DNA of 64,000 nt from Pseudomonadota bacterium (lineage in GTDB: Bacteria > Pseudomonadota > Gammaproteobacteria > Burkholderiales > UBA9220): positions 1 to 64,000 of the forward strand of contig JAJZVC010000011.1 of the NCBI GenBank assembly GCA_021845865.1, written 5' to 3'. Position numbers and translations under genes: made by a program. A model generated the notes under the pieces. It was given only the letters and a program-made list of their open reading frames with translations. It was not told where the DNA came from and did no database searches. Shown piece after piece: positions 1 through 64,000 of the stretch. Numbering within the stretch: the first letter of the stretch is position 1; each line of letters begins with the position of its first letter.

Positions 1-204
1 TCCCCCCGGGACCGGGAAATCGCCGCTGTCCTCGGCCCCGCCCTGCGGGAACGGGGGCTGTTTCTTGTCGGCCTTGATGTCATCGGCGACTGGCTGACCG
101 AAATCAACGTCACCAGCCCTACCGGGATGGTGGAAATCGCCGCCCAGACCGACTGCAAGCCCGCCGCCCTGTTCATGGATGCCCTGGAGCGCCGGTGCGC
201 CTGA
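1..204 (+). CDS. gshB: glutathione synthetase, C-terminal part (5' truncated by window edge)
   Basis: Frame ending TGA at 202-204 translates ...[49 protein letters not shown], typical GshB C-terminus ([17 protein letters not shown]). Confidence 0.85.
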
Positions 205-1232
205 AGGGACTGCTGATCATCGGGTTGGTCCTGTTTCTGGCCGGGTGCGGACGGGAGCAAGCCTACCAGCAGCAGAGCTACGTTTTCGGCACCCTCGTCG
301 AGGTGACCCTTTACGGCGAGAAGGAGGCCCGGGCCAAGCAGCTCGAAGCCCAGGTGCTGGCGGATTTCGACCAGCTCCACCACACGCTCCATGCCTGGGA
401 GCCCGGCACCCTGGCGCGGATGAACGAGGTGTTCGCCAACAGCCCGGCCAAGGCCGCCATCACCCCCGGCATGATTCCCATCATCCAGGATGCGACCCGT
501 CTTTCCGAGCAGTCCGGGGGGCTGTTCAATCCCGCCATTGGCCGGCTGATTCAGCTGTGGGGCTTCCAGAGCGACGAATTCAAGCCGGTCCGGCCCGACC
601 CGGACAAGATCGCCGCCCTGGTGAAAGAAAATCCCAAGATGACCGACATCGTCATCGACGGCATCCGTTTCTACAGCAAGAACCCGGCGGTGAAGCTGGA
701 CCTGGGGGGCTACGGCAAGGGCTATGCCCTCGACGTGGCGGCGGACTACCTGCGCGGCCAGGGGGTGAAGAGCGCCCTGGTGAACATCGGCGGCAACATC
801 ATCGCCATCGGCCGCCACGGCGACCGGCCCTGGCAGGTGGCCATCCAGCACCCGCGCAAGCCCGCCCCCCTGGCCACGCTGGAGCTGAGGGACGGCGAGG
901 CCATTGGCACCTCCGGCGACTACCAGCGCTATTTCATGCTGGACGGCAAGCGCTACTGCCACATCATCGACCCCCGCACCGGCTACCCCGCCCAGGGAGT
1001 GGAGGCGGTGACGGTGCTGATTCCCCCCGGCAAGGGCGCGGGAGTGCTGTCCGACGTGGCCTCCAAGCCGGCGTTCATCGCCGGGGTGGCGGGGTGGCGC
1101 GAGGCGGTGAAGAAAATGGGGGTGGAGGAGGCCATGCTGATCGATGGCAAGGGGGAGGTGTACATCACCACGGCCTTGAGAAAGCGGCTCAAGTTCCTGG
1201 AACCGGGGCTGAGAATCCACGAGGTGCCCTAG
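195..1232 (+). CDS. apbE: FAD:protein FMN transferase (ApbE family lipoprotein)
   Basis: Lipobox [46 protein letters not shown] motifs; GTG start overlapping gshB stop. Confidence 0.9.
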
Positions 1233-1284
1233 CGGGGTATAATTTGGCCCATCGCGGGGGTTAACCCTAAACAAAGGTTTCGAC

Positions 1285-1689
1285 ATGATCGGGGTACTTA
1301 TTGTCTCCCACGGCAACCTGGGAGAAAGTCTTATCCAATGCGCCGCCCACGTGCTGGGCGGCCCGGTGCCGCAGCTGGAGCAGCTCAACGTCAGCGCCAA
1401 GGATGATCCGGCCGCCGTGCTGGCGGCTCTGCAGGGAATGGTGCAGCGTTTGAACCAGGGGGATGGCGTGCTGATCCTGAGCGACATTTACGGCGCCACG
1501 CCGAGCAACGTGGTCTGCCGCCTGCTGGACCCGGGCAGGGTGGAAGGGGTGGCGGGGGTCAACCTGCCGATGCTGATTCGGGCCCTGACCTACCGCAGCG
1601 AGCCTTTGCCCATCATGGTGCAGAAGGCCATTTCCGGCGGCGTGGAGGGCGTGCTGCACATTACCAGCGAGGTTTGCCGTGTTGCATGA
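1285..1689 (+). CDS. PTS EIIA (mannose/fructose-type) component
   Basis: MIGVLIVSHGNLGESLIQCA... EIIA-Man fold; followed by HPr and EI. Confidence 0.85.
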   Translation: MIGVLIVSHGNLGESLIQCAAHVLGGPVPQLEQLNVSAKDDPAAVLAALQGMVQRLNQGDGVLILSDIYGATPSNVVCRLLDPGRVEGVAGVNLPMLIRALTYRSEPLPIMVQKAISGGVEGVLHITSEVCRVA

Positions 1690-1948
1690 GGAGATCGAAA
1701 TCATCAACAAGCTCGGCCTGCACGCCCGTGCTTCGGCCAAGCTGACCCAGACCGCGGGGAAATTCCAGAGCGAGGTCTGGCTGTCGCGCAACGGCAAGCG
1801 GGTCAACGCCAAGAGCATCATGGGCGTGATGATGCTGGCGGCGAGCAGGGGCAGCGTCATCGGCGTCGAAACCGAGGGCGAGGACGAGGGGGAGGCCATG
1901 CAGGCGCTGCGGGAACTCATCGCCGACCGTTTCGGGGAAGAGGAATAG
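1679..1948 (+). CDS. ptsH: HPr phosphocarrier protein
   Basis: NKLGLHARASAKL active-site His motif. Confidence 0.93.
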   Translation: MLHEEIEIINKLGLHARASAKLTQTAGKFQSEVWLSRNGKRVNAKSIMGVMMLAASRGSVIGVETEGEDEGEAMQALRELIADRFGEEE

Positions 1949-1950
1949 CC

Positions 1951-3681
1951 ATGAGCTTCACGCTCCACGGGGTCGGCGTCGGCGGCGGCATCGCCATCGG
2001 CCATGCCCATCTGGTTTCCCACGAAACCCTGGATGTCCTCTATTTCGTCCTGCCGAGTTTCCTGGTGCCCCAGGAAGTGGAGCGTTTCGACCAGGCCATC
2101 GCCGCCACCCGGGCGGAAATGGAGAGCCTGCGCGCCAGCATCCCCGCCAGCGCGCCCGCCGAACTGTCGGCCTTTCTCGATCTGCACCTGATGATCCTGG
2201 GGGATTCCACCCTGTCCGAGGCGCCGAAGCGGATGATCGAGGAGCAGCGCTGCAACGCCGAGTGGGCCCTGAAGCAGCAGATGGAAGCCCTGATCGCCCA
2301 GTTCGAGAGCTTCGACGACGCCTACTTGCGGGAGCGCCGCCACGACGTGGTGCAAGTGGTGGAGCGGGTGATGAAATCCCTCCTCGGCCACCCCGGCCAG
2401 TCCCCCTTCGAGGGCGGCAAGGCCAAGGAAAACAGCATCCTGGTGGCCCACGACCTCAGCCCGGCGGACATGATCCTGTTCAAGCAGAACCAGTTCGCCG
2501 CCTTCATCACCGACGTGGGCGGGACCACTTCCCACACCGCCATTCTGGCCCGCAGCCTGAGCATCCCGTCGGTGGTGGCGCTGCACAACGCCCGCCAGCT
2601 CATCAACGAGCACGACCAGATCATCGTCGACGGCAGCCAGGGGGTGGTGATCGTCAACCCCGACCGGGCCATTCTCGACGAGTACAGGCTGCGCCAGGAA
2701 CAGTGGGAACTGGAGCGGCAGAAGCTCAAGCGCCTCAAGACCGCCAAGGCCACCACCCTGGACGGCACCCATATCGAACTGATGGCAAATATCGAGCTGG
2801 CCGAGGACATCGACCAGGTGAAGGCCCACGGCGCGGAGGGCATCGGCCTGTTCCGCAGCGAATTCCTGTTCATGAACCGGGACGACCTGCCTTCCGAGGA
2901 TGAGCAGTTCGAGGCCTACCGCAAGGTGGCCAAGGCCATGAAGGGTCTCCCGGTCACCGTCCGCACCCTGGACCTGGGCGCCGACAAGCAGCCCCGCTTC
3001 GCCGTCCAAACCAGCGACAACCCCGCTCTCGGCCTGCGGGCCATCCGCCTCTGCCTGGCCGAGCCGCAGATGTTCCTCACCCAGCTGCGGGCCATCCTGC
3101 GGGCCTCCCACTACGGCGCCATCCAGATACTGGTGCCCATGCTCACCTCCCTCGGCGAGCTCAATCAGACCCTGGCCCTGGTGGAGCGGGCCAAGCAGAG
3201 CCTGAAGGAGGAGGGGATTCCCTTCGACGAGGCCATCAAGCTGGGGGGCATGATCGAGGTGCCGGCGGCGGCCCTCACCGTCAAGTCCTTGGCCAAGAAG
3301 CTGGATTTCCTTTCCATCGGCACCAACGACCTGATCCAGTACACCCTGGCCATCGACCGCACCGACGAAGCCGTGGCCAAGCTCTACGACCCCCTTCATC
3401 CGGCGGTGCTGAAGCTGGTGGCCGCCACCATCCATACCGGCCGCATGCTCGGCATTCCCGTGGCGGTGTGCGGGGAAATGGCGGGGGACGCGAGCCTCAC
3501 CCGCCTGCTGCTGGGTTTCGGCCTGCGCGAGTTCTCCATGCACCCGGCCCATTTGCTGGCGGTGAAGCAGCAGATTCTGAAGACCAATCTGCCCACGGCC
3601 GAGAGCCTGGCGCAGAAGGTGCTCAAGGCCTGGGAGCCGGAAAAGATCCTGGCGCTGGTGGCCAAGCTGAACGAGGCCTGA
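1951..3681 (+). CDS. ptsI: phosphoenolpyruvate--protein phosphotransferase (EI)
   Basis: [14 protein letters not shown] and GxGSxx[13 protein letters not shown] motifs, 576 aa. Confidence 0.95.
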
Positions 3682-3700
3682 GCCTTTTCTTCGAGATATA

Positions 3701-4849
3701 ATGGCCGCCATGCACCCATCCAATTCCGTCGGCATCGTCGTTCCCCAGACCGCGCGCTTCGAGGAGCCCCTTACCCTGCGCAGCGGAGCGGTGCTGGCCG
3801 GTTTCGAACTGGTGTACGAGACCTATGGCAGCCTCAATGCCGACCGTTCCAACGCCGTTCTTATTTGCCACGCCTTGTCGGGCACCCATCACGTGGCGGG
3901 CTTCCACTCCGAACAGGACAAGAAGCCCGGCTGGTGGGACAACATGGTGGGCCCGGGCAAGCCCATCGACACGGACAAATATTTCGTCATCGGGGTCAAC
4001 AACCTGGGGGGCTGCCATGGCTCCACCGGGCCTTCCAGCCCCAATCCCCGCACCGGCAAGCCCTACGGCGCCGATTTCCCGGTGGTGACGGTGGAGGACT
4101 GGGTGCTGACCCAGTCCCTGCTGGCCGACCGCCTGGGCATCGAGCGTTTCGCCGCCGTGGTCGGCGGCAGCCTGGGGGGGATGCAGGCCCTGCACTGGAC
4201 CCTCGCCTTCCCCGAACGGGTGCGCCACGCCCTGGTGATCGCCTCCGCCCCCGGCCTCACGGCCCAGAACATCGCCTTCAACGACGTGGCCCGGCAGGCG
4301 ATATTGACCGACCCGGATTTCCACGGCGGCAATTACTACGAGCACGGCGTGGTTCCCCGCCGAGGCCTGCGCCTGGCGCGGATGCTGGGCCATATCACCT
4401 ACCTGTCCGACGACGTGATGGGTTCCAAGTTCGGCCGCATGCTGCGCACCGAGGACTTCGGCTTCGGCTACGGGGTGGAATTCGAGATCGAGTCCTACCT
4501 GCGTTATCAGGGGGACAAGTTCGCCGAGAGCTTCGACGCCAACACCTACTTGCTGATGACCAAGGCCCTCGACTACTTCGACCCCACCCATCGCCACAAA
4601 TGCAGCCTGGCCGAGGCCCTGAAGCCCGCCACGGCGGATTTCCTGGTGGTGTCCTTCACCACCGACTGGCGCTTTTCCCCCGAGCGCTCCCGGGAAATCG
4701 TCCAGGCCCTGCTGGATAACCGGCGCAAGGTGAGCTACGCGGAAGTCACCTCCAGCCACGGCCACGACGCCTTCCTGATGGTGGACGAGTACTACCACGG
4801 CGTGGTGCGGGCCTACATGGACAACATTGCCGTGGGAGGCCAGGCATGA
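3701..4849 (+). CDS. metX: homoserine O-acetyltransferase/O-succinyltransferase
   Basis: alpha/beta hydrolase [14 protein letters not shown], followed by metW. Confidence 0.95.
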
Positions 4850-5460
4850 ACAAGACCATGCTCCCGCCCAGCGGCGGCCCCCGCGCCGATTTCGCCCTGA
4901 TCGCCGGCTGGGTCACCCCCGGCGCCCGGGTGCTGGACCTGGGCTGCGGCGACGGTTCCCTCCTGGCCTACTTGCGTGACGCCCGGGGGGCCGACGGCTA
5001 CGGGGTGGACATCAGCGACGCCGATATCCTGGCCTGCACCCAAAAAGGCATCAGCGCCATCCAGATGAACCTGGAGGAGGGGCTGTCCATTTTCGGCGAC
5101 GATTCCTTCGACTACGTCATCCTGTCCCAGACCCTGCAGACGGTGATGCACGTGGAGGGTCTGCTGCAGGAAATCCTGCGGGTGGGCAAGCAGGGCATCG
5201 TCACCTTCCCCAACTTCAGCTATTGGCATCGCCGCTGGCAGATCATGATGGGCCACATGCCGGTGTCCGAGGACCTGCCCTACCAGTGGTTCAACACCCC
5301 CAACATCCACCTGTGCACGATCAAGGATTTCGATGCCTTCTGCGGCAGCCGCAGCATCCGCGTCCTGGAGCGGGCGGTGCTGACCGGCGGCAGGCCGGTG
5401 GCGTTGCTGCCCAACCTATTGGGCAGCCTGGCGGTGTATCGTCTCAGCCGTCTTGCCTGA
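4846..5460 (+). CDS. metW: methionine biosynthesis protein MetW
   Basis: [15 protein letters not shown], ...SYWHRRWQ; 4-bp overlap with metX. Confidence 0.95.
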
Positions 5461-5526
5461 ACTCCCGCCGCTCCTTCGCCTCTAATAGTTGAGCGATTTG
5501 CTCGACAAACGGGAAGGAGGGCGAAA

Positions 5527-5958
5527 ATGAAAACCCTGGCCACATTCATCCTGCCGCTGCTGCTGTGGGCGGCCACGCCGGCCCTGGCGGAGCGTTCCCA
5601 GACCTTCGGCGATCTCACCGTCCATTACAACGTCATCACCACCGACACCCTGACGCCGGAAATCGCCCGGGCCTACAACATCACCCGCAGCAAATACCGG
5701 GGGTTGCTCACGGTCTCGGTGCTGCGGCCCAACAAGCTGGGCGTCGGCGAGCCGGTGGCGGCCAAAATGGACGCCTACGCGGTGAATCTGAGCGAACAAT
5801 TGCGCAACATCGACATGCGCGAGGTCCGGGAAGGCAGGGCCATCTATTACCTCGGCACGTTCAGCGTCGCGCCCCAGGAAACCCTGCGCTTCACGGTGAA
5901 TATTCATGCCGAGGGGGCCAAGAACAAGCTGGAGTTCCAGCAGGTCCTCCTGCCCTAG
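5527..5958 (+). CDS. DUF4426 domain-containing periplasmic protein
   Basis: Signal peptide plus SQTFGDLTVHYNVITTDTLTPEIARAYNITRSK. Confidence 0.8.
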   Translation: MKTLATFILPLLLWAATPALAERSQTFGDLTVHYNVITTDTLTPEIARAYNITRSKYRGLLTVSVLRPNKLGVGEPVAAKMDAYAVNLSEQLRNIDMREVREGRAIYYLGTFSVAPQETLRFTVNIHAEGAKNKLEFQQVLLP

Positions 5959-5966
5959 GGCAGCCG

Positions 5967-6635
5967 TCAGAAGCCTGCCAGGCGGACCAGCCCCAGGACG
6001 CCGAAGCCGGCCACCAGCAGGCCGGCGACGATGCGGACGGCGGGCTTTTGCATGAACGCCTTGATCTGGCGGGCGAAGAGGCCCATGGCCAGCAGGTTGG
6101 GCAGGGTGCCGAGGCCGAAGGCCAGCATCAGGACTCCCCCTTTCAGGGCGCTGCCGCTGGCGAGGGCCAATACCAGCACGCTGTAGACCAGGCCGCAGGG
6201 CAGCCAGCCCCACAACAGGCCGAGGGCGAAGGACTGGGGAACCGACTGCACGGGCAGGAAGTGCTTGGTATAGGGCTGCAGTTTCTTCCACAGCCAGCTG
6301 CCGGCGCGCTCGATGTACACCACCGCCTGCCACAGGCCGGCGAGGTAGAGCCCGAGGGCGATCAGCAGCAGACTGGCCAAGCCGTAGAGCAGCAGCTGTA
6401 CCGGCAGGACGTTGTTCAGCAGCAGTCCTCCCGAGCCCACGGCGCCAGCGAGGAATCCGCCGGCGGTGTAGCTGACGACGCGCCCGCCGTTGTAGCCGAG
6501 GAGAAAGCGCCAGGGCGTGGCCTGGCCCGGCATCTGCAGGGACAGGGCGCCGACGATGCCGCCGCACATGCCGATGCAGTGGGTGCCGCCGAGAAGTCCG
6601 ACGAGGAAAGCGCTGAGGTAGGAGAGTTCGACCAT
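5967..6635 (-). CDS. sulfite exporter TauE/SafE family protein
   Basis: MVELSYLSAFLVGLLGGTHCIGMCGGIVGAL (GxHCxxMCGG motif), multiple TM. Confidence 0.85.
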   Translation of the reverse strand: MVELSYLSAFLVGLLGGTHCIGMCGGIVGALSLQMPGQATPWRFLLGYNGGRVVSYTAGGFLAGAVGSGGLLLNNVLPVQLLLYGLASLLLIALGLYLAGLWQAVVYIERAGSWLWKKLQPYTKHFLPVQSVPQSFALGLLWGWLPCGLVYSVLVLALASGSALKGGVLMLAFGLGTLPNLLAMGLFARQIKAFMQKPAVRIVAGLLVAGFGVLGLVRLAGF

Positions 6636-6738
6636 GGTGCGGGGAGCCTGCTGAAACAGGCCACGATTGTGGCACAGGCCGGAAGTTTTCCCAAATCGCC
6701 TTTGTCGGGCGGGCTTTTTTCCGGTAAGGTGCGGGCCC

Positions 6739-8013
6739 ATGAGCGCGACGAAATCCTCCCTGAGCCAGGCCATCCTCAACCGGCGGATGCTGATCTGCAT
6801 CCTCACCGGCTTCAGCTCCGGCCTGCCCCTGTTCATCCTCATCAACCTGCTGCCTGCCTGGCTGCGGACCGAGGGTATCAGCCTGAAGGCCATCGGCCTC
6901 TTCGCCCTGATCCAGTTTCCCTACACCTGGAAATTCCTCTGGTCGCCCTTTCTCGACCACTACGCCCTGCCTTGGCTGGGCCGGCGGCGGGGCTGGATGC
7001 TGGCGACCCAGCTCGGCCTGCTGGCGGCCATCGCCGCCCTGGGCGGCTTGTCCCCCGCCGCGGATCTGGACCTGGTCGTGCTGTTGTCGGTGCTCGTGGC
7101 TTTCCTCTCCGCCACCCAGGACATCGTCCTCGACGCCTACCGCCGGGAGCTGCTGCCCGACGGCGAACTGGGCCTGGGCAACGCCATCCACGTCAACGCC
7201 TACAAGGTGGCCGGCCTGGTGCCCGGCGCCCTGTCGCTGATCCTGGCCGACCACCTGCCCTGGTCCCAGGTTTATCTCGTCACCGCCCTCTTCATGCTGC
7301 CGGGGATGGCCATGACCCTGCTGGTGAAGGAGCCCGTCCTGGCGGATGGACGCCCCAGGACCCTGCGGGAAGCGGTCATCGAGCCTTTCCACGAATTCCT
7401 CACCCGCCACGGCTGGCGCGACGCCGCCCTGGTGCTGGCCTTCATCTTTCTCTACAAGCTCGGCGACAGCATGGCCACCGCCCTGGCCACGCCCTTCTAC
7501 CTGGACATGGGTTTTTCCAAGACCGAGATCGGCCTGGTGGCGAAGAACGCCGGCCTGTGGCCCAGCGTCATCGGCGGCCTGCTGGGGGGAATCTGGATGG
7601 TGCGCCTGGGAATCAACCGGGCCCTGTGGATTTTCGGCGTGGTGCAGATGGCGGCCATTCTCGGCTTCGCCTGGCTGGCCCAGATGGGGCCCCAGACGGA
7701 AATCACCCCCGCCCACCTCACCGCCCTGGCCTTGGTGATCGGCATCGAGGCCCTGGGGGTGGGCCTGGGCACCACCGCCTTCGTCGCCTACATCGCCCGC
7801 ACCACCCACCCGGCCTACACCGCCACCCAGTTCGCCCTCTTCACCAGCCTGATGGCGGTGCCCCGCACTTTCACCAACGCCACCACCGGCTGGCTGGTGG
7901 AGCAGATGGGCTGGCATGCCTTCTTCCTGCTATGCGCCGTTCTGGCGCTGCCGGGAATGGCGCTGCTGGTGAAAGTGGCGCCGTGGAACGGGGATCAGAA
8001 GGCCCCGTCGTAA
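6739..8013 (+). CDS. ampG: AmpG-like MFS transporter (muropeptide permease family)
   Basis: GFSSGLPLFILINLLPAWLRTEGISLKAIGLFALIQFPYTWKFLWSP. Confidence 0.85.
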   Translation: MSATKSSLSQAILNRRMLICILTGFSSGLPLFILINLLPAWLRTEGISLKAIGLFALIQFPYTWKFLWSPFLDHYALPWLGRRRGWMLATQLGLLAAIAALGGLSPAADLDLVVLLSVLVAFLSATQDIVLDAYRRELLPDGELGLGNAIHVNAYKVAGLVPGALSLILADHLPWSQVYLVTALFMLPGMAMTLLVKEPVLADGRPRTLREAVIEPFHEFLTRHGWRDAALVLAFIFLYKLGDSMATALATPFYLDMGFSKTEIGLVAKNAGLWPSVIGGLLGGIWMVRLGINRALWIFGVVQMAAILGFAWLAQMGPQTEITPAHLTALALVIGIEALGVGLGTTAFVAYIARTTHPAYTATQFALFTSLMAVPRTFTNATTGWLVEQMGWHAFFLLCAVLALPGMALLVKVAPWNGDQKAPS

Positions 8014-8129
8014 TCCGCCGTCAGGGGCGCGTGGGCGCTTGGAAGCGTTGCGGGGGATGACCGGTTTTCCGCGCCGGGCGCGGGGCGATGGCATCCACGT
8101 CCCCGTGCTATCATTCGCCCCCATCCATC

Positions 8130-9161
8130 ATGCGTATCCAACATATCCGACAACGCCTGCGCGACCTGGGCGCCCTGCCTTGCCACGAGGGGCGCGTGCT
8201 GCGGGTTTGGGCTCAGGGACTATCCCTGGGCACCAAAAGGCTGCGCGCCGAGGACTTTCTTCCCCTGGCCTTGCGCAATGCCATGCCCGACCTCCTCGCC
8301 GAGTTGCGGGGGTTGGCGCGGCTGCATTCCGAGCACCCCGGCGAGGACGGCTCGGCCCGCCTGCTGCTGGAGCTAACCGACGGCCAGACGGTGGAAAGCA
8401 TCCTGCTGCCCCGGGATGGGCTGTGCGTCTCCACCCAGGTCGGCTGCGCCGTGGGTTGCGTGTTCTGCATGACTGGCCGCAACGGCCTGCGGCGTCAGCT
8501 GGGCAGCGCAGAAATCGTCGCCCAGGTGGTCCTGGCCCGCGGTCGCCGGGCAGTGAAAAAGGTCGTGTTCATGGGCATGGGGGAACCGGCCCACAACCTG
8601 GACAACGTGCTGGAGGCCATCGACCTGCTCGGCGCGGAGGGCGGCATCGGCCACAAAAACTTGGTTTTCTCCACCGTCGGCGACCGGCGCGTCTTCGAGC
8701 GGCTGCCCCAGGCCACGGTGAAGCCCGCCCTGGCCCTCTCCTTGCACACCACCGACGCCGCCCTGCGCCGGCGTCTGCTCCCCAAGGCGCCGGACATCAC
8801 GCCGACCGAACTGGTCGAACTGGGCGAGGCCTACGCCCGCAGCACCGGCTACCCCATCCAGTACCAGTGGACCCTGCTCGAAGGGATCAACGACACGGAT
8901 GCGGAGCTGGAAGGTATTGCGCGGCTGCTGGCCGGCAAATACGCGGTGATGAATCTGATCCCCTACAACAGTGTCGACGGCTTCGGCTATCGGCGCCCCA
9001 GCTGGGAACGGGCTGCGGAGATGGCGCGAATTCTCCACCGGCAGGGCATCCTCACCAAGTTGCGCCACTCCGCGGGGCAGGACGTGGAGGGCGGCTGCGG
9101 GCAATTGCGGGCGAGAACGCTGGCGAAGGGCGTCTTCCCGGCGCCGTCGCAGGGCCTGTAG
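8130..9161 (+). CDS. RlmN/Cfr-family radical SAM RNA methyltransferase
   Basis: CVSTQVGCAVGCVFC cluster motif, MGMGEPxxN, C-terminal GCGQL cysteine. Confidence 0.85.
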   Translation: MRIQHIRQRLRDLGALPCHEGRVLRVWAQGLSLGTKRLRAEDFLPLALRNAMPDLLAELRGLARLHSEHPGEDGSARLLLELTDGQTVESILLPRDGLCVSTQVGCAVGCVFCMTGRNGLRRQLGSAEIVAQVVLARGRRAVKKVVFMGMGEPAHNLDNVLEAIDLLGAEGGIGHKNLVFSTVGDRRVFERLPQATVKPALALSLHTTDAALRRRLLPKAPDITPTELVELGEAYARSTGYPIQYQWTLLEGINDTDAELEGIARLLAGKYAVMNLIPYNSVDGFGYRRPSWERAAEMARILHRQGILTKLRHSAGQDVEGGCGQLRARTLAKGVFPAPSQGL

Positions 9162-9209
9162 GATCCTTGGCGCGTCAACGGACGGTGCGGCAAAGATCGA
9201 CCTGCCGGT

Positions 9210-9989
9210 TCAGATGTTCCAGCCGTAGTCGATCGTCAGGGGCGCGTGGTCGCTGAAGCGGGATTCCTTCCACACCGCCGCCTGCTGGGCGGTGGCCGCC
9301 ACACCGGGGGTTGCGAGCTGGTAGTCGATGCGCCAGCCCACGTTCTTGGCCCAGGCTTGCCCCCGGTTGGACCACCAGGTGTAGGCCTCGCCGGTGGCGT
9401 CGGGGCAGAGGCGGCGGTGGACGTCCACCCAGCCCGCATCGCTCAGCACCTTGGTCATCCAGGCCCGCTCCTCGGGCAGGAAGCCGGAGTTTTTCTGGTT
9501 GCTCTTCCAGTTCTTGAGGTCGATTTCCTGGTGGGCGATGTTCCAGTCGCCGCAGATGACGATTTCTCGTCCCGATTTTCTTAGTTCCACCAGATGGGGG
9601 TAGAACTCCTCCATGAAGGCGAACTTGGCCGCCTGGCGCTCGGGGGAGCTGGAGCCGGAGGGAACGTAGACCGACACCACGCTCAAGCCGCCGAAATCGG
9701 CCCGCACGTAGCGGCCCTCGGCGTCGAAACCGGGATGGCCGATGCCTTCGACCACCCGGTCGGGGGCCCGGCGGCAGTACAGCCCGACGCCGCTGTAGCC
9801 CTTCTTCTCCGCATAGTGGAAATAGCCGTGATAGCCGTCGGGAGCGAGCATGTGCGGCGCCATGTCCGCCGCCTGGGCCTTCAGTTCCTGGACGCAGACC
9901 ACGTCGGCGTCCTGGCGGGCCATCCAGTCGAAAAATCCCTTGCTGGCGGCTGAACGGATGCCGTTCAGATTTGCGGATATAATGCGCAA
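9210..9989 (-). CDS. xth: exodeoxyribonuclease III
   Basis: [56 protein letters not shown] start inferred. Confidence 0.92.
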
Positions 9990-10017
9990 TGAAGCCTTCC
10001 TTTTGTGTGAGAACCCG

Positions 10018-10656
10018 ATGTCCGATTTCCGGCAGGAATTCCTGCAGTTCGCTCTCGACCGCGGCGCCTTGCGCTTCGGCGAATTCAAACTCAAGTCCGG
10101 GCGCCTGTCGCCCTACTTCTTCAACACCGGCCTGTTCAACGACGGCGACGCCCTGCGCCGGCTGTCGCAATTTTACGCCAAAGCCATCCTTTCCGCCGGG
10201 CTGGAGTTCGACATGCTCTTCGGCCCCGCCTACAAGGGCATTCCCCTGGCGGCGGGGGTGGCCATCGCCCTGGCGGCGGCGGGGGTCAACAAGCCCTTCG
10301 CCTTCAACCGCAAGGAAGCCAAGGACCACGGCGAGGGCGGCGTCATCGTCGGCGCCCCCCTGGCGGGCCAGGTTCTGATCGTGGACGACGTGATTTCCGC
10401 CGGCACCTCGGTGCGGGAGTCGGTGGCCATCATCCAGGCCAACGGCGCCACCCCCTGCGGCGTGGCCATCGCCATCGACCGCATGGAGCGGGGAACCGGC
10501 GCCCTGTCGGCGGTGCAGGAGGTGGAGCAGGCCAACGGCATTCCGGTGATCAGCATCGCCAATCTCAACGACCTTCTCGGCTACCTGGGCCACAGCACGG
10601 AAATGGCCCGGCATCGCCCGGCGGTCCTGGAATACCAACGCCAGTATGGAATCTGA
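10018..10656 (+). CDS. pyrE: orotate phosphoribosyltransferase
   Basis: [29 protein letters not shown] motif. Confidence 0.95.
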
Positions 10657-10672
10657 AGAACGGAGACTTGCC

Positions 10673-11233
10673 ATGAAAAAATTCCTCTTGTTGCTCGCCG
10701 CCCTCGCCGTCAGCCAGCCCGCCCTGGCGAAAATGTACAAATGGGTGGATGAAAAAGGCGAGGTCCATTACGGCGACACCGTCCCGCCCCAGTACGCCAA
10801 CCAGGGGCGGGAGGAGCTGAGCAAGAAGGGGACGGTGCTGAAGAAGACCGAGGGGGCGCTGACCCCCGAGCAGCGCCAGGCCAAGGAAGCCGAGGAGGCC
10901 CAGAAGAAGGCCGAGCAGCAAAAGGCCCTGGAGCAGAAGCGCCGGGACAAGGCCCTGCTCAACACCTACACCAATGAAAAGGAAATCGACCTCACCCGCG
11001 ACCGCAACCTGAAGCCCCTGGACATGCAGATCCAGAGCCTGCAGGATGACTTGAAGCGGGCCAAGGGCGCCGATGCCGCCGCTATTCAGAGCCAGATCGA
11101 GCAGAAGAAAAAGGAGCGGGAAGCCGTTCGCCAGCGGTTCGATGCCGACAAGTTGCGCTTTCGCGAGTTGACCGGCACCACTCCGCCGGCTACCCAGCCG
11201 ACGCCGATCGTGCTGCCGAAGCCGGCGAAATAA
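10673..11233 (+). CDS. DUF4124 domain-containing protein
   Basis: Signal peptide, MYKWVDEKGEVHYGDTVPP. Confidence 0.85.
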   Translation: MKKFLLLLAALAVSQPALAKMYKWVDEKGEVHYGDTVPPQYANQGREELSKKGTVLKKTEGALTPEQRQAKEAEEAQKKAEQQKALEQKRRDKALLNTYTNEKEIDLTRDRNLKPLDMQIQSLQDDLKRAKGADAAAIQSQIEQKKKEREAVRQRFDADKLRFRELTGTTPPATQPTPIVLPKPAK

Positions 11234-11292
11234 ACAGGATAGCCACGGGCGGCTGCTCCCTTGTGATTGATTTTGACCAGGAGACTATTTCC

Positions 11293-12027
11293 ATGAGGCG
11301 CACCCTGCTGACCGTTGCCCTTTGTTTATCCGCCGCCTTTGCCCACGCCGAAGGCGGTTCCCATTGGACTTATGAAGGAACCGAAGGCCCCGGGCACTGG
11401 GGGGAACTGGACCCGGCCTTCAAGCTGTGCTCCAGCGGCAAGAACCAATCCCCCATCGATCTGAAGGAATTCGTCGCCGCGGACCTCAAGCCGATTCGCT
11501 TCGCCTACCAGCCGGGCACGCGCGCCATTCTTAACAACGGCCACACCATCCAGGTGAACTACGCGCCCGGCAGTTCGATCACCATCAACGGCCACCGCTT
11601 CGAGCTGAAACAGTTTCATTTCCATGCCCCGAGCGAGAACCGGATCAACGGCAAATCCTATCCCCTGGAGGGACATCTGGTGCATGCCGACGAGCAGGGA
11701 AACCTAGCGGTGGTGGCGGTGATGTTCCAGGAGGGGGCGGCCAATCCTCTGCTGGCCAAGTTGTGGCAGGGCATGCCGGAGGCGGCGGGTGAACAGCGGG
11801 AACTGGCGGAGAAGCTGGATGTTTCCGCGCTGCTGCCGAAGAAGCGCGCCTACTACCGCTTCAACGGTTCCCTGACGACCCCACCGTGTTCCGAAGGGGT
11901 GTGGTGGCTGGTGATGAAACAGCCCATGACGGTGTCGAAGGAGCAGGTGGAGCAGTTCGCCCACCTCATGCATCACCCCAACAACCGCCCGGTGCAGCCG
12001 GTGAACGCCCGCCCTGTCCTGCAGTAA
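11293..12027 (+). CDS. cah: alpha-class carbonic anhydrase, periplasmic
   Basis: HWTYEG...QSPIDL, ELKQFHFHAPSENxINGKSYPLEGHLVH. Confidence 0.95.
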   Translation: MRRTLLTVALCLSAAFAHAEGGSHWTYEGTEGPGHWGELDPAFKLCSSGKNQSPIDLKEFVAADLKPIRFAYQPGTRAILNNGHTIQVNYAPGSSITINGHRFELKQFHFHAPSENRINGKSYPLEGHLVHADEQGNLAVVAVMFQEGAANPLLAKLWQGMPEAAGEQRELAEKLDVSALLPKKRAYYRFNGSLTTPPCSEGVWWLVMKQPMTVSKEQVEQFAHLMHHPNNRPVQPVNARPVLQ

Positions 12028-12043
12028 GGGCGTGGCGGCAAGG

Positions 12044-12070
12044 AAAACGGGGGCAGTGGCCCCCGTTTTT
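12044..12070 (+). terminator. rho-independent terminator after carbonic anhydrase
   Basis: AAAACGGGGGC-AGTG-GCCCCCGTTTT, 11-bp perfect stem with T-run. Confidence 0.85.
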
Positions 12071-12084
12071 CATTTATGGCGCGC

Positions 12085-13518
12085 TCAGCCCGCCAGTTTC
12101 TTCTTCAGGATGTCGTTCAACTGGGCCGGGTTGGCCTTGCCCTTGCTGGCCTTCATGGCCTGGCCGACGAAGAAGCCGAACACCTTGTCCTTGCCGGCGC
12201 GGTACTCGGCTACCTGGGCCGGGTTGGCGGCGAGGATATCGTCGACGATTTTTTCAATCGCGCCCGCGTCGGACACTTGCTTCAGGCCCCTGGCTTCGAT
12301 GATGGCATCGGCGTCGCCCTCGCCGGCCCACATGGCGGCGAAGACTTCCTTGGCGATCTTGCCCGAGATGGTGCCGTCGGCGATGCGCTTCAGGAGGCCC
12401 GCCAGCAGGGCGCTGGAAATCGGGCTGTCGGCCAGGTCCTTGCCGTCCTTGTTGAGGGCGGCGGAGAGGTCGCCCATGATCCAGTTGGCGGCGATTTTCG
12501 CTTCGCCGCCGAAGGCCTTGGCGGTGTCCTCGAAGTAGGCGGCCATCTCCCGAGAGGAGGTGAGCACGCCGGCGTCGTAGGCGGGCAGGGCGTAGTCGCC
12601 CATGAAGCGCTCGCGCATGGCCTGGGGCAGTTCCGGCAGGCCGGTGCGGGCCTGGTCGAGGAAGGCCTCGTCCACCACCAGGGGCAGCAGGTCCGGGTCG
12701 GGGAAGTAGCGGTAATCGTTGGCCTCTTCCTTGGAGCGCATGGAGCGGGTCTCGTCCCGGTCCGGGTCGTAGAGGCGGGTTTCCTGCACCACCGTGCCGC
12801 CGTCCTCGATCAGTTCGATCTGGCGCCGCACTTCGTACTCGATGGCTTTTTCCAGGAACTTGAAAGAGTTGAGGTTCTTGATTTCGCAGCGGGTGCCGAA
12901 GGCTTCCTGGCCCTTGGGGCGCACGGAAACGTTGGCATCGCAGCGGAAGGAACCTTCCTGCATGTTGCCGTCGCAGATGCCGATCCAGCGCACCAGGGAG
13001 TGCAGCGCCTTGGCGTAGGCCACGGCCTCCTGGGCGGAGCGCATGTCGGGTTCGGAGACGATTTCCAGCAGCGGCGTGCCGGCCCGGTTGAGGTCGATGC
13101 CGGTCATGCCGTGGAAGTCCTCGTGGAGGGACTTGCCGGCGTCCTCTTCGAGGTGGGCGCGGGTGATGCGCACGGTCTTCTCGTAATCGGGAAGCTGGAC
13201 GGTCAGCTCCCCCTCGGCCACGATGGGCAGCTCGAACTGGCTGATCTGGTAGCCCTTGGGCAGGTCGGGGTAGAAGTAGTTCTTGCGGGCGAAGATGGAC
13301 TTGCGGTTGATCTTGGCGCCGATGGCCAGGCCGAACTTCACCGCCCGCTCCACCGCGCCCTTGTTCAACACCGGCAGCACGCCAGGCAGGGCCAGGTCCA
13401 CGGCGCAGGCCTGGACGTTGGGCGCGGCGCCGAAGGCGGTGGAGGCGCCGGAGAAAATCTTGGAGTTGGTGCTGAGCTGGGCGTGGGTTTCCAGCCCGAT
13501 GACGACTTCCCACTGCAT
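12085..13518 (-). CDS. gatB: Asp-tRNA(Asn)/Glu-tRNA(Gln) amidotransferase subunit B
   Basis: [26 protein letters not shown]. Confidence 0.97.
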
Positions 13519-13521
13519 GGC

Positions 13522-14976
13522 TTAAATCCCCTCAGGCATGCGCGTGTGCCAATCGGTCGCCTGCTGGTACTGGTGGGCGACGTTGAGCATTTTCGCTTCG
13601 GAAAAATAGTTGCCGATGATCTGCAAACCCACCGGCAGGCCGTTGCCGCCGAAGCCGCAGGGCACGGACATGCCGGGCAGGCCGGCCAGGTTGACGGCGA
13701 TGGTGTAGATGTCGGACAGGTACATGGACACCGGATCGTCGCTCTTCTCGCCGATCTTGAAGGCGGTGGAAGGCGCGGTGGGGCCCATGATGACGTCGCA
13801 GTGCTTGAAGGCCTCGACGAAGTCCTGGGCGATGAGGCGGCGCAGTTTCTGGGCCTGGAGGTAGTAGGCGTCGTAGTAGCCGTGGGACAGCACGTAGGTG
13901 CCGATCATGATGCGGCGCTTCACTTCGGAGCCGAAGCCCTGGGCGCGGGTCTTGCAGTACATGTCCAGCAGGTCGGTGTATTCCGGGGCCCGGTGGCCGT
14001 AGCGCACGCCGTCGAAGCGGGACAGGTTGGAGCTGGCTTCCGCCGGGGCGAGCACGTAGTAGACCGGGATCGCCAGCTTGGAGTTGGGCAGGCTCACTTC
14101 CACCGTCTCGGCGCCCAGCTTGCGGTATTCGGCGATGGCTTCTTCCACCCGCTGGGCCACGTCGGCGGACAGGCCCTCGGCGAAGAATTCCTTGGGCAGG
14201 CCGATTTTCAGGCCCTGCAGGGGCTGGGCGAGGTCCCGGGCGTAATCCTCTTTCTCCCGCTCCAGGCTGGTGGAATCCCGGCTGTCGAAGCCGGCCATGG
14301 CGTTCAGCAGCAAGGCGCAGTCCTCGGCGCTCTTGGCCATGGGGCCGCCCTGGTCGAGGGAGGAGGCGAAGGCGATCATGCCGTAGCGGGACACCACGCC
14401 GTAGGTGGGCTTGAGACCGGTAATGCCGGTCAGCGCCGCCGGCTGGCGGATGGAGCCGCCGGTATCGGTGCCGGTGGCCGCCGGAGCGAGGCGGGCCGCC
14501 ACCGCGGCGGCGGAGCCGCCGGAACTGCCGCCGGGAACCGTCTCCTGGTTCCACGGGTTCTTCACCTTGCCGTGGTAGGAGGTTTCGTTGCTCGACCCCA
14601 TGGCGAACTCGTCCATGTTGGTCTTGCCCAGGTTAACCGCCCCGGCCCGGTTGAACTGTTCGATGACGTGGGCGTCATAGGGCGAGACGAAGTTGTGCAG
14701 CATCTTGGAGCCGCAGGTGGTGAGCCAGCCCTGAGCGCAGAAGATGTCCTTCTGGGCCACCGGGATGCCGGTCAACGGGCAGGCGCCGCCCTTGGCCCGC
14801 AGCTCGTCGGCGGTCTTGGCCTGGGCCAGGCTTTTCTCCCGGTCCACGGTGATGAAGGCGTTGAGGCTGGGATTGAGCTGCTCGATGCGGTCGAGGAAAG
14901 TCTGCGTCAGTTCGACGCTGGATACCTTGCCGTCGGCCAGCAGGGCCGAAAGTTGTTTGAGACTGGCGTTGAGCAT
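13522..14976 (-). CDS. gatA: Asp-tRNA(Asn)/Glu-tRNA(Gln) amidotransferase subunit A
   Basis: amidase signature [13 protein letters not shown]...[12 protein letters not shown]. Confidence 0.97.
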
Positions 14977-14977
14977 G

Positions 14978-15265
14978 TTATTCGATGACTTTGGGAACGA
15001 GATACAGGCCGTTTTCGGTCTGGGGGGCCACGGCCTGGAATTGGGCGCGCAGGTCGGCTTCGGTGACCGCGTCCTGCCGCAGGCGCTGGGTCACTTCCTG
15101 GGCGTGGGCCATGGGCTCGACGCCCGTGGTGTCCACCGCCTGCATTTCCTCCACCAGGGCGAAAATGCCGGAAAGCTGCTTCAGATACTCCGCCGCCTCC
15201 TGGTCGGAAACCTCGATGCGGGCCAAATGGGCGATGCGTTTCACATCGGCGAGGGCCAGAGTCAT
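14978..15265 (-). CDS. gatC: Asp-tRNA(Asn)/Glu-tRNA(Gln) amidotransferase subunit C
   Basis: 95 aa, [13 protein letters not shown]; directly upstream of gatA. Confidence 0.95.
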
Positions 15266-15320
15266 AATTTCACCTGATAAAGCACTTAAATACCAAAGCG
15301 CATTAGGTTATCATATCTAA

Positions 15321-16400
<1,080 letters not shown>

Positions 16401-16426
16401 TGCCCGGATTGCCGCAAACCATGGTC

Positions 16427-16447
16427 GGGGTGCGCCAGGCGCACCCC
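16427..16447 (+). terminator. hairpin between mreB and mreC (terminator/attenuator-like)
   Basis: GGGGTGCG-CCAGG-CGCACCCC followed by TGTCGTTTTT. Confidence 0.6.
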
Positions 16448-16465
16448 TGTCGTTTTTGAGGGGCC

Positions 16466-17539
16466 ATGGACCACACGCCACCACCGTTCTTCAACCGCGG
16501 CCCCAGCCCCTTCGTCCGCATCGTCCTGTTCATCCTGTTCTCCATCCTGTTCATGGTGGTGGATGCCCGGCAGCATTACCTGGACGTCATCCGCCAGGGG
16601 GTGGGCGTGGCGTTGCGGCCCCTGCGCCAATTGGCCGACCTGCCTTCCGTCATCGCCGAGGGGCTGGATGACTTCTTCACCACGCAAGCCACCCTGCGCC
16701 GGGAAAACGAGGCCATGCGCCAGGCGCGGCTGCGCGACAGCATCCGTTTGCAGCGCTACCAGGCCCTGGAGGCGGAGAACGCCTACCTGCGCAAGCTGGC
16801 GGATACGCGGGGCCGCGTCGATCCCCGCGGCATCGTGGTGGAAATTCTCTCCACCGGCCAGGACCCCTTCTCCCGCAAGGTCCTGGTGGACAAGGGGTCG
16901 GCGCAGAAAATCACGCCCGGGTTGGCGGTGGTGGACACGGTTGGCGTGGTGGGCCAGGTGACCCGGGTCGATATGCTCAGCAGCGAAGTCACGCTCATCA
17001 CCGACAAGGACCAGGCGGTTCCGGTGGAGGTGGTGCGCAATGGCTTGCGGGCGGTCGTGTTCGGCAATGGCCGCGACGGCACGCTTAACCTGCCCTTCTT
17101 CTCCACCAACGCCGACATCGCCGTCGGCGACGTGCTGGTCACGTCCGGCATCGACGGCGTTTACCCGGCGGGCTTGCCGGTGGCGGTGGTGGCCACGGTG
17201 GACCGCAATTCCGGCACGTCCTTCGCCAAGATCACCTGCAAACCGAGCGCGGGGGTCCACCACCACAAGCAATTGCTGGTGCTGACCACGCCGCCGGCGC
17301 CCCCACCCAGCGCCGCCCAGGCCGCGTCGTCGTCGGCCGTGACGGCGGCGGGCGTTATGGGCGTGCCGCCGGCAGCGGAAACCAAACCGGCCGGCGGGCC
17401 GCCGGAAGCCAAGGTCGGCGGCTCCGCGCCTGCCGCGGCCGCGCCGGGGGCAATTCCGGCCAGCAAGGCAACGGAGGCCAAGACGCCCAGCCTCAAACCG
17501 ACGCCCACCCCGGCGACAGTGGAAAAGGGGAAGAACTAG
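16466..17539 (+). CDS. mreC: rod shape-determining protein MreC
   Basis: TM anchor + coiled coil, position between mreB and mreD. Confidence 0.95.
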   Translation: MDHTPPPFFNRGPSPFVRIVLFILFSILFMVVDARQHYLDVIRQGVGVALRPLRQLADLPSVIAEGLDDFFTTQATLRRENEAMRQARLRDSIRLQRYQALEAENAYLRKLADTRGRVDPRGIVVEILSTGQDPFSRKVLVDKGSAQKITPGLAVVDTVGVVGQVTRVDMLSSEVTLITDKDQAVPVEVVRNGLRAVVFGNGRDGTLNLPFFSTNADIAVGDVLVTSGIDGVYPAGLPVAVVATVDRNSGTSFAKITCKPSAGVHHHKQLLVLTTPPAPPPSAAQAASSSAVTAAGVMGVPPAAETKPAGGPPEAKVGGSAPAAAAPGAIPASKATEAKTPSLKPTPTPATVEKGKN

Positions 17540-17540
17540 C

Positions 17541-18050
17541 ATGGGCCGTTCCAACGAAATCCTGTTGCCGGTGAAGGGAAGCTTCATCCTTCTCTCCATC
17601 CTTGGCGGCTTGACCCTGAATCTGCTGCCCTGGGGCGAGGTCGGCACCCTGCTGCGGCCGGATTTCCTGCTGCTGGTGCTGGTGTACTGGATCATCTACC
17701 ATCCCATGCGGGTCAATATCGGCATCGCCTGGCTGCTGGGGCTGGTGGTGGACGTGGCCTACGGCAATCTCTTCGGCCAGTACGCCCTGGCCTACGCCCT
17801 GACCGCCTACCTTGCCTTGGTCATGCGGCGGCGGGTGCTGATGTTCCCCCTCGGCCAGCAGGCCCTGCATATCCTGCCCCTGCTGCTGCTGATGCAGGCC
17901 ATCGTTATGCTGATCAAGCTGTCCAGCGGCACCTATTGGCCCGGTCCGGCCTATTTCCTTTCCTCCGCCGTGGGCGCCCTGCTGTGGCTGTGGCTGCCGC
18001 CGCTGATGCAGATTCCCCAGCGCAAGAAGCCCAATACCGACCCGCAATGA
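17541..18050 (+). CDS. mreD: rod shape-determining protein MreD
   Basis: multi-TM small protein after mreC. Confidence 0.92.
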   Translation: MGRSNEILLPVKGSFILLSILGGLTLNLLPWGEVGTLLRPDFLLLVLVYWIIYHPMRVNIGIAWLLGLVVDVAYGNLFGQYALAYALTAYLALVMRRRVLMFPLGQQALHILPLLLLMQAIVMLIKLSSGTYWPGPAYFLSSAVGALLWLWLPPLMQIPQRKKPNTDPQ

Positions 18051-19936
18051 AGGCGGAACTCCGAGACCACCAGCGCGAACTGTACCATTTCAGGGCCCGG
18101 GTAGCCGTCGGGGCGGTATTCGTCCTGTTCCTCTTCACGCTCCTTACCCTGCGCTTCTTTTACGTGCAGGTGTGGAAGCACGATTACTACACCACCCTGG
18201 CGGAGCAGAACCGCATTTCCATCGTGCCCATCGTGCCCAACCGGGGGGTGATCACGGACCGCAACGGCGTGGTGCTGGCCCACAACTACTCCGCCTATAC
18301 CCTGGAAATCACCCCTGGCCGGGTGAAGGACCTGGAGGGCACCATCAACGACCTGGCGAAGATCGTCGATATCGCCCCCAAGGACCGGCGCCGCTTTCGC
18401 AAGCTGATGGAGGATAGCCATAACTTCGAGAGCCTGCCCATCCGCACCCGCCTCAACGACCTGGAGGTGGCGCGTTTCGCCGTCAACCGCTACCGTTTTC
18501 CCGGCGTGGAAATCAAGGCCCGTCTTTTCCGCCACTATCCCCTCGGCGACATGATGGCCCATGCCGTGGGCTATATCGGCCGCATCAACGATGCCGACTT
18601 GGAAAACCTGGAGGCAAGCGGCGAGATCGCCAACTACCGCGGCACCGACCACATCGGCAAGACCGGCATCGAGCAGAGCTACGAGAAGCAGCTTCACGGC
18701 ATCACCGGTTTCGAGCAGGTGGAAACCGACGCCGGCGGCCGGGCGGTGCGCACCCTGTCCCGGACTCCGCCGGTGTCTGGCAACAGCCTGCGGCTCACCC
18801 TGGACGCCAAGCTGCAGGAAGTGGCGGTGCGGGCCTTCGGCGACCGGCGCGGCGCCCTGGTGGCCATCGACCCCGCCAACGGCGAGGTGCTGGCCCTGGT
18901 CAGCCGCCCCGGCTTCGACCCCAACCTGTTCGTGGACGGCATCGACCCCACCAACTGGGACCTGCTCAACAATTCCCCCGACAAGCCCCTCACCAACCGG
19001 GCCATTCGCGGCGTCTACCCGCCGGGTTCCACCTTCAAGCCCTACATGGCCCTGGGGGCCCTGGAGCTGGGGAAACGCACTCCCTCCCAGACTATTTTCG
19101 ACCCGGGCTTCTTCAACTTCGGCGGCCACCGTTTCCGCGACGACAAGCCCGGCGGCCACGGCTCGGTGGACATGTACAAGTCCATCGTCGTGTCCTGCGA
19201 TACCTACTACTACATGCTGGCCAACGACATGGGCATCGACAACATTTCCCGCTTCATGCGCCAGTTTGGTTTCGGCCAGCCCACCAACATCGATATCGAG
19301 GGCGAATCCACGGGGGTGCTGCCGTCCCAGGAATGGAAGCAGAAGCGCTTCCACCAGAAATGGTACGCCGGGGAGACCATCAGCATCGGCATCGGCCAAG
19401 GCTACAACGCCTATACGCCGATACAGCTGGCCAAAGCCATGGCGACCCTGGCCGACGACGGCGTGATGCACCGCCCGCACCTGGTGAAGCTGATCGAGGA
19501 CGTGCGCAGCGGCGCCCGCACCGTTACGGCGCCGAAAATAGAGCGGGTGTTGCCCTTCAAGCCGGAAAACATCGCCATCATCAAAGAGGCCATGGCCGGG
19601 GTCAATAAGGAAGGCACCGGCGCCGGCGCCTTCTCCGGCGCGCCCTACACCTCGGCGGGCAAGACCGGCACGGCCCAGGTGGTGGCCATCAAGCAGAACG
19701 AAAAATACGTCGAGTCCCGGGTCAAGGAATACCACCGGGACCACGGCCTGTTCATTGCCTTCGCCCCGGTGGAGAAGCCGCGCATCGCCGTGGCGGTGAT
19801 CGCGGAGAACGCGGGGTTCGGGGCCCAGTCGGCGGCGCCCATCACCCGCATGGTGATGGACTACTACCTGCTGGGCAAGGTCCCCGCCCAGCCGGCGCCG
19901 GAGGAAAACACGGAGGAAGGAGGCGGCCATGATTAG
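18047..19936 (+). CDS. mrdA: penicillin-binding protein 2
   Basis: GVYPPGSTFKPYMAL (SxxK), AGKTGTAQV (KTG). Confidence 0.97.
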   Translation: MKAELRDHQRELYHFRARVAVGAVFVLFLFTLLTLRFFYVQVWKHDYYTTLAEQNRISIVPIVPNRGVITDRNGVVLAHNYSAYTLEITPGRVKDLEGTINDLAKIVDIAPKDRRRFRKLMEDSHNFESLPIRTRLNDLEVARFAVNRYRFPGVEIKARLFRHYPLGDMMAHAVGYIGRINDADLENLEASGEIANYRGTDHIGKTGIEQSYEKQLHGITGFEQVETDAGGRAVRTLSRTPPVSGNSLRLTLDAKLQEVAVRAFGDRRGALVAIDPANGEVLALVSRPGFDPNLFVDGIDPTNWDLLNNSPDKPLTNRAIRGVYPPGSTFKPYMALGALELGKRTPSQTIFDPGFFNFGGHRFRDDKPGGHGSVDMYKSIVVSCDTYYYMLANDMGIDNISRFMRQFGFGQPTNIDIEGESTGVLPSQEWKQKRFHQKWYAGETISIGIGQGYNAYTPIQLAKAMATLADDGVMHRPHLVKLIEDVRSGARTVTAPKIERVLPFKPENIAIIKEAMAGVNKEGTGAGAFSGAPYTSAGKTGTAQVVAIKQNEKYVESRVKEYHRDHGLFIAFAPVEKPRIAVAVIAENAGFGAQSAAPITRMVMDYYLLGKVPAQPAPEENTEEGGGHD

Positions 19937-21023
19937 AGCGCTGTGGATCAGGCTGACGGCCCATGTGGACAGCTTCCTCCTCGCCTCGCTGTCCCTGGTG
20001 CTGCTGCTGGGGCTGGTGGTGCTGTACAGCGCCTCGGGCCAGAGCATCGACCGGGTGCTGGCGCAAATGGCCAATATCGGCGTGGCCGTGGCGATCATGT
20101 GGGCGGTGGCCAATGTTCCCCCCCAGCATATCCTCCGCTTGGCCATTCCCACTTACATCGTCGGCATGCTGCTGCTGGTTGGCGTCGCCCTGTTCGGCGA
20201 AGTCAGCCACGGGGCGCGGCGCTGGCTGCACATCGGCGTCACCCGCATCCAGCCCTCGGAGCTGATGCGCATCGCGGTGCCCCTGATGCTGGCCTGGTAC
20301 TTCGATTACCGCCAGGCCGCCCTGCGCCTGCGGGATTTCGCCTGGGCGGCGCTGATCCTGATCTTGCCGGTGGGCTTGATCGCCAAGCAGCCTGACCTGG
20401 GAACGGCGCTGATGATTTTTGCTTCCGGCTTCTACGTCATGTTCCTCGCCGGCCTATCGTGGCGGGTGATCGTCGGCCTGATGGCGGCGGCGGGGGCCAG
20501 TGCCCCAATACTGTGGCATCTGCTGCACGATTACCAGCGCCAGCGCATCCTGACCTTGCTCGATCCCACTTCCGATCCCCTCGGCGCCGGCTATCACATT
20601 ATCCAATCGACCATTGCCCTCGGCTCCGGGGGGCTCTTCGGCAAGGGTTGGCTCAACGGCACCCAGGCCCACCTGGATTTCCTTCCCGAGCGCCACACTG
20701 ACTTTATCTTCGCCGTGCTGGCGGAGGAGTTCGGCCTGGTGGGCGGCTTGATCCTGCTGGTGCTGTTCTCGATCATCATCGGCCGGGGCCTGCTGATCGC
20801 CGCCAGCGCGCCCACCCTCTCCACCCGCTTGATGGCGGGAAGCATCACCCTCACCTTCGCCACCTATGCCTTCGTCAATATCGGCATGGTGAGCGGCATC
20901 CTGCCGGTGGTGGGCGTGCCCCTGCCCCTCGTCAGCTACGGCGGCACGTCCATGGTGACCCTGCTGCTGGGCTTCGGCATCCTGATGAGCATCCATACCC
21001 ACCGGAAGCTGGTCCAGACTTGA
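19929..21023 (+). CDS. rodA: rod shape-determining protein RodA
   Basis: SEDS family; KQPDLGTALMIFASGFYVMF; VGVPLPLVSYGGTSMVTLL. Confidence 0.97.
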   Translation: MIRALWIRLTAHVDSFLLASLSLVLLLGLVVLYSASGQSIDRVLAQMANIGVAVAIMWAVANVPPQHILRLAIPTYIVGMLLLVGVALFGEVSHGARRWLHIGVTRIQPSELMRIAVPLMLAWYFDYRQAALRLRDFAWAALILILPVGLIAKQPDLGTALMIFASGFYVMFLAGLSWRVIVGLMAAAGASAPILWHLLHDYQRQRILTLLDPTSDPLGAGYHIIQSTIALGSGGLFGKGWLNGTQAHLDFLPERHTDFIFAVLAEEFGLVGGLILLVLFSIIIGRGLLIAASAPTLSTRLMAGSITLTFATYAFVNIGMVSGILPVVGVPLPLVSYGGTSMVTLLLGFGILMSIHTHRKLVQT

Positions 21024-21060
21024 GTGGTATAATGGCCGCAGTTTCTCCTGCGGATCGTCC

Positions 21061-21960
21061 ATGGCCACCCGGTTCACCCTGCTTCTCGTTGTCCTGCTGT
21101 TCCTAGGCGGCTGCGCCGGCAGCGCCACGCGCCCCACTTCCGCCAAGGCGCCCGCCGCCAAGTCTTCCCTGCCGAAGTACGGCGGCGGCTACTATCAGGA
21201 CGACGGCCCCGGCGACAACCCGCCCCCCGATCTGGACGCCATCCCCGACGCCGTGCCCAAGGTGGAGCCCCTGCACCGCTTCGCCAACAAACCCTATACC
21301 GTCCTCGGCCAGACCTTCGTCCCCGACACCAGTTTCAAGCCGTACAAGGCAGAGGGGTATGCTTCCTGGTACGGGCGCAAGTACAACGGCAAGAACACCT
21401 CTTCCGGCGAGCTTTACGACATGTACGCCATGACCGCCGCCCACCCCACCCTGCCGATTCCGTCCTACGTGCGGGTGACCAACCCGGCCAACGGCAAGTC
21501 GGTGGTGGTGCGGGTCATCGACCGCGGCCCCTTCCTCAGCAATCGCCTGATCGATTTGTCCTACACCGCCGCCTACAAGTTGGGACTGCTGCAGAACGGC
21601 AGCGGCCTGGTGGACGTGGAGCTGATCAATCCCGCCGCTCCCGCCGCGGAGCCGACGGCGGTGGCCAGCGAGGCCAAGCCCGCGCCTGAACCGGTGAAGG
21701 AGGCGGCGATACCCCTCGACAGTGAAAAGAGCGGCTATTTCCTCCAGCTCGGCGCTTTCAGCGGCAGGCAGAACGCCGAGAGCTTCAGCGCCCGCCTGCG
21801 GGACCAGCTGGGCAAGATGGCCGCCATCCTGCATATCCAGAACAAGGACGGCCTGTTCCGGGTCCACCTCGGTCCCTACCGTAGCCAGGCGGAAGCCCGC
21901 ACGGCGGCGGCCCAGATTCAGGAGGCGCTGTCCCTCAAGCCGGTGGTCGTGGTGCGCTGA
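21061..21960 (+). CDS. rlpA: septal ring lytic transglycosylase RlpA family lipoprotein (DPBB + SPOR)
   Basis: lipobox LGGCAG; EGYASWYGRKYNGKNTSSGE; C-terminal SPOR-like YFLQLGAFSGRQNAE. Confidence 0.93.
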   Translation: MATRFTLLLVVLLFLGGCAGSATRPTSAKAPAAKSSLPKYGGGYYQDDGPGDNPPPDLDAIPDAVPKVEPLHRFANKPYTVLGQTFVPDTSFKPYKAEGYASWYGRKYNGKNTSSGELYDMYAMTAAHPTLPIPSYVRVTNPANGKSVVVRVIDRGPFLSNRLIDLSYTAAYKLGLLQNGSGLVDVELINPAAPAAEPTAVASEAKPAPEPVKEAAIPLDSEKSGYFLQLGAFSGRQNAESFSARLRDQLGKMAAILHIQNKDGLFRVHLGPYRSQAEARTAAAQIQEALSLKPVVVVR

Positions 21961-22027
21961 GGAACTTACACCATGCCCGTCGTACTAACAGGGTTATTGC
22001 CCTCATAACTCGAACGACACGGAGCCT

Positions 22028-23182
22028 ATGAAACTCACTTCTCTCTTCGCCCTCGCGGCCCTTTTGCTCAATAGCGCCCTCGCCGCCGCCGCTCCCGCCC
22101 AGCCCCTTCTGCCGCCGCCGCCCGCGCCGCAGGTCGACGCCCGGGGCTACGTCCTGGTGGATTACCACAGCGGCCAGACCCTGGCGGGCCGCAACGCCAA
22201 CGAACGCGTCGAGCCTGCTTCCCTGACCAAGCTGATGACCGCCTACATCGCCTTCACCGCCATCCACCAGGGCCGCCTGTCCCTCGCCCAGACCCTGCCG
22301 GTGTCGGAGAAAGCCTGGAAGGCCGAGGGCTCGCGGATGTTCATCGCGCCCAACATGCAGGTGACGGTGGATGAACTGCTCCACGGCATGATCATCCAGT
22401 CCGGCAACGATGCCGCCATTACCCTGGCGGAAGGCATCGCCGGCAGCGAGGACGCCTTCGCCGCCCTGATGAACCAGGAGGCCCAACGCCTGGGAATGAA
22501 GAACACCCACTTCATGAACGCCACCGGCCTGCCCCACCCCCAGCACTATTCCACCCCCTACGACCTGTCCCTGCTGGCCCGGGCCATCATCCACGACTTT
22601 CCGGATTTCTTTAAGCTCTATTCCATCAAGGAATACCGCTACAACAACATCAACCAGCCCAACCGCAACCAGCTGCTGTGGCGCGATCCTTCCGTGGACG
22701 GCATGAAAACCGGCCACACCGAGGCGGCGGGCTTCTGCCTCGTGTCCACCGCCAAACGGCAGGGCATGCGGCTGATTTCCGTGCTGGTGGGCGCTTCCTC
22801 CGACAATCTGCGCACCTCCGAGAGCCAGAAGCTGCTCAACTACGGCTTCCAGTTCTTCGAATCCTACCGCCCCTACCGCAAGGGCCAAGTCCTGGCCAGC
22901 CTGCCCATGTGGAAGGGCAGTTCCCGCACCCTCAAGGCCGGCCTGGCGGAAGACATGTACATTACCGTCCCCCGCGGCCAGTATCCCTACATCGCCGCCA
23001 GCATGGTGAGCAAGCAGCCCCTGCTGGCGCCGGTGAGCGAGGGTCAGGCGGTGGGCGCCCTGAGAATCGCCCTCGGCGACAAGGTGCTGACCGAGCGGCC
23101 CCTGGTGGCCCTGGAGAGCGTCGGCGTGGCCAACGTCTTCGTCCGCGGCTGGGATAGCCTGCGCCTGCTGTTCGGCAAATGA
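22028..23182 (+). CDS. dacA: D-alanyl-D-alanine carboxypeptidase
   Basis: PASLTKLMTAYIAF, SGNDAAITLAE, KTGHTEAAGFCL. Confidence 0.95.
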   Translation: MKLTSLFALAALLLNSALAAAAPAQPLLPPPPAPQVDARGYVLVDYHSGQTLAGRNANERVEPASLTKLMTAYIAFTAIHQGRLSLAQTLPVSEKAWKAEGSRMFIAPNMQVTVDELLHGMIIQSGNDAAITLAEGIAGSEDAFAALMNQEAQRLGMKNTHFMNATGLPHPQHYSTPYDLSLLARAIIHDFPDFFKLYSIKEYRYNNINQPNRNQLLWRDPSVDGMKTGHTEAAGFCLVSTAKRQGMRLISVLVGASSDNLRTSESQKLLNYGFQFFESYRPYRKGQVLASLPMWKGSSRTLKAGLAEDMYITVPRGQYPYIAASMVSKQPLLAPVSEGQAVGALRIALGDKVLTERPLVALESVGVANVFVRGWDSLRLLFGK

Positions 23183-24036
23183 TCTACCTCAACGGCAAAT
23201 ACCTGCCCCTGGAGGAAGCCTGCGTGCCGGTGATGGACCGGGGCTTCCTCTTCGGCGACGGGGTGTACGAGGTGATTCCCGTCTATTCCCGCCGCCCCTT
23301 CCGCCTCGCCGAGCACCTGGGGCGGCTGCGGCACAGCCTGGACGGCATCCGCCTCCAGAACCCCCACAGCGAGGAGGAATGGGCGGCCATCCTGGCGAAG
23401 GTCGTCGCCGGCAACGAGGGCGAGGACCAGTACCTCTACCTCCACATCAGCCGGGGCGTGGCCCCCACCCGCGACCATGCTTTCCCCGCCAAGGCGACGC
23501 CCACGGTCTTCGTCATGAGCACCCCCCTCCCTTCCCCGCCCAAGGCATGGCGCGAGGAGGGGGTGGCCGCCGTCACCGCCGAGGACAACCGCTGGCTGCG
23601 CTGCGACATCAAGGCCACCTCCCTGCTGCCCAACGTCCTCCTGCGCCAGCTGGCCGCCGACGCCGGCGCCGCCGAGACGGTGCTGCTGCGGGACGGCGTC
23701 CTCACCGAAGGGGCGGCGAGCAGCATTTTCGTGGTGTGGGAGAACATCCTCATGGCGCCGCCCAAGAGCCATCTGGTCCTGCCCGGCACCACCTACGACG
23801 TGGTGCTGGAGCTGGCCCGGGACGACGGCATGCGGGTGGAGGTGCGGGACGTTTCCGAATACGAATTGCGCACCGCGGCGGAAGTGTGGCTCGCCTCCTC
23901 CACCCGCGAGGTGCTGCCCATCACCCGCCTCGACGGCCGGCCCGTCGGCGATGGCCGCCCGGGACCCCTCTATCAGCGCATCGACGCCCTCTACCAGCAT
24001 TTCAAGGCCACCGTCATGCGGGAGCAAACGGCATGA
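23179..24036 (+). CDS. dat: D-amino acid aminotransferase (class IV)
   Basis: MDRGFLFGDGVYEVIPVY, EGAASSIFVV. Confidence 0.92.
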   Translation: MIYLNGKYLPLEEACVPVMDRGFLFGDGVYEVIPVYSRRPFRLAEHLGRLRHSLDGIRLQNPHSEEEWAAILAKVVAGNEGEDQYLYLHISRGVAPTRDHAFPAKATPTVFVMSTPLPSPPKAWREEGVAAVTAEDNRWLRCDIKATSLLPNVLLRQLAADAGAAETVLLRDGVLTEGAASSIFVVWENILMAPPKSHLVLPGTTYDVVLELARDDGMRVEVRDVSEYELRTAAEVWLASSTREVLPITRLDGRPVGDGRPGPLYQRIDALYQHFKATVMREQTA

Positions 24037-24296
24037 GCGACGACACCCTCCTCGAATTCCCCTGCGACTTCCCAGTCAAGATCATGGGCAAGACCCAGGA
24101 CGGCTTCGCCGAGGCCATGGTCGCCATCGTCGTCAAGCACGCGCCGGATTTCGACGCCGCCACGGTGGAAATGCGCGCCAGCAAGGGCGGCAACTACCTG
24201 TCCCTGACCTGCACCGTGCGCGCCACCTCCAAGAGCCAGCTGGACGCCCTGTACCGGGAAATCACCGGCCACCCCATGGTATCCATGGCGCTGTAA
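24033..24296 (+). CDS. DUF493 family protein (YbeD)
   Basis: [20 protein letters not shown]; lipB-adjacent position. Confidence 0.9.
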
Positions 24297-24300
24297 GGTC

Positions 24301-25383
24301 GTGGCGCGGCTGGCGGTCAAACACCTGGGACGGGCGGACTACCTTCCCACCTGGGAGGCGATGAAGGCCTTCACCGCCGCTCGCGGCCCGGAAACCGCCG
24401 ACGAGTTGTGGCTGGTGGAGCACCCTCCCGTCTATACCCTCGGCCAGGCGGGCAAGCCGGAGCACCTGCTGCGGCCCACCGGCATTCCCGTGGTGAACAT
24501 CGACCGGGGCGGTCAGGTGACCTACCACGGCCCCGGCCAGATCGTCGCCTACTTGCTGCTGGACTTGAAGCGGCGCGGCATCGGCGTCAAGGAACTGGTC
24601 AACCGCATGGAGCAGGCGGTGATCGACCTCCTGGCCGGCTACGGCATCGCCGCCGAACGGCGTGAAAAAGCCCCGGGCGTGTACGTCAACGGCGCCAAAA
24701 TCGCCGCCCTCGGCCTGCGCATCAAAAACGGTTGCTGCTACCATGGCCTGGCCCTCAACGTGGACATGGACCTCAGCCCCTACCAGGCCATCAACCCCTG
24801 CGGCTACGCCGGACTGGCCGTGACCCAGATACGGGATTTGGGCATTGCGGGCGGCTTGGATTTGCTGGGTGAGCGGCTAATTGGCCACTTGGCGGAACAA
24901 TTGGGCGATAGTCCCTCACCCCTTCCCCCTCTCCCGGGGGGAGAGGGGCTGATACGCCCTTCTCCCTCTGGGAGAAGGGTTGGGGATGAGGGACGGCCAT
25001 CAAAACACAAGCTGCCCCTGCCGGAAGCCCTGAAAACCTTCGCCCGCCACCTCCGCACCGAACAAACCGACGCCGAAACCCTGCTCTGGTATTTCCTTCG
25101 TGACCGGAGCCTGTTGGACCTGAAATTCCGCCGCCAGCACCCCGTGCCGCCCTACGTGCTGGACTTCTACTGCCACGACCTCAACCTGGCCGTGGAATTG
25201 GACGGCGGCCAACACACCCCCGAAATTGACGCCGAGCGCACAGCCTACCTGGAACAAAAAGGCATCCGCCTCCTACGCTACTGGAACCACGACCTCCTCC
25301 AAAACACCGAGGACGTCCTAACTGACCTCTACAATCACTGCTCCGAAATTCCCCTCTCTCCCCGGGAGAGGGGCCAGGGGTGA
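24301..25383 (+). CDS. lipB: octanoyltransferase LipB with in-frame C-terminal DUF559 (Vsr-like nuclease) extension
   Basis: Lip[37 protein letters not shown] to ~24909. The frame then runs without a stop through repeat-encoded linker [28 protein letters not shown] into DUF559 ([29 protein letters not shown]...[10 protein letters not shown]). Confidence 0.9.
24911..24994 (+). repeat. REP-like double-hairpin repeat, left boundary of DUF559 cassette
   Basis: GTCCCTCA (24911-24918)/TGAGGGAC (24987-24994) outer pair; hairpin CCCCTCTCCC-GGG-GGGAGAGGGG (24926-24948); hairpin CCCTTCTCCC-TCT-GGGAGAAGGG (24957-24979). Confidence 0.92.
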
Positions 25384-25387
25384 GGGG
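25351..25387 (-). repeat. REP-like hairpin repeat, right boundary of DUF559 cassette (inverted relative to left copy)
   Basis: CCCCTCTCTCCCCGGGAGAGGGGCCAGGGGTGAGGGG; reverse complement CCCCTCACCCCTGGCCCCTCTCCCGGGGAGAGAGGGG aligns with left copy and with 51485-51523. Confidence 0.9.
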
Positions 25388-25429
25388 CCGCCGCCACCCT
25401 GAGCCCCGCTATCACAGGACCGCCACCCT

Positions 25430-26353
25430 ATGACCAACCGCCAAAAGGGCGCCGCCAAGACCGCCCGCATCCCCATCAAGATCGTCCCCGCCGAGCCCCA
25501 GCGCAAGCCCCGCTGGATTCGCGCCCAGGCCCCCTCCGGGCCCAAGTACCAGGAGATCAAGCAGCTCCTGCGGGAGCGCAATCTCCACACCGTGTGCGAG
25601 GAAGCCGCCTGCCCCAACATCGGCGAGTGCTTCAGCCACGGCACCGCCACCTTCATGATCCTGGGCGACATCTGCACCCGCCGCTGCCCCTTCTGCGACG
25701 TGGCCCACGGCACTCCCCTGCCCCCGGACGCCGACGAACCCGTCCACATCGCCGAATCCGTGGCGGCCATGAAGCTGCGCTACGTGGTCATCACCAGCGT
25801 CGACCGGGACGACCTGCGGGACGGCGGCGCCGGCCACTTCGCCGCCGTGGTCCGTGCCGTGCGGGAACGCTCCCCCGATACCAAGATCGAAATCCTCGTC
25901 CCCGACTTCCGCGGCCGCCTCGACGCCGCCCTGGAGGCCCTCGGCGAAGCCCTCCCCGACGTTCTCAACCACAACCTGGAAACCGTCCCCCGCCTCTACA
26001 AGCAGGCCCGCCCCGGCGCCGACTATGCCCACTCCCTCACGCTACTGCGGGAATTCAAGCGGCGCCACCCCGGCATCCCCACCAAGTCCGGCCTGATGGT
26101 GGGCCTGGGAGAGAGCGACGAGGAAATCCTGGAAGTGATGCAGGACTTAAGGGCCCACGGCGCCGACCTGCTGACCATCGGCCAATACCTCCAGCCCACC
26201 CGCCACCACCTGCCGGTGGCCCGCTACGTGACGCCGGAAACCTTCGAGCGCTTCACGGCGCGGGGATTGGAGATGGGGTTCCGCAACGCCGACTGCGGGC
26301 CGATGGTGAGGTCCTCGTACCATGCCGACCGGCAGGCGAAGGAAGTGGTATAG
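25430..26353 (+). CDS. lipA: lipoyl synthase
   Basis: [36 protein letters not shown]. Confidence 0.98.
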
Positions 26354-26388
26354 GTACAGCCGGAAACGGCGAAATAGGAGGGGTTTCG

Positions 26389-26643
26389 TCAACCAACCAG
26401 CTTGTCGTAATCAGCGTGGCTGCCAATCCAGAACCAGAGAATGCCGTCCTCCACATCAATGCCGAGGGCACGGAAATGCAACCCCACGCGCACCGACCAA
26501 TAACGACCGATTTTCTTGAGGTGCAAAGAGGGATGGTGGGGATTGGTTTTCAGTAAGGCGAAATTCCGCTCGGCGGTCTCGCGGACGCTTTCAGGCAGTT
26601 GCCGATGGCAATCCCAAAAGGCCGGCGAGGCGTAGTGCTTCAA
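26389..26643 (-). CDS. RelE/ParE-superfamily toxin-like protein
   Basis: SLHLKKIGRYWSVRVGLHFRALGIDVEDGILWFWIGSHADYDKLVG; TTG start overlapping antitoxin stop. Confidence 0.8.
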   Translation of the reverse strand: MKHYASPAFWDCHRQLPESVRETAERNFALLKTNPHHPSLHLKKIGRYWSVRVGLHFRALGIDVEDGILWFWIGSHADYDKLVG

Positions 26644-26840
26644 AGCTCGGAGCAGCGGCCGGCGCGGAAGGCTTGGAGGGCCTCGTTGGCGAGGGCATCG
26701 AGCTTCCCGGCTTGGGAGTCTTCCTTGATCTGGCTGTCCCAGGCCTTGGCGTCGAATTTGGCGAACCAGTCACGGAAGGCCGCCAGTTCCGACGACGAGA
26801 GTTTCCCGATTTCCTGCTCAATCAACTCGACTTTACTCAT
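26640..26840 (-). CDS. putative cognate antitoxin
   Basis: MSKVELIEQEIGKLSSSELAAFRDWFAKFDAKAWDSQIKEDSQAGKLDALANEALQAFRAGRCSEL, overlapping the toxin. Confidence 0.75.
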   Translation of the reverse strand: MSKVELIEQEIGKLSSSELAAFRDWFAKFDAKAWDSQIKEDSQAGKLDALANEALQAFRAGRCSEL

Positions 26841-26919
26841 GGTTAACTCCAAAAACTCAATTACAACAAAAGTATAGCATTGCACTTCTATAGGCTAAAG
26901 AGGAAATCGGAGCTGACCT

Positions 26920-27582
26920 CTATTGCCCTGGTGGAATGACTTCCGCATTGCGCTGTAGAGCTAAATGTCTGTATGAGCCACCATATGTCTTGCCTAGGGT
27001 CATGAACGCGGTACAAGCGACAAGGGAAAGTGCGATGAGGGCAGCATGTTCCCAATTGACGGGGGCGGCGCATGAAAACGGGGGTAGCGCTTTGTAAAGC
27101 AGAAACAGCCAAAGCACGGTTACGTAAAGGCTAATAATCTGATTGATCTTCGACACGGAGAATGGAGAAGGGCCCGTCATGAATTCAGAGACATGCTCGG
27201 AGAAGCTATTCGAAGGCGGGCGCTTCAAAATGGTTTTGTACAGTGGTCCAATGGTTTCATCTTCCAGCATGTCGACGTGATTCTCCCAATTCTCCTGCCA
27301 CTGTTTGCTGCCGCGATTTACGCAGAACCAGCCAAACGAGAAGACGATGCCAAGGCAAGATAAAACCACAAGCAGATCGGTATTGGGCTTTGACGGAGTT
27401 GACGCATGGATGGCGGCATAGCCAGCAAGCGTCGCGGCAATGAACGTCCAAAAGTATGTGGCTCTCTTCCAGTAGAGGTCAATCTCGAACTTTCGGATAT
27501 CGAGCGCATGCTCCAATGCTTCCTTCCGCTTATTACCTGTGAAGGCGGATAGGTATTCAGCTTGGGTGATGGCTTTGCTCAT
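26920..27582 (-). CDS. membrane protein, possibly RipA-like family
   Basis: FEIDLYWKRATYFWTFIAATLAGYAAIH and several TM segments; family assignment tentative. Confidence 0.65.
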   Translation of the reverse strand: MSKAITQAEYLSAFTGNKRKEALEHALDIRKFEIDLYWKRATYFWTFIAATLAGYAAIHASTPSKPNTDLLVVLSCLGIVFSFGWFCVNRGSKQWQENWENHVDMLEDETIGPLYKTILKRPPSNSFSEHVSEFMTGPSPFSVSKINQIISLYVTVLWLFLLYKALPPFSCAAPVNWEHAALIALSLVACTAFMTLGKTYGGSYRHLALQRNAEVIPPGQ

Positions 27583-27618
27583 GAGATACCCTCCTTAGAC
27601 TTAGACGCATAACATGAA

Positions 27619-27641
27619 TTAGGCGACCCAAAGTCGCCTAA
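27619..27641. terminator. intergenic hairpin, terminator-like
   Basis: TTAGGCGAC-CCAAA-GTCGCCTAA 9-bp perfect stem. Confidence 0.45.
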
Positions 27642-27685
27642 TCTGTGGTTTCCCAGCTCAGTGGTCCTTGTCGGAAGGGGGAGAA

Positions 27686-27850
27686 TCAGCCCTCCACCTT
27701 CCCCGTAAACTGCCCGTTCTTCACTTCCACCACCAGCATGGTGCCGCAGTGCTTGCACACCACGTACTGGCGGCCGTTCTTCACGGTGACGAGGTAGGTT
27801 TCTTCTTTTTCGCACTTGCTGCATTTCACCGTGTTATTGCCTTGAGCCAT
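27686..27850 (-). CDS. 54-aa zinc-ribbon-like protein
   Basis: MAQGNNTVKCSKCEKEETYLVTVKNGRQYVVCKHCGTMLVVEVKNG: two CxxC pairs. Confidence 0.7.
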   Translation of the reverse strand: MAQGNNTVKCSKCEKEETYLVTVKNGRQYVVCKHCGTMLVVEVKNGQFTGKVEG

Positions 27851-27941
27851 TTTGCCTTCCCCTCTGGAGCGGTTGAAAAGGGCCACTATAAACCATCTCC
27901 ACGGCGATGGCATTAGGGGAAATACTAAGCCGGGGCGGGCT

Positions 27942-28130
27942 TTAGGCCACATTCAGCCAGACGGTGACGAGGCCGTCGTTGACACGGACCGCCCGCATGT
28001 CGGCGCCGAAAACGCCGCTTTGCACGGTGGGGTGGGCTTCGCGGGCCAGGGCGAGGAGATGCTCGAACAGGGGCGGTCCGGTTCCGGCGGGAAGCTGGGG
28101 AGGGAGTTCCGTCAGTCGTTCCACAGCCAC
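27942..28130 (-). pseudogene. C-terminal remnant of D-aminoacyl-tRNA deacylase (Dtd)
   Basis: LPAGTGPPLFEHLLALAREAHPTVQSGVFGADMRAVRVNDGLVTVWLNVA resembles Dtd C-terminus (xQTGxFxADMxVxLVNDGPVTxWL); no N-terminal two-thirds upstream. Confidence 0.65.
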
Positions 28131-29014
28131 GCCGCCCCCCGCGCCCCGCCGGAATCGCCGTGGACGTTGCGTTCCAGGCGGGTGTCCACCCGGTCGGAGA
28201 ACACGTAGCGGCCCCACAGCTTGGGCACGTTGGCGTAGAGCCGTTCCAGGTTGGACAGGCCGCCGCCGAGGACGATTACCTCCGGGTCCAGCAGGTTGAT
28301 GACGTGGGCCAGACCCCGGGCAAGTCGGTCCTCGTAGGCTTGCAGGGTTTGTTCGCAGGCTTCGTCTCCTTCGGCGGCCCGGTCGGCGATGGCCTTGGCG
28401 TCCAGGGACTCGCCATGGGCGGCCTGATGCAGGCGGGAGAGGCCGGGGCCGGAGAGGAAGGTTTCCAGGCAGCCGTGTTTGCCGCAGTAGCAGGGCGGGC
28501 CGGGAAGTTCGTCGGGACAGGGCCAGGGCAGGGGGTTGTGGCCCCACTCGCCGGCGATGGCGTTGGGGCCGGCGAGGACATGGCCCCGCACCACGACGCC
28601 GCCCCCCACCCCGGTGCCGAGGATGACGCCGAATACCGTTTCGGCGCCCTTCCCGGCGCCGTCCACCGCTTCGGACAGGGCAAAACAATTGGCATCGTTG
28701 GCGATGCGCGCGGGGCGGTCCAGCTTGGCTTCCAGGTCCCGCAGCAGGGGCCGGCCGTTGAGGACGGCGGAGTTGGAATTCTTCAACAGGCCGGTGGCGC
28801 GGGACAAGGCGCCGGGGGTGCCGACGCCCACGGTGCCCCTCTGGTCCAGGTGGGCTTCGGCGTCCCGCACCAGGACGGCGATGGTGTCCAGGGTGGCGGC
28901 GTAGTCCCCCTGGGGGGTGGGCAGGCGGCGGCGCAGGAGTTCCCGGCCTCCGTCGTCGAGGGCGACGATCTCGATCTTGGTGCCGCCGAGATCGACGCCC
29001 AGCCGCAGGGCCAT
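28112..29014 (-). CDS. ROK family sugar kinase (fructokinase-like)
   Basis: LGVDLGGTKIEIVALDDGG, GHVLAGPNAIAGEWGHNPLPW, CYCGKHGCLETFLSG. Confidence 0.93.
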   Translation of the reverse strand: MALRLGVDLGGTKIEIVALDDGGRELLRRRLPTPQGDYAATLDTIAVLVRDAEAHLDQRGTVGVGTPGALSRATGLLKNSNSAVLNGRPLLRDLEAKLDRPARIANDANCFALSEAVDGAGKGAETVFGVILGTGVGGGVVVRGHVLAGPNAIAGEWGHNPLPWPCPDELPGPPCYCGKHGCLETFLSGPGLSRLHQAAHGESLDAKAIADRAAEGDEACEQTLQAYEDRLARGLAHVINLLDPEVIVLGGGLSNLERLYANVPKLWGRYVFSDRVDTRLERNVHGDSGGARGAAWLWND

Positions 29015-29015
29015 G

Positions 29016-29309
29016 TCAGGCTTCGTAGTCCACCACCCGCCGCTCGGCGCGGGCGGCCTTGACCACGGCCGCGGCGGCGTTGTGGGCGGGGTGGGTCTGG
29101 TAGGCCTCCAGGGCGGCCCGGGATTCGAATTCCGAGTACAGCGCCACGTCGGACGCCTCGCCGTCGGCGACGAAATTGATGCCCACCTCCAGGCGAAGGA
29201 GGCCGGGAATCTTGCCGTTGAGGCCTTCCAGGGCCTCCTTGATGGCCCGGGCGGAAGCGGCCTTGTCGAGGCCCTCTTTCAGGCGCCACATCACGATGTG
29301 CTTGATCAT
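29016..29309 (-). CDS. Dabb family (stress-responsive A/B barrel) protein
   Basis: MIKHIVMWRLKEG... 97 aa. Confidence 0.88.
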   Translation of the reverse strand: MIKHIVMWRLKEGLDKAASARAIKEALEGLNGKIPGLLRLEVGINFVADGEASDVALYSEFESRAALEAYQTHPAHNAAAAVVKAARAERRVVDYEA

Positions 29310-30466
29310 GCTTCTTTCTCTTTGCGGTTGGAGCCCGCCACCAGCTTGAATTCGAACAGGCGGCATTCCAGGGCCCCGTTGAACAAGGGAGTGCGGCGGG
29401 AGGGGGCAAGGCGGATCAGTTTCGCCAGGCGCAGGTCGGCGGTGATGACGTAGGCCCGCCAGCCGGCGAAGTTGCGCTTGAAGGCCGTCCCCAACTCGGG
29501 GTAGAAGGCGGCCAGTTCATCCTGGTCGGACAGGCGCTCGCCGTAGGGGGGGTTCATCACCAGCACCCCTTCTGGGGCGGGGGCCGCGATTTCCCGCACG
29601 TCGCCCCGGCTCACCGTGACCACCCCTTCCAGCCCCGCCGCTTCCAAGTTGGTCCGGGTGGCTCGCACCGAGCGGGATTCCAGGTCGCTGCCATAGATGG
29701 GCAAGGGCACGCGGGGTTTCTCGGCGGCCTCCGCTTCCCGGTAGATGGCGCCCCAGACGTCGGGGTTGAAATTCTTGAATTTCTCGAAGGCAAACCAGCG
29801 GTCGCCGCCGGGGGCGATGTTGAGGGCGATTTGGGCGGCCTCGATGAGGAAGGTGCCGCCGCCACACATGGGGTCCAGCAGGGGTTCCCCCGGCTGCCAG
29901 CCGGTGAGCTTGAGGATGCCGGCAGCCAAATTCTCCCGCAGGGGAGCTTCCACCGCCCCCTGGCGGTAGCCGCGCTTGTACAGGGGCTCGCCGGAGGTGT
30001 CGAGGTAGAGGGTGGCCCGGTCGGCGGTGAGGAACACGGATACCCGGATGTCCGGCTCCCGGGTGTCGATGCTGGGGCGCTCGCCGCTCTCGGCGCGGAA
30101 TTTGTCGCACACCGCGTCCTTCACCTTGAGGGTGATGAAGTCCAGGCTCTTCAGGGGGCACTTGATGGCGGTGGTGTCCACCCGCAGGGTGCGGGAAACG
30201 TCGAACCACTCCGGCCAAGGCAGGCCCAGGGCGAGGCGGTAGATGTTCTCCTCGTTTTTGTAGGGGGCCTCCCCCACCTTCCACAGGATGCGGCTGGCGA
30301 CGCGGCTCCACAGGTTGGCGCGGTAGCAGAGGGCGAAGTCGCCGGCGAAGCCGGCGCCGCCGTCCACGGCCTTGACGTTTTGGGCGCCGAGGGCGGTCAG
30401 CTCGTCGGCGAGGACGGCTTCCAGTCCTCGGGGGCAGGGGGCGAAAAAGTGTTGGGTCATGGTCAT
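29306..30466 (-). CDS. THUMP-domain class I SAM-dependent RNA methyltransferase (RlmL N-domain-like)
   Basis: FFAPCPRGLEAVLADEL, PLLDPMCGGGTFLIEAA, MNPPYGERL. Confidence 0.92.
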   Translation of the reverse strand: MTMTQHFFAPCPRGLEAVLADELTALGAQNVKAVDGGAGFAGDFALCYRANLWSRVASRILWKVGEAPYKNEENIYRLALGLPWPEWFDVSRTLRVDTTAIKCPLKSLDFITLKVKDAVCDKFRAESGERPSIDTREPDIRVSVFLTADRATLYLDTSGEPLYKRGYRQGAVEAPLRENLAAGILKLTGWQPGEPLLDPMCGGGTFLIEAAQIALNIAPGGDRWFAFEKFKNFNPDVWGAIYREAEAAEKPRVPLPIYGSDLESRSVRATRTNLEAAGLEGVVTVSRGDVREIAAPAPEGVLVMNPPYGERLSDQDELAAFYPELGTAFKRNFAGWRAYVITADLRLAKLIRLAPSRRTPLFNGALECRLFEFKLVAGSNRKEKEA

Positions 30467-31248
30467 TTCAGCAAACGGCGGCGGGTGAGGCCCAGGGCGA
30501 TGTAATAGCCCACCGACCCGTAGGCCAGCAGGACCAGCACGTGGCGCAGGATGCCTTCCGGCGTCTGGCCCTGCATCAGGGGGCGCACCAGCTCGATGCC
30601 GTGGGTCAGGGGCAGCCAGGCCGAGATGGCATGGAGGAAGGCGGGCAACTGGTCCACCGGGTAGAACACCCCGCACAGCAGCACCATGGGCGTGATGGCG
30701 AGGGTGAAGTAGTACATGAAGAAATCGTAGTTGGGGGAGACGGCGTTCATCACCAGGGCCATGCCGGTGAAGCAAAAGCCCATGAGGACGATGACCGGGA
30801 TCACCCACAGGCTCATGGCGAAGGAGTCGTAGAGGCCCATGGCCCAGACGATGACGAGAATCGCCAGGCCGGAAAGCAGGCTCTTGCTCACGGTCCATGC
30901 CAGTTCGCCCAGGAGCACGTCGTCCAGGGTGAGGGGAGCGTTGAGGATGGCCTCCCAGGTCTTCTGCACGTGCATGCGGGAGAAGCCCGAGTACAGGGCC
31001 TCGAAGCTGGCGCTGTTCATGGTGCTGTAGCACACGGTGCCCGAGGCGAGGAAGGCCAGGTAGCTCATGCCGCCCACCTGGGGCAGCAGGGCGCCGAGGC
31101 CGTAGCCCAGGCCCAGCATGTAGAACGCCGGGTCGGCCAGGTTGCCGAGGATGGCGGGGATGGCGAGCTTCTTCCAGACCAGGAAGTTGCGCCGCCACAC
31201 CGGAACGAAGCGCAGGCTCAGGATGGGGAGGGAAAAATATTTCAGCAT
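30463..31248 (-). CDS. ABC transporter permease (NodJ-like ABC-2 type)
   Basis: YFSLPILSLRFVPVWRRNFLVWKKLAIPAILGNLADPAFYMLGLGYGLG. Confidence 0.88.
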   Translation of the reverse strand: MLKYFSLPILSLRFVPVWRRNFLVWKKLAIPAILGNLADPAFYMLGLGYGLGALLPQVGGMSYLAFLASGTVCYSTMNSASFEALYSGFSRMHVQKTWEAILNAPLTLDDVLLGELAWTVSKSLLSGLAILVIVWAMGLYDSFAMSLWVIPVIVLMGFCFTGMALVMNAVSPNYDFFMYYFTLAITPMVLLCGVFYPVDQLPAFLHAISAWLPLTHGIELVRPLMQGQTPEGILRHVLVLLAYGSVGYYIALGLTRRRLLK

Positions 31249-31250
31249 GG

Positions 31251-32168
31251 TCAGTCCCGCAGGTCCCGCCCGGTGAGGCGGATGAAGACGTCCTCCAGGT
31301 TGGCCGGGCGGCTCAGGTAGCGCAGGCCGGCACCAGCCTGTTCGCACAGGGCCTGGGTCACCGTCTCGCCATGGGGGGTGTAGCAGAACAGGGTTTCCCC
31401 CGCCCGTTCCAGGCGCGCGCATAGCGTTTGGCCATGGCCGACCGCCCAGTCCTCCGCGCCTTCGCCGAACACTTCCACCACCTGGGGTTCGATGTGGGCG
31501 TCGATCAGCTGCCGGGGACCTCCCTCGGCGATGAGGCGGCCATGGTCCATGATCGCCAGCCGGTCGCAGAGGCGTTCGGCCTCCTCCATGAAGTGGGTGG
31601 TGAGAACGATGGTCTTGCCCTGGCCGAGGAGGGTCCGCAGCCGCTGCCAGATCATGTGGCGGGCCTGGGGGTCGAGGCCGGTGGTGGGCTCGTCGAGGAA
31701 GATCAGGTCCGGGTCGTTGACCAGGGCCCGGGCCAGGGTCAGGCGGCGCTTCATGCCGCCGGACAGGGTCTGGATGTTGGCGTCGGCCTTGTGGCGGAGC
31801 TCGGCGAATTCCAGCAGGTCCGGAATGCGCGCCGCCACGTCGTCGTCGTCGAGGCCGAAATAGCGGCCATAGGCGAGCAGGTTCTCGCGCACGGAGAAAT
31901 CCGGGTCCAGGTTGTCGAACTGGGGCACCACGCCGATCTTGATCCGGGCTTCCCGCGCCCTGGCCGGCACGGGCTGGCCAAGGACGGTGATGTCGCCGCC
32001 GTCGGGTTCGGCGAGGCCCAGCAGCAGGCGCAGGGTGGTGGTCTTGCCGGCGCCGTTGGGACCCAGGAGGCCGAAGCACTCCCCCTTCCTGACGGCGAGG
32101 TCGATGCCGGCCACCACTTCCTGGCCGCCGTAGCGCTTGCGCAGGCCGCGGGCAGTGAGCAGGTCCAT
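31251..32168 (-). CDS. ABC transporter ATP-binding protein (NodI/DrrA-like)
   Basis: [46 protein letters not shown]. Confidence 0.93.
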
Positions 32169-32476
32169 CAGATTTTCAGGCGCTCGACGATTTCGCCCTT
32201 GACCAGGTGCCGGTCGATGATTTCGTCGATGTCCTCCTGGTCCACGAAGGTGTACCAGACGGCCTCGGGGTAAACCACCAGCACCGGCCCCTCGCCGCAG
32301 CGGTCGAGGCAGCCGGCACTGTTGATGCGCACCTTGCCGGGGCCGTTGAGGTCCATGGCCTTGATGCGCTTCTTCGCGTGGTCGCGCATCTCCTGGGCGC
32401 CGTGCTGGGTGCAGCAGGGGCCGCCGTCCTCGCGCTGATTGGTGCAGAAAAAGACATGCCGCTGGTAGTAGCTCAT
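32168..32476 (-). CDS. (2Fe-2S) ferredoxin domain-containing protein
   Basis: [16 protein letters not shown]...[20 protein letters not shown]. Confidence 0.9.
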
Positions 32477-32533
32477 GGGGAACGCTCGGTTGGGGAAACA
32501 AGCCGCCATTATAGCAGCGCGGCATCCCGTGGC

Positions 32534-32617
32534 TCAGCCGAAGAGCCCGTAGGAAAGGAGGCCGGCAAGTCCCAGGCAGACGGCGCAGAGGAGGAGAATC
32601 TTCGCCCACTGGGGCAT
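32534..32617 (-). CDS. 27-aa putative single-TM small protein
   Basis: [30 protein letters not shown] overlaps the stop of the upstream MazG-like gene (TGATG). Confidence 0.4.
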
Positions 32618-32967
32618 CACGGCTCCGTGTACTTGGCGGCGGAGCCCCGGGATTTTTCCACCGGGTACTTGCGGGCGTTGAGGGCCAGCTTGGCGTCCGC
32701 CGCCCGGGCCAGGTCGATGTCCAGCACGTCCGCCAGGCGGGTGAGGTAAATCAGGATATCCGCCGCCTCCTGAGCCACTTCCTCCCGGGTTTTCTCGTCC
32801 AGGGCGGCGCTCTGTTCCGGGCTGAGCCACTGGAAGTGTTCCACCAGCTCGGCCGCTTCGACGATCAGCGCCATGGCAAGGTTCTTCGGCGTGTGAAAAG
32901 GCTCCCACTCCCGTTCCCGGGCGAAGGCGCGGACCTTGTCGCGCAATTGAATGAAACTGTCTGCCAT
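32617..32967 (-). CDS. MazG-like nucleotide pyrophosphohydrolase
   Basis: [30 protein letters not shown]...[14 protein letters not shown]. Confidence 0.93.
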
Positions 32968-33078
32968 GCTGTCCCTCCTCGAAGGCCCATCATATCCCCG
33001 CCGCAACTCCTTGATAAGCCTTTTGCGGCGAGGCGCGGAACGTAATAGAATCGCCGTAATTCAAAGGGGAGGATTCTA

Positions 33079-33741
33079 ATGTCTGCGGAAGAAATCGCGA
33101 GCTATCTCAAAAACCATCCCGAATTTTTCGAGGATTATGCCGACGTGCTGGCGGATATATTCATCCCCCATCCCCACGGCGGGCGGGCTATTTCCCTCAC
33201 CGAACGGCAGATTCTGACCCTGCGGGAAAAAAACCAGCTGCTGGAGTCAAAGCTGCGGGAGCTGATCGGCTTCGGCGAGGACAACGACGCCATCAGCGAG
33301 AAGCTGCACCGCTTTGCCCTTACCCTGTTCGCGCCGAAAACCCTCGATGCCCTGGCGCAGAGCATCCGCGAGAACCTGCTGGAAATTTTCGCCATCCCCC
33401 ACGCCGCCCTGCGCATCTGGACCGGCCAACCGGACCAGCCCGGCCTGGTGGAATTTTCCGAAGTGCCCCTGGAGCTGTGCTCCTTCACCGACAACCTGAC
33501 CAACCCCCAGTGCGGCCTGGAGGCTCCCCACGGCATTCCCGGCTGGTTCGGCGAGGACGGCCCCAAGCTGCGCTCCTTCGCCCTGGTTCCCCTGCGGGCC
33601 GAAGAATCCTTCGGTCTCCTGGCCCTGGCGAGCGAGGACGAGCAGCGCTTCTATCCCGACATGGGCACCCTCTACCTGAAGCGCCTGGGGGACCTGGTGA
33701 GCGCGGCGGTGCAACGGCACCTGCTGACGGATGTCGAGTGA
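33079..33741 (+). CDS. DUF484 family protein
   Basis: IASYLKNHPEFFEDYADVLADIFIPHPHGGRAISLTERQI; upstream of xerC. Confidence 0.93.
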   Translation: MSAEEIASYLKNHPEFFEDYADVLADIFIPHPHGGRAISLTERQILTLREKNQLLESKLRELIGFGEDNDAISEKLHRFALTLFAPKTLDALAQSIRENLLEIFAIPHAALRIWTGQPDQPGLVEFSEVPLELCSFTDNLTNPQCGLEAPHGIPGWFGEDGPKLRSFALVPLRAEESFGLLALASEDEQRFYPDMGTLYLKRLGDLVSAAVQRHLLTDVE

Positions 33742-33774
33742 AAAGCCCCCGTGCTTCCGCCGCCCGCGCCCGAG

Positions 33775-33809
33775 CGTGGCTGTTGCCGCTTTAGCGGCTT
33801 GCGGCCACG
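33775..33809. repeat. nested intergenic palindrome between DUF484 gene and xerC
   Basis: CGTGGC(33775-33780)...GCCACG(33804-33809) enclosing GCCGCT-TT-AGCGGC(33785-33798). Confidence 0.7.
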
Positions 33810-33851
33810 GCCTGCCCCGCGCGGGCTGACGACGGCTCGCGGCGCTATTTC

Positions 33852-34772
33852 ATGGCGGCTTTGGATGCAAAAACCCTGAACCCCGAGGCCCGGCAGCGCC
33901 TCGACGCCTACCTGGGCCATCTCGCCGGAGAACGCCGGCTTTCCCCCCATACCGTGTCGGGTTACGGCCGCGACGTGCGCAGCCTGCTGGAGCTGGCGGG
34001 CGACATTCCCCTGGAGCAGCTGCGCAGCCATCACATCCGCCGCTTCGTCGCCCAGCTCCACGGCCGCGACCGGCACGGCAAAAGCCTGGCCCGCTACCTC
34101 AGCGCCTGGCGCGGATTCTTCGACTTCCTCGCCCGGGATTACGGCCTGGACCAGAACCCCTGCGCCGGCATCCGCCCGCCCAAGGCGCCGAAAACCCTGC
34201 CCCAGGCCCTGTCCCCCGACGAAGCCGGCCGCCTCATGGACATCGGCGACGATGACGAATTGGCGGTTCGCGACAAGGCGATCCTGGAGCTGCTCTACTC
34301 CTCCGGCCTGCGCCTGTCGGAACTGGTGGGGCTGGACTTGGCGGACCTGGACCTGGCGGACGGCAGCGTGCGGGTCACCGGCAAGGGCAACAAGACGCGC
34401 ATCGTGCCCGTGGGGCGCTTCGCCGCCGCCGCCGCCCAGGCCTGGCTGCCGTTGCGCCAGGGCATGGCCAGGGGGGAGGAGGCCGCCCTTTTCGTCGGAC
34501 GCAACGGGGCCCGCATGACCCCCCGCGCCGTTCAATACCGCCTCAAGCACTGGGCCCTGAAGCTGGGGCTGGCGGCCAACGTCCATCCCCACGTCCTGCG
34601 CCACTCCTTCGCCAGCCACGTGCTGCAGTCCAGCGGCGACCTGCGGGCGGTGCAGGAGATGCTCGGCCATGCCAGCATTTCCACCACCCAGGTCTACACC
34701 CACCTGGATTTCCAGCATCTCGCCAAGGTGTACGACGCCGCCCATCCCCGGGCGAAGAAACGCGGCGCCTGA
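33852..34772 (+). CDS. xerC: tyrosine recombinase XerC
   Basis: LYSSGLRLSELVGL, HVLRHSFASHVLQSSGDLRAVQEMLGHASISTTQVYTHLD. Confidence 0.96.
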   Translation: MAALDAKTLNPEARQRLDAYLGHLAGERRLSPHTVSGYGRDVRSLLELAGDIPLEQLRSHHIRRFVAQLHGRDRHGKSLARYLSAWRGFFDFLARDYGLDQNPCAGIRPPKAPKTLPQALSPDEAGRLMDIGDDDELAVRDKAILELLYSSGLRLSELVGLDLADLDLADGSVRVTGKGNKTRIVPVGRFAAAAAQAWLPLRQGMARGEEAALFVGRNGARMTPRAVQYRLKHWALKLGLAANVHPHVLRHSFASHVLQSSGDLRAVQEMLGHASISTTQVYTHLDFQHLAKVYDAAHPRAKKRGA

Positions 34773-34845
34773 GGGGCGGTCCCCCTTGTCATAATTCCGC
34801 GCCGGGGATTGGTTATACTGGAACCACCTCTTCCCGAGCCGCCCC

Positions 34846-35757
34846 ATGCCTACCGCCAAGCTCCCGCCGCCGCAGAAAGCCCTGCCCCCTCCCCTCGCCC
34901 CCGCCATGAGCGCGAGCAAGGCGTTCCAGGCCATTTTCGCGGCCTGCCTGGCGCAATTGGAGGCCAACCACAGCGGGGTGATGCGAGGGGAGGACATCGA
35001 GTACGTGCACCAGATGCGGGTGGCGATCCGGCGCCTGCGCTCGGCCCTCAGGCTGTTCACCGCCGTCGTCCCGGCGGAGGCCGTGCGTCCTTTCGACGAC
35101 GAACTGCGCTGGCTGGGGGGGCAGCTGGGCCAGGCCCGGGATTGGGACGTGTTCGTGGAAGAAACGCTGCCGCCGCGCTTGGCGGAGTTCCCCGCCCATG
35201 CCGGGCTGGCGGAACTGGCCCGGCGGGCGGGGGCGACGCGGCTGGAGAAGCGGGAGGCCGCCCGCTCCGCCCTGCGCTCCATCCGCTGCCGGCGCCTGCT
35301 GGCGGACCTTCGTGCCTGGATTGCCCGGGAAGCATGGCGGGAAGAGGGCGGTGCCCGCCTGGATAAGGCGGCGGTAACGCTGGCGGCCAAGCTGCTCAGC
35401 CGCCGCCACCGGGCGTTGAGAAAGCGCGGCCGCCGCTTGCCCCTGCTTCCTCCTCCCCGCCGCCATCGGGCCCGCATCGCGGCGAAGAAGCTGCGTTACG
35501 CGGTGGAGTTCTTCCTGCCCCTGTTTCCCGGCGAGCCCGGCAAGGGCTACGCGAAGCGTCTGTCGGACCTGCAGGACCTTCTCGGCGCCCTCAACGACGC
35601 TGCCGTCACCCGCCGGCTGCTCGACGAATTGGGCCCGGACACGCCGGCCGCCATCCTGGTGGGAGAGGTGGTGGATATCGCCGCGGCGGACAGCCTGGCG
35701 CGCCTGGACGAGGCCTGGGGCCAATTCCGTCGCTACCGGCCTTTCTGGGAGGAATAA
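34846..35757 (+). CDS. CHAD domain-containing protein
   Basis: YVHQMRVAIRRLRSALRLF... KKLRYAVEFF. Confidence 0.9.
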   Translation: MPTAKLPPPQKALPPPLAPAMSASKAFQAIFAACLAQLEANHSGVMRGEDIEYVHQMRVAIRRLRSALRLFTAVVPAEAVRPFDDELRWLGGQLGQARDWDVFVEETLPPRLAEFPAHAGLAELARRAGATRLEKREAARSALRSIRCRRLLADLRAWIAREAWREEGGARLDKAAVTLAAKLLSRRHRALRKRGRRLPLLPPPRRHRARIAAKKLRYAVEFFLPLFPGEPGKGYAKRLSDLQDLLGALNDAAVTRRLLDELGPDTPAAILVGEVVDIAAADSLARLDEAWGQFRRYRPFWEE

Positions 35758-35776
35758 CTTTGCTATCCTTAAGCCG

Positions 35777-35805
35777 TGGGCCCCTGGGGCCCAGTGGTTT
35801 TTTTT
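35777..35805 (+). terminator. terminator-like hairpin after CHAD gene
   Basis: TGGGCC-CCTGG-GGCCCA then GTGG TTTTTTTT. Confidence 0.55.
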
Positions 35806-35832
35806 CGCGCATGCTGAGAAGAAGGGAAGATC

Positions 35833-37347
35833 ATGTTCGAGTCCGCAGAGCTGGGCCATAAAATCGATAAGGAAACGTATAAGAGCGAGGAACCCGCCCT
35901 GCGGGAAGCCTTGCTGGAAGCGCAGATGGACACCCTGCGCCTGGCCAAGTACCCGGTGGTCATCCTCATTGGCGGGGTGGACGGCGCCGGACGGGGCGAA
36001 ACGGTCAACCTGCTCAACGAGTGGATGGACCCGCGCCATGTCCAGGTCCACGGCATGGGCGAGCCCACCGACGAGGAGCTGCAGCGGCCGCCTATGTGGC
36101 GTTTCTGGCGCGTGCTGCCGCCCAAGGGCAAGACGGGGGTGTTCCTCGGCTCCTGGTACACCGAGCCGATCCTGCAGAAGGTCTTCAGCGAAATCGACGA
36201 CGCGGCCATGGTGGAGAGCCTGGACCGGATCACCCGCTTCGAGAAGATGCTTACCGACGAAGGCGCCCTGGTGCTCAAGTTCTGGTTCCATCTTTCCAAG
36301 GAGAAGCAGAAAAAGCGCCTTTCCGACCTGGAGAAGGACCCCAAGACCCGCTGGCGGGTTACCGAGCGGGACTGGGAGCACTTCAAGATGTATGAGAAAT
36401 TCCGCGCCGTGTCGGAAATGACCATCCGCCATACCAGTTCCGCCGAGGCGCCGTGGATCATCGTCGAGGGGGCCGACCCCCGCTACCGCAGCCTGACCGT
36501 GGGCAAGATACTGCTGGAGGCCCTGAAGAAGCGCCTGGAGCAGGGGGAAGCCAAGCCGGCCGCCATTCACGCCCCGCCCCTGCTGCCTTCCATCGACAAC
36601 CTGCACATCCTGAAAACCCTGGACCTGACCCAGAAGCTGGACAAAAAGACCTACGAGGCGGAACTGGAGAAGTACCAGGGCAAGCTCAACCTCCTGTCCC
36701 GGGACCCGGATTTCAAGAAGATTTCGGTCATCGTCATGTTCGAGGGCAACGACGCCGCCGGCAAGGGCGGCGGCATCCGCCGCGTCACCAGCGCCCTGGA
36801 GGCGCGGGTGTACAACATCATCCCCATCGCCGCCCCCACCGACGAGGAGCGTGCCCAGCCCTACTTGTGGCGTTTCTGGCGGCATCTGCCGCGGCGGGGC
36901 CAGCTCACCATCTTCGACCGCTCCTGGTATGGCCGGGTGCTGGTGGAGCGCATCGAGGGCTATTGCTCGGAGGCCGACTGGATGCGGGCCTACGGCGAGA
37001 TCAACGATTTCGAGGAGCAGATGGCCGAGCATGGCGTGGTGGTGGTGAAGTTCTGGCTCTCCATCAGCAACGAGGAGCAGCTGCGCCGTTTCAAGGAGAG
37101 GGAGGATACCCCCTTCAAGCGCTTCAAGATCACCGAGGAGGACTGGCGCAACCGGGAGAAGTGGGGCGACTACGAGCGGGCGGTGTGCGACATGGTGGAG
37201 CGCACCAGCACCGACATCGCCCCCTGGACCCTGGTGGAGGCCAACGACAAGCTGTTCGCCCGCATCAAGATTCTCAAGACCCTGTGCAACCGCGTCGAGG
37301 CGGCCCTGGACAAGGTGAAGGGCAAGGAAAAGGGCAAGAAGAAATAG
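35833..37347 (+). CDS. pap: polyphosphate:AMP phosphotransferase (PPK2 class II, two fused domains)
   Basis: Duplicated PPK2 domains: VVILIGGVDGAGRGETVNLLNEWMDPR and VIVMFEGNDAAGKGGGIRRVTSALEAR. Confidence 0.93.
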   Translation: MFESAELGHKIDKETYKSEEPALREALLEAQMDTLRLAKYPVVILIGGVDGAGRGETVNLLNEWMDPRHVQVHGMGEPTDEELQRPPMWRFWRVLPPKGKTGVFLGSWYTEPILQKVFSEIDDAAMVESLDRITRFEKMLTDEGALVLKFWFHLSKEKQKKRLSDLEKDPKTRWRVTERDWEHFKMYEKFRAVSEMTIRHTSSAEAPWIIVEGADPRYRSLTVGKILLEALKKRLEQGEAKPAAIHAPPLLPSIDNLHILKTLDLTQKLDKKTYEAELEKYQGKLNLLSRDPDFKKISVIVMFEGNDAAGKGGGIRRVTSALEARVYNIIPIAAPTDEERAQPYLWRFWRHLPRRGQLTIFDRSWYGRVLVERIEGYCSEADWMRAYGEINDFEEQMAEHGVVVVKFWLSISNEEQLRRFKEREDTPFKRFKITEEDWRNREKWGDYERAVCDMVERTSTDIAPWTLVEANDKLFARIKILKTLCNRVEAALDKVKGKEKGKKK

Positions 37348-37350
37348 GCC

Positions 37351-37737
37351 CTAGCATTGCTCCCACGGCAGGCCGTCGCGGCGCCAGCCGTTGACGGTGC
37401 TGCGGCGGTGGTGGTCGTCCAGGTCGCCCTCGAAGCCGTGGAGGACGTTGTACACCTCGGCGAGGCCCGCCTCCTCCAGTTTTAGCCCCGCTTCCACCGA
37501 GCGCTTGCCGCTACGGCAGATGAGCACCACCGGGCGGTTGAAGCTGGAGGCCATTTTCACTTCGGCGACGAAGTGGGGGTTGAGGTCCCAGTCCGGGGTG
37601 TTGTACCAGGGGATGGGCAGGGCGCCCACGGGGTGGCCGACGAAGAGGAACTCCAGCTCGCTGCGCACGTCGATGAACACCGCGTCGCGGTTGGCCTGGA
37701 GGAAATCATGGGCCTCTTTGGGGGTGAGGTGCTTCAT
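37351..37737 (-). CDS. rhodanese-like domain protein
   Basis: DAVFIDVRSELEF, VVLICRSGKRSVEAG. Confidence 0.92.
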   Translation of the reverse strand: MKHLTPKEAHDFLQANRDAVFIDVRSELEFLFVGHPVGALPIPWYNTPDWDLNPHFVAEVKMASSFNRPVVLICRSGKRSVEAGLKLEEAGLAEVYNVLHGFEGDLDDHHRRSTVNGWRRDGLPWEQC

Positions 37738-37797
37738 GGCGGAATCCGACAAAACGGCTAGGTTTTAAGCATAGCCATTTTTCCGCCCGACGGGACC

Positions 37798-40344
37798 TCA
37801 GGCTTTGCCCGCCATGATGCCGTCCATCAGCTTCAGGCCGGCGAAGGCGTCCTTGGCGTAGTGGACGTTCTCCCCAACGGAATAGGCGGCGCGGCAGTCC
37901 TCCTCGACGAAGCGCCGGGTCAGGGCGGCGCCGCCGAGGATCACCGGCGTGGTCCAGCCGGTCTTGGCCATCTCCTCGATGTTTTCCTTCATGATCACGG
38001 TGGATTTCACCAGCAGGCCGGACATGCCGATGGCGTCGGCCTTGTGCTCCTCGGCGGCTTCCAGGATGGCGTGGAGGGGCTGCTTGATGCCGATGTTGAC
38101 CACCTTGTAGCCGTTGTTGGTGAGAATGATATCCACCAGGTTCTTGCCGATGTCGTGGACGTCGCCCTTCACCGTGGCCAGGACCATGGTGCCCTTGTGG
38201 CTGCCCTCGGCCTTCTCCATGAAGGGCTCCAGGTAGGCCACCGCGGCCTTCATGGTCTCGGCGCTCTGGAGTACGAAGGGGAGCTGCATCTGGCCGGAGC
38301 CGAAGAGCTCGCCCACGGTTTTCATGCCGTCCAGGAGCAGGGTGTTGATGATCTCCAGGGGCGGGTACTTGCCCATGGCCGCCTTGAGGTCGTCCTCCAG
38401 CCCCTGCTTGTCGCCGTCGACGATGCGCTGCTTGAGGGCTTCCTCCACGGTGGCGGGCTTGGCCTTCCGCACCTCCACCGCCTTGGCGTCCTTGAACATC
38501 TCCACGAATACCAGCAGGGGGTCCTTGCCGTCCTGCCAGCGGTTGAAGATCAGGTTTTCCGCCGCCACCCGGTGGGCCTCGTCGATCTTGTGCAGGGGCA
38601 TGATCTTGGAGACGTGGATGATGGCGCCGGTCATGCCCCTGGCTTGAGCGTGGGCCAGGAACACCGAGTTGAGCACGTGGCGGGCGGCGGCGTTGAGGCC
38701 GAAGCTGATGTTGGACAGGCCCAGGACGATCTGGCACTCGGGCAGTTCCTTGGCGATGCGCTCGATGGCGTCCAGGGTGTTGATGCCGTGGTTGCGGTCG
38801 GCTTCCACGCCGGTGCAGATGGTGAAGGTCAGGGGGTCGAACATCAGGTCCGACGCCGGCAGGCCGTGCCGGTTGACGGCGAAATCGTAGAGGCGGTGGG
38901 CGATGCGCAACTTGTCGTCCACCTCCTTGGCCATGCCCTCTTCGTCGATGGTCAGGGCCACCACGGCGGCGCCGAACTTCTTCGCCAGCGTGAGAATGGC
39001 GGCGGCCTTTTCCTCGCCGTCCTCGAAGTTGATGGAGTTGATGATGGATTTCCCGCCGATGAGCTTGAGGGCGGTTTCGATCACCGGCACTTCGGTGGAG
39101 TCGATCATCAGGGGCACGGAAATCTGGCCCCGGTAGCGAGAGACGAGCTCCGCCATGTCGCTGGCCTCGGGGCGGCCCACGTAGGCCACGCACACGTCCA
39201 GGGCGTGGGAGCCTTCCTTCACCTGCTCCCGGCCGACGCCCACCAGGGCGTCCCAGTTCTCCTCCGCCAGGAGGTCGCGGAATTTCTTCGAGCCGTTGGC
39301 GTTGGAGCGCTCGCCGATGGCGAACACCGCGTTCTCCTGGCGCAGGGCGGCGGCGGAATAGAGGGAGGATACCGCCGGTTCCCACTCGGGCTTACGGGCC
39401 GCGGGGGCCTGGTTCTCGCGGGCGTCGAGCATCTTGCGCACGGCGGCGATGTGGGCCGGGGTGGTGCCGCAGCAGCCGCCGACGAGGTTGACCCCGTCCT
39501 CCTCCACGAAGCGGCGGTGCCAGTCCGCGAGCTCGGCGGGAATCAGCGGGTATTCGGTCTTGCCGTCCACCAGCATGGGCAGGCCGGCGTTGGGCATGAC
39601 GGAGATGTTGCGGCGCCAGTGCTCGGCCAGCCATTTCACATGCTCGGCCATCTCCGCCGGGCCGGTGGCGCAGTTGATGCCCATGCCGTCCACGTCCAGG
39701 GCGTCGATGGCGGTGGCGGCGGCGGCGATGTCGCTGCCCACCAGCATGGTGCCGGTGGTTTCGATGGTCACCTGGACGAAAATCGGCAGATCTTCCCGGC
39801 TCATCTCGGCCCGGGCGAGCTTGCAGCCGTTCACCGCCGCCTTGATGGTCAGCAGGTCCTGGTTGGTTTCCAGGAGGAAGGCGTCGATGCCGCCCTCGAT
39901 CAGGCCCCGCGCCTGCTCGGCGTAGGAGTCCTCCAGCACGTCGTAGGGCAGGTGTCCCAGGCTCGCCAGCTTGGTGCCGGGCCCCACGGAACCGAGCACG
40001 TAGCGGGGCTGGCCGGGGGTGGCGAACTTGGCGGCGGTGGCCTGGGCGATTTCCGCCGCGCGGCGGTTGATTTCCCGGGTGCGGGGGGTGAGGTCGAACT
40101 CGGCCAGCACTACCTTGTTGGCGCCGAAGGTGTTGGTTTCCACGCAGTCCGCGCCGGCCTCGAAGTAGGCGCTGTGCACTTTCTCGACGAAGTCGGGGCG
40201 GGTCAGCACCAGCACTTCGGAGCAGTTCTCCAGGCCGAGGAAGTCTTTTTCCAGGTCCCAGGTCTCGGCCTGGATCAGGGTGCCGGTGCCGCCGTCGCAA
40301 AGCAGCACCCGTTGCTTGAGGCGTTCGAGGAAGGAAGGTTTCAT
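37798..40344 (-). CDS. metH: cobalamin-dependent methionine synthase lacking C-terminal activation domain
   Basis: Hcy, pterin and B12-binding regions (GDVHDIGKNLVDIILTNNGY) but ends at ...LKLMDGIMAGKA. Confidence 0.92.
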   Translation of the reverse strand: MKPSFLERLKQRVLLCDGGTGTLIQAETWDLEKDFLGLENCSEVLVLTRPDFVEKVHSAYFEAGADCVETNTFGANKVVLAEFDLTPRTREINRRAAEIAQATAAKFATPGQPRYVLGSVGPGTKLASLGHLPYDVLEDSYAEQARGLIEGGIDAFLLETNQDLLTIKAAVNGCKLARAEMSREDLPIFVQVTIETTGTMLVGSDIAAAATAIDALDVDGMGINCATGPAEMAEHVKWLAEHWRRNISVMPNAGLPMLVDGKTEYPLIPAELADWHRRFVEEDGVNLVGGCCGTTPAHIAAVRKMLDARENQAPAARKPEWEPAVSSLYSAAALRQENAVFAIGERSNANGSKKFRDLLAEENWDALVGVGREQVKEGSHALDVCVAYVGRPEASDMAELVSRYRGQISVPLMIDSTEVPVIETALKLIGGKSIINSINFEDGEEKAAAILTLAKKFGAAVVALTIDEEGMAKEVDDKLRIAHRLYDFAVNRHGLPASDLMFDPLTFTICTGVEADRNHGINTLDAIERIAKELPECQIVLGLSNISFGLNAAARHVLNSVFLAHAQARGMTGAIIHVSKIMPLHKIDEAHRVAAENLIFNRWQDGKDPLLVFVEMFKDAKAVEVRKAKPATVEEALKQRIVDGDKQGLEDDLKAAMGKYPPLEIINTLLLDGMKTVGELFGSGQMQLPFVLQSAETMKAAVAYLEPFMEKAEGSHKGTMVLATVKGDVHDIGKNLVDIILTNNGYKVVNIGIKQPLHAILEAAEEHKADAIGMSGLLVKSTVIMKENIEEMAKTGWTTPVILGGAALTRRFVEEDCRAAYSVGENVHYAKDAFAGLKLMDGIMAGKA

Positions 40345-40392
40345 GGGGAAGCGGAAAGCAGCGGTTGAACGGGGCGCCGCCAAGGGCGCGGG

Positions 40393-41340
40393 TTAGTCAG
40401 CCGCTATTTTAATGCAATTCCGCCCCGACCGCTTGGCCTCGTAGAGCGCGTTGTCCGCGCGGCTGATGAGATTTTGGCCGCTTTCATCCGCTTTGAGCTG
40501 CGCGATGCCGGCGCTGAAGGAGGTGGCGATTTTATTGTTGTCGCACTGGAGCGGGGTGGCGGTCACCGTGGCGCGCAGCCGGTCCACGACGAACCAGGCG
40601 CCGTTGAGGTCGGTGCCGGGAAGGATGATGAGGAATTCCTCGCCGCCGTAGCGGACCAGGACGTCGGTTTCCCGCTGCGCCTGGCGCATCAGGGTGGCGA
40701 GGTGGACCAGCACCTTGTCGCCGGTTTCGTGGCCGTAACGGTCGTTGAGCTGCTTGAAATGGTCCAGGTCCAGCATGGCCAACGACAGGGGGGTGCCGTA
40801 GTGGTGGGCGTGTTCCACTTCCCGGGCCAGGGCCAATTCCATGCCGCGGCGGTTCTGAATGCCGGTGAGGGCGTCCTCGTGGGCCATGCGGCGGGTTTCC
40901 TGCAGTTCGGTCTTGATTTGTTCCAAGGCCTCGCGGGTGACCAGCAGGCCGTCGTAGGTGTCCTCGGTGGTGGCGAGAATGGAGTCGGTGCTGTTGAGGA
41001 TGGAGGCGAGCAGCTTCAGCATCGCCTGTTTTTCCTCCGCCCGGGTCAAGTCGCTCACCTTGGCGCGGATTTCCTCGTTGCGGGTATTCAGGCCCTGGGC
41101 CAGTTGGGAGGCGCGGTCGGCAACGCTGTCGAGGATGCGGTCCACCTCTTCGAGCAAATGGGGGTCGATGGCAGGCGGGGCGTTTCCTGGCTTTCCTCCA
41201 GGGGGGGTGCCGCCGAGGATGTCGTAGTAATGCAGCGCATAGTTTTCGGGCGTAGGGGGCAATCCCAGCTCGGAAAGACGGTACAGGGCCGCCTTCGCGA
41301 CGTCGGTGATGGTTTGAGGTTTCTTGGTCTTGGGGGGCAT
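40393..41340 (-). CDS. GGDEF diguanylate cyclase
   Basis: LVRYGGEEFLIILPG. Confidence 0.93.
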   Translation of the reverse strand: MPPKTKKPQTITDVAKAALYRLSELGLPPTPENYALHYYDILGGTPPGGKPGNAPPAIDPHLLEEVDRILDSVADRASQLAQGLNTRNEEIRAKVSDLTRAEEKQAMLKLLASILNSTDSILATTEDTYDGLLVTREALEQIKTELQETRRMAHEDALTGIQNRRGMELALAREVEHAHHYGTPLSLAMLDLDHFKQLNDRYGHETGDKVLVHLATLMRQAQRETDVLVRYGGEEFLIILPGTDLNGAWFVVDRLRATVTATPLQCDNNKIATSFSAGIAQLKADESGQNLISRADNALYEAKRSGRNCIKIAAD

Positions 41341-41474
41341 GTCGTCTCCCCAGCCCTAAATGCGCGGCTTTAGAGCCAGAAAAATTACTAGACTCTAGTT
41401 ATCTGTATAGCATATATGACAGGGGCATTCCAATTCCGGCTGGAATGCCAAAGGAGAGGCTTCCGGCCCGACGG

Positions 41475-42626
41475 CTACAGGGCGTAGCGCTTGTCGCCCC
41501 GGGCGAAGCCGGAGAGCGGCGGCGCGATGCCCCGGCCGAGGGCGATGGCCTTGAACAGCTCCCCCATCTCCGCCGGACTTAGCAAGCGCTGGGCCTGGTT
41601 GGCCAGGGGCAGGTAGGCCGCCGCGTCGAGGGGGGAAACCTCGGCCAGGAGGTCGGTGAGGCCGCAGTTGAGCAGGAAGTGGGCCTGGCTGGTATAGCCC
41701 AGGAGGTCGAGGCCGGCCACCATGCCCGCCTCGGCAATGGCGCTGAAATCCACGTGGACGGTGATGTCCTGCAGGCCGGGGAGATAAAAGGGGTCACCGT
41801 GGGCATGGTGGCGATAGTGGCACATGAGGGTGCCTTGGCGGCGCTGGGGATGGTAGTACTCGGCGCGACCGAAGCCGTAGTCGAGGAACAGCAGCACGCC
41901 CCGTTCCAGGCGCTCTCCCAGGGCGCGCGCCAGGTCCGGCGCCGCCAGGCCGATTTCGCTGACGTAGCCGTCGGCGGCGTCGATTTTTCTGGCGGCGTCG
42001 CGCAGCGCCGGATTCTCGGCGGGATGCTCCCGCCAGGCGAATTTTCCGTTCTCCACGGCGACGCCGCGCTCGAAGATTTTTCCGTCTTGCCAGGCAACTA
42101 CATGGGCCGGCAGGGCGTCTAACAGTTCATTGCCCAGGATCAAGCCGGTGAACGTGTCCGGCAGTCCGGCCAGCCATTCCACCCGGTCAACCCAATGGGG
42201 GACCTCCCGGGCCAGGAAGTCATGCTGGCGCTGCTGCAGGTCGGGGCTGGCCTCGAGGATAGCGTAACGGCGGGGAGGGCGGCCGAGGGTTTCCAATTCC
42301 AAGAGGAGGTCGCGGGCCAGCTTGCCCGTGCCGGCGCCGATCTCCAGGATGTCGCCGCCCGTGGCCTCCAGCACTTGGGCCGTCTGCCGGGCCAGGGCGC
42401 GGCCGAAGAGGACGGACAGTTCCGGGGCGGTGACGAAATCCCCTTCCGTCCCCAGCTTGTGGGCGCCGGCGGCGTAATAGCCGAGGCCGGGGGCATAAAG
42501 GGCCAGGTCCATGAAACGGGCGAAGGGCAGCCAACCCCCGGCGGCGGCGATTTCCTCCCCGATCAGGGCGGCCAGCCGCTCGCTGTGGCGCTGGGCTTCC
42601 GGGCTGGGGGCGGGTAGAGGGGCCAT
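41475..42626 (-). CDS. SAM-dependent methyltransferase (MidA/NDUFAF7 family)
   Basis: FMDLALYAPGLGYYAAG, EIGAGTGKLARDLL. Confidence 0.88.
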   Translation of the reverse strand: MAPLPAPSPEAQRHSERLAALIGEEIAAAGGWLPFARFMDLALYAPGLGYYAAGAHKLGTEGDFVTAPELSVLFGRALARQTAQVLEATGGDILEIGAGTGKLARDLLLELETLGRPPRRYAILEASPDLQQRQHDFLAREVPHWVDRVEWLAGLPDTFTGLILGNELLDALPAHVVAWQDGKIFERGVAVENGKFAWREHPAENPALRDAARKIDAADGYVSEIGLAAPDLARALGERLERGVLLFLDYGFGRAEYYHPQRRQGTLMCHYRHHAHGDPFYLPGLQDITVHVDFSAIAEAGMVAGLDLLGYTSQAHFLLNCGLTDLLAEVSPLDAAAYLPLANQAQRLLSPAEMGELFKAIALGRGIAPPLSGFARGDKRYAL

Positions 42627-42675
42627 GGGGGATGTGGTAAATTGCGGCGGAACCAAAACGAAGGCGGACTATATC

Positions 42676-43416
42676 ATGCAGGACAAAGTTGTGCTGATTA
42701 CCGGCGGGGCCAAGCGGGTGGGGGCGGAAATCGCCCGCCAGCTTCACGGCCTCGGCGCCCGGGTGATGATCCATTACCGTTCCTCGGCGGCGGAGGCCGA
42801 GGGCCTGGCGGCGGAGCTGAACCGGACGCGGCCCGGTTCGGCGGCCCTGGTGCAGGCCGACCTGCACGACGTCGAGCGCCTGCCGGCCCTGGTGGCCGCC
42901 ACCCTGGAGCGCTTCGGCCGCCTGGACGTGCTGGTCAACAACGCCTCCAGCTTCTACCCCACGGCGGTGGGGGAGATTCGCGAACAGGACTGGCACGACC
43001 TCCTCGGCACCAACCTGAAGGCGCCTCTGTTCCTCTCCCAGGCCGCCGCCGACGCCCTGCGCCACAGCCACGGCTGCATCGTCAACATCGCCGACATCCA
43101 CGCCGAGCGGCCGATGAAGAGCTACGTCGTCTATAGCATCGCCAAGGCCGGCCTGGTGGCCCTGACCAAATCCCTGGCCCACGAACTGGGCCCCCAGGTG
43201 CGGGTCAATGCGGTGGCCCCCGGCCCCATCCTGTGGCCGGAGGAGGACCCTACCTTCGACGACCAGGAGCGCCGCCGCATCGTCGCCCATACCCTGCTGA
43301 AGCGGGAAGGCAGCCCCCAGGACATCGCCCGGGCGGTGACCTTCCTGGTCAAGGACGCGCCCTACGTCACCGGCGTCTTCCTGCCGGTGGACGGCGGGCG
43401 CAGCGCCAGCCTGTGA
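42676..43416 (+). CDS. folM: pteridine reductase (SDR family)
   Basis: VVLITGGAKRVGAEIARQLHGLGARVMIHYR; NNASSFYPT; YVVYSIAKAGL. Confidence 0.85.
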   Translation: MQDKVVLITGGAKRVGAEIARQLHGLGARVMIHYRSSAAEAEGLAAELNRTRPGSAALVQADLHDVERLPALVAATLERFGRLDVLVNNASSFYPTAVGEIREQDWHDLLGTNLKAPLFLSQAAADALRHSHGCIVNIADIHAERPMKSYVVYSIAKAGLVALTKSLAHELGPQVRVNAVAPGPILWPEEDPTFDDQERRRIVAHTLLKREGSPQDIARAVTFLVKDAPYVTGVFLPVDGGRSASL

Positions 43417-44168
43417 TGGAGCCGGTCAAGCCGCCGAAGACGCTGATCCAGGCCACCGGCAAGGCCATCGGCGACTTCGACATGATCCGCGACGGCGACC
43501 GGGTGTTGCTGGGCCTGTCCGGCGGCAAGGACTCCCTGTCCCTGCTCCACGTTCTGCTGCATATGCAGCAGAAGGCGCCCATCCGTTTCGAGCTGGCCGC
43601 CTGCACGGTGGACCCCCAGTCGCCGGATTTCGACCCCTCCCCCCTCAAGGCCTACCTGGCGGAGCTGGGAGTGCCCTATTTCTTCGAGAGCCAGCCCATC
43701 GTCGAACAGGCGGAGAAAAGCATGGTGGGGGATTCCTTCTGCGCCTTCTGCTCCCGCATGCGCCGGGGCATCCTCTACCGGGCGGCGCGGGAACACGGCT
43801 ACAACGTCCTGGCCATGGGCCAGCACCTGGACGACCTGGCGGAAACCTTCCTCATGTCCGCCTTTTTCGGCGGCAAGCTGCGCACCATGGCCGCCCACTA
43901 CACCATCGACGCCGGCGACCTGCGGGTGATCCGCCCCTTCGCCTACGTGCGCGAGCGCCAGACCCTGGCCTTCGCCCGCAGCGCCGAACTGCCCGTCATC
44001 TTCGAGAATTGCCCGGCCTGCTTCAGCAAGCCGATGCAGCGCTATCAGATGAAGCAGTTGCTGGCGGGAGTGGAGAAGGATCATTCCAAGGTGTTTTCCA
44101 GCCTGCGCACGGCCATGAAGCCATTAATGGGCGGGAAAGGGGAGCCTCAGCGCGGCGCCGAGGACTGA
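43416..44168 (+). CDS. ttcA: tRNA 2-thiocytidine(32) synthetase TtcA
   Basis: SGGKDSLSLL, CAFCSRMRRGILYRAAREHG; start overlaps folM stop. Confidence 0.92.
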   Translation: MEPVKPPKTLIQATGKAIGDFDMIRDGDRVLLGLSGGKDSLSLLHVLLHMQQKAPIRFELAACTVDPQSPDFDPSPLKAYLAELGVPYFFESQPIVEQAEKSMVGDSFCAFCSRMRRGILYRAAREHGYNVLAMGQHLDDLAETFLMSAFFGGKLRTMAAHYTIDAGDLRVIRPFAYVRERQTLAFARSAELPVIFENCPACFSKPMQRYQMKQLLAGVEKDHSKVFSSLRTAMKPLMGGKGEPQRGAED

Positions 44169-44200
44169 GCCGCGCCGTCCCCGGAACGGCGCGGCCGGGT

Positions 44201-45058
44201 TCACTTGCCGTTGGGCTTGTGCTTGAGGAAGCGGGCGGCCAGGGTGGGCTGGCTGCCGTAGGCATCCAGCTTGTCGCCGGCGGCCTGGTCGATGGCCTTG
44301 ATCCGGTCGGCGGGCGCGGGATGGGTTTCGAACAGCAGGGCGGCCCCCGGGTCCTTGGGGTTGAGCTTTTCCAGGTCGTGAATCACCTCCGGCAGGGCGA
44401 AGGGGTCGTAGCCGCCCCGGGCGGCGATGACGATGCCCATGCGGTCGGCCTCGTACTCGTCGTCCTTGTCCAGGCCGCGGGCGTAGAGCTCCTTGGTGCC
44501 CTGGACCAGGTTGGCCAGCACTCTGGATTTCGTGTCTCCCTCCCCCCGGGCCTCCACCGCCATGGTGGCCACTTCGGCAAAGGCGCCGTAGGAGGCGTTC
44601 TTCTGGATCGCCTTGAGGTGGTGTTTCTGCAGCACGTGGGCGATTTCGTGGGACAGCACCCCGGCCAGTTCCGCTTCGCTGTTGAGGCGCTTGAGCAGCC
44701 CCTTGGTGACGAAAATATAGCCCCCCGGCGCGGCGAAGGCGTTGACCGCGTCGCTGTCCAGCACGCCGAAGTGCCATGCCAGGTCGGGCCGTTCGGTCTG
44801 CAGGGCGAGCCAGCGGCCCACGTCGTTGACGTATTTTTCCAGGGCCGGGTTGTTCACCAGGGGGGCGCCCCCCAGCAGGGTGGAGGCCATCTGTTCGCCG
44901 ATGGCCACCTCCTCTTTTTCCGGGACTTCCCGGTTGGCTTCCTGGACGTTCTTGATGACGTTGCCGATGCGGTTGAGGTTGATGTTCCCCAGGTCGAAGG
45001 CGTGGCCGGCCACGGGTATCGCCAGGGCGGCCAGCAGGATGGCGAGGCGCTTGGTCAT
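44201..45058 (-). CDS. M48 family metalloprotease
   Basis: GVLSHEIAHVLQKHHLK (HExxH). Confidence 0.92.
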   Translation of the reverse strand: MTKRLAILLAALAIPVAGHAFDLGNINLNRIGNVIKNVQEANREVPEKEEVAIGEQMASTLLGGAPLVNNPALEKYVNDVGRWLALQTERPDLAWHFGVLDSDAVNAFAAPGGYIFVTKGLLKRLNSEAELAGVLSHEIAHVLQKHHLKAIQKNASYGAFAEVATMAVEARGEGDTKSRVLANLVQGTKELYARGLDKDDEYEADRMGIVIAARGGYDPFALPEVIHDLEKLNPKDPGAALLFETHPAPADRIKAIDQAAGDKLDAYGSQPTLAARFLKHKPNGK

Positions 45059-45597
45059 TGGCCGTCTCCCCACATGGAAGTCTTATTGTCGGGCGAAGCC
45101 GTCGGCGGTTTCAGGTAGTCCACCTGCTGGGCCTTGAGCCCGCCGGCGGCGGCGAAGGTCCGCGCCTCCTTGGCGCCGACCGTGTATTGCTTGAGCTTCC
45201 TCATCTCTTCCGGATTGGGCTGGGCGTTGGCCAATTCTTCCTTGGTCAGGCCGCGCACACCGGTGGCCACGGTGGTGCCGCTGCTGCCGGTGCGGGCGAT
45301 GTTGAGCAGGCCGGCGAGGCCGGCCCCGCCGCTGCCGCCCTTGGCGGTGCCGTCCCCCATGCGCAGGGCGAGCATGCGCACCCAGCCCTCCTTGTCCGCG
45401 GCCTTGACCTGCGTCCAGGGGCCCTGGCGCTTGAGAATTTCCACCGTGGTGTTTTCCGGCAGGGCGGCCACGGTCTCGGCGTCGGCGAAGGGGGTTTTTT
45501 TCAGGTCGGTGGCCTTGACGGTCTGGGCGCTTTCCCCCCAGGCGGCAAAACTGGCGGCCAGGGCCAAGGCGGCGATCAACAGGCGGGTCCGCTTCAC
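45055..45597 (-). CDS. SH3 domain-containing protein (bacterial SH3)
   Basis: [50 protein letters not shown]. Confidence 0.8.
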
Positions 45598-47432
45598 GGG
45601 TTTTTTCTCCTCGGTTCAAACAGTTGCACTTCCTGGGTACGGCCTTTGACTTTATAGGACCCGTGGTCGATAAAGTCAAAGCTTTCGCCGCAGCGCTGCC
45701 GGGTCTCGGCGGAGACCAGGACCCGCGCCACGCCCTTGGTCTGGCCCTCGATGCGGCTGGCCAGGTTCACCGTGTCGCCGATGGCGGTGTAGTCCTGGCG
45801 CTGCTCGGAGCCGATGAAGCCCACCACCGCCGGGCCGGTGTGGATGCCGATGCCCACGTCGAAGGTTTCCCCCTGGGCGCCCAGCTCCTGCTTGAATGCT
45901 TCCAGGGTGTCCACCATCTCCAGGGCGCAGGCCACGGCGTTTTCCGCCTGCCGGGGATCGTCCGTTGGGGCGCCCCAGAAGGCCATGATGGCGTCGCCGA
46001 TGAATTTGTCCAGGGTGCCGCCGTGGCGGAAGATGACCGCCACCTGGCGGCTGAAGTAGTCGTTGAGCAGGTCCACGATCTCCTGGGGGCTGCGGCTTTC
46101 CGACAGGGTGGTGAAGCCGCGGATGTCGGAGAACAGCACCGTCAGTTCGCCGCTGCGGCCCGACAAGCTTTCCGCCGTCTGGCCTTTGTCCACCAGCTCC
46201 TTCACCACCCGGGGGTCGAGGAAGCGGTTGAAGGCGCGGATGGTGGCTTCCCGTGCCCGCCGTTCCTTGAGGTAAACGTGGACCGTGGCGGCGAGGTAGT
46301 AGGTCCAGCCGAAGGCCAGGGGGACGAACACCGGCAGCAGCCATAACTGGGTGACGGCGAAGTATTCCGCCCCCAGCAGGAGCAGGGTGGCGGGCGCCAG
46401 GCCGAGGGCGATGCGCGGGGGGGTGAAGCCGCGGGCGAAGGCGCCGCCCAGCCCGGCGAGCAGCAGCGCCGTGAGGGCGAACACGAGGGCGGCCGGAGCC
46501 TGGGCCATGTAGCCCCGGTTCTTCAGGTTGTCCAGGGCGGTGGCGAGGATTTCCACCGCCGGGTAGAGGCTGTCCACGGGGGTGGCGCGGATGTCGTGGA
46601 GGCCGGCGGCGCTGGCGCCGATGATGACGATCTTGCCGCTGAATTCATCGGCGGGACGCCGGGGGTGCTGGCGGGAAAAATCCTCGTACAGGTCGGCGTA
46701 GGAAACGTGGCGGTGGGCCAGGGCCGGGCCGCGCCAGCCCAGGAGCAGGGTTTCGCCGGGAGGGAGGGGATAGCCCATATCCTTCGCCACCCGGGCCGGC
46801 AGGGAAGGCAGGCGCCAGCCGTGGGCGTCCAGGTAGAGGTAGTAGCGGCGGCCGATGCCGTCCGGGTCCTCGAGGAAATTGATCGCCCCGAGGCGCCAAT
46901 TCTCCGGGTTCAGGGCGCCGGGCAGGGCCAGGGCGGCCTTGGCGCCGGCTTCCGCGGCGGGAGTGCGCTCGAAGCCGAGGAGCGCGCCGTAGCCGTCGAG
47001 GGGGATGCCCTTGGCGTCGCCGTTGGCCGGCAGGCGCAGGAAAGGAAAATAGACGTTGCGCTGGGCGGCGACTGCCTGGTTGAAATAGGCGTCGCTGTCC
47101 TTGCGGTAGATGTCCGGGTCGGTGAACAGGATGTCGAACAGGATGGCCTTGGGGTGCTGGCGGGCGAGGCCTTCCACCAGTTCGCCATGCACCGCCCGGG
47201 GCCAGGGATAGCTGCCGACGCTGTCGGCCATGCGGGCGAGGCTTTTCTCGTCGATATCGACCACGACGATGTCGGGGTCGGCTTGGCGGTCCAGGGAAAT
47301 TTCCCGCACGAAGGCGTCCGACAGGCGGTTTTCCAGAGCCTGAAGGCGGTGCAGCGAGAAAATTTCCACCGCCGCCGCCGCCAGAAAGGCGAGGGCGAGC
47401 AGCAGCAGGGGAGAGGGCCGGACGGGTCGCAT
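45594..47432 (-). CDS. CHASE2 domain adenylate/guanylate cyclase
   Basis: CHASE2 N-terminus ([16 protein letters not shown]), 3 TM, cyclase domain [14 protein letters not shown]. Confidence 0.92.
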
Positions 47433-47462
47433 CCGGCCATGGTAGGGGAGGTACCCCTTAAA

Positions 47463-48281
47463 TTACAAGCCCAGGCGCTGGCCCAGGGTGGAGATCAGCC
47501 CCGCCTGGTTGAGGGTGTAGAAGTGCAGCCCCGGTGCACCGCCCCGCAGCAGCTTGTCGCACAGGTCGGTGACCACGTCCAGGCCGAAGGCTTGGAGGGC
47601 GGGCAGGTCGTTGGCCATGCCTTCCATGCGCTTGCGCATCCAGCGGGGAATCTCCGCCCCGCAGGCGTCGGAAAAGCGTGCCAGCTGGGTGAAGTTGGAG
47701 ATGGGCATGATGCCCGGCACGATGGGGATGGACACTCCCCGCGCGGCGCACTCGTCGACGAAGCGGAAGTAGGCGTCGGCGTTGTAGAAGTACTGGGTGA
47801 TGGCGGCGTCCGCCCCGGCCTTCGCCTTGGCGGCGAAGTTGTCCAGGTCCGCCACGGCGGAGGGGGCCTCGGGGTGGAACTCGGGATAGGCGGCCACCTC
47901 GATGTGGAACCAGTCGCCGTACTCGGCGCGGATGAAGGCCACCAGGTCGGCGGCGTAGCGGAAATCCCCCAGCTCCACCATGCCCGACGGGATATCGCCG
48001 CGCAGGGCGACGATGCGCTTGATGCCGTTGGCCTTGTACTCGTCCAGCAGGCTCTTGATGCTGTCGTGGGTGGCGGCGATGCAGGACAGGTGGGGGGCGG
48101 CCTGGTGGCCCTCCTTCTGTATCTCCAGCACCGTCTCCAGGGTGCGGTCCCGGGTGGAGCCGCCGGCGCCGAAGGTGACCGAGAAGAACTCCGGTTTCAT
48201 CTGCGCCAGCTGTTGGCGGGTGGCCCGCAGCTTGTCGATGCCCTCCTGGGTCTTGGGGGGGAAGAATTCGAAACTGAGCAT
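47463..48281 (-). CDS. metF: methylenetetrahydrofolate reductase
   Basis: MLSFEFFPPKTQEG; the ORF extends upstream to 48317 (MTPSRLTPHASR-) through the 7-bp repeat array. Confidence 0.95.
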   Translation of the reverse strand: MLSFEFFPPKTQEGIDKLRATRQQLAQMKPEFFSVTFGAGGSTRDRTLETVLEIQKEGHQAAPHLSCIAATHDSIKSLLDEYKANGIKRIVALRGDIPSGMVELGDFRYAADLVAFIRAEYGDWFHIEVAAYPEFHPEAPSAVADLDNFAAKAKAGADAAITQYFYNADAYFRFVDECAARGVSIPIVPGIMPISNFTQLARFSDACGAEIPRWMRKRMEGMANDLPALQAFGLDVVTDLCDKLLRGGAPGLHFYTLNQAGLISTLGQRLGL

Positions 48282-48282
48282 A

Positions 48283-48310
48283 CGTGAGGCGTGAGGCGTG
48301 AGGCGTGAGG
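48283..48310 (+). repeat. 7-bp tandem array, four CGTGAGG units, metF side
   Basis: CGTGAGGCGTGAGGCGTGAGGCGTGAGG directly read. Confidence 0.97.
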
Positions 48311-48313
48311 GGG

Positions 48314-48676
48314 TCATTTCTCTACTCGCTTCCTCTGGTGGTTGATGAGGCCGCTAATCAGGGCAAATAGTCGTTCCAATTGTTCGGTGGGAACTTGGCT
48401 TGCTTCCAGATAGCCGATTTCTCGCGCCACGATCAACTGGGTCTCCAGCTCGCTCAAGGACCCTCGGGCGACGCCGAGAAAGTGGAGTAACTCCTTGTCC
48501 GTTAAACGCGCGCTGCCCTCGGCGATATTCGAGGGGACGGAGATTGCGCTACGGCGAATCTGGCTCGCCAAGCCATAAGTTTCGTGCGGGGGAAAGGAAG
48601 CGGTGAGGGCATAAACGTCCTTGACCAAGCCAATGGCAAGCTGCCAAGCGTCAAGGTCGTGGTGTTTCCGCCTCAC
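48314..48676 (-). CDS. four-helix-bundle protein of S23/IVP (23S rRNA intervening sequence protein) family
   Basis: HHDLDAWQLAIGLVKDVYALTASFPPHETYGLASQIRRSAISVPSNIAEGSAR...FLGVARGSLSELETQL. Confidence 0.93.
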   Translation of the reverse strand: MRRKHHDLDAWQLAIGLVKDVYALTASFPPHETYGLASQIRRSAISVPSNIAEGSARLTDKELLHFLGVARGSLSELETQLIVAREIGYLEASQVPTEQLERLFALISGLINHQRKRVEK

Positions 48677-48698
48677 CCCTCACCCCTTTCCCCTCACG
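48671..48698 (-). repeat. 7-bp tandem array, ahcY side, inverted relative to 48283-48310
   Basis: Top strand CCTCACC CCTCACC CCTTTCC CCTCACG; bottom strand CGTGAGG GGAAAGG GGTGAGG GGTGAGG. Confidence 0.95.
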
Positions 48699-48701
48699 GC
48701 C

Positions 48702-50105
48702 TTAATACCGGTAGTGGTTGGGCTTGTAGGGGCCGTCCTTGGGCACGCCGATGTACTTGGCCTGCGTGTCGGAGAGCTCCGTCAGGTGGACGCCGATCTT
48801 CTTCAGGTGCAGGCGGGCCACCTTTTCGTCCAGATGCTTGGGCAGGGTGTACACGCCCACCGGATACTTGTCGGCATGGTTGAACAGCTCGATCTGGGCG
48901 ATGGTCTGGTTGCTGAAGGACGCGGACATCACGAAGGAGGGGTGGCCAGTGGCGCAGCCCAGGTTCACCAGGCGGCCCTTGGCGAGAACGATGATCTTTT
49001 TGCCGTCGGGGAAGATCACGTGGTCCACCTGGGGCTTGATCTCCTCCCACTGGTATTTTTCCACCGAGGCGATGTCGATTTCGGAGTCGAAGTGGCCGAT
49101 GTTGCACACGATGGCCTCGTTCTTCATCTTCGCCATGTGGTCGTGGTTGATCACGTGCACGTTGCCGGTGGCGGTGACGAAGATGTCGCCGATGGCGGCC
49201 ACCTCGTCCATGGTCACCACGCGGTAGCCTTCCATGGCCGCCTGCAGGGCGCAGATGGGGTCGATTTCGGTCACCATCACGGTGGCGCCCATGCCGCGGA
49301 AGGCCTGGGCGCAGCCCTTGCCCACGTCGCCGTAGCCCAGCACGACGCAGATCTTGCCCGCCACCATCACGTCGGTGGCGCGCTTGATGCCGTCCAGCAG
49401 GGATTCGCGGCAGCCGTAGAGGTTGTCGAACTTGGACTTGGTCACCGAGTCGTTGACGTTGATGGCCGGGAATTTCAGGCGGCCTTCCTCGGCCATCTGG
49501 TAGAGGCGGTGAACGCCGGTGGTGGTTTCCTCGGTCACGCCCTTGATGTGCTTGATGCGCTCGGAGTACCAGCCGGGAGAGGTTTCCAGGCGTTTCTTGA
49601 TGGCCGCGAACAGCACCCGTTCTTCCTCGCAGGTGGGGTTGGCGATGCAGGACGGGTCGCTTTCCGCGCGGGTGCCCAGGTGCAGCAGCAGGGTGGCGTC
49701 GCCGCCGTCGTCCAGGATCATGTTGGCGGGCTCGCCGGGCCACTCGAAGATGCGGTGGGTGTAATCCCAGTACTCTTCCAGGGACTCGCCCTTGTAGGCG
49801 AAGACCGGGATGCCGTCGGCGGCGATGGCGGCGGCGGCGTGGTCCTGGGTCGAGTAGATGTTGCAGGAAGCCCAGCGTACCTGGGCGCCCAGGGCGGTGA
49901 GGGTTTCAATCAGCACCGCGGTCTGGATGGTCATGTGCAGGGAGCCGGCGATGCGCGCGCCCTTGAGGGGCTGGGAAGCGGCGAATTCCTCGCGGATGGC
50001 CATCAGGCCGGGCATTTCCACCTCGGCGATGGCGATTTCCTTGCGGCCCCAAGAGGCCAGGGACATGTCGGCGACTTTGTAGTCGGTGAATTTAGCGTCA
50101 GCCAC
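48702..50105 (-). CDS. ahcY: adenosylhomocysteinase
   Basis: [54 protein letters not shown] start. Confidence 0.97.
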
Positions 50106-50147
50106 AGCGAACTCCTAACGTTGTGGCCGGGGGGATGCGGGAGTGTT

Positions 50148-50194
50148 GCTCACCTGGCATCCCGTGCCCGGCACGGGGTTGAAATCAGGTGAGC
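50148..50194 (-). promoter_or_regulatory. putative expression-platform hairpin of the SAH riboswitch
   Basis: Bottom-strand arms GCTCACCTG (50194-50186) and CAGGTGAGC (50156-50148) perfectly complementary; 5' arm overlaps the pseudoknot strand GCGCTC. Confidence 0.7.
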
Positions 50195-50254
50195 GCGGTT
50201 CTTTGGAAAGCCGAGCCTGACGGTGTGGGGGCCGTTGCAGCGCTCCTCGGGCGG
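50188..50254 (-). ncRNA. S-adenosylhomocysteine (SAH) riboswitch upstream of ahcY
   Basis: Bottom strand CCGAGGAGCGCTGCAACGGCCCCCACACCGTCAGGCTCGGCTTTCCAAAGAACCGCGCTC: P1 CCGAG/CTCGG, core GAGGAGCGCUGCAAC, AGGCUCGG, pseudoknot GAGCGC/GCGCTC; immediately upstream of ahcY. Confidence 0.92.
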
Positions 50255-50259
50255 GTTGA

Positions 50260-50265
50260 ATTATA
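50260..50265 (-). promoter_or_regulatory. -10-like element TATAAT upstream of SAH riboswitch
   Basis: Bottom strand TATAAT about 10 nt before the riboswitch; no clear -35. Confidence 0.5.
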
Positions 50266-50302
50266 ACTGAATTTTTTGAGAGGGCGGGACGTCACGGGCC
50301 TA

Positions 50303-51091
50303 TTAATAGAGGCGTCTGCGCAGCAAATAATCATCTGGGAGTTTAATGATGTAGCTGCCGTCCTTTTTGAGGAGGGCAAGTTCCTTATCGTTCTTAGCAA
50401 TCAGTAGCCCTTCATGAAGCGTGGTCCCCGTTTTATCTACGAGGAAGAAACAATTGCTCCACTTTGTCTTCTCATTCGGGAAGCAACCTTTTTCACGGAA
50501 GACTTTAATTTTTTCAAGCGCCATGGAATTTCCTTTGGAATAAGCCGCCATCGGGAGCAACCACCAAAGAAGCGCGATGAGTACTGTGGTCGTTAAGAGA
50601 AAAAGAATGCTATAAAACAGAACCCATACAATGCCAATGACTTTTGTAAGATCGTTGTTTTTCCAATGCAATCTGGATAATAAAGTTTCCAGAATTTTTA
50701 GAATATTGGAAAGAATCGGGTAAGGTGGCCTCTTGAGCGCTTTAACGAGCCAATAAAGGCCGCCGACGCATAAGCAAATGGTAAGAATAACCCAATAGAC
50801 AAGAGGGGGAGACAACAGTCGATTAATCGTTTTTGCGGCAACTTCCCCTAGGCTAAGCAAAAAAAGACCGACAGCATGATACGAAAATACGTAGATGTCA
50901 GGGGTCGCAAGAGGAAATCCGTCAGCCGCTACACCAAAAGCTTCCATATACCCTTGGTAATAGCTTAGGCCAAGTAAATAGGCTCCAGGGGTAAGGATAC
51001 CAATAAGGGCAGCGGAAATTGCAAATAGATTCTTCCACTTTTTTGCTTTTGGCTGTTCCTCAGATGGCTGTGGCATTGGGTTGTTAGGCAT
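50303..51091 (-). CDS. hypothetical multi-TM membrane protein
   Basis: 262 aa ORF with several hydrophobic segments; visibly AT-richer than surroundings; no family recognised. Confidence 0.65.
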   Translation of the reverse strand: MPNNPMPQPSEEQPKAKKWKNLFAISAALIGILTPGAYLLGLSYYQGYMEAFGVAADGFPLATPDIYVFSYHAVGLFLLSLGEVAAKTINRLLSPPLVYWVILTICLCVGGLYWLVKALKRPPYPILSNILKILETLLSRLHWKNNDLTKVIGIVWVLFYSILFLLTTTVLIALLWWLLPMAAYSKGNSMALEKIKVFREKGCFPNEKTKWSNCFFLVDKTGTTLHEGLLIAKNDKELALLKKDGSYIIKLPDDYLLRRRLY

Positions 51092-51210
51092 AAGTTATTT
51101 CAAATCACTCTTGACGGGTGCTTAATAACCCTACGCCCAATGATTTAAGCTGTCAACACGTAGTGTGTTGATTTGTTATGTATATTTGCTTTGTGTGGGG
51201 GGTCTGATGA

Positions 51211-51798
51211 CGCGCTTCGCGCGGATAGTTTGAGACGGGGGCGGCCCCGTAAGCCGCTCACTTTTCTTGTCTCGCCAAGAAAAGGTAAGCACCCCACAAG
51301 GGTGTCCTCGCCGGACCGGGCGGCTGAGGAATTGGCTGCGGCATAACCTTGGCGCTACGCGCAAAGGTTAGCCTACGCCGCAACAAGCCGCTGTGCGGCG
51401 TGTTGTCGGCCTGCGGCCTCAGACACCCTCAGCCGACTTCCCCCGGCCCGGCTGTGCTACTCGGCGGCGCAGAGGGGAATTCTCCCTCACCCCCGGCCCC
51501 TCTCCCGCATGCGGGAGAGGGGGGAACTACACCGGTGGTGGGGGGTACAACGGTTTTTGATTTTCATCCCCTCTGCGCCGCCGAGGATTTGTGGCTCAAG
51601 CGGGGGAAGTCGGGCGCGTTTGTCTGAGGCCGTAGGCCGAGTTTACGCGCCCGCCCGCTTGGGCCATAAACCGCAGGGAAGCCCGAAGGGCCGGGGAAGC
51701 GGGGTGCCTTTTTCTTGGGTTACTTTCTTTTGGGCAAGCAAAAGAAAGTGACTAGCTGTCGGGCTACCCCCGACACCCAATCAACCGCGCGAAGCGCG
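51211..51798. repeat. 588-bp long imperfect palindrome (MITE-like) with 14-bp terminal inverted repeats
   Basis: TIR CGCGCTTCGCGCGG (51211-51224) / CCGCGCGAAGCGCG (51785-51798); internal matching pairs 51406-51425/51621-51640 (19/20) and 51460-51477/51568-51585 (18/18). Confidence 0.85.
51485..51523 (+). repeat. third copy of the REP-like repeat associated with the DUF559 cassette, without a nuclease gene
   Basis: CCCTCACCCCCGGCCCCTCTCCCGCATGCGGGAGAGGGG. Confidence 0.9.
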
Positions 51799-51804
51799 AC
51801 AAGA

Positions 51805-52740
51805 TTAAAACCAGAACGCCTTCCCCTTCATCAGGAACTCGACGTGGGGCATGTAGTGGGACCCGTCGCAGGAAAAGGTCAGGCTGATCATGCCGTTGAA
51901 CAGGTTGATGGAGGCCATGCGCAGGTAGATGTTCGGGTCGGCCAGGCGCAGGGATTGCATCACGCTCAGAATCTGCCGGATTTCGGCTTGGGGAATCACG
52001 GCGTCCTCGGGGTAGGAGCGGGGAGGGTAGACCAGGCAGATGTCTGGGTCGCTCAGGGCCTCGTGGTCCAGGATGCGGTAGCGGTAGGGGTCGTCCACGG
52101 TCCAAATGGTGGCCTGGCTGCTGGAGAAGTGTATCTGGCACTGGAACACGCCGCGCTGGGCCAGCAGTTCCTCCAGGATGGACATGGCCTGGCCGAGGTT
52201 GTGGTCGAGGGGGCTTTCGACGCGGCACTGCTGGAAGACCGTGCCGCGGATGGACGGGTCGCCCTTGATCTGCCGCCAGTAGCCCGGCTCCTCGTAGAGG
52301 CCGGCGGTCACGGGCAGGCCGCTGAGATCGAAGTCGGCGCCGAGATAGCCGAGGACGGCGGAGCCGCCGCGCACCACCTGGAGGGCGGTGAGGGAGGGGC
52401 GGTGCTTCATCAGGCTGATGTAGGCGTCGGAAAGCAGGAAGCCCCAGGGGGGCACGGCTTCCTTCATGTAGGGCCGGTCGGAGCGGTTGCGGCCGAAATG
52501 CTCGGGCGCCAGCCCTTCCTGGCCGACGTTGTCGCTGATCTGGAGGCCGTCGGTGCCGACGCAGTAGAGGTAGGTGCAATAGGGGATGCTGGGGTAGCCG
52601 GCAAGAAGTATTTCGTTTAGCCGTTCCCGATCACCCCAGGCGGGAGCGCATTGTTCCGCCAGTTGGGCCAGCGGCTCGCGCAGGATGCGCGCCAACTCTT
52701 CCCGTTGCAGATAGATGCTGTCTTTCCATGACGTTTTCAT
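51805..52740 (-). CDS. PDC/Cache-like sensor domain protein (no obvious output domain)
   Basis: LARILREPLAQLAEQCAPAWGDRERLNEILLAGYPSIPYCTYLYCVGTDGLQISDNV...GRNRSDRPYMKEAVPPWGFLLSDAYIS. Confidence 0.75.
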   Translation of the reverse strand: MKTSWKDSIYLQREELARILREPLAQLAEQCAPAWGDRERLNEILLAGYPSIPYCTYLYCVGTDGLQISDNVGQEGLAPEHFGRNRSDRPYMKEAVPPWGFLLSDAYISLMKHRPSLTALQVVRGGSAVLGYLGADFDLSGLPVTAGLYEEPGYWRQIKGDPSIRGTVFQQCRVESPLDHNLGQAMSILEELLAQRGVFQCQIHFSSSQATIWTVDDPYRYRILDHEALSDPDICLVYPPRSYPEDAVIPQAEIRQILSVMQSLRLADPNIYLRMASINLFNGMISLTFSCDGSHYMPHVEFLMKGKAFWF

Positions 52741-52923
52741 GATGGGGCCGGTGTCTTGCGTGGTTCTTCACGGGGACGGCTCGATGGGGCTGGCGCTGGG
52801 GGCGTCGTGCTTGCGGGGGGCGCCAGCAAGGAAGCCGGGGTCGCTGGATTAGAGGCGGACTTGCTCATGATAGTTCAAGCCAGGGCGGCGGAGAAGAGAA
52901 TGTTGGCGTTGCGCGGGGAGAAA

Positions 52924-52956
52924 CCAAGAAGCCCCGCCGGGGGCGGGGCTTCTTGG
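52924..52956 (-). terminator. rho-independent terminator-like hairpin downstream of metK
   Basis: CCAAGAAGCCCCGCC-GGG-GGCGGGGCTTCTTGG 15-bp perfect stem. Confidence 0.8.
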
Positions 52957-52976
52957 GCTCCACGGCGGCGCCTAGG

Positions 52977-54143
52977 TTAAATCCCGGCTGCCGAGCGCAG
53001 CACGTCGGCCTTGTCGGTGGCCTCCCAGGAGAATTCCGGCTCGTCCCGGCCAAAGTGGCCGTAGGCGGCGGTCTTCTGGTAGATGGGGCGCAGCAGGTCG
53101 AGGGAGAGGACGATGCCTTTCGGCCGCAGGTCGAAGTGTTCCTCGATCAGCTGGACGATCTTCTCGTCGCTGATCTTGCCGGTGCCGAAGGTATTGACCA
53201 TCAGGGACACGGGGCGGGCGACGCCGATGGCGTAGGCCACCTGCACTTCGCAGCGGCGGGCCAAGCCAGCGGCGACGATGTTCTTCGCCACGTAGCGGCC
53301 GGCGTAGGCGGCGGAGCGGTCCACCTTGGAGGGGTCCTTGCCGGAGAAGGCGCCGCCGCCGTGGTGGGCCGCGCCGCCGTAGGTGTCGACGATGATTTTG
53401 CGCCCGGTGAGGCCGCAGTCGCCCTGGGGGCCGCCGACCACGAAGCGGCCGGTGGGGTTGATGAAGTACTTGGTGTCCTGGGTGAACAGGTGCTCGGGGA
53501 TCACCGGCTTGATGATTTCGTCGATCACCGCCTCGGTCAGCTTGTCGTGGCTGATTTCCGGCGCGTGCTGGGTGGAGAGGACGATGGCGTCCACGGACAC
53601 CGGCTTGCCGTCCACGTAGCGGAAGGTGACCTGGGATTTGGCGTCCGGGCGCAGCCACGGCAGGCGGCCGTCCTTGCGCACCTCGGCTTGGCGCTGCACC
53701 AGGCGGTGGGCGTAGTAGATGGGAGCGGGCATCAGTTGCGGCGTTTCGTCGCAGGCGTAGCCGAACATCAGGCCCTGGTCGCCGGCGCCCTGCTCGGGGT
53801 CGAGGCCCTGGCCTTCGTTCACGCCCTGGGCGATGTCCGGGGACTGCTTGTCGATGGACACCAGCACGCCGCAGCTGCGGTAGTCGAAGCCGCCAGCGGA
53901 GTCGTCGTAGCCGATGCGCTTGATGGTGTCGCGGGCGATGGCCTGGTAGTCGATGTTGGCGCTGGTGGTGATTTCTCCGGCCAGCACCACCAGGCCGGTG
54001 GTCACCAGGGTTTCGCAGGCTACCCGGCTGTAGGGGTCCTGCGCTAGAATGGCGTCCAGAACGCCGTCGGAAATCTGGTCGGCCACCTTGTCGGGATGGC
54101 CCTCGGACACTGATTCGGAAGTGAAAAGAAACTCTAGAGACAT
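52977..54143 (-). CDS. metK: S-adenosylmethionine synthetase
   Basis: [39 protein letters not shown]. Confidence 0.98.
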
Positions 54144-54310
54144 TCCTGCTCCTTTGAAAAACCCCTTGATTCAACCGGCGCAGCCGGCTTCGGGGCGGAA
54201 GCAGGCGACGCTTTAGCCGTATTTGTACCCCGCCCGCAAGTTGTCCCTGTTAACTCGGCGGCAGGGCCATTGTATTTTTTTAGCGCCACTCCGTCAAACC
54301 GCCACCATCC

Positions 54311-55171
54311 ATGTTTTCCTTGTTGCTCAAAAGCCTAGCCCTGTTCCCCCTGGGGGTATTGCATGCCCTGGGGGCGGCGGCGGGCTGGGCGGTCTACCTG
54401 GCTTCGCCCCGCTACCGGCGGCGCCTGCGGGAGAACCTGCGCCGCAGCGGCTTGTGCCCGGACGAGGCGGCCTACCGGCGCATCCTGCGGCGGACGGTGG
54501 CGGAGGCCGGCAAGAGCGTGCTGGAGCTGCCCGCCATCTGGTTCCGTTCCCACGCCGGGGTGCTGGCCCTGTTGCGGGAGCGCCACGGCTGGGAACATAT
54601 CGAGGCGGCCCGCGCCGCCGGCAAGGGGATCATCTTCCTCACCCCCCACATGGGCTGCTTCGAGATCACCAGCCTGGCCTACGCCGAGCGCCATCCCATC
54701 GCCATCCTCTACCGCCCCCCCAAGCTGCGCTGGCTGGAGCCTCTGCTGCAGTCGGGCCGGGCCCGGGGCCACGCTTCCCTGGCGCCCGCCGACCTGTCCG
54801 GGGTGCGGGCTCTCCTCAAGGCCCTGAAGAAGGGCGAAGCGGCGGGCATCCTGCCGGACCAGGTGCCGGGCGCGGGAGAGGGCGTGTGGGCCCCCTTCTT
54901 CGGCCGGCCGGCGTACACCATGACCCTCGCCGCCCGCCTCGCCCAGACCCGCGGCGTGGCGGTCCTGATGGCCTTCGGCGAGCGGCTGTCCTGGGGGCGG
55001 GGCTACCGCCTGTGGGTGGAGCCCTGCCTGGCCGACCTGTCCGGCGCACCCGCCGAGGCGGCGGCGGCCCTGAACCGGGAAATCGAGCGCATTGTGGCGC
55101 GCAAGCCCGAGCAGTACCTGTGGAGCTACAACCGCTACAAGACGCCCCGGGGCGCGGAGCCGCCGCCATGA
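54311..55171 (+). CDS. lysophospholipid/lipid A acyltransferase (LpxL/HtrB family), copy 1
   Basis: IIFLTPHMGCFEITSLAYA; GILPDQVPGAGEGVWAPFFGRPAYT. Confidence 0.9.
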   Translation: MFSLLLKSLALFPLGVLHALGAAAGWAVYLASPRYRRRLRENLRRSGLCPDEAAYRRILRRTVAEAGKSVLELPAIWFRSHAGVLALLRERHGWEHIEAARAAGKGIIFLTPHMGCFEITSLAYAERHPIAILYRPPKLRWLEPLLQSGRARGHASLAPADLSGVRALLKALKKGEAAGILPDQVPGAGEGVWAPFFGRPAYTMTLAARLAQTRGVAVLMAFGERLSWGRGYRLWVEPCLADLSGAPAEAAAALNREIERIVARKPEQYLWSYNRYKTPRGAEPPP

Positions 55172-56040
55172 TGGTGCGCCTGGGGCTGTTCCTGATCTGG
55201 CTGCTGCATTTTCTGCCGTTGCCCCTGCTGGCGGCGGCGGGTCGTGGTTTCGGCCTGCTGCTTTACGCCCTTGGCCGGGAGCGCCGGCGGGTGGCGCGGA
55301 CCAACCTGCGCCTGTGCTTCCCCGCCATGAACGAGAAGGAGCGGGAGGTCCTGGTGCGGCGGCATTTCCAGGCCTTCGGCCGCAGCCTCCTGGAGCGGGG
55401 GCTGGCCTGGTGGGCATCCCCCGCCCGCCTCGGGCGCTTGATCCAGGTGGAAGGGCGGGAACATCTGGCGGCCCTGGAAGGGAAGCCGGTCATTCTCCTC
55501 GCCCCCCACTTCGTCGGCCTGGACATGGGCTGGAGCCGCCTTACCCTGGAGCGCCCCCTGGCCTCCATGTACAGCAACCAGAAGAACCCCGTTTTCAACC
55601 GCCGCATGCTGGCGGGGCGCAGCCGTTTCAACGGACCGGTGCTGGTGTCCCGCCAGGAGGGCCTGCGCCCCATCCTGCGGGCCCTGAAGGAAGGGCGGCC
55701 GTTCTATTACCTGCCGGACATGGATTACGGCCCCCGGGACGCGTTTTTCGTGCCCTTTTTCGGCGTGCCCGCCGCCACCATTTCCGGCCTGCCCCGGCTG
55801 GCGGCCATGGCCGGGGCGGCGGTGGTGCCCTGCGTCACCCGCCAGTTGCCGGGGGGGAGGGGCTACGCGGTGCGCTTCTACCCGTCCTGGGACGCTTACC
55901 CCTCCGCCGAGGTGGAGGGCGATGTGCGGCGGATGAACGCCTTCATCGAGGAACGGGTGAGGGAGATGCCGGAACAGTACTTCTGGCTCCACAAGCGCTT
56001 CAAGACCCGCCCCGAAGGGGAAGAAAGGCTTTATTCCTGA
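55168..56040 (+). CDS. lysophospholipid/lipid A acyltransferase (LpxL/HtrB family), copy 2
   Basis: VILLAPHFVGLDMGWSRL; YYLPDMDYGPRDAFFVPFFG. Confidence 0.9.
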   Translation: MMVRLGLFLIWLLHFLPLPLLAAAGRGFGLLLYALGRERRRVARTNLRLCFPAMNEKEREVLVRRHFQAFGRSLLERGLAWWASPARLGRLIQVEGREHLAALEGKPVILLAPHFVGLDMGWSRLTLERPLASMYSNQKNPVFNRRMLAGRSRFNGPVLVSRQEGLRPILRALKEGRPFYYLPDMDYGPRDAFFVPFFGVPAATISGLPRLAAMAGAAVVPCVTRQLPGGRGYAVRFYPSWDAYPSAEVEGDVRRMNAFIEERVREMPEQYFWLHKRFKTRPEGEERLYS

Positions 56041-56699
56041 TGGAACGGATAGCCGAGCCGGATTTGATGGACGACGCCGAGCAGGCGGAGGCCTATGCCA
56101 CGGCGGATTTCTCCGAGCCCCACGACGCCTTCGTGGCCCACTTCCGCGCCCGTTTCCCCGCCTTCGCGACGGGAGAGGTGCTGGATCTGGGTTGCGGACC
56201 GGCGGACGTGAGCATCCGCTTCTGCCAGGCCTACCCCGGCGTTCGCCTGACCGGGGTGGACGGGGCGGAGGCGATGCTGGCCTGGGGGCGCCGGATGGTG
56301 GCGGAGAAGGGCCTCGCCCACCGTCTCGCCCTGCGCCGCTGCTACCTGCCGGACGAGGGGCTGGGGACGGCCCGTTTCGACGGCGTGATTTCCAACAGCC
56401 TGCTGCACCACCTGCAGGACCCCGCCGTCCTGTGGCAAACCGTGCGGCAGGCGGCCCGCTCCGGCTCGCCGGTGCTGGTGATGGACCTGATGCGGCCCGC
56501 CAGCCCCGCCGAGGCGGAGCGCCTTGCCGCCCTTTACGCCGCCGGCGCGCCAGCGGTGCTGCGGCGGGATTTTTACCATTCCCTGTTCGCCGCCTACCGG
56601 CCGGCGGAAGTGGAGCAACAACTGGCGGCGGCCGGCTTGTCCGGCTTCCGCGTCGAGGCGGTGAGCGACCGCCATCTGCTTGCCTGGGGGACCCTATGA
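56040..56699 (+). CDS. class I SAM-dependent methyltransferase
   Basis: EVLDLGCGPADVSIRFCQAYPGVRLTGVDGAEAML. Confidence 0.88.
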   Translation: MERIAEPDLMDDAEQAEAYATADFSEPHDAFVAHFRARFPAFATGEVLDLGCGPADVSIRFCQAYPGVRLTGVDGAEAMLAWGRRMVAEKGLAHRLALRRCYLPDEGLGTARFDGVISNSLLHHLQDPAVLWQTVRQAARSGSPVLVMDLMRPASPAEAERLAALYAAGAPAVLRRDFYHSLFAAYRPAEVEQQLAAAGLSGFRVEAVSDRHLLAWGTL

Positions 56700-57112
56700 G
56701 CTTTCGCAATCCCGACGACGCCCAGCGCCGCGAGCTGCTGCAACGGGTGAAAACCATCGCCGTGGTGGGGCTGTCCCCCAAGGCGGACCGGCCCAGCTAC
56801 GCCGTGGCCCAGGCCCTGCAGCGCTTCGGCTACCGCGTCATTCCGGTGCGGCCGGCCCTGGACGAGGTGTTGGGGGAGAAGGCCTACCCCAGCCTCCGGG
56901 ACGTGCCGGAGAAAATCGACTTGGTGGACGTGTTCCGCGCCGCCGAGCACATCGATGCCGTGGTGGACGAATGCCTGGCCTTGGGCTTGCCGGCGGTGTG
57001 GATCCAGGAGGGCATCGTCAACGAGGCGGCCGCCGAACGGGCGCAAGCGGCGGGCATGACGGTGGTGATGGACCGCTGCATCTACAAGGACTGCGTGGCG
57101 CTGCTTTCCTGA
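56696..57112 (+). CDS. CoA-binding domain protein (YccU-like)
   Basis: IAVVGLSPKADRPSYAVAQALQRFGYRVIPVRP; MDRCIYKD. Confidence 0.92.
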   Translation: MSFRNPDDAQRRELLQRVKTIAVVGLSPKADRPSYAVAQALQRFGYRVIPVRPALDEVLGEKAYPSLRDVPEKIDLVDVFRAAEHIDAVVDECLALGLPAVWIQEGIVNEAAAERAQAAGMTVVMDRCIYKDCVALLS

Positions 57113-59694
57113 CCGGTCCGGCGGGGCGGGGTGAGGGGGAAGGTAACGGTGAAGCGGACGCCGCAGGGGGTGTTGGCGAAGGCGATTTCCCCGCCCATGT
57201 GCTGTTCGAGGATGATTCGCGCCATGTAGAGGCCGATGCCGGTGCCCATTTCCTTGGTGGTGAAGTAGGGATCGAAGATGCGCTCGGCGATTTCCGGCGG
57301 GATGCCGCCGCCGTTGTCCTCCACGGTGAGGGTGGCCCGTTGGCCGTCGCTGCTCAGGCCGACCAGGATGAAGGGGCTGGCGACGGCCCGTTCCAGGCAG
57401 GCGTCCTTGGCGTTCATGATCAGATTCAGCACCACCTGCCCCAGCTCGTTGGACGAGCCGTAGGCCTGGATGCCAGGCGGAGCGGCCACCTCCAGGCGGA
57501 TGTCGTGGTTGGCCAGGCTGGCGCGGACCAGGCCCACCGTCTCGTCGATGGCCTCCCCGACGTCGAAGGCTTCCGGGTTTTCCTGGAGGCGGAAGAAGTT
57601 GCGGAAGTCGTCGATGGTGGTGGACATCTTCTGGATCAGCTTCTTGCCCGTGGCCATGGTTTCCTCCAGGGTTGCCCGGTCCAGTTCGCCGTAGTCGAAA
57701 GCGTCGTGGATATTGGCCAGGAGGAGAGCGAGGGCGTTGAGGGGCTGGCGCCACTGGTGGGCGATGGCGCTGACCATCTCGCCCATGGCGGCGTGGCGGG
57801 ATTGCTGCAGCATCAGGCGTTCCTTGAGGAGATTTTCTTCCGTCTGCTGGCGCACCCGTTCTTCCAGATGGGCGTTCAAATCCCGCAGGGCCTGTTCCGT
57901 GCGTTTCAATTCGGAAATGTCGGCCACGGCCACGACGCCGCCGATTACCTCGCCCTTGCTGCCCCGTACCGGGACGTAGGTGCCGGTGGTGTAGGTGATT
58001 TCGCCGCCACCGAGATCGGCGGCTTCGTCGAAGCTCACCAGTTCGCCTTCCAGGCAGCGGGCGACGTAGGGGGCATGGCCCAGGGCCAGGGCGGGGGGAA
58101 GCACCTCGGCGAAGCGGGCGCCCTCGATTTCCTCGACCGGCTTGCCGAAGGTTTCCGCGTAGCGGCGGTTGGCGACGATATAGCGCCCTTCCCGGTCGAA
58201 ATAGGAAATCCACATCGGCGCGTAGTCGATCATGGTGCGCAGCACCTGGCGGCTTTCCGCCAGCCGCTCCTCGGCTTGGCGGCGGGCGGTGATGTCCACC
58301 CCGACGCTGACGATGTAATCCACGTCCCCCTGACCGTTCAGGAGCACGGCGTTGGACCAGTCGAACAGGCGCCGGGAGCCGTCCCGCATCAGCCAGTGGT
58401 TTTCGTAACGGCTGACGACCTGTCCCGCCTTGATATCCTCGAACACGGCCAGGACGGCCTCCCGTTCCTCCGGCGGCAGGAAAGGTTCCCAGAACGGGGT
58501 ATCGGCGACGTCGGCGAAAGCGTAGCCGGTCAACTCCTCCGCCGCGCGGTTGAAGCGCACGATGCGGCCACGGCGGTCGAGCACCACCACCACGGTATTG
58601 GCCCGTTCCATCACGGCCTGGATGAAATCCCGCTCGCGGCGCAAGGATTCGAGGGTTTCGCGCAGGCGGGCGGTCATGCTGTTGAAGGCGTCGGCCATTT
58701 CCCCCACTTCGTCGTCGCGGGTCACGTCCACCCGCCGGGCGAGGTCGCCGTCGCGGATGGCGCGGGCGGCGGTGGCCACCTGCTGGATGGGATGGACGAT
58801 GTGGCGGAGCGCGGCATAGAAGAGGGCGAGGGCAATGGCCAGGGCGAGCAGGGTCACCAGGCCGACGATCTTGAGGCCGGTAAGGGCCGGAATCAGGGCC
58901 TCCTTGGCCGCGCGTTCGACCACCACGGTGAAGGATTGCTGCCCCAGCGGCGCGATTTGGGTGGCGATGAAGGCGTCTTCTCCCCCCAGGCCGGTCTGCC
59001 GTTGCCGCCCGAGTTGGATGGCAGCCCGGGTTTCGCGCAGGACGACGGAGGGATTGCGGTGGGCGATGACCCGCTGCTGGGCATCGAGGATGTAAACCTC
59101 CTCGCCCGGGTCGAGATTCAGGTCGGAAATCATTTCCCAGATGGCCTTGACCCGAACCTGAAGGGCCAGGACGCCGACGGGCTTGCCGCTGAGGGGCGCG
59201 GTCACCGGCCGGCCAATATTCATCAGGGGCTCGCCGCTGGCGGCGTCGTAATAGATGGGGCCGAAATAAGCCTGGCCATTGCCCAGGGCGTGCTGGAAGA
59301 AGTCCGCGGCGCCGTTTTCCGAGGCGTGGGCAAAGCTCGCATGGACGCGCGATACGTGCAGCCGCTCCCGCCCGTCGGCGCTCTGGTACCGGACTTCGCG
59401 GATGAAGGCGTTGCGGGCCAGCATCCGGGACATTACCCGCTGTTTTTCCTGGCCGCGCAGCGCCGAGAAATGAGACAGGGTATCGGCATCCTCCAGCCGC
59501 AGGTCGAAGCGCTGCAGGAAAGCCCCGAGCTGGACGGCCAAGCGCTGGGCCATTTGCTGCTGGCGGTCGTAGGAGTCGGCCAGATGGAGGGTGTAGGTGT
59601 GCCAGCCGAGGAGCCCGCCCGCCAGCAGCGTCGGCAGGAGGGCCAAGCCGACGAAGGCGGCGATAAGGCGGTTGCGCAGGGAATGCTCAAACAT
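57082..59694 (-). CDS. membrane PAS sensor histidine kinase (Cache-HAMP-PAS-PAS-HisKA-HATPase)
   Basis: AMGEMVSAIAHQWRQPLNALALLLANI H-box; EDNGGGIPPEIAERIFDPYFTTKEMGTGIGLYMAR. Confidence 0.93.
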   Translation of the reverse strand: MFEHSLRNRLIAAFVGLALLPTLLAGGLLGWHTYTLHLADSYDRQQQMAQRLAVQLGAFLQRFDLRLEDADTLSHFSALRGQEKQRVMSRMLARNAFIREVRYQSADGRERLHVSRVHASFAHASENGAADFFQHALGNGQAYFGPIYYDAASGEPLMNIGRPVTAPLSGKPVGVLALQVRVKAIWEMISDLNLDPGEEVYILDAQQRVIAHRNPSVVLRETRAAIQLGRQRQTGLGGEDAFIATQIAPLGQQSFTVVVERAAKEALIPALTGLKIVGLVTLLALAIALALFYAALRHIVHPIQQVATAARAIRDGDLARRVDVTRDDEVGEMADAFNSMTARLRETLESLRRERDFIQAVMERANTVVVVLDRRGRIVRFNRAAEELTGYAFADVADTPFWEPFLPPEEREAVLAVFEDIKAGQVVSRYENHWLMRDGSRRLFDWSNAVLLNGQGDVDYIVSVGVDITARRQAEERLAESRQVLRTMIDYAPMWISYFDREGRYIVANRRYAETFGKPVEEIEGARFAEVLPPALALGHAPYVARCLEGELVSFDEAADLGGGEITYTTGTYVPVRGSKGEVIGGVVAVADISELKRTEQALRDLNAHLEERVRQQTEENLLKERLMLQQSRHAAMGEMVSAIAHQWRQPLNALALLLANIHDAFDYGELDRATLEETMATGKKLIQKMSTTIDDFRNFFRLQENPEAFDVGEAIDETVGLVRASLANHDIRLEVAAPPGIQAYGSSNELGQVVLNLIMNAKDACLERAVASPFILVGLSSDGQRATLTVEDNGGGIPPEIAERIFDPYFTTKEMGTGIGLYMARIILEQHMGGEIAFANTPCGVRFTVTFPLTPPRRTGQESSATQSL

Positions 59695-59709
59695 GGCGGG
59701 CTTTCGGCG

Positions 59710-60699
59710 TCATGGACGGATCACCACTTCCGCCTGCAGGACGATATCGCTGGGGATGCTCAACCCGATGGCGCGGGCGGTGCGCAGATTGATGGCGAGT
59801 TGGCTATCCGCCGCTTCCACGGGGAGGTCGGCCGCGGAGGCGCCGCGCAGGATTTGGACGGCAAGGCGCGCCGCCTGGCGGCCGATCTGGCGGTGGGAGA
59901 AGCCGTAGCTGAACAGGGCGCCGGCCTCGGTCTGCGACAGGCTGGGAGCGCATAAGGGAAGCTTGCGCCGCAGGGACAGGGCGACGAAATCCTTGATGCG
60001 GGACTCCACCGTGCTGTCCCGGGGCAGGAAAATGGCGTCCGCTTCCCTGGGCAGGGCCGCAAGGGCCGCGGGAATTTCGCCGGGGGCATGGATTGCCTGC
60101 GGCAGGAGGGTGATTCCGAGGGCTGGCGCGGCCTGCCGGACCAGGGCGAGGGAGGTCAGGGCGCTCTTGTCGGCGGGATTGTAGGGCAGATAGACGTGTT
60201 TTGCCCGGGGGGCGATGCGGGTCAGCCATTCCAGGCGCAGGTCGTCGCCCAGGGGAAGGCGGATGCCGGTCAACTGGCCGCCAGGGGCTTTCAGGCTGGC
60301 GACGATGCCGGCGGCAACGGGGTCGTTGACGGGGGCGAACACCACCGGAATGCCTGTTGCCGCCACGGCCTTCTTTACCGCCAGGGTGGCGGGGGTGCTG
60401 GAGACGAAAATCAGATCGGGTTTTTTCGCCAAGTGTTGGCGGATCGCCGGCCCCAGATTGTCGATGGTGCCAGCGGGGCCGTTGTAGAGGTAGGTCACGT
60501 CCTTGCCCTCCCGGTAGCCGAGGGCCGCCATTCCTTCCTTGAAGCCTTTCAGGGTCTGGGCATCCACGGCGGTGAGCTGGATCACGCTGATAAGCCACGG
60601 CTTCCTGGCGGCGTCCCGGGGGCCCGAGACCAGCCAAAAGCCCCCGGCCGCCAGCGCGGCGGCAAGGAGGAAGAGAGATATCCACGTTCTACGAGCCAT
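59710..60699 (-). CDS. ABC transporter substrate-binding protein (TrpX-like family)
   Basis: ISVIQLTAVDAQTLKGFKEGMAALGYREGKDVTYLYNGPAGTIDNL... VNDPVAAGIV. Confidence 0.88.
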   Translation of the reverse strand: MARRTWISLFLLAAALAAGGFWLVSGPRDAARKPWLISVIQLTAVDAQTLKGFKEGMAALGYREGKDVTYLYNGPAGTIDNLGPAIRQHLAKKPDLIFVSSTPATLAVKKAVAATGIPVVFAPVNDPVAAGIVASLKAPGGQLTGIRLPLGDDLRLEWLTRIAPRAKHVYLPYNPADKSALTSLALVRQAAPALGITLLPQAIHAPGEIPAALAALPREADAIFLPRDSTVESRIKDFVALSLRRKLPLCAPSLSQTEAGALFSYGFSHRQIGRQAARLAVQILRGASAADLPVEAADSQLAINLRTARAIGLSIPSDIVLQAEVVIRP

Positions 60700-60731
60700 C
60701 GTCCGGTCCCATGAACTCTCGCGCTTCCGGG

Positions 60732-62048
60732 CTACCACGAGGTTTCCAGCTGGAAACCGGCATTCCAGCCGCCGGTGCCGCTGCTGAAAACGGGGCCGCC
60801 CACCTGTCCCCGGAAGGCCTCGGACCAGCCGGCCCGGGTGACATAGGCACGGAGGGCGGGACGGGAAAAGAACGCGCTGCGGGGCGTCCATTCCATGGCG
60901 GCGGTGAATTTCCACAAACCGCCCTGGGTGCGGGCGGCATGGTTGGTAACCCGGTCGTAGCCCGCCTCGCCCACCAGCCGCCAATGATCACCGAGAAACA
61001 GCATGGGGCGGGCGCCCAGGCTGAGCCAGGTGCTGTCCGTGCCGTCGAAGGCGGCATGGTCCCGCCTCTCCCACACCAAGGCGCTTTGCATTGCCCAGCG
61101 GCGGCCTTCGTAAAGGTGGAAATCCACCACGCGCCAGGTCTCGGCCGCCTCCAGGGCGGCGGCGCTGGCCGGGGTGGTTAGCCGGGCCAGGGCGGCGGCG
61201 GTCTCCGTCGGCGTGTTCCAGGCGCTGCGGGCGGCGCCCTTGCCGTATTGCAGAGCCAGGGTGTTGGTGCCGCCGGCGAAGCCTTCCTGGCGGTGCTGAA
61301 CGGTGGCCGCCCAGCCGCGGGCGCCGTAGAGGGTCACGGGACCGCTGCCGCCGCTGAAGGAAGCTCCCGATATTTCGGCGTGGCGCCAGTCGAGCATCAG
61401 CGTGCCGCCAGGGTTGATCTTGATGTTGTGCAAGCCCAGTTCGTGGTTGCGCAGGGCGACCTTGTTCTCCGGCCAGGAGAGGCCGAGGCCGGCGGGGGTG
61501 TCGTGCATCTGCAGGTAGGTGTAGGCCAGGCCGCCGATGCCGAAAGGGATGTCGCGCACGCCGAATCCGTCGCCCTTCAGGTTCATGTAGAAATAGTCGT
61601 TGATGTGGATGTCGCGGCGCTGGTAGTAGCGCCGCCCGAACCAGAGCTTGGCGGGAGTGCCCCGCAGGTTGCCGACCTCGACGTAGGCCTGGGCCAGGGT
61701 CTGGTATTCGAGGGCGTCGCCGTAGGGGCCCTTGAATTCCGGCTGCGCCTCGGCGCGGACGTAAGGCGCGCTGTCGCCTTCGGCCAGTTGATGGCGGTAG
61801 TAGAGGCTGGCCCGCCCGTACACCTCGCATTCGTTGCCCAGGCGGTACTTTGCCCCCGCCCCGGGGGCCTGGAAGCAAACCTGGTTCTGGCTGCCTGAAT
61901 TTCCCCCGCCGGCACGCAGGTAGCCAACGGAACCGATTTCGTCGGCGCCTTCCCGCCACAGGGCGGCGCCCGTGGCGGACATGGGGGAGGAAAGTCCCAA
62001 CAGGGACACGCCTAGCACCGCGGCCGACCTGCCTGGACGAAGCGCCAT
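60732..62048 (-). CDS. LamB/maltoporin-like carbohydrate porin
   Basis: GSQNQVCFQAPGAGAKYRLGNECEVYGRASLYYRHQL; PAKLWFGRRYYQRRDIHINDYFY. Confidence 0.85.
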   Translation of the reverse strand: MALRPGRSAAVLGVSLLGLSSPMSATGAALWREGADEIGSVGYLRAGGGNSGSQNQVCFQAPGAGAKYRLGNECEVYGRASLYYRHQLAEGDSAPYVRAEAQPEFKGPYGDALEYQTLAQAYVEVGNLRGTPAKLWFGRRYYQRRDIHINDYFYMNLKGDGFGVRDIPFGIGGLAYTYLQMHDTPAGLGLSWPENKVALRNHELGLHNIKINPGGTLMLDWRHAEISGASFSGGSGPVTLYGARGWAATVQHRQEGFAGGTNTLALQYGKGAARSAWNTPTETAAALARLTTPASAAALEAAETWRVVDFHLYEGRRWAMQSALVWERRDHAAFDGTDSTWLSLGARPMLFLGDHWRLVGEAGYDRVTNHAARTQGGLWKFTAAMEWTPRSAFFSRPALRAYVTRAGWSEAFRGQVGGPVFSSGTGGWNAGFQLETSW

Positions 62049-62178
62049 GTTTGTAATTTTCTCCCTTTGGGGCGCGGCAGGGATTCCGCGCCCGGTTGCA
62101 ATGCACTCACCAAGTATAGGCAATGTTCGCGCCAATCCGCTTGACAGCGGGGCGGCGAAACGGAGAATTCGGGGTTTC

Positions 62179-62197
62179 CCCTACGGCTGGCGTAGGG
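62179..62197. promoter_or_regulatory. palindrome in divergent porin/dapF intergenic region, candidate regulator site
   Basis: CCCTACG-GCTGG-CGTAGGG. Confidence 0.45.
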
Positions 62198-62225
62198 ATT
62201 TCTCGAGGCACGGAAGCGATTCGGC

Positions 62226-63053
62226 ATGAAGTTGAAATTCACCAAAATGCATGGCCTGGGCAACGATTTCGTCGTCATCGACGGCGTTTCCCAGTCCGTA
62301 TCCCTGACCCCGGAGCAGGTGCGCTTCCTGGCGGACCGCCATTTCGGCGTCGGCTGCGACCAGCTGCTGCTGGTGGAAACCTCCGCCGTGGCCGACTTCC
62401 GCTACCGCATTTTCAACGCCGACGGCGGCGAGGTGGAGCAATGCGGCAACGGCGCCCGCTGTTTCGTGCGCTTCGTCCACGACCAGGGGCTGACCGCCAA
62501 GAGCGAAATCCGCGTCGAGACCCTGAAGGGCATCATCCAGCCCCGCCTGGAGGCGGACGGCCAGGTGACCGTCGACATGGGGCCGCCGCGCTTCGAGCCG
62601 GCGGACGTGCCCTTCGTCGCTGAACGGCGGGCGCTGACCTACGAATTGGACCTGGTGGAGGAGAGCGTCGAGGTTTCCGCCCTATCCATGGGCAACCCCC
62701 ACGCCGTGCAGGTGGTGGCGGACGCCGAGACCGCGCCGGTGGAGCGCCAGGGGCCCCTCATCGAGCGCCATCCCCGTTTCCCCAACCGCGTCAACGCCGG
62801 CTTCATGCAGGTTCTCGGCCGCCACGCCGTCAAGCTGCGGGTCTACGAGCGGGGGGCGGGGGAAACCCTGGCCTGCGGCACCGGCGCCTGCGCCGCAGCG
62901 GTGGCGGGCATTACCCGGGGGCTGGTGGACAGCCCGGTGACGGTCCACACCCGGGGCGGCGACCTGGTGATCCGCTGGGAAGGGGAAGGCCGGCCGGTGC
63001 TGATGACCGGCCCGGCGGTGACGGTGTTCGAGGGCGAGATCGACCTGCCATGA
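62226..63053 (+). CDS. dapF: diaminopimelate epimerase
   Basis: [39 protein letters not shown]. Confidence 0.97.
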
Positions 63054-64000
63054 GGCGCATCGACGTCTTCAACGGCGATGCCGACGGGCTTTGCGCCCTG
63101 CACCAGCTGCGCCTCGCCGAACCGGCGGAGTCGGAACTGGTCACCGGCGTCAAGCGCGACATCGCCCTCCTGGAGCGGGTCACGGCGGAGGAGGGGGACG
63201 CGGTGACGGTGCTGGACGTCTCCCTGGACAAGAACCGCGGCGCCCTCCTGCGCCTTTTGGCGGCGGGGGCGACGGTGCGCTATTTCGACCATCATTTTCC
63301 CGGCGACATTCCCGTCCATCCCCGCCTGGAGGTCCACATCGACACCGCCGCCGAGGTCTGCACCAGCCTGCTGGTGGACCGCCATCTCGGCGGCCGCTTC
63401 CGTCCCTGGGCGGTGGCGGCGGCCTTCGGCGACAACCTCCACGCCAGCGCCCGGCAGGCCGCCGCGCCCCTCGGCCTGGACGAGGACCGGCTGAATACCC
63501 TGCGGGAGCTGGGGGAGTGCCTCAATTACAACGGTTACGGCGAATCCCTCGCCGACCTGCATTTCCATCCCGCCGAACTCTACCGGCTGGTGAGCGGCTA
63601 CGCCGACCCCTTCGCTTTCGCCGCCGAGGAAGCGGCCTACGCCCGTTTGCGGGACGGCTACCGGGAGGACATGGCCCAGGCCGCGGCCCTGAAGCCGGAG
63701 GCGGAAACGGCGGGCGGGGCGGTCTACCTGCTGCCCGACGCGCCTTGGAGCCGACGGGTATCCGGGGTCTTCGCCAACGACCTAGCCACGGCCCATCCCA
63801 ATCGGGCCCACGGGGTGCTGAGCCGCCGCCGCGACGGCGCGTATACCGTCAGCGTGCGGGCTCCCCTGGCGAATCCCTCGGGCGCGGACGAGTTGTGCCG
63901 CGCTTTCCCCACCGGCGGCGGGCGCAAAGGGGCGGCGGGCATCAACTGTCTGCCGGCGGACCAACTGGAAACGTTTTTTGCCCGTTTTCGCGCCGCTTAC
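63050..64000 (+). CDS. DHH-family phosphoesterase-like protein (3' truncated by window edge)
   Basis: [24 protein letters not shown]...[13 protein letters not shown]; start overlaps dapF stop. Confidence 0.8.

What the first reader, a model, noticed from the sequence alone, without database searches (positions are those of the whole stretch)
48283..48698. S23/IVP four-helix-bundle gene bounded by inverted arrays of a 7-bp (C/G)GTGAGG repeat
Seen directly: the metF side has four perfect CGTGAGG units (48283-48310). The ahcY side (48671-48698), read on the opposite strand, is CGTGAGG GGAAAGG GGTGAGG GGTGAGG. The S23-family ORF (48314-48676) fills the space between them. The array starts 3 nt after the ahcY stop (48702-48704 on the bottom strand) and ends 1 nt before the metF ATG. 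Established: S23/IVP proteins are known from intervening sequences in 23S rRNA and the fold is related to DGR accessory proteins (Avd). No rRNA or reverse transcriptase is present here. Inference: a compact repeat-bounded cassette that inserts at gene junctions.
Basis: partly seen in the sequence, partly recalled or inferred. Interest (0 to 1): 0.83.

Follow-up and report, generated by a model that had tools for sequence, protein, structure and literature searches.

The report
S23 genes inside paired heptamer arrays
A small gene of unknown function (S23/IVP family) sits here between two mirror-image runs of a 7-base repeat, squeezed between two neighbouring metabolic genes. The same arrangement, with a different 7- or 8-base repeat in each lineage, recurs around this gene family across many bacterial phyla and points to an unrecognised kind of hairpin element that lives in the gaps of operons.

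Summary
In detail: four perfect CGTGAGG units (48283-48310), an inverted 4-unit array (48671-48698), and an S23/IVP gene (PF05635, E=1e-33) between them, wedged between ahcY and metF. It is not a local curiosity. In 100 S23 loci from 13 phyla, plus cyanobacterial plasmids, the flanks show strong periodicity at lag 7 and its multiple 14 only; a minority of loci carry 8-nt units. The two flanks are reverse complements of each other within a locus, and the unit differs between lineages (GTGAGGN, GGGAATC, GTGAGTN, TTAGTCC, CGTGACG). In the host genomes tested, the same unit is also dispersed elsewhere; in this genome S23-less hairpins lie at operon junctions such as rbcL|rbcS, rpoB|rpoC and leuD|leuB. 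S23 copies sit at similar junctions (accB|accC, sdhA|sdhB, guaB|guaA, dnaK|dnaJ, metH|metH, ahcY|metF), mostly co-directional. Often an ATGA overlap fuses the array, as an N-terminal extension, to the downstream protein. S23 is under purifying selection (dN/dS 0.03-0.21). Presence/absence at one junction varies within the genus and order. Most likely: an IVS-like hairpin cassette living in operon mRNA, with S23 acting in trans on hairpins. Placement and architecture are shown; mobility and mechanism are inferred.

The parts
48671..48698 (-). 5' arm (sense of S23): heptamer array CGTGAGG GGAAAGG GGTGAGG GGTGAGG; it carries the S23 GTG start codon and starts 3 nt after the ahcY stop
   Evidence: direct reading; TRF period 7
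48314..48676 (-). S23/IVP four-helix-bundle gene, 120 aa
   Evidence: PF05635 E=1.1e-33; TIGR02436; AF2 pLDDT 96.8; Foldseek 2GSC E=1e-8, TM 0.92
48314..48317 (-). ATGA: metF start codon overlapping the S23 stop codon (translational coupling)
   Evidence: the same overlap recurs at about 20 other S23 loci, control 3 of 74
48283..48310 (+). 3' arm: (CGTGAGG)x4 on the + strand, i.e. CCTCACG x4 in the sense of S23; inverted relative to the 5' arm and in frame with metF
   Evidence: direct reading; TRF 4.0 copies, 100%
47463..48317 (-). metF (downstream host gene); residues 2-12 (TPSRLTPHASR) are encoded by the array
   Evidence: ORF; 88% identical MetF in G001; N-terminus
48702..50105 (-). ahcY (upstream host gene)
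   Evidence: ORF; AhcY found next to metF in relatives

Best explanation
This is one member of a widespread composite element: an S23/IVP gene enclosed by inverted arrays of a lineage-specific 7-nt (sometimes 8-nt) unit, placed between two co-directional genes of an operon. SHOWN: the architecture; the intra-operon placement; the shared unit between the S23 cassette and S23-less hairpins dispersed at other operon junctions; purifying selection on S23; presence/absence variation at the same junction. INFERRED MECHANISM: (a) In the polycistronic mRNA the arms pair, as in the 23S rRNA intervening sequences of this family, so the S23 cistron forms the loop of a long stem. The stem can be cut out (RNase III-like) or simply insulate it, which is harmless between cistrons. 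(b) The 5' arm supplies stop, Shine-Dalgarno-like and GTG start signals, while the 3' arm is mostly free of stops and is read through from an ATGA overlap, so the downstream host gene stays translated. (c) The S23 protein, an Avd-like four-helix bundle, acts in trans on array hairpins and promotes their spread or upkeep. One or a few S23 genes would serve many non-coding hairpins, the division of labour seen in REP/RAYT.
For: Period 7 (and 14) only: 0.376/0.399 identity at lag 7 against 0.262 in controls. Arms complementary within a locus: median score 17.5 against 8.0 between loci, own partner top-3 in 56 of 98; also higher than between loci at the same junction (19.4 vs 13.4, p=4e-10), so the arms co-vary. 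Of 63 representatives below 60% identity, 49 have an array. Unit of the S23 cassette = unit dispersed in the host: GGGAATC x3 84 times in Xanthomonas and 0 in 11 others; GTGAGG mostly in GTGAGG-type hosts. Solo hairpins at rbcL|rbcS, rpoB|rpoC, leuD|leuB, norC|norB, mrp|dcd, ilvC|psd, narK|narG. S23 at operon junctions, co-directional on both sides in at least 64 of 86. ATGA overlap with an array-encoded N-terminus. dN/dS 0.03-0.21. ahcY|metF empty in relatives, decayed S23 in G026; guaB|guaA with S23 in G001 but S23-less hairpins in G017 and G027. MFE fold of the window element closes on the two arms. IVS excision by RNase III is published (PMC4990558).
Against: No transposition, target duplication or RNA cleavage was observed. 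RNAduplex energies between the arms hardly beat other stretches of the same loci (-46 vs -42 kcal/mol), so RNA pairing rests on sequence complementarity, not on energy. S23-less hairpins also occur in genomes without S23 (G024, G017). Enrichment of 7-nt runs in S23+ relatives is about 2-fold and borderline (p=0.058). S23 clades keep one junction over a whole family (accB|accC, metH), which looks more like long residence than frequent movement. The link between S23 subtype and unit at different junctions is weak (rho 0.12, p about 0.02). Coxiella S23p is apparently not made in vivo (PMC4990558 abstract).
Confidence: 0.5

Rival explanations
1. Hairpin first: heptamer hairpins arise and spread by themselves (slippage, recombination or an unknown host process) in the gaps after stop codons, and the S23 gene is a passenger that settles in such hairpins because they are tolerated insertion sites. 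S23 then does something unrelated.
For: S23-less hairpins in S23-less genomes; the array unit follows the host genome; array length differs by one unit between two S23 copies of Nostoc PCC 7120, consistent with slippage; other intergenic gaps of S23 genomes also hold 7-nt runs (13%).
Against: It does not explain why S23 specifically is found in these hairpins across 13 phyla with ATGA coupling and strong purifying selection. GTGAGG hairpins appear in both relatives with a GTGAGG-type S23 and only 1 of 58 others (p=0.0017).
Confidence: 0.3
2. Regulatory RNA device: the paired arrays are host-adapted intercistronic processing or stabilising structures, and S23 is their RNA-binding regulator, inherited vertically with the operon, with no selfish mobility.
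For: Same junction kept in family-level clades; purifying selection; placement in operons of complexes and pathways; a positional bias of GGGAATC repeats close to the 5' neighbouring ORF is published for Xanthomonas (PMC4692102).
Against: Patchy presence (11 of 60 relatives over the Pfam cut-off), very different junctions in sister species, decayed and empty sites, unlike units at the same junction. Repeat sites of prominent length are not shared between Xcc and Xac (PMC4692102).
Confidence: 0.15
3. The hairpins are ordinary REP/MITE-type elements moved by a Y1 (RAYT) or another transposase, or by a reverse transcriptase supplied in trans.
For: A Y1_Tnp gene exists in this genome; the REP architecture is similar (palindromes, many copies, extragenic).
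Against: No association of S23 with Y1_Tnp (9/11 vs 28/49, p=0.18) or with RVT_1 (5/11 vs 18/49, p=0.73); no RVT_1 in this genome. No transposase was recognised among the immediate neighbours of the chromosomal S23 loci.
Confidence: 0.04
4. Chance: low-complexity, GC-rich sequence next to an unrelated orphan gene.
For: Heptamer tandem repeats are over-represented among bacterial SSRs (cited in PMC4692102).
Against: Lag specificity, within-locus inversion, cross-phylum recurrence.
Confidence: 0.01

Closest known systems
IVS elements of 23S rRNA (Coxiella, Leptospira, Campylobacter) with an S23p ORF
   Same: Same protein family; ORF in the loop of a stem made by terminal inverted repeats; sits in a transcript in which an extra cut is tolerated; patchy distribution
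   Different: Here in protein operons between cistrons, not in rRNA; arms are tandem arrays of a lineage-specific 7/8-mer; the same arms exist genome-wide without the ORF; strong purifying selection on S23
REP/RAYT (REPIN) systems
   Same: Few coding copies bounded by inverted repeats plus many dispersed non-coding palindromes of the same sequence in extragenic space
   Different: Protein is a four-helix bundle with no recognised nuclease, not a Y1 transposase; arms are tandem arrays; mobilisation by S23 is not demonstrated
GGGAATC arrays of Xanthomonas, GGGGATT/STRR of Nostoc/Calothrix, TAACTGA of Beggiatoaceae, GGGACCG of Geobacter (PMC4692102, PMC4679880, PMC2700814)
   Same: Heptamer tandem arrays, intergenic, often paired in inverted orientation
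   Different: No link to S23 genes is reported in the two papers searched for it (PMC4692102, PMC4679880: no occurrence of S23) or in the passages read of the third; here the arrays are shown to bracket S23 genes and to share the unit
Avd of diversity-generating retroelements
   Same: Same fold (Foldseek 8UBE/8UB7, prob 0.99, TM about 0.6); PF05635/Avd homology noted in PMC10053308
   Different: No reverse transcriptase in this genome; template and variable repeats were not searched for

Membership tests
S23/IVP protein family (PF05635, TIGR02436) | profile match over the curated cut-off | tested here: met
   116 bits vs cut-off 33.8; 110 vs 24
S23/IVP protein family (PF05635, TIGR02436) | four-helix-bundle fold as in solved members | tested here: met
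   AF2 model pLDDT 96.8; 2GSC TM 0.92, 2RLD TM 0.63-0.79
23S rRNA IVS element | located in a helix of a 23S rRNA gene | tested here: not met
   between ahcY and metF
23S rRNA IVS element | terminal inverted repeats enclosing the S23 ORF | tested here: met
23S rRNA IVS element | excision from the RNA by RNase III | not testable with these tools
   needs an RNA assay
REP/RAYT system | Y1 (HUH) transposase gene bounded by the repeats | tested here: not met
   the bounded gene is S23; no S23-Y1_Tnp association
REP/RAYT system | many dispersed non-coding palindromes with the same ends as the coding copy | tested here: met
Diversity-generating retroelement (Avd) | reverse transcriptase in the genome | tested here: not met
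   no RVT_1 in G000, 91% complete; template and variable repeats were not searched for
Insertion sequence / MITE | transposase in cis and target-site duplication | tested here: inconclusive
   no transposase within the cassette; target duplication not tested
Heptamer tandem-array repeats of bacteria | three or more tandem 7-nt units, intergenic, often paired inverted | tested here: met

The most novel reading that the evidence does not exclude
S23/IVP proteins are the trans-acting factors of a bacteria-wide class of mobile RNA-hairpin elements. Each lineage has its own 7-8-nt array unit; non-coding copies and S23-coding copies insert next to stop codons inside operon mRNAs and are tolerated because the hairpin is processed out or insulated while the downstream gene is re-coupled through ATGA. 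The rRNA IVS is just one landing site of this class. GxxExxY (PDDEXK_3) genes, bounded in the same way by 8-10-nt arrays, would be a second family of it.
Probability: 0.3. Interest if true: 0.93.

Novelty: new variant of a known kind. Interest (0 to 1): 0.84.

Why it matters
S23/IVP is a widespread protein family without an established function (a structure has been in the PDB since 2006), and heptamer arrays are among the commonest unexplained longer tandem repeats of bacteria. The two appear to be parts of one system placed at operon junctions. That gives both a testable role, places the long-puzzling rRNA IVS in a wider class, links them by fold to DGR Avd, and would explain 'LTPHASRLTPH'-like N-terminal extensions on metabolic enzymes.

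Tried and rejected
RNAduplex energy between flanks was not discriminative against other stretches of the same loci; the complementarity score was used instead. A frame-based explanation (7 and 8 are not multiples of 3, so stops occur in all frames) holds partly: the 5' 45 nt have stops in 2.16 frames on average, the 3' 45 nt in 1.07, control 1.50. But GGGAATC arrays have no stops and GxxExxY arrays include 9-nt units, so it is not the general reason for the unit length. Reverse transcriptase or RAYT as the mover: no association. Enrichment of 7-nt runs in S23+ relatives by sampling: about 2-fold but borderline. Phages: no S23 match. Plasmids: nearly only cyanobacterial. One search failed on a region one base too long; one search failed on report format. 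Paper searches found no work linking S23 genes with heptamer arrays; the library lacks most subscription papers and preprints, so prior description cannot be excluded.

Full report
OBSERVATION. The coordinates are right. Four perfect CGTGAGG units lie at 48283-48310. The reverse-oriented CGTGAGG GGAAAGG GGTGAGG GGTGAGG lies at 48671-48698, with the 120-aa S23/IVP ORF (PF05635, E=1e-33) between. Two details were added. The S23 start codon is the GTG of the innermost GTGAGG unit. The metF frame opens at an ATG overlapping the S23 stop (ATGA), so the 3' array is probably translated as MetF residues MTPSRLTPHASR.

THIS GENOME. The assembly (2.69 Mb, 91% complete) has one S23 gene. It also has further places with tandem SGTGAGG units, most of them with an inverted partner array close by and no S23. 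Reading the flanking ORFs (assignments by my knowledge of these proteins) puts the S23-less ones at rbcL|rbcS, narK|narG, mrp|dcd, ilvC|psd, norC|norB, leuD|leuB and rpoB|rpoC, starting a few nt after the upstream stop codon. A two-unit copy lies inside aroA. In relative G045 (which carries a GTGAGG-type S23 before ruvC) hairpins of the same unit lie at ntrB|ntrC, hscB|hscA, ftsH|folP and before purH; in G024 (no S23) at pyrG|kdsA.

OTHER S23 GENES. 80 relatives from GTDB genomes and 19 from the same order were aligned at their ORF ends. The 100-nt flanks show excess self-identity at lag 7 and 14 and at no other lag (0.376/0.399 vs 0.262); individual loci carry period-8 arrays. Runs at lag 7 occur in 33% of upstream and 55% of downstream flanks, against 2% of random positions and 13% of other intergenic gaps in the same loci. 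Upstream and downstream flanks are reverse complements of each other within a locus far more than between loci, also among loci at the same junction, so the two arms change together. Units are lineage-specific: GTGAGGN in many Pseudomonadota, GGGAATC/GGGATTC in Xanthomonadales, GTGAGTN in Vreelandella, TTAGTCC in Flavobacterium, CGTGACG in Bipolaricaulota, GTCGTTTA (8 nt) in Prevotella. On Nostoc and Calothrix plasmids they are GGGTGTA, GGGAGTA and GTCGGAG. The G-rich strand is upstream in 86 of 99. Of 63 representatives below 60% identity, 49 have an array. Loci span 13 phyla plus Cyanobacteriota.

UNIT AND HOST. Across 12 genomes, GGGAATCx3 occurs 84 times in the Xanthomonas and never in the other 11. 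GTGAGGx3 occurs in this genome, Zobellella (82), two Thiobacillus, Halomonas and Vreelandella, and not in Xanthomonas, Flavobacterium, Bipolaricaulota, Acidobacteria or Prevotella. GTGAGTx3 is concentrated in Vreelandella and Halomonas. So in the genomes tested the S23 cassette mostly carries a unit that is dispersed in its host.

JUNCTIONS. S23 lies between functional partners (names by eye): accB|accC, sdhA|sdhB, guaB|guaA, dnaK|dnaJ, gmd|fcl, dTDP-rhamnose genes, the two halves of metH in Flavobacteriaceae, metH|metF, gmk|nadD, trpE|trpG, E1|E2, yebC|ruvC, ahcY|metF. Automatic calling gives both neighbours co-directional in 64 of 86; most of the exceptions I checked are antisense ORFs in GC-rich DNA whose true genes I recognised. 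In 22 loci a start codon overlaps or touches the S23 stop and opens the downstream gene, usually ATGA with array-encoded residues such as TPHASRLTPH; control 3 of 74.

PRESENCE/ABSENCE. At ahcY|metF most relatives are empty (about 20-190 nt). The congener G001 has other genes there. G026 keeps a decayed C-terminal half of S23 ending in CCCCCTCACC. G001 has S23 at guaB|guaA with a CTAGGGG unit, while G017 and G027 have S23-less inverted 7-nt hairpins of other units at that junction. S23 clades mostly keep one junction within a family, but sister S23s of different families share an unusual 8-nt unit at different junctions (L028 dnaK|dnaJ, L033 before recN), as do L016 and L030. The overall association of unit and S23 similarity across junctions is weak (rho 0.12, about p=0.02). 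Nostoc PCC 7120 has two S23 copies with the same protein accession on two plasmids, differing by one array unit.

PROTEIN. dN/dS is 0.03-0.21 between species. The AF2 model (pLDDT 96.8) matches 2GSC (Xcc0516) and 2RLD, and more weakly the DGR ribonucleoprotein chains 8UBE_D and 8UB7_E (prob 0.99), which I take to be Avd. Median pI is 8.8.

MECHANISM. Best supported: an IVS-like hairpin cassette in operon mRNA. IVS excision by RNase III is published for rRNA (PMC4990558); here it is inference from architecture. The trans-acting role of S23 on hairpins is an inference by analogy to REP/RAYT and Avd. Support is partial: GTGAGG hairpins occur in both relatives with a GTGAGG-type S23 and in 1 of 58 others (p=0.0017), and a sampled enrichment of 7-nt runs is borderline. 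Neither reverse transcriptase nor Y1 transposase tracks S23.

NOVELTY. Heptamer arrays have been described as G-quadruplex or regulatory repeats (PMC4692102, PMC4679880, PMC2700814) and S23 as an rRNA-IVS or DGR-like protein (PMC4990558, PMC10053308). No paper found links them. The held library is partial, so prior description remains possible.

LIMITS. The 80 GTDB loci are the nearest relatives of one S23, not a random sample of the family; the order-level set was chosen by HMM and agrees. Gene names of neighbours are by eye. P-values of local tests ignore phylogeny except where representatives or within-junction controls are given.

Noticed in passing
L308, L310, L311, L312, L313, L316, L317, L320, L321, L324, L325 (relatives; genes at locus centre): GxxExxY / PDDEXK_3 (PF13366) genes are likewise bounded by inverted tandem arrays, but of 8-, 9- or 10-nt units (e.g. 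CGCGGAGGA, CGCCAAGGA, CACGAATGAA). In the 60 relatives they co-occur with S23 (5 of 6 strong-match genomes vs 6 of 54, p=5e-4). Possibly a second family of the same kind of element.
   Followed up: partly
L145 around 1296-1456 (G026): ahcY|metF junction with a decayed S23: only the C-terminal half remains, fused to a GTGAG start, ending in CCCCCTCACC.
   Followed up: yes
L119 (G001) between ahcY and metF: The congener has two other small genes at this junction that look like a HepT/MntA (HEPN / nucleotidyltransferase) pair.
   Followed up: no
L004 around 1501 (G000:C48:23266-23279): Two CGTGAGG units lie inside the aroA coding frame, apparently read as RLTPHA before IDTYDDHRMA: a possible in-frame array insertion in an essential enzyme.
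   Followed up: no
L121 ahcY|metF junction (G017): Inverted 9-nt array (CGCGGAGGA) without any gene at the same junction, i.e. the GxxExxY-type unit.
   Followed up: partly
L335 (Nostoc edaphicum plasmid pNe_5): S23 bounded by GGGAGTA arrays lies between ribonucleotide reductase beta and alpha genes, on the opposite strand to both.
   Followed up: no
L332 and L333 (Nostoc PCC 7120 plasmids gamma and alpha): S23 copies with the same protein accession on two plasmids whose downstream arrays differ by one 7-nt unit.
   Followed up: partly
L040 3769-4300: Tandem pair of S23 ORFs, the first truncated by a stop or frameshift, with GTGAGG arrays at both outer ends.
   Followed up: no
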